DNA from: Gryganskiella cystojenkinii
Taxonomy: Eukaryota > Mortierellomycota > Mortierellomycetes > Mortierellales > Mortierellaceae
DNA length: 17,803 nt
NCBI GenBank assembly: GCA_015852425.1
Contig: JAAAIG010000719.1
Span: 2,166-19,968, forward strand
Direction: 5' to 3'
Below the pieces are notes generated by a model, which saw only the letters and a program-made list of their open reading frames with translations, searched no databases and was not told where the DNA came from. The translations under genes and the position numbers were made by a program. Within the stretch, counting starts at the first letter, position 1. Each line of letters opens with the position of its first letter. Shown in pieces: positions 1-17,803 of this stretch.

Positions 1-382
1 AAAAAAAAAAAGAAAAAAAAAATGTAAACAAAAAAAAAAGTTGTTGTGGCGCAATTTGAATGAACGACTGACAGAGAGACACATCCCAGCCAAGAAACTT
101 GTTTGAAGGTGGACCAAACGTGGAAGAGATCTGGACTAGAAATCCAGGTCGAGGTCCCTTGTTCTGGGCGGAGTCCTACCGGCGGGGTAAACCAACGTCT
201 TGAAGTCCTCTTGTTCTCTGACACCCAGACCAATTGAAGACTTCACAAAGATCGCAGTCACACGACCAAACCAGCTCGACCAACCCCTTAACTGGATTTC
301 ACGTCCATGCCCGAGGTCCGAAACAAGCTTTGCTCCCTTCTTTGCATGTCCCCATGGTCTTGTCCAAGTAGTCTGAAATCTT
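1..382. other. Upstream region of the threonyl-tRNA synthetase gene
   Basis: The first 39 bases are almost pure A. The rest is mixed-composition DNA in which I see no convincing exon. An 87-codon open frame on the minus strand runs into the synthetase exon and has no recognisable motif. The plus-strand frame leading into the synthetase is closed by a TGA at 374-376, just before the chosen start. The region should hold the promoter and 5' leader, but I saw no clear TATA or CCAAT box. Confidence 0.5.
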
Positions 383-2958
383 ATGAACTTCCAAGGCATC
401 AGAGGACGACTCGTTGGTCAACTGCGTCACAGCCATATCGCCGCTGCAACAAATCCCTTCGAACGGCGTGCACTCGCATTCACAAAGGAACAAGCTCGCC
501 AAGCTCAACTTCGACTCAGCAATGCGCGATCAACCGAGGCTATTGAGGTGATCCTTCCAGACGGATCGCGCAAGGCGGGAACTGCTCGGACAACTACCCC
601 ATTGGAAATCGCTCAAGGTATGGGGCCAAGTCGACACAATATTTTTCATAGCCGATTCGAGTCTATCATTGAATCGCGCTCATTAATCCATTTACACACT
701 TTTTTTAGGCATCTCGGGAAAACTGGCCAAGACCACGCTAATCGCCCAACTGAACGGAAACACGTATTGGGATATGACCCGACCTCTGGATCACTCCTGT
801 CAACTGGAATTGATCCCGTTCCAGGAGAACAACGATCGCCTGACAAACCTTTTTTGGCATTCTTCTGCTCACGTTCTTGGCATGTCCCTGGAAGCCAAGT
901 ATGGATCCCGGCTTTTGCTCTGTGATGGACCAGCAATCAAGCAAGGAGGATTCTTTTACGAGTTTTTGTTGATGAAGGAAGGACAGGATCCCACAAAGCC
1001 ACTGCCAACGGTCAAGGAACTTTTGGAGCAAAACTATCCCTCCTATCAGTTTTCAAAAGACGAGATCACAGAGATTCAACAGATCATGACAAAATTTATC
1101 TCACAACGACTTCCCTTCGAACGACTCTCAGTCTCTCAAGAGTTTGCCTACGACCTCTTTCCGGAAAACAGGTTTAAGCAACATTTCATCGGAAACATCC
1201 CCAAGGACAGCGAGATTACTTTATACAAGTGTGGGCCTTTTGTGGATCTATGCCGCGGTCCTCATGTCCAACATACTGGCCAACTTCAAGCCATGGAGAT
1301 CCTTCGTACCTCCAATGCCTATTTCATGCCCGAGCTGGATCGCGACCCGAAATCACCACAGGCTTTGACAAGGATGTATGGAATTGCCTTCCCCTCTGCC
1401 AAGGAATTGAAGCAATGGCATCACCAAAAGAACGAGGCCGAGAAGAGAGATCACCGTGTCATCGGCAGAAATCAAGGACTGTTCGCTGTTCACCCTGCTA
1501 GTCCTGGATCGGCATTCATGCTGCCTCACGGAACCCGTATAGTCGAGCGATTGATGCGATTTATGAGACAACAGTATCGGAAATACGGATTTGAAGAGGT
1601 CATGACACCTCTAATGTACAAGAAAGAGCTCTGGGAGACTTCGGGACACTGGCAAAACTATAAGGACGACATGTTCCAGGTCATGAGGGGATGCGATCAT
1701 CACGGTCATGGTCACGATCATAGTCAAGGATCCGAGCAAAAGGAAGGCGAACAAAAACCCTTGGCAGAGGGACACGACGAGGTTTTTGGCTTAAAGCCCA
1801 TGAACTGCCCCGGACACTGCTTGATATTCGACATGTCCAATCGGTCCTATAAAGATCTTCCCATCCGCTACGCTGATTTCAGTGCTCTTCACAGGTAACC
1901 AATTTAAAGCGAGCTTAATTACGACTAAGGGATTATCACTTATACCTTGAGAAGGCTAATTCTCGATCATGTCTGCTCATATCGCTGATAGAAACGAATC
2001 GACGGGATCATTGACAGGACTGACTCGTGTTCGCCGGTTCCATCAGGATGATGCTCACATCTTTTGCACAAGGAACCAAATCTTTGACGAGATCAAGTCC
2101 ACGCTGTCTTTTGTCGACACGGTCTACCGTACGTTCAGGTTCCCCAGTTATGAACTTGCGCTTTCGACCCGCCCTCTGACCAACTTTATGGGATCGATTC
2201 AGGAATGGAACTCTGCCGAGGATGCTCTTCGTCAAGCTTTGGATCAGTCTGGCATGGATTGGTCCATTAATGAGGGCGACGGTGCTTTTTACGGTCCCAA
2301 GATTGATATTCTCGTCCGAGATGCCCTTGGAAGGAGACACCAGACTGCGACTATTCAACTCGACTTTCAGTTACCCCAACGGTTTGGTCTACAATTTTAT
2401 GACCAACAAGGAGAGAAACAATCGCCCGTGATTGTTCACAGAGCTGTCTTGGGAAGTGTCGAGCGTATGATGGCGATCTTGATTGAACATACAGGAGGTC
2501 GTTGGCCGTTCTGGATCTCGCCTCGTCAAGCCATGGTTATCCCGGTTTTCGGAGGCAAAGCTGGCGATGTCACAGAGGAACAGGCTAACACCGAGGACAA
2601 AATGGGCATGTCGTTGACCGAGTATGCTCATCATGTCAAGGAGACCCTGGCCAAGGCAGGACGGGCACCTAAGTCTTCATCAGCTGGATCAGTACTGATT
2701 TCTCCAGAGGAAAGGGATCCGGTTGTGCGCATGGATGACAAACACTACTTTGTGGATCTGGACCAATCTGGAGGTACACTCAACAAGATGGTCCGCGATG
2801 CTCAGGTTGCTCAGTACAACTTTATCGTGGTGATTGGTGAGAAGGAGAAGGAGACTGGAACAGTCAACGTCCGTACCCGAGAGGGTGAAAGGTTGGGTCA
2901 GATGACGATACCAGAGCTGCTGAAGGTGTTCCAGGAACGAGAAAACCAGTTCTTGTAG
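383..2958 (+). CDS. Threonyl-tRNA synthetase, probably mitochondrial or dual-targeted (3 exons)
   Basis: This enzyme charges tRNA-Thr with threonine. The model is exons 383-617, 709-1894 and 1992-2958, with introns 618-708 and 1895-1991 (both GT...AG, phases 1 and 2). It gives 795 residues. ATG383 is the first in-frame ATG after a stop at 374-376. Residues 1-50 are rich in Arg and Ala with few acids, like a mitochondrial leader. A TGS domain follows (about 53-113), then the editing domain with HSSAH (129-133) and CRGPH (Cys260, His264). The class II catalytic core has the zinc ligands Cys445 (in MNCPGH), His496 (in DDAH) and His623 (in VHRA). The anticodon-binding domain is about 643-795. Insertions stand out: a His-rich stretch near 409-437 and two in the anticodon domain (about 660-682 and 696-725). 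All key residues are present, so it should be active and able to edit. The architecture fits yeast THS1 or animal TARS2, not the shorter yeast MST1. The family is certain; the compartment is inferred. Confidence 0.95.
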
Positions 2959-3015
2959 CCGCTAGATTCTATACAGAAATTTGCTGAAAGTGTTTAGGAT
3001 GGCGACTGTGACAAA

Positions 3016-3021
3016 AATAAA
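3016..3021 (+). terminator. Candidate poly(A) signal of the threonyl-tRNA synthetase gene
   Basis: AATAAA lies 58 bases after the stop codon, in A-rich sequence. The position suits a 3' end signal. There is no transcript evidence here. Confidence 0.4.
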
Positions 3022-3101
3022 GAGGAAGGCGGCGAACAAACACTCAACAGGGTGCACAACATTATTAACAACTCATGAGGATTCCTGATTTATTTGATGA
3101 G

Positions 3102-5056
3102 TCAATATGAGTGGTAATACAAGACTCTACCCTCCTTGCCCGAGACCTTGCAAAATCGATTCACAGTCTCGGCTGGCATACGCATCATTCTGTTCTTCGC
3201 AGGCGAGATTTGGGCCTTAACAGGAGTGGTATGAATTTTCAAGTGAAATGCGCTTGTTCATCCTTCGCAGTGGAATCGATTGAGTTGCCAAACCTGACAC
3301 AGACATCCCAGTTGTTCTCCATAATAGTCTGCGCCGAAGGTCACAAAGTTCAGGATCAGCATCAAAGCAAATAAAGACAACAGCAGCAAATAAACACGCC
3401 TTGATTGTAAGACAAATCTTCAAATGCAAAAGCAACATGGCAAGATAAACATCTCGACGGACATGATACTTGTCCTGGAACACCTTCTCCACCAGATACT
3501 CAATTCCTGTTTAGTATGCTGACGATGTAAACATCATAGCCTGGAATAGAGTAAGCGCATCATCAAATTGTATATTAGTCGATGCTAAAAAAATATAAAG
3601 ATAACTTACCAAACACAATGACGCAGACAATCTTGTAGCCCTTGGCAATTTCGAAGGAACCGGACGCATTGTAAATTCTTTCCAATCAGGCATCTCTGGC
3701 GCACCATGTTTTTTCTTCGTCGTCCTTGTGTTTTGAATGGTTGGTACAGACCGATATTCTCGAAAAGCGTGTCCACGTATTCATCCTTGCGAGGAAGTAC
3801 GCATCCACATTTGTACCTTTCGACGACTGCGCGAGCAGAAGGCCCAAAATGGTTTTCATTGATGAGACCTTGCACGCCGGTCTGGAGAGCGAAGAAATCT
3901 GGAGAGACCCAAAACGAGGGGTCCTCCTTCGTTGCTCCCTTCTTTGAAATTGATTGTATTTGTTACGTCGTTGAGCACTCCATAACCGCCTCCTATTATT
4001 GAAATAAGTTATCTGTAAAAAAATACTCAAAAACGTTAATCTCTACTTTATCCATCGCCTCAATAACAAATATCCTCTATAGTCTATACCATCACAAACT
4101 TGCCGCATACTTGATGAGGGACCATCGACTCCTCTCCGTAATATACGTCCTCGGTATAGAACTTCTTGGACTGCATACTCTGAAGTCCAAATGCGATCTC
4201 GTCCTACACGAACCCCATAAAAAAAAAAGAAACACAAAACATGCATCAAACTATATTAGTAGAACGTGCCGATCCTTCACTTCCGAATCCTAAACGGAAA
4301 AAAATAAACATGCCTTACCTCTTCCTCCTCCAAATCGAAAAAAAATATATCTCCGGCAATGCCATCTGTATCCAAAACCAGCAACAGCTGGAATATAAGT
4401 CAAAGAAAAAAAGAACAAGGACCGACACTGACCTTGGCAGCCGGGAGTTTTCTGTGCCGCTCAAGTGGAGGATCATTCATGTCATCCTCATCGTCCAGAT
4501 GTCGATCGTCTTGAGCTTCATCGGAAACATCACCGTCATCATTCTCTTCGTTTTCATCGCGGATCTGCTCACGACCCTTTCTCGCTACTCCAGCCTAAAG
4601 TTGGAGGGCCTACAATAACAAAAGGCAGCAAAAGGACGGTCAGGTCATTTTCATTACCGCTTTTCTATTAGGCTCTTTCAAATAAAAGCCTACACAGGTA
4701 CAATACCGTTTTTGAAAACGTCTTCGGGCTGCCCTTGTTTTTGCCAGTAAGTACTGGTACGACCACCTGCGCCTACCGTACAAAAAACGAGGTGTATGTG
4801 TTTTCATCGGCATTCGGGTTGAGTCTTGTGCGTAGGAGTTCAGCCTAAGGAAGATAACAGTAACAACAACGATCCTTAACTTATTGCACTTGTAACAGCA
4901 AGATATATACCGAAGAAGAGCGGGCAGTTACCTATCATACAAAAGATCGTGAATCCGATCTTCTTGGAAACGAGTCTATCTTATCTCAGCTATCGTCAAT
5001 TTTGGTCGATGTCCTTGGCCTTGAACCATTTGCTGGTATCGTCGTAGGTCCCTGTT
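3102..5056 (-). pseudogene. Decayed multi-exon eukaryotic gene of unknown family
   Basis: On the minus strand, coding-like blocks are bounded by splice sites in matching phase: 4844-4707, 4594-4433, 4387-4319 and 4203-4090 (46, 54, 23 and 38 codons, all phase 0), then 3992-3610 and a block starting at 3540. Candidate introns of 45 and 115 bases separate the 4594, 4387 and 4203 blocks with GT...AG ends. A further fragment lies at 5051-4996, followed by a hydrophobic frame at 4980-4876. The 4594 block is strongly acidic, with runs of Asp and Glu. Lesions include in-frame stops at 4773-4775, 3963-3965, 3686-3688 and 3500-3502, and frame changes near the A-run at 3731-3734 and near 3237-3242. The last open frame ends at 3102. 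I do not recognise the protein. The pattern argues for a host-type gene with introns that lost function, or for errors in the assembly. It converges on the synthetase gene. Confidence 0.55.
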
Positions 5057-5293
5057 TATCTCACGGAAAGTCGCGGAGACATCGACATGTCGAAAGACGG
5101 CATCGAGACTATGAAAAGATTGAGAGGTAAAAGCCATGAGTTATTGTAGAGTCAGTGGAGCAGTTGTTCACAAACAAGACGTAAAGAGGATCTCACTTAC
5201 TCTACTAGAGGGTAATAAATAATTATAATAACAGTCATGAGAGCAACAACCCTACAAAGAGTGAACAGGCTTTAATTGTCAAACATCGAGGTG

Positions 5294-5587
5294 CTAGGGC
5301 CTACGAAACTGTCTAGGCGTAACGATGACCGACCACCATACCACGCTCCGGCTGCACGGGCGGCCCAACGTACGTCTACATGTTTTGGCGACGATACCCA
5401 TGTGGATTGTATAGGTAATTACCGTCCAGATATTATAGGTGGGTGTAGAACCGAAAACTATCGCAACGGCAAGAAGAAATCCCCCAGCGGAGACTGCTGT
5501 TTGGCCGATTACAACTATAAAGGCACCTGCATCAACAACTTCATCTGCGAGGCTTAAACCCCATCCACACGTTGAGATAACCAGCAT
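5294..5587 (-). CDS. Short hypothetical protein with two predicted membrane segments
   Basis: The open frame starts at an internal ATG at 5587 and gives 97 residues. The same frame is open further upstream, but there it overlaps the zinc-ribbon frame, so this Met is the likelier start. A long hydrophobic stretch covers residues about 19-46. A second, weaker one covers about 51-66, followed by a basic Arg-rich and Cys-containing tail. This suggests a small membrane protein. There is no recognisable family. It lies 67 bases downstream of the zinc-ribbon ORF, on the same strand. The opposite strand also has an open frame here, at 5276-5557 (93 codons, Cys-rich), which could be the real one. Short membrane proteins like this are common in large DNA viruses, but that is only context. 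Confidence 0.3.
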   Translation of the reverse strand: MLVISTCGWGLSLADEVVDAGAFIVVIGQTAVSAGGFLLAVAIVFGSTPTYNIWTVITYTIHMGIVAKTCRRTLGRPCSRSVVWWSVIVTPRQFRRP

Positions 5588-5654
5588 CGGATATATCGGC
5601 GGAGGAAACGTTAACGCAATCTCGGGGAGAGGTTCGCAAGTTTTAAAAACATGT

Positions 5655-5978
5655 TCAAGGGTCTCTGATAGAGTGAGATATGTTGGCACACTTGACAAGA
5701 TCCGCGAACACCTTGAGAGAATACGGCATTTCCTTAACCTTTGGTGACTCCTCGCTGCCACATCTGTGACACGAACGCTCTGATGTGGGAAAATCTCCAC
5801 AGGCACTACAAACGGGTACCATACTCCAGTTGCTCTGTGCGATGGTGTCCATAAGTACTCTGCTCGCATCATGAATATAGCTATGGATGAGATGCAGGAG
5901 ACTCTCTACAATGTAATATCTGTGAGTGTCGGGATGGAAGATGAGATAACAAGCCTGAAAAAAGAGGGCGACGAGCGA
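5655..5978 (-). pseudogene. C-terminal fragment resembling RNA polymerase second-largest subunit (Rpb2-type zinc ribbon)
   Basis: The frame is open from 5978 (after a stop at 5979-5981) to the stop at 5655-5657, 107 codons, with an internal ATG at 5852. Counting from that Met, four cysteines form CSAC (15 and 18) and CHRC (28 and 31). The stretch MPYSLKVFADL follows (residues 42-52). In Rpb2 proteins the C-terminal clamp has the same order: a Cys2-Cys2 ribbon, then a conserved PY-x2-K helix near the end. The segment HDASRVLMD just before the ribbon also fits the usual region that precedes it. Full Rpb2 exceeds 1000 residues, so only the last tenth is present. I found no continuation upstream on this strand. 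It may be a truncated viral or host polymerase gene, or a free-standing 65-residue zinc-ribbon protein starting at 5852. Confidence 0.45.
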
Positions 5979-6176
5979 CTAAGGAAGATAGCCCGTATGT
6001 TTGTTATAGATGAACGTGATACACAAGGAATCAGCGGTCTAAATGCGGGTGACTATTTCAAATATCTCACGGGAAGGATGGAGATAAACCTATGTACCTG
6101 TGATAAGAAGCTCGACCCTGATGCCTTGTCTTGGGTAGATAAGAGTTTTTTTAAAAACACGGTCTATCCTCCTTGA
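5871..6176 (+). CDS. Hypothetical 101-residue protein
   Basis: The frame is open from upstream of the ATG at 5871 to a TGA at 6174-6176. Alternative starts are at 5883 and 5892. The product is mixed and slightly acidic, with a charged helical N-terminal half and a CTC motif near residue 77. There is no membrane segment and no family I recognise. It starts 18 bases from the internal ATG of the zinc-ribbon frame, on the other strand, and ends 33 bases before the end of the convergent coiled-coil gene. It overlaps, in antisense, the upstream part of the Rpb2-like frame (5871-5978). So either that frame really begins at 5852, or one of the two is not coding. The even amino-acid composition makes it look like a real protein. 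Confidence 0.4.
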   Translation: MNIAMDEMQETLYNVISVSVGMEDEITSLKKEGDERLRKIARMFVIDERDTQGISGLNAGDYFKYLTGRMEINLCTCDKKLDPDALSWVDKSFFKNTVYPP

Positions 6177-6209
6177 GACTCTCGTTGGATGACATGCGTC
6201 TTACTCTGG

Positions 6210-6785
6210 TCACCCTTGCCCGAAGTGGTCGCTGTCGTTCTTGACTCTGAGATCCTCCAACTTATCCATCATCCTACGGAATTCCGAGTGGTCGTGGGCG
6301 GTCTTGGCCCTGAGAACATCCACACCGTCTCCAAGGGCCATCACGGTAGACATCAGGGCTCCAATTTCCGCCAGAGTACCCCTAGTTAATGCCAACGCCC
6401 CATCAGACACCTCCTGCAGACGATTGTCCACGCTGGCCACATGCTGCTGATAGTACCCCATCACATCGTTCATCCGCGACAAATCTGCGCGCAATTCCGC
6501 ATTCTCAGCCCTTATCTTATGCAGTTCCTCCCGCATATCATCCATCGCGCCCCTTAGGTCATCCTCTGGAGCATCTTGGTTACCCACTAGAATTCGGCGC
6601 TTCATCCTAGACAACTTGCGCTTGTGTTTAGTGGATTTCCCCTCTAACCTTTCCACTCGAGCCTCTAGATCTCGGATGGGTTTTTGGGCCGCCTTCTTTC
6701 GACACTCCTTACAAGTGCCTTCCCCAGTATAGAACTCTAACTTATTCTTAGTGGTCCTACACTTGTTGCATGTCTTGGTTGTCAT
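6210..6785 (-). CDS. Zinc-finger and coiled-coil protein of giant-virus or phage style
   Basis: This single uninterrupted frame of 191 residues starts at the ATG at 6785. The N-terminus has CNKC (6-9) and CKEC (25-28), with the aromatic FY between the pairs. That layout is typical of short CxxC...CxxC fingers in phage and large DNA virus proteins, often next to nuclease or structural domains. Basic linkers follow (about 30-72). A long coiled coil covers about 83-125, with regular Leu, Met and Glu spacing, and a second helical stretch covers about 140-185. No catalytic domain is visible. It probably binds nucleic acid or protein and forms oligomers, but its role is unknown. The frame has no introns, in contrast to the host genes around it. 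It is convergent with the 101-residue ORF. A host gene of unknown type remains possible. Confidence 0.7.
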   Translation of the reverse strand: MTTKTCNKCRTTKNKLEFYTGEGTCKECRKKAAQKPIRDLEARVERLEGKSTKHKRKLSRMKRRILVGNQDAPEDDLRGAMDDMREELHKIRAENAELRADLSRMNDVMGYYQQHVASVDNRLQEVSDGALALTRGTLAEIGALMSTVMALGDGVDVLRAKTAHDHSEFRRMMDKLEDLRVKNDSDHFGQG

Positions 6786-8027
6786 CGTCCAGAAATCTAG
6801 TTCAAGGATTAATCACGAAGATGGTCCTCTGTAAATCGCCCATGTCAAGAAGGTAATGGAAAGGTGCTTTTCAGTCAGGGTATTAAGAAATAGGAAAATA
6901 CCTACTGATGGCAAAATGCAGAGACGTGAGCGCGAGAATGGACGTAGCGAAGGTGTTAATTGATGAAGAGAAAGGAAAGCGCAAAAGAGAAAGGAAAGTG
7001 CAAATGAGAGAGACGTACAGGTGCCACTAAAATGTTTGAACCCTTTTCCTGTTGTGCCTCGGTTGCAAAGCAAGACGAGGTGACTGGGTTCAGAGCCTTG
7101 CAAAGAAAGCAAAGTCGATTTTTGGTGGCAATTCTATGCTCATCGATAAGTTTGAGCAGCGTTTGATGAGTTCAACCTGGTCACATCATTGTTCTGCTTG
7201 AGAGAGACGCATGAGCTTTTCCTGTCTTTCGATCCGGAGCTTCCAGGTCCTAATATTGTATTTTCCGGGCATCTTGGGCTTCGACATCTGGTGTTGGAGT
7301 TTGTGCCCCATTTTCTGCGTCCCGAAAAAATAAAAGTAAAAGGTCCTCCTCTTTCTTCCGCTTCTGATTGCCACATGTGGCCCCACTGGCATTCGATTTT
7401 TCAGTAAAGAAATGGGTGGAATTTACATGGCTGAGAGTGTAGTGTCTGGAGTATGAGTAGCCATGTTGGTCCACTGGCTCTTAGTCCCCTTGGTTCTTCC
7501 CCTCCCCTTGGATGAAAAAAAAAAACATTCGACTCTGCAAATGGGAACCATATTTGAGAGAGGAGTGATCCCTGATTCCCGATCGCCCCAAAGATAGAAT
7601 TGTTCCTTCTTTTTAATGTTCCCTGTATGTTGTCACTGTTCCTGAAGTCGCTTCTCCTTCCTCCCTCGGAACCCTTTTTCTGGGGATCGAATCCATTTCT
7701 GTTTCTTGTGTGCACTCAATACTCATAAGGGACTACATCCTGATTCTATTTTTTCATTGTGACAAAGAAAAAAGAGGAGTGATGGACAAAGACAAATATT
7801 ATTTTCTCGTTGATATCATTTACCGAGTCTACGAAAGCGAGGCAAAAAGAAAAAAAATACCAATTAACCAGCCATCCAACACGCCGAAGACGATAGTTAG
7901 ACTTGAGAAGGGGAAGGGAAGGATTGACGCTGAGCTCCACGGCCAACTTGTTTGTTCAGTTGAAGGTTTTTTGTTTTAGTGCGCGTTCTACTCGCGTTTT
8001 TTGGGCTTGAATTTTTCACGCCCTTGA

Positions 8028-8051
8028 TTTTTTTTTTTTTTTTTTTTTTTT
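8028..8051. repeat. Poly-T run
   Basis: This is a run of 24 T. It is a homopolymer and prone to length error. It could be the tail of an old retrocopy in minus orientation, but I see no retroelement next to it. Confidence 0.8.
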
Positions 8052-8767
8052 GCAAGGAGACAACCTCGCGATGGGCAGAGTGAGGGAAAAAAACGGAACC
8101 ATAGGTTAGAACCGCAAATGAACTCCTTTCTCCTCTTTCATACCAGCTCTTTGTAAAAAAGACCTCTCTCACTCCTCCCCTTGTGGTTTGCGTATTTTGT
8201 CTCCTGGAGAACTCATCGTGGGAGGTTGACAAGACAGAAAAAAGGCTGGTGTCATGTAGGTTGTTTACGCGAGCGAGACTAACATGAATAAAACACTTTG
8301 TGGCTCTTTTGCATCGTTGCGTTTTTTTTTTGTTGTTGCTGTTCATTTTGCGCGGGCCGGGGAAAGAAGCGGAAGAGAGACGAGAGGAGAGGGAGAGGCG
8401 GAGCAAGGTTGAGAGAAGGCAACTCTATTTTGATTATTGTGCAAAACTGTGCACCTCCTTGCTCAGTTCTCCGGGAATGACCCCATTGTGTTGGATCTCA
8501 ACCTTTCAAACAAAAAAGCGGACCACCGTCTGCAAGAAGAAATGGCATACAAAAGATATGAACAAAAAAGGGCACAGAAGTGCGATGCTGCTGAGTACAG
8601 TCAGCATCGTCCAACATCAACAATCGTCTGGGATGGAGATCATCGTCCGTGGGGAACTCCGTTTCTTTTGTCAGTTTCTCACTCACTCACTTTTTTCTTC
8701 ATCAAGTCATCCAATCCATCTGCACTCTTGGTCCATAACAGCTTCTTGTGGACGTAAGAACCACCCT

Positions 8768-8793
8768 TTCTCTCTCCCTCTCTCTCTCGCTCA
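8768..8793. repeat. CT-rich microsatellite
   Basis: This tract is mainly CT dinucleotides with a few interruptions. It lies about 1.2 kb before the PH-domain gene and belongs to a wider pyrimidine-rich upstream region. Confidence 0.7.
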
Positions 8794-9082
8794 CTTTCAT
8801 TTTATGCCGATGCAACAGTGAGTGATTTAAAAAATTGTTTCTCTTTCCTTCACTGCTTATTCCTTTCTTGTCTGCACGACAACTGATGTGCTTATTCCTG
8901 TTTCCTTGGGAAAGCTCACCAATTTTCCCACTGAACATCACCATTCGATAAAGCCGAAGAGTCGTTTTTTGCCTTTTCTCGTAAACAAAACAAAAGGAAA
9001 CCTAGCTATCCTTTTGTGTTTCTCGACATCTCTCGATCTGTTCTCCCTTCTCATTCGACGGTGCGATCCGTATTTTTTTCCC

Positions 9083-9140
9083 ATCTCTCTCTCTCTTTTT
9101 CTCTCTCTCCCTCTCGCTCTTTCTCTCTCTCTCTGTTCTC
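9083..9140. repeat. CT microsatellite
   Basis: This interrupted CT repeat covers about 58 bases, with T-runs in the middle. It lies some 820 bases before the PH-domain start codon. Long pyrimidine tracts are frequent in fungal promoters. A regulatory role is only a possibility. Confidence 0.75.
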
Positions 9141-9959
9141 TTCGCGGTATCTTTCTTTCGTCACCTCTGTCGTTGTTGCTCCTCCTGCTCGTGAGCATCT
9201 CGAAAAAAACAGTTGATCTCTAAATGTAATATGCAACCTTTTGTTGTAACAGTGCGGAGCTAACGCCTTGATCCGTGCCGACCCCAATGCCTTTGCTCTC
9301 TACACTCTGCCTCTCTTTCCATTTTCGTAAAAGCTTGATATCAACTTCATCTCATCATTGTTCAAGAAAGGGGAATCCTTTGATTGTCGGGCTACTTTTT
9401 TTCCACAGTATTGCGGTCTCTCTTAGTTCTTCATCCTCTGACCGCAACTTGCATGTTACTCACTCTTTCTCTTTGTATCACTTTTTTTTTGTCTGAATAT
9501 CTTTCTTTCTTCTGCAACCTTTCAACCATTGTACCCTTGCATCGGCAGTATTTTTCTGTTCCTTTTGTCTTTCTTGTCCTCTAGGTCTTTTTTTTTTATG
9601 TTTTTTTGGATAGGAGAAAACGCACTGTGCTCAACGTTTTTTGGATTCTTCCTTCTCTGTTTCTCTTTTCCCATTTTCCTTCTTTAGATCTGCATAAAGA
9701 ACATCCATTTTTTCGATACTCCATCCTCGAACCCCTGTGCGCCCTCCACCAGAACCGACCTTCCCTTTGCGTTCGCTACCCCACCGGCTCATACATCCGG
9801 CAACAAAAATACCTTTGAGCTATCCTCCTTGCTCCCGTACTTTTTCACTTCTCGCATAAAAATACGCCGCATTCAACCCAGCCTACAGCAAGGGATAGCA
9901 AACATCTGGCAGCTTTCCAGGTCTTCGACATCATCACCAACAACATCTCATACAAAAAA

Positions 9960-12900
9960 ATGCCTGGTGCTCCTGCGAAGGTTGAGCGATATGTGCCATG
10001 GGATCCCAGACAGACCGCGGTCGACTCTGCTCCACTAGTGTGTCCTCTCTACAGTGGCCATCTTTTAAAACTTGGATCCAATGATCGTTGGCAATCTCGA
10101 CTCTTCACCTTTGACGGATCAGGTAAAAATTGGCGCCCCCTGCAGCATCTCACGGGAAAACACGTAACCAATGTTCCCCTCTTTTCTTACAAACAATTTT
10201 GTTTACTGTTTGCTTATGCTATCTATTTACTAGTTCTGGCGTGCGTGGGCAAGAAGCCCAAGGCGCCTGTCATCATGACCTACGATCCTTACGTCTCCTC
10301 TCCGTTCATGTCCCCAGCCTGTAACAACACCCCACATCACCCCTTGAACCCAAACACGAAATGGTTCATCAACCTTCAATCCATCACGGCTATCAAACTC
10401 TTGCCCTCGTTTCGGTTCTTCCGGTGTTTCCCTTCCAAGGATGGGGCCAAGGCCCTGTCGATCCAGACGTCGGACGGCAGAAAACTTTTACTCAGGGCGA
10501 CCAAGGACGTGGAATTGGAACGATGGTATTTTGTGCTCTCGAAAATTTGGGAGTATCAGATGCAACTCGGTCCTAGAGCTGTTGCAGGAGGTGAACGAGG
10601 GGTGAGTGGAGACGGTATTGGTGCTGGTGGTGAAAGAGGGGTAGGAGAAGGGGCAGGAGACATTGACTCTGGAACAGGTGCGACTGGTGGTAAGGTGGAG
10701 TCAGTGAAAGGAGCGCGACATCTTACAGCACATCAACAATCCGCTCAACTGTTTCAAAAGTACCTGAAGAAGCAATACCACCAAGATGGGCAGGCACCTC
10801 TTGGTGTCGAGCAACAACAACCCCAACAAGAGAAACATCAACAGAAGCAGCGCCCTCAACCTCAACCTCAACAACAACCGCAACAGCAACCGCAGCAACA
10901 ACAACAGCCATCAAAACAGTCGTATTACCACTTGCGCCCGATCCAGAAACAACGACCACGCGAGAGCTTTCTCCGGTACCAGATCCCGCCACCGCCAAGG
11001 GTCTCAGCTTTTCTTCCACAGGGGTTCGACTGGTCCTTGCAAGAGCAAGGCGATGAAGACGACTTGTTGATGCTTGGATCTCCTGCTTTTTTACATCAGC
11101 AAGAGTCCCAGTCTCTGACAAACGAGCGTGAACGGCGTCCTTTGGAAAGACAGCAGACCTGGAATCATCCACAACAACAACAGCAACAACAGCAAGATAA
11201 ACAACAACAATTACAGCAATCACAATCCGCTACGGGTGATCTGATTCGTTCGTCATCCGCCGGAATGGTGCCCCAGATACCTCAGAAACGTCGCGTTGTA
11301 CCAGCTTCGAGTTCCATGGAACCCGGAAAAGCCGCCATTATCGACAACTGGCGTCGTAGCCTGCTCTGCCCTCCTGTGTTAGATGGAACCTCTTCGACCA
11401 TTCCAGCAACCGAAAATGATCAACACAAGTCCAAAATATTGGATGGTGGTGATCAAAACCGGATGACGGTCGACGATCCCACGTTCGACCTGGATGATCA
11501 TCGAACAGACAGTCGCGATCTAGAATCAACCCTGAAACATTCCTCTCTCGGTCTGGAGTACGGTCTTACGTTAGCAGAGAACCCGAGCGCCGTCTCAAAC
11601 GACCCCCGATGGTATTCTAGTAAGAAGGAAAGGCACACAAGGGGTAGCTTTTCGAGTGAAGAGAGCTCTGCCAAAGACCAAGGGCATCTCTATGGTCGTG
11701 AATCTAGAACTTATCAGGGTCATCAGCGGTACAGTCACTTACCGGGTCTGGATCGGTCTGGAGACCGTCGAGAAGGACACCACCAACAACGCCACCGTCA
11801 GAGCACTCATTTGTCAGCAACAGCGACAGCAGTACCGACAGCGAACACCGACAACAACAATGGTATCACGCAAGCAGGTCGGGAGGAGGACGAGCTCCCC
11901 CTTGGAATTCTGCAAATGAACCGTCACTCCCGGTGGCTCAACACACAACTGTCTTCTGAAGACGGAGCCTCCAGGATTAACGGGGAGACAGTGACAGCTT
12001 CGATCACTCGTCAGTCGTCGAAAACAACACCGTTACCGATATCAACATCAATTGAATCGCTCCATCCTCATCAACAACTCCAACAACAACAACCTCCACA
12101 CCGTCATACACTCCTACCCTCGGAACCAATTACACCAAAACAGTCCTCGAATGCCATGAAGACCTCGGCGACCGCCGCCCCGTCGCACTCTCAGGGTGGG
12201 ATATCGCAGGACCGGCCTTCCTCCTCCTTGGTGGGGGAAGAGGTAACCCAAATGACGACACCCTCGTTCTCAAATCCCACGCTTAGTTTCCATGGATCGA
12301 GTTATTCTCATCTCCCGATCAACGACCCGGACTTTGTCTTTGCGTCGTCCTTGAGCATTAATAACAACAATGATCCCAGTCGTCCTTCTACATCGAGCTC
12401 ATCGTATTCGTCTTCGGACGCCATATGGGCTACAAGCATGGCGCACAATAGCGCACATGTTGCTTCCGCGCTGACTTCTGCGCCCATGCATACAGGTTCT
12501 GTGCCCTCTACTACGCCTTCGAGAGCCCTGCACCGATGCCCAAGCGTCCCTCTTCCCTCTAGCAGCAGTATTAACATCCCACAAATGACGAACACCACCA
12601 CCATCAATGGTGCCGATGCCTCCAAGAAATATTTGGTCATCGACACGAGTCCTTACTCGAACGATATCGATGTCGGTAACCCTAACCACAACCCAAAGCC
12701 TCTTCAAAGACAGGTTCGCCCCGCCGGTGCGTTAATGAACTCTTTAAACTCGCCCGAGGATGAAGAGATCCCTTCCTTGGCGGTGTCGCAGCCGCAATCC
12801 CAATCATCCACGCAACCGACCTCGGTCCCCACATCGACCACCTATAACAAACATCAACAACGTTCTTCTCGATCCAGCGCCCATTTCCCTCAACCGGGGT

Positions 12901-13217
12901 CGAAATCGAGTAGCTCGAGCAGTCTTTTGCGACCAAACTCGATGATGGTCAGTAATCCGATCCCGATCGTGACGCCTAAGGATTTGATGAGAAGAGATAT
13001 GGATGAGCTTGAAAAACAAGAACAAGAAGAGGATGATGAGCCCTTGGCGGTGACGCTTTCTCGTCAACAGAGTTGGAAACATCGTCAGTCCCAGTACTCG
13101 AACCATCGGCTGAGCCATCACCACAACAAATCATCTAATGAGCAGCAGCAACAGCAGCAGCAACAACAGCGACAGTTGACCAAGGGTGATTCTATTGAAA
13201 GCTTTAGTTACTTTTAG
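9960..13217 (+). CDS. PH-domain protein with long glutamine- and serine-rich regions
   Basis: ATG9960 follows an A-run with A at -3, a good fungal start. I place one intron at 10123-10233 (GTAAAA...CTAG, 111 bases). Removing it joins the strands around RLFTFDGS and VLACVGKK in a proper PH-domain order and gives 1048 residues; left in, the frame stays open at 1085. The PH domain covers about residues 30-163 after splicing. It has an insertion of about 30 residues between early strands and ends in a helix containing ERWYFVLSKIW. The rest is low complexity: a Gly-rich stretch near 10590-10680, Gln-rich blocks, Ser/Thr-rich regions and a C-terminal Gln run before the end. PH domains often bind phosphoinositides or proteins at membranes, so a membrane or signalling adaptor is plausible. 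No catalytic domain is visible. Confidence 0.85.
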   Translation: MPGAPAKVERYVPWDPRQTAVDSAPLVCPLYSGHLLKLGSNDRWQSRLFTFDGSGKNWRPLQHLTGKHVTNVPLFSYKQFCLLFAYAIYLLVLACVGKKPKAPVIMTYDPYVSSPFMSPACNNTPHHPLNPNTKWFINLQSITAIKLLPSFRFFRCFPSKDGAKALSIQTSDGRKLLLRATKDVELERWYFVLSKIWEYQMQLGPRAVAGGERGVSGDGIGAGGERGVGEGAGDIDSGTGATGGKVESVKGARHLTAHQQSAQLFQKYLKKQYHQDGQAPLGVEQQQPQQEKHQQKQRPQPQPQQQPQQQPQQQQQPSKQSYYHLRPIQKQRPRESFLRYQIPPPPRVSAFLPQGFDWSLQEQGDEDDLLMLGSPAFLHQQESQSLTNERERRPLERQQTWNHPQQQQQQQQDKQQQLQQSQSATGDLIRSSSAGMVPQIPQKRRVVPASSSMEPGKAAIIDNWRRSLLCPPVLDGTSSTIPATENDQHKSKILDGGDQNRMTVDDPTFDLDDHRTDSRDLESTLKHSSLGLEYGLTLAENPSAVSNDPRWYSSKKERHTRGSFSSEESSAKDQGHLYGRESRTYQGHQRYSHLPGLDRSGDRREGHHQQRHRQSTHLSATATAVPTANTDNNNGITQAGREEDELPLGILQMNRHSRWLNTQLSSEDGASRINGETVTASITRQSSKTTPLPISTSIESLHPHQQLQQQQPPHRHTLLPSEPITPKQSSNAMKTSATAAPSHSQGGISQDRPSSSLVGEEVTQMTTPSFSNPTLSFHGSSYSHLPINDPDFVFASSLSINNNNDPSRPSTSSSSYSSSDAIWATSMAHNSAHVASALTSAPMHTGSVPSTTPSRALHRCPSVPLPSSSSINIPQMTNTTTINGADASKKYLVIDTSPYSNDIDVGNPNHNPKPLQRQVRPAGALMNSLNSPEDEEIPSLAVSQPQSQSSTQPTSVPTSTTYNKHQQRSSRSSAHFPQPGSKSSSSSSLLRPNSMMVSNPIPIVTPKDLMRRDMDELEKQEQEEDDEPLAVTLSRQQSWKHRQSQYSNHRLSHHHNKSSNEQQQQQQQQQRQLTKGDSIESFSYF
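10123..10233 (+). other. Phase-1 intron of the PH-domain gene, stop-free and a multiple of three
   Basis: The donor is GTAAAA and the acceptor TTTACTAG. The 111 bases contain no in-frame stop, so retention would add 37 residues with a hydrophobic stretch in the middle of the PH domain. Splicing is inferred from the domain layout. Confidence 0.75.
10811..10919 (+). repeat. Glutamine-codon repeat, PH-domain gene
   Basis: CAA and CAG codons, mixed with CCG, CCA and CCT, encode a Gln/Pro-rich tract. Mixed codon use suggests it is kept at protein level rather than being a pure microsatellite. Confidence 0.8.
11171..11223 (+). repeat. Glutamine-codon repeat, second block
   Basis: CAA and CAG codons encode a short poly-Gln tract, interrupted by Asp, Lys and Leu. 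Confidence 0.75.
13142..13172 (+). repeat. Glutamine-codon repeat near the C-terminus
   Basis: CAG and CAA codons encode a run of nine Gln, about 15 residues before the end of the protein. Confidence 0.8.
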
Positions 13218-13966
13218 AAATTTTTGCTGCATGAGCCATAAAACAAAAACGGTCGATACAGCTTCTTGCTTTTTCTTTTTTGTTAGTTATCATCCTCAAG
13301 CCTGAACAAATTCAAAGCTAGAATAAAAAGAAACGATGAGGCTGGCGATCAACCTTTGATCGAGGCGGAAAAAAAAACCCCGGATTCGCATTTGCAATTT
13401 TCTCCTCACAACCGACACTACTTTTACTTGGAAGCAAAAAAAAAAAAAAAGGAGGTGTGCTAGGCCAAGAACCATGGAGCTGGTTCCTGGTCCGTCCAAA
13501 AAAAAAAAGATCCTGATGACGATTAGAAATAAAGGCTTGTATCACAGTTTCTGAGCCCCGTAGTCCTGCGATCTTGTAGCATGAACCATGGGCTCAACAA
13601 GAAAGCAACGAAAGGATTCAATGTTGCAAAGTGATGTTGGTGTGTTTCTATGCGCGTCAAGTACGCGTCTCTGTCCCATGAACGTTTGTGTTGCAGTGAT
13701 TGGGCACAAAATAAACAAACATGAAAAGGAGAAAACAAAAAATCATGTGGCTCTCAAGGGAAGACGGATCAAAGGACCTGACTGGCTTGTTCTGAGTGGT
13801 GGTCTGACACAACACAAGGAGGCGGATTCACAGGCACCGCAAAAAAACCACAAAAAGGACCACTTTTGAATTCGCATTCTTTCTTTCATTCGCATCCTCC
13901 TTTATTTCTTTTCACTTTTCAACCACCACAGCACTCAACCCCAACCCACGCACATTCACATCAAAC
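13218..13966. other. Region between the PH-domain and tropomyosin genes
   Basis: It holds the 3' end of the PH-domain gene, with AATAAA at 13322-13327 and again at 13528-13533, and several A-runs. The last 90 bases before ATG13967 are CT-rich and then CA-rich, a usual fungal 5' leader. A 93-codon frame at 13588-13869 has no recognisable feature, and I do not call it a gene. Confidence 0.5.
13322..13327 (+). terminator. Candidate poly(A) signal of the PH-domain gene
   Basis: AATAAA lies 105 bases after the stop codon. A second copy at 13528-13533 is an alternative. Confidence 0.35.
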
Positions 13967-15552
13967 ATGGACAAGTTCAAGGAGGTAAAAGCATCACTCC
14001 TCTCATTCCCTATACTCCTCTCAAACGAACAATTTTCCAAAATCTGCCCATGCAAATTTCACCAGTGCAATCTTCTTGCGCTGAATGAATGCAGTCACCC
14101 CATGGAGTTGTTACGAAAACAACCAACCCCTCCTCACCCCCCTTGTTGAACTGACCTGCCAAGTTCTCACGCTTTCGCTGTCTAACCACTCCTTCCTTCT
14201 CAACACTCCATCTTTTATTTTATGGTGCCTATCTCTTACAGAAACTCGCTACCCTCCGTGTTGAGGTCGATACCGCTAACGCTCGCGCAGAGAAGGCCGA
14301 GAGTGAGGTCAAGATCCTTCAGGATGAACAGACTCAGAAGGATCACGAGATCACCTCGCTCAAGAACAAGTTGACCCGGGCCGAGGAAGAACTCGAGAAG
14401 GCCGAGAACAGGATCGCCGAGGCCAAGTTGAACTTGGACGAGGGCGAGACCACGAAGACCGTCGGAGAGGGTCTTGCCCGTAAAGTCTCTCTGCTCGAGA
14501 CCGAGTTGGACTCTGCTGAGCGTAACCTCCGTGAGACAACTGAGAAGTAAGTGGCATCTTTATTTCTTTGCACCCCGTGTTCCGTCTTTCTTTTTTTTTT
14601 TTTGGGACGTGCTTTCATTTTTGTTCTTTTTTGTCCACTCAACTGTGCCCCAAAAGTTGCTCGCTCTCCTTTTTGTTTCCCACAATGCATACAAATGACA
14701 CATGCGACAACAACTTGATCAGAAAAAAGGATGGACAAAATCAAAACACGAACAATAAGGACGTCGTCGTGTGTTTTGGTGCAACCACAGACTCGTACCA
14801 GCAGACCTGGCCGACAAACAAAGCCAAAAAAAAGCCTCCGCACCATTCTCGTCCCGGCAATCTTTTTTTTTTTGCTCTGGTTTTCGCGCCCCTTCTTTTT
14901 TCTTCTTTTCTTTCTCCCTTTTCGCCTTTTCCCCTGATCCACGTTCCTCACTTCTTTCTCGCGTTCATAAAAGCGTCACTCTCTTTTTTTTTCATTTCTT
15001 GGACCTGCACAAGAGCCAGGAAGGATCGGCTCTTACGTGCATGTCCAACCTATTTGTGGAAGAAATATGAAAGGAGAGATTTTCCTTTTTGTTTTTGTTC
15101 AACTTCTCTTGGGAAAGAAAGCCAAAACTTTCTTTTTGAGAGCTTTCACACAGAGTTCTGCATGCAAATCTGAGCATCACGGAGCATCTGAAATGAAAGC
15201 ATCTCTCCTCTAAAAAGAGAGTTCAAAGAGAGTTTTTGCCTCACTTGAACGAATCGGCATCTGCTCTTTTCATCACCACCTTCGATATCACCCCACATCA
15301 CCGCTTCTGCGTCGTTACTTGCAACGCTATTGTGTTATGCTTCACACCCACTAACATCTTTCTCCCTCCTTTTCTTTTTCTGCCAATAGACTCCGTCAGG
15401 TCGACATCAAGGCCGAGCACTTTGAGCGCAAGGTCCAGCAGCTGGAGAACGAGCGTGATACCTACGATCGCAAGGTCGAGGAATTGACCGAGAAATACAA
15501 CAGTATCAAGCTGGAGCTCGATAACACCCTCAAGTCCCTCGATGACATGTAA
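13967..15552 (+). CDS. Tropomyosin (3 exons)
   Basis: Tropomyosin is a coiled-coil dimer that polymerises along actin filaments and steadies cables and the contractile ring. The exons are 13967-13984, 14242-14546 and 15390-15552, separated by introns of 257 and 843 bases with GT...AG ends. The sum is 161 residues, exactly the size of fission yeast Cdc8 and budding yeast Tpm2. The start MDKFKE followed by KLATLR matches fungal tropomyosins. The whole protein is one charged coiled coil with heptad Leu and Ala spacing, and it ends in DDM. The first exon codes for only six residues, so it is easily missed by gene finders. Neighbours give no functional hint. Confidence 0.95.
14547..15389 (+). other. 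Long second intron of tropomyosin
   Basis: It is 843 bases, far longer than the other introns in the window (45-257 bases). It starts with the strong donor GTAAGT and ends in CCAATAG after a pyrimidine-rich tract. It contains T-runs and many short CT stretches. A 201-codon open frame inside has no protein-like features. I saw no RNA gene in it. Confidence 0.85.
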
Positions 15553-15743
15553 AAACTCGAGTCAACAGATCTCAGCCCTAGCATGAAAAAGGAACAATAA
15601 TCTCTGAAAAAAAACGTGGCAAGGAAGGACCGTCGACCAAATTTGCGACAGAAAAAAAAGGCAAAAAAATACATATAACCGTTCTACATCTCCAGTCGGT
15701 CTTGCAGAGTCGACTTTGTCGGACGAAAGCAGAGCCCCAAGGA

Positions 15744-15749
15744 AATAAA
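15744..15749 (+). terminator. Candidate poly(A) signal of tropomyosin
   Basis: AATAAA lies 191 bases after the stop codon. The next 130 bases lead to the convergent carrier gene, with no other gene between them. Confidence 0.35.
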
Positions 15750-15885
15750 TCTCATTATACCAAGGCAAAAGTAGGGGGTATTGCTTTTAACTGTTGAGTC
15801 GTCTATTAGTTTTTATATGCTATTGTACAATTGAAGTCTAGGGTTTTAGAAAGGTAAAAAAAAGATGAAGAGAAAAAAGGTGTAT

Positions 15886-17803
15886 CTATGAGGAAGAAAA
15901 GGTAGGAGGGATGATGGACGAGATGGCTGAAGGGGCTGTAGTCGTCGAAGAAGACGACGATAATGATGACGACGACGAAGATGCCGATGAGGACAGCGAG
16001 TTTTGGTTCCCCTTGTCCAGGTTATCTCTCTCGAGGTTCTCCTTGATATATTCGTACGCGAACAGGTAGCCGACACCTCCAGGGATTGACGCCATCAGTT
16101 TAGGTGCCATACCCTTAAAGAAGCCTCGCACGCCTTCTTCCTTTGCGATTAACTTTGCCATGGCCCACCAACCCTTCTTCAGCTGATCAGCTTGTTCCTT
16201 ATGAACGCCATCCAAGAGCTGTAAACGAACACGGACCATATCGAACGGACTTGAGACTCCCAGTCCCCAGATCGAGGCGTGGAAAGCGGAAAGAGTGATA
16301 ATCAAGTTGGTGTTCTGTGAGAGTTGGTTTTTTGCATAAAAGCCGTCCGGGTTGTTGGCGGCGAGTTGCTGACGTTCCTTGGCGGAAAAGTAATTGAAGA
16401 GGAGCTTCTTTGTGGCTTCGTAGCCGGCCCAGTGAGCGACCGAGGATGGCGTGTAGGCCATGAGAGTTGCGGCGAATCCTTGGTAGTAGCCGCGGATACC
16501 CTCTGTCCTGTAGATCGACTTGAAAATGTCTTTGATAATAAAGATAATTGCAGGAAATTGTAAGTAAAGTATTTTTTCCATGATCGCATATGCTTGTCGC
16601 CATGAAGATCGCTGTGTTTTGTCGACGCGATCGCTAGTCCTCTTTTCTTCTTTACCTATGCTGGTTAGATGCGCTCGTCCCTTGGACTCGGACTGGACAC
16701 GTAACCGTTGAGAGATGATGTCTGTGGGTACGTAGAGACAGGCAGAGAACGCCTCGGCCAAAAATCCTGCCGTTCCTGCGACGGCCACTTCTCTCATGGC
16801 GCTGTTCGAATTAGTCCTGTCTGGGAAATTGTGTTCAATGACGGAGGTCGCCTGTTCGTAAACACCGAGGTATACTGCCTGAGCGGGCAACGATGTCAAC
16901 ACTAAACGATAAATCCCAAGCAGAAAAGGGTGTGGATGATTGAGTATCGATGCGCATAGGAGCGCCTTTGGACAACAAGGAGAGGTGGAGCGAGGATGTG
17001 GGCACGAATTGCTACTTACGAAAAGGACCAAGTCCTCGAAACAACTTTGTGGGACCTAAAAAAGAGCAGAAAAAAGGACGCCAATGATGAGTGAAAAAGG
17101 AAATATTTTCGTATTGATCGCTCAAGGTTTCTCTCCAAAAGTTTGATCCGAAGGGATGGGTGTGTGTTCGCCTCATTTCTCGACTGTCATGTTTCCGCAG
17201 TGTCCAGCGTACCTTCTGTACTGGCAATGTCACGCAAGAGTTTGAAGGTCGACTGGGGTTTGTTCTATTCAGCAACAAAAGCAGAGGTGGGGAATGATCA
17301 GGTTTTCATTTCAAAAAAAAATCGAGTTTTCCTGTGACCCTCAGGAGCGTTCCACGGCGCATAAGAGCAAGGTTGCGCGACAAACGTACATCCTTGCTGG
17401 CCTGCATCCTCGTTCTGGCGACCTCCAAAGGCCAAATGACCACGTCTAAACGATGGTCAAAGAAAGTAGGGGTTATTTTCGATTGACAGACGAGAAAAAG
17501 GCATAGGTCCGAGCGTCTCTTCGCCTGCTCTCCCTGCTAGACCCGATCTGATAAGATATGGAAAGCACAGAGGACGCCTGCACGACAAACAGAAAAAGAG
17601 AAATCGATCACCGAAGGACAAAACTGTTGCTGCAGTGATAGAGTGTATTCCAGTGTGGGTCGACATACCGAGGCACATGAAGACACCAGTCCCTTGGAAC
17701 ATGTAGGCAACAACGTTGGCTGGACCCAAGGTGACCTTCTTTTGAAGGGCAGGTTGCGTCGCAGTGTTCTCGACCAGTGCCGTTGTCACTGGATTTGGTA
17801 TAG
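15886..17803 (-). CDS. Mitochondrial carrier protein, SLC25A44-like (5' end beyond the window)
   Basis: This inner-membrane solute carrier has three repeats. Exons on the minus strand are 17803-17669 (incomplete), 17445-17390, 17264-17213, 17055-17020, 16901-16656 and 16529-15886, all with GT...AG introns and matching phases. At least 388 residues are visible. The three carrier signatures are PLEVARTRM, PTDIISQRL and SPFDMVRVR, one per repeat, each following the odd-numbered helix. Two tiny exons (52 and 36 bases) encode the loop of repeat one. The order and spacing, and the PTD form of the second signature, suggest SLC25A44-like proteins, linked to branched-chain amino acid uptake in animals. 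The substrate here is not known. The C-terminus ends in a Ser/Thr-rich tail of about 45 residues that is unusual for carriers. The true start lies upstream of 17803. Confidence 0.9.
16530..16655 (-). other. Phase-1 intron of the carrier gene, stop-free and a multiple of three
   Basis: The donor is GTAAAG and the acceptor ATCAAAG. The 126 bases have no in-frame stop. Splicing gives a second-repeat loop of normal length; retention would add 42 residues, including a hydrophobic stretch. Confidence 0.7.

Follow-up and report, generated by a model that had tools for sequence, protein, structure and literature searches.

Truncated relic of a gene for a divergent second-largest RNA polymerase subunit in Gryganskiella cystojenkinii, possibly left by a large DNA virus or virus-like element not yet described

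Large-virus DNA with genes for both the large and the small subunits of an RNA polymerase has been described in a fungal genome, namely in Rhizophagus irregularis, where an endogenous Asfarviridae-like region of 1.5 Mb is reported (PMC10640383). That region is of megabase size, was judged recent and holds five marker genes (PMC10640383), whereas the locus described here, in Gryganskiella cystojenkinii (Mortierellaceae), takes about 1.5 kb and has one recognisable gene. Nearest to it in sequence are three full-length proteins, P0004 (896 aa), P0005 of Podila clonocystis (869 aa) and P0006 of Linnemannia elongata (883 aa); both named species belong to the Mortierellaceae, and the records of P0005 and P0006 come from fungal assemblies and are annotated as 'DNA-directed RNA polymerase subunit B'. 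Giant-virus Rpb2 proteins (for instance that of Pithovirus LCPAC104, 23% identity by Foldseek) have the fold and the core motifs in common with these three, which, unlike them, lack a block of about 87 columns before the GDK motif. The host's own RPA2, RPB2 and RPC2 share with our relic the zinc ribbon of Rpb2 domain 7, and are separate genes on other contigs.

The whole stretch of DNA that was analysed (the window) comprises 17,803 nucleotides and runs from base 2166 to the last base (19,968) of its contig in the 35-Mb assembly of G. cystojenkinii. The locus is flanked by a threonyl-tRNA synthetase gene, seen as two ORF-exons, on one side and by a 1085-aa ORF on the other, and G+C around it is 0.44-0.50, without a break. 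The features, in window coordinates, are the following.

774..2958 (ORF-exons 774-1898 and 1969-2958), plus strand: left host neighbour, threonyl-tRNA synthetase (Pfam tRNA_SAD, tRNA-synt_2b, HGTP_anticodon)
5294..5872, minus strand: 192-aa open frame, judged an artefact, lying out of frame over the relic
5655..5873, minus strand: truncated relic, the 3' end (72 codons plus stop) of a gene for a divergent second-largest subunit of RNA polymerase, with Rpb2 domain 7
5871..6176, plus strand: 101-aa orphan ORF
6210..6785, minus strand: 191-aa orphan ORF with two N-terminal CxxC pairs and then a coiled coil (the remainder matches coiled-coil families of Pfam)
9960..13217, plus strand: right neighbour, 1085-aa ORF without Pfam match
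15886..16797, minus strand: host mitochondrial carrier gene (Pfam Mito_carr, E 1.8e-34)

The Rpb2-like zinc ribbon pointed out in a preliminary description of this DNA is real. Its ORF on the minus strand covers 5655-5852, and tblastn homology extends over 5873-5658, equal to residues 825-896 of P0004, after which comes the stop; in the alignment the last residue of the window copy is also where P0004 and P0005 end. The ribbon reads C-x2-C-x9-C-x2-C, with all four cysteines of P0004 (846, 849, 859 and 862) kept. A targeted protein search with this piece as query brought P0004, P0005 and P0006 at 76, 74 and 68% identity, with query coverage of 92% and E values from 1.9e-27 to 8.5e-23; such a search depends on shared words (four candidates were scored and three returned), and the relatives number at least three. 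Among the 389 ORFs of the window, an HMM of Rpb2 domain-7 ends, made of 24 sequences (three of the host and 21 of IMG/VR, several being near-duplicates), selects only the relic ORF, with E=2.3e-7. Pfam RNA_pol_Rpb2_7 (PF04560) gives the relic E=1.9e-4 and 22.2 bits, below the cut-off of 32.1, and E 0.033 in the whole-frame scan, and gives P0004-P0006 57.8-61 bits, above that cut-off. In a phmmer comparison of the relic with PDB, the first Rpb2-type chain appears only at E=0.17, ranked under unrelated chains. The match at 1.9e-27 excludes chance for 5655-5873, and we regard the identification of a polymerase relic as firm, with very little room for doubt.

The window copy is cut off at H825 (P0004 numbering), and nothing of the gene upstream of it was found in the window; the broken end coincides with the first ATG (5871) of the plus-strand 101-aa ORF, which lies antisense over it. 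Searches of the window and of the genome found neither a domain 6 catalytic core belonging to the relic nor a complete gene, and neither tblastn nor the Pfam frame scans found any other significant polymerase piece in the window. A genome search with P0004 (10 candidates scored) gave pieces of RPA2, RPB2 and RPC2, on contigs C10, C850 and C574, and, besides these, the relic alone, as a piece of 74 residues; a second copy of the relic or an intact gene of the P0004 type was not found in this genome. Because the three host subunits are found separately on other contigs, the relic represents a fourth type. They are 32-46% identical to P0004 in the matched stretches, and RPB2 is 24% identical to the relic. 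The LG+F+R4 tree joins the window copy to P0004 (97%) within the P0004-P0006 family (100%), apart from RPA2, RPB2 and RPC2; a grouping of the ribbon with one of these three, named beforehand as an argument against a viral source, is thus not what the tree gives.

We call the sequence a relic because it is truncated at H825, is the sole such piece found in the genome and has lost two conserved residues. These are G826, kept in 55 of 56 aligned rows, and D839, kept in all 56; both are conserved throughout the archaeal, viral and P0004-P0006 rows and both are replaced in the window copy. They are two of the 7 residues at which it differs among the 54 that are invariant in P0004-P0006 over the shared 72 columns. 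The protein records of P0004-P0006, which were seen as protein only, look complete, whereas the window has the last 72 residues. The decay is moderate, since the zinc cysteines are kept and the 72 codons hold no stop or frameshift.

Compared pairwise, P0004-P0006 agree at 681 to 721 of 869 columns (78-83% identity), and Pfam recognises in them Rpb2 domains 3, 6 and 7, with domains 1, 2, 4 and 5 falling short of E 0.001. In an alignment of 56 Rpb2/B rows, composed of 53 chosen from 80 candidate ORFs and of these three, 46 columns are invariant throughout, with some of the catalytic core among them. The three proteins are without 271 columns that at least 70% of the remaining 53 rows occupy, the block before GDK being part of this loss, and they depart at 4 of 13 well-conserved domain-7 columns, each of the other 53 rows departing at fewer. 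Among the sequences of solved structures, the best matches of the three are archaeal and Pol II subunits (1.1e-93 and 2.4e-91 for P0004), and 8q3b, an African swine fever virus entry, stands lower at 1.3e-48. A structure model of P0004 with an alignment of only 11 rows was of insufficient quality (pLDDT 38.8), and one with 56 rows reached 68.7; with the P0004 model Foldseek finds giant-virus and cellular subunits alike, at 3.3e-55 and 6.0e-55 in two libraries.

We propose that the relic most likely comes from a large DNA virus or virus-like element of Mortierellaceae, so far undescribed, a fragment of which was endogenised and is decaying; we favour this reading with moderate confidence. A viral or element source is preferred because an extremely divergent fourth subunit, found only as a relic here and recorded at full length from two further named genera, does not sit easily with a normal host gene. 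The earlier suggestion of an endogenised large-virus fragment holds as far as a truncated intergenic relic is concerned, one that is distinct from the host's three polymerases and adjoins an orphan ORF with a phage-type finger; the more specific link to Nucleocytoviricota found no support, and an origin in that group is plausible. Pattern-based scans of IMG/VR gave no relative of the three ORFs and no close relative of full-length P0004, and the relatives found number three, of which two (P0005 and P0006) are Mortierellaceae proteins. Models of the major capsid protein (PF04451) and of VLTF3 (PF04947) detected nothing in this genome and were silent on their controls too, which for the capsid included three IMG/VR records; the Bro-N model (PF02498) likewise detected nothing here and rang on 4 of 14 controls. 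In the literature searched, Mortierella or Mortierellomycota were not mentioned together with NCLDV or Nucleocytoviricota, and co-mentions of Mortierella with giant virus do occur.

Some of our comparisons point mildly to the viral side. When 30 rows were scored pairwise against the relic, the two best scores (Z) belonged to the IMG/VR contigs L030 and L036, above the host subunits; against a viral source, 17 of 22 viral Rpb2 rows scored under host RPC2. A model of viral ends gave the relic 22.0 bits, and one built on the host's three ends gave it 17.4. The third such pointer comes from the C20 tree, where archaea, RPC2 and RPA2 are grouped together without the P0004-P0006 family at 82%, viral sequences and RPB2 being apart from the family at only 34% (12 rows were dropped as near-duplicates or in archaeal thinning, and so were three new short rows, L173, L177 and L179). 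Six of the 30 rows were omitted from the HMMs, L016 as cut off, L033, L034 and L037 as unrelated, and L011 and L025 for an intein-like stretch after GEMERD. In the latter two IMG/VR sequences this departure, which follows GEMERD-C, results in ORFs of over 2000 aa. The viral Rpb2s L174 and L175 are without the C-terminal zinc ribbon cysteines.

The LG+F+R4 tree, which contained 17 viral and 18 archaeal rows (chosen ORFs, the archaeal ones from among the matches listed), P0004-P0006 and the three host genes, placed the family by RPA2, and in both this and the C20 tree its branch is very long, 1.6 to 2.6 substitutions per site. In AU tests, whose trees came from fast searches with 3 of 7 constrained trees scoring above the unconstrained one, and whose row set was reduced by 10 near-duplicates or archaeal rows, union of the family with the viral sequences had p 0.076 and with the viral sequences plus RPB2 p 0.474; union with RPA2 (0.646), archaea (0.608) or RPB2 (0.266) was not rejected either, and rejection fell on an origin from RPC2 (p 0.032) and on a sister relation to L030/L036/L174 (p 0.035). 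A grouping with giant viruses in an Rpb2 tree would have spoken for a viral origin; in our trees and AU tests the family is not united with the viral Rpb2s, and the rivals are allowed too. One further tree was set aside, because its rows L171 and L174 had been placed on columns that failed a check.

It may be suggested alternatively that Mortierellaceae gained or duplicated a fourth, fast-evolving polymerase B subunit as a lineage-specific cellular gene, and that G. cystojenkinii lost its copy in place with the 3' end left over. The high mutual identity of P0004-P0006 over 869 columns, with the core columns kept, looks as it would under selection, a sister position to RPA2 or RPB2 passes the AU test, and the window copy agrees with P0004 at 55 of 72 residues, near to the 57-60 of 72 seen among the full-length proteins themselves, a divergence that is also expected under vertical descent. 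However, the very long branch, the failure to find an intact copy in this genome, the small number of relatives found (at least three), the orphan ORFs that adjoin the relic and the rejection of an RPC2 origin speak against such a gene, and we consider it rather unlikely.

An element other than a giant virus, such as a linear plasmid or a cytoplasmic virus-like element with polymerase subunits of its own, could also have left the relic, and the shortening of the B subunit by so many commonly occupied columns would agree with it. The polymerases of fungal linear plasmids, however, belong to a different, partly fused kind. For P0004 and P0006 the longest contigs have oddly similar lengths, 37,136 and 36,706 bases, and one may speculate that they are whole elements, but the likeness may be chance. 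Yeast cytoplasmic elements are described as encoding non-canonical polymerases (PMC6211774). Taken together, we see a source of this kind as improbable.

Returning to the favoured viral or virus-like source, it would be a foreign DNA genome that encodes a multi-subunit RNA polymerase of its own and belongs to a lineage represented also in the Podila and Linnemannia assemblies. When intact, its B protein would supply half of the polymerase active centre, and the polymerase would presumably transcribe the element's own genes. In an ancestor of G. cystojenkinii a short piece of this genome may have inserted to the right of the threonyl-tRNA synthetase gene, before the right neighbour; of this piece there would remain the 3' end of the polymerase B gene and, provided that the neighbours arrived together, probably the adjoining CxxC/coiled-coil gene; the integrated piece would be decaying and would make no polymerase. 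We may even suggest, tentatively and with the balance somewhat against it, that an undescribed lineage of large DNA viruses or elements is carried by, or infects, the Mortierellaceae; it would have a streamlined multi-subunit polymerase, which is without much of the block before GDK and stands outside the sampled cellular and viral branches, and the window would hold its fossil in a genus now without the element; in the boldest form of this suggestion the full-length copies would be a domesticated fourth nuclear polymerase. A subunit outside Pol I, II and III, at full length in two named Mortierellaceae genera and as a fossil in a third, provides a handle for finding either the virus or a fourth fungal RNA polymerase.

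The neighbours of the relic were described before as a CxxC finger with coiled coil, an unknown ORF and a short two-helix membrane ORF, and the first two are indeed present. The third, the 192-aa frame, we reject as a gene: it lies across the relic, on the strand of the relic but in a different frame, and has the lowest host-codon score of nine sequences (-0.145 bits per codon); the overlap is the main argument, since the relic, which is genuine, has a negative score too (-0.101). The locus therefore offers three candidate features, not four. The CxxC ORF and the 101-aa ORF score 0.073 and 0.042, and the host training exons 0.20-0.22 bits per codon.

The finger had been called phage or giant-virus in style, and it does have a weak PHROG match to endonuclease VII (phrog_1035, E 1.3e-5, residues 1-66 against 61-138 of 271 in the profile), with no relative found in IMG/VR. 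The rest of the ORF has no nuclease domain in Pfam, and 634 candidates yielded no relative except its own gene model. A phage origin was rejected, tblastn giving no match in 50,697 phage records. Judging by its closeness to the relic, the CxxC ORF probably comes from the same foreign source. For the 101-aa ORF no relatives were found (one candidate scored, and the IMG/VR pattern scan) and no second copy, the next match being at E 0.27. That the locus consists of chance ORFs in ordinary intergenic DNA, as the 192-aa frame does and as the low codon scores and lack of found relatives of the two orphans might indicate, is highly improbable, for the polymerase piece is excluded from such a reading, which may then apply to the two orphans alone.

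In 1000 dinucleotide shuffles of 4700-7150, none gave two ORFs of 60 or more aa with a CxxC...CxxC pair, the number observed, and 11 gave at least one; an open frame of 200 or more codons arose in 6, the longest observed frame having 203 codons (the 192-aa artefact) and the CxxC frame 200. A repeat or transposon origin of 4700-7150 was ruled out, as no second copy was found. The public gene model BGZ83_010196 (P0001), window 4084-6605 on the minus strand, has its start within the CxxC ORF, and splicing joins it to five stretches that reach to about 4084, some of them antisense to a plus-strand ORF; it omits the CxxC finger and looks like a spurious fusion. In a short minus-strand frame at about 5000-5050, WFKAKD resembles Bro-N/KilA domains of large DNA viruses; this candidate was rejected, the frame being very short and without Pfam match, and Bro-N not being found in the genome. 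A further open frame at 5276-5557 on the plus strand, for which no Pfam or PHROG match and no second copy was found, has a Cys-rich end (seven Cys in just under 60 residues) and resembles a small secreted protein.
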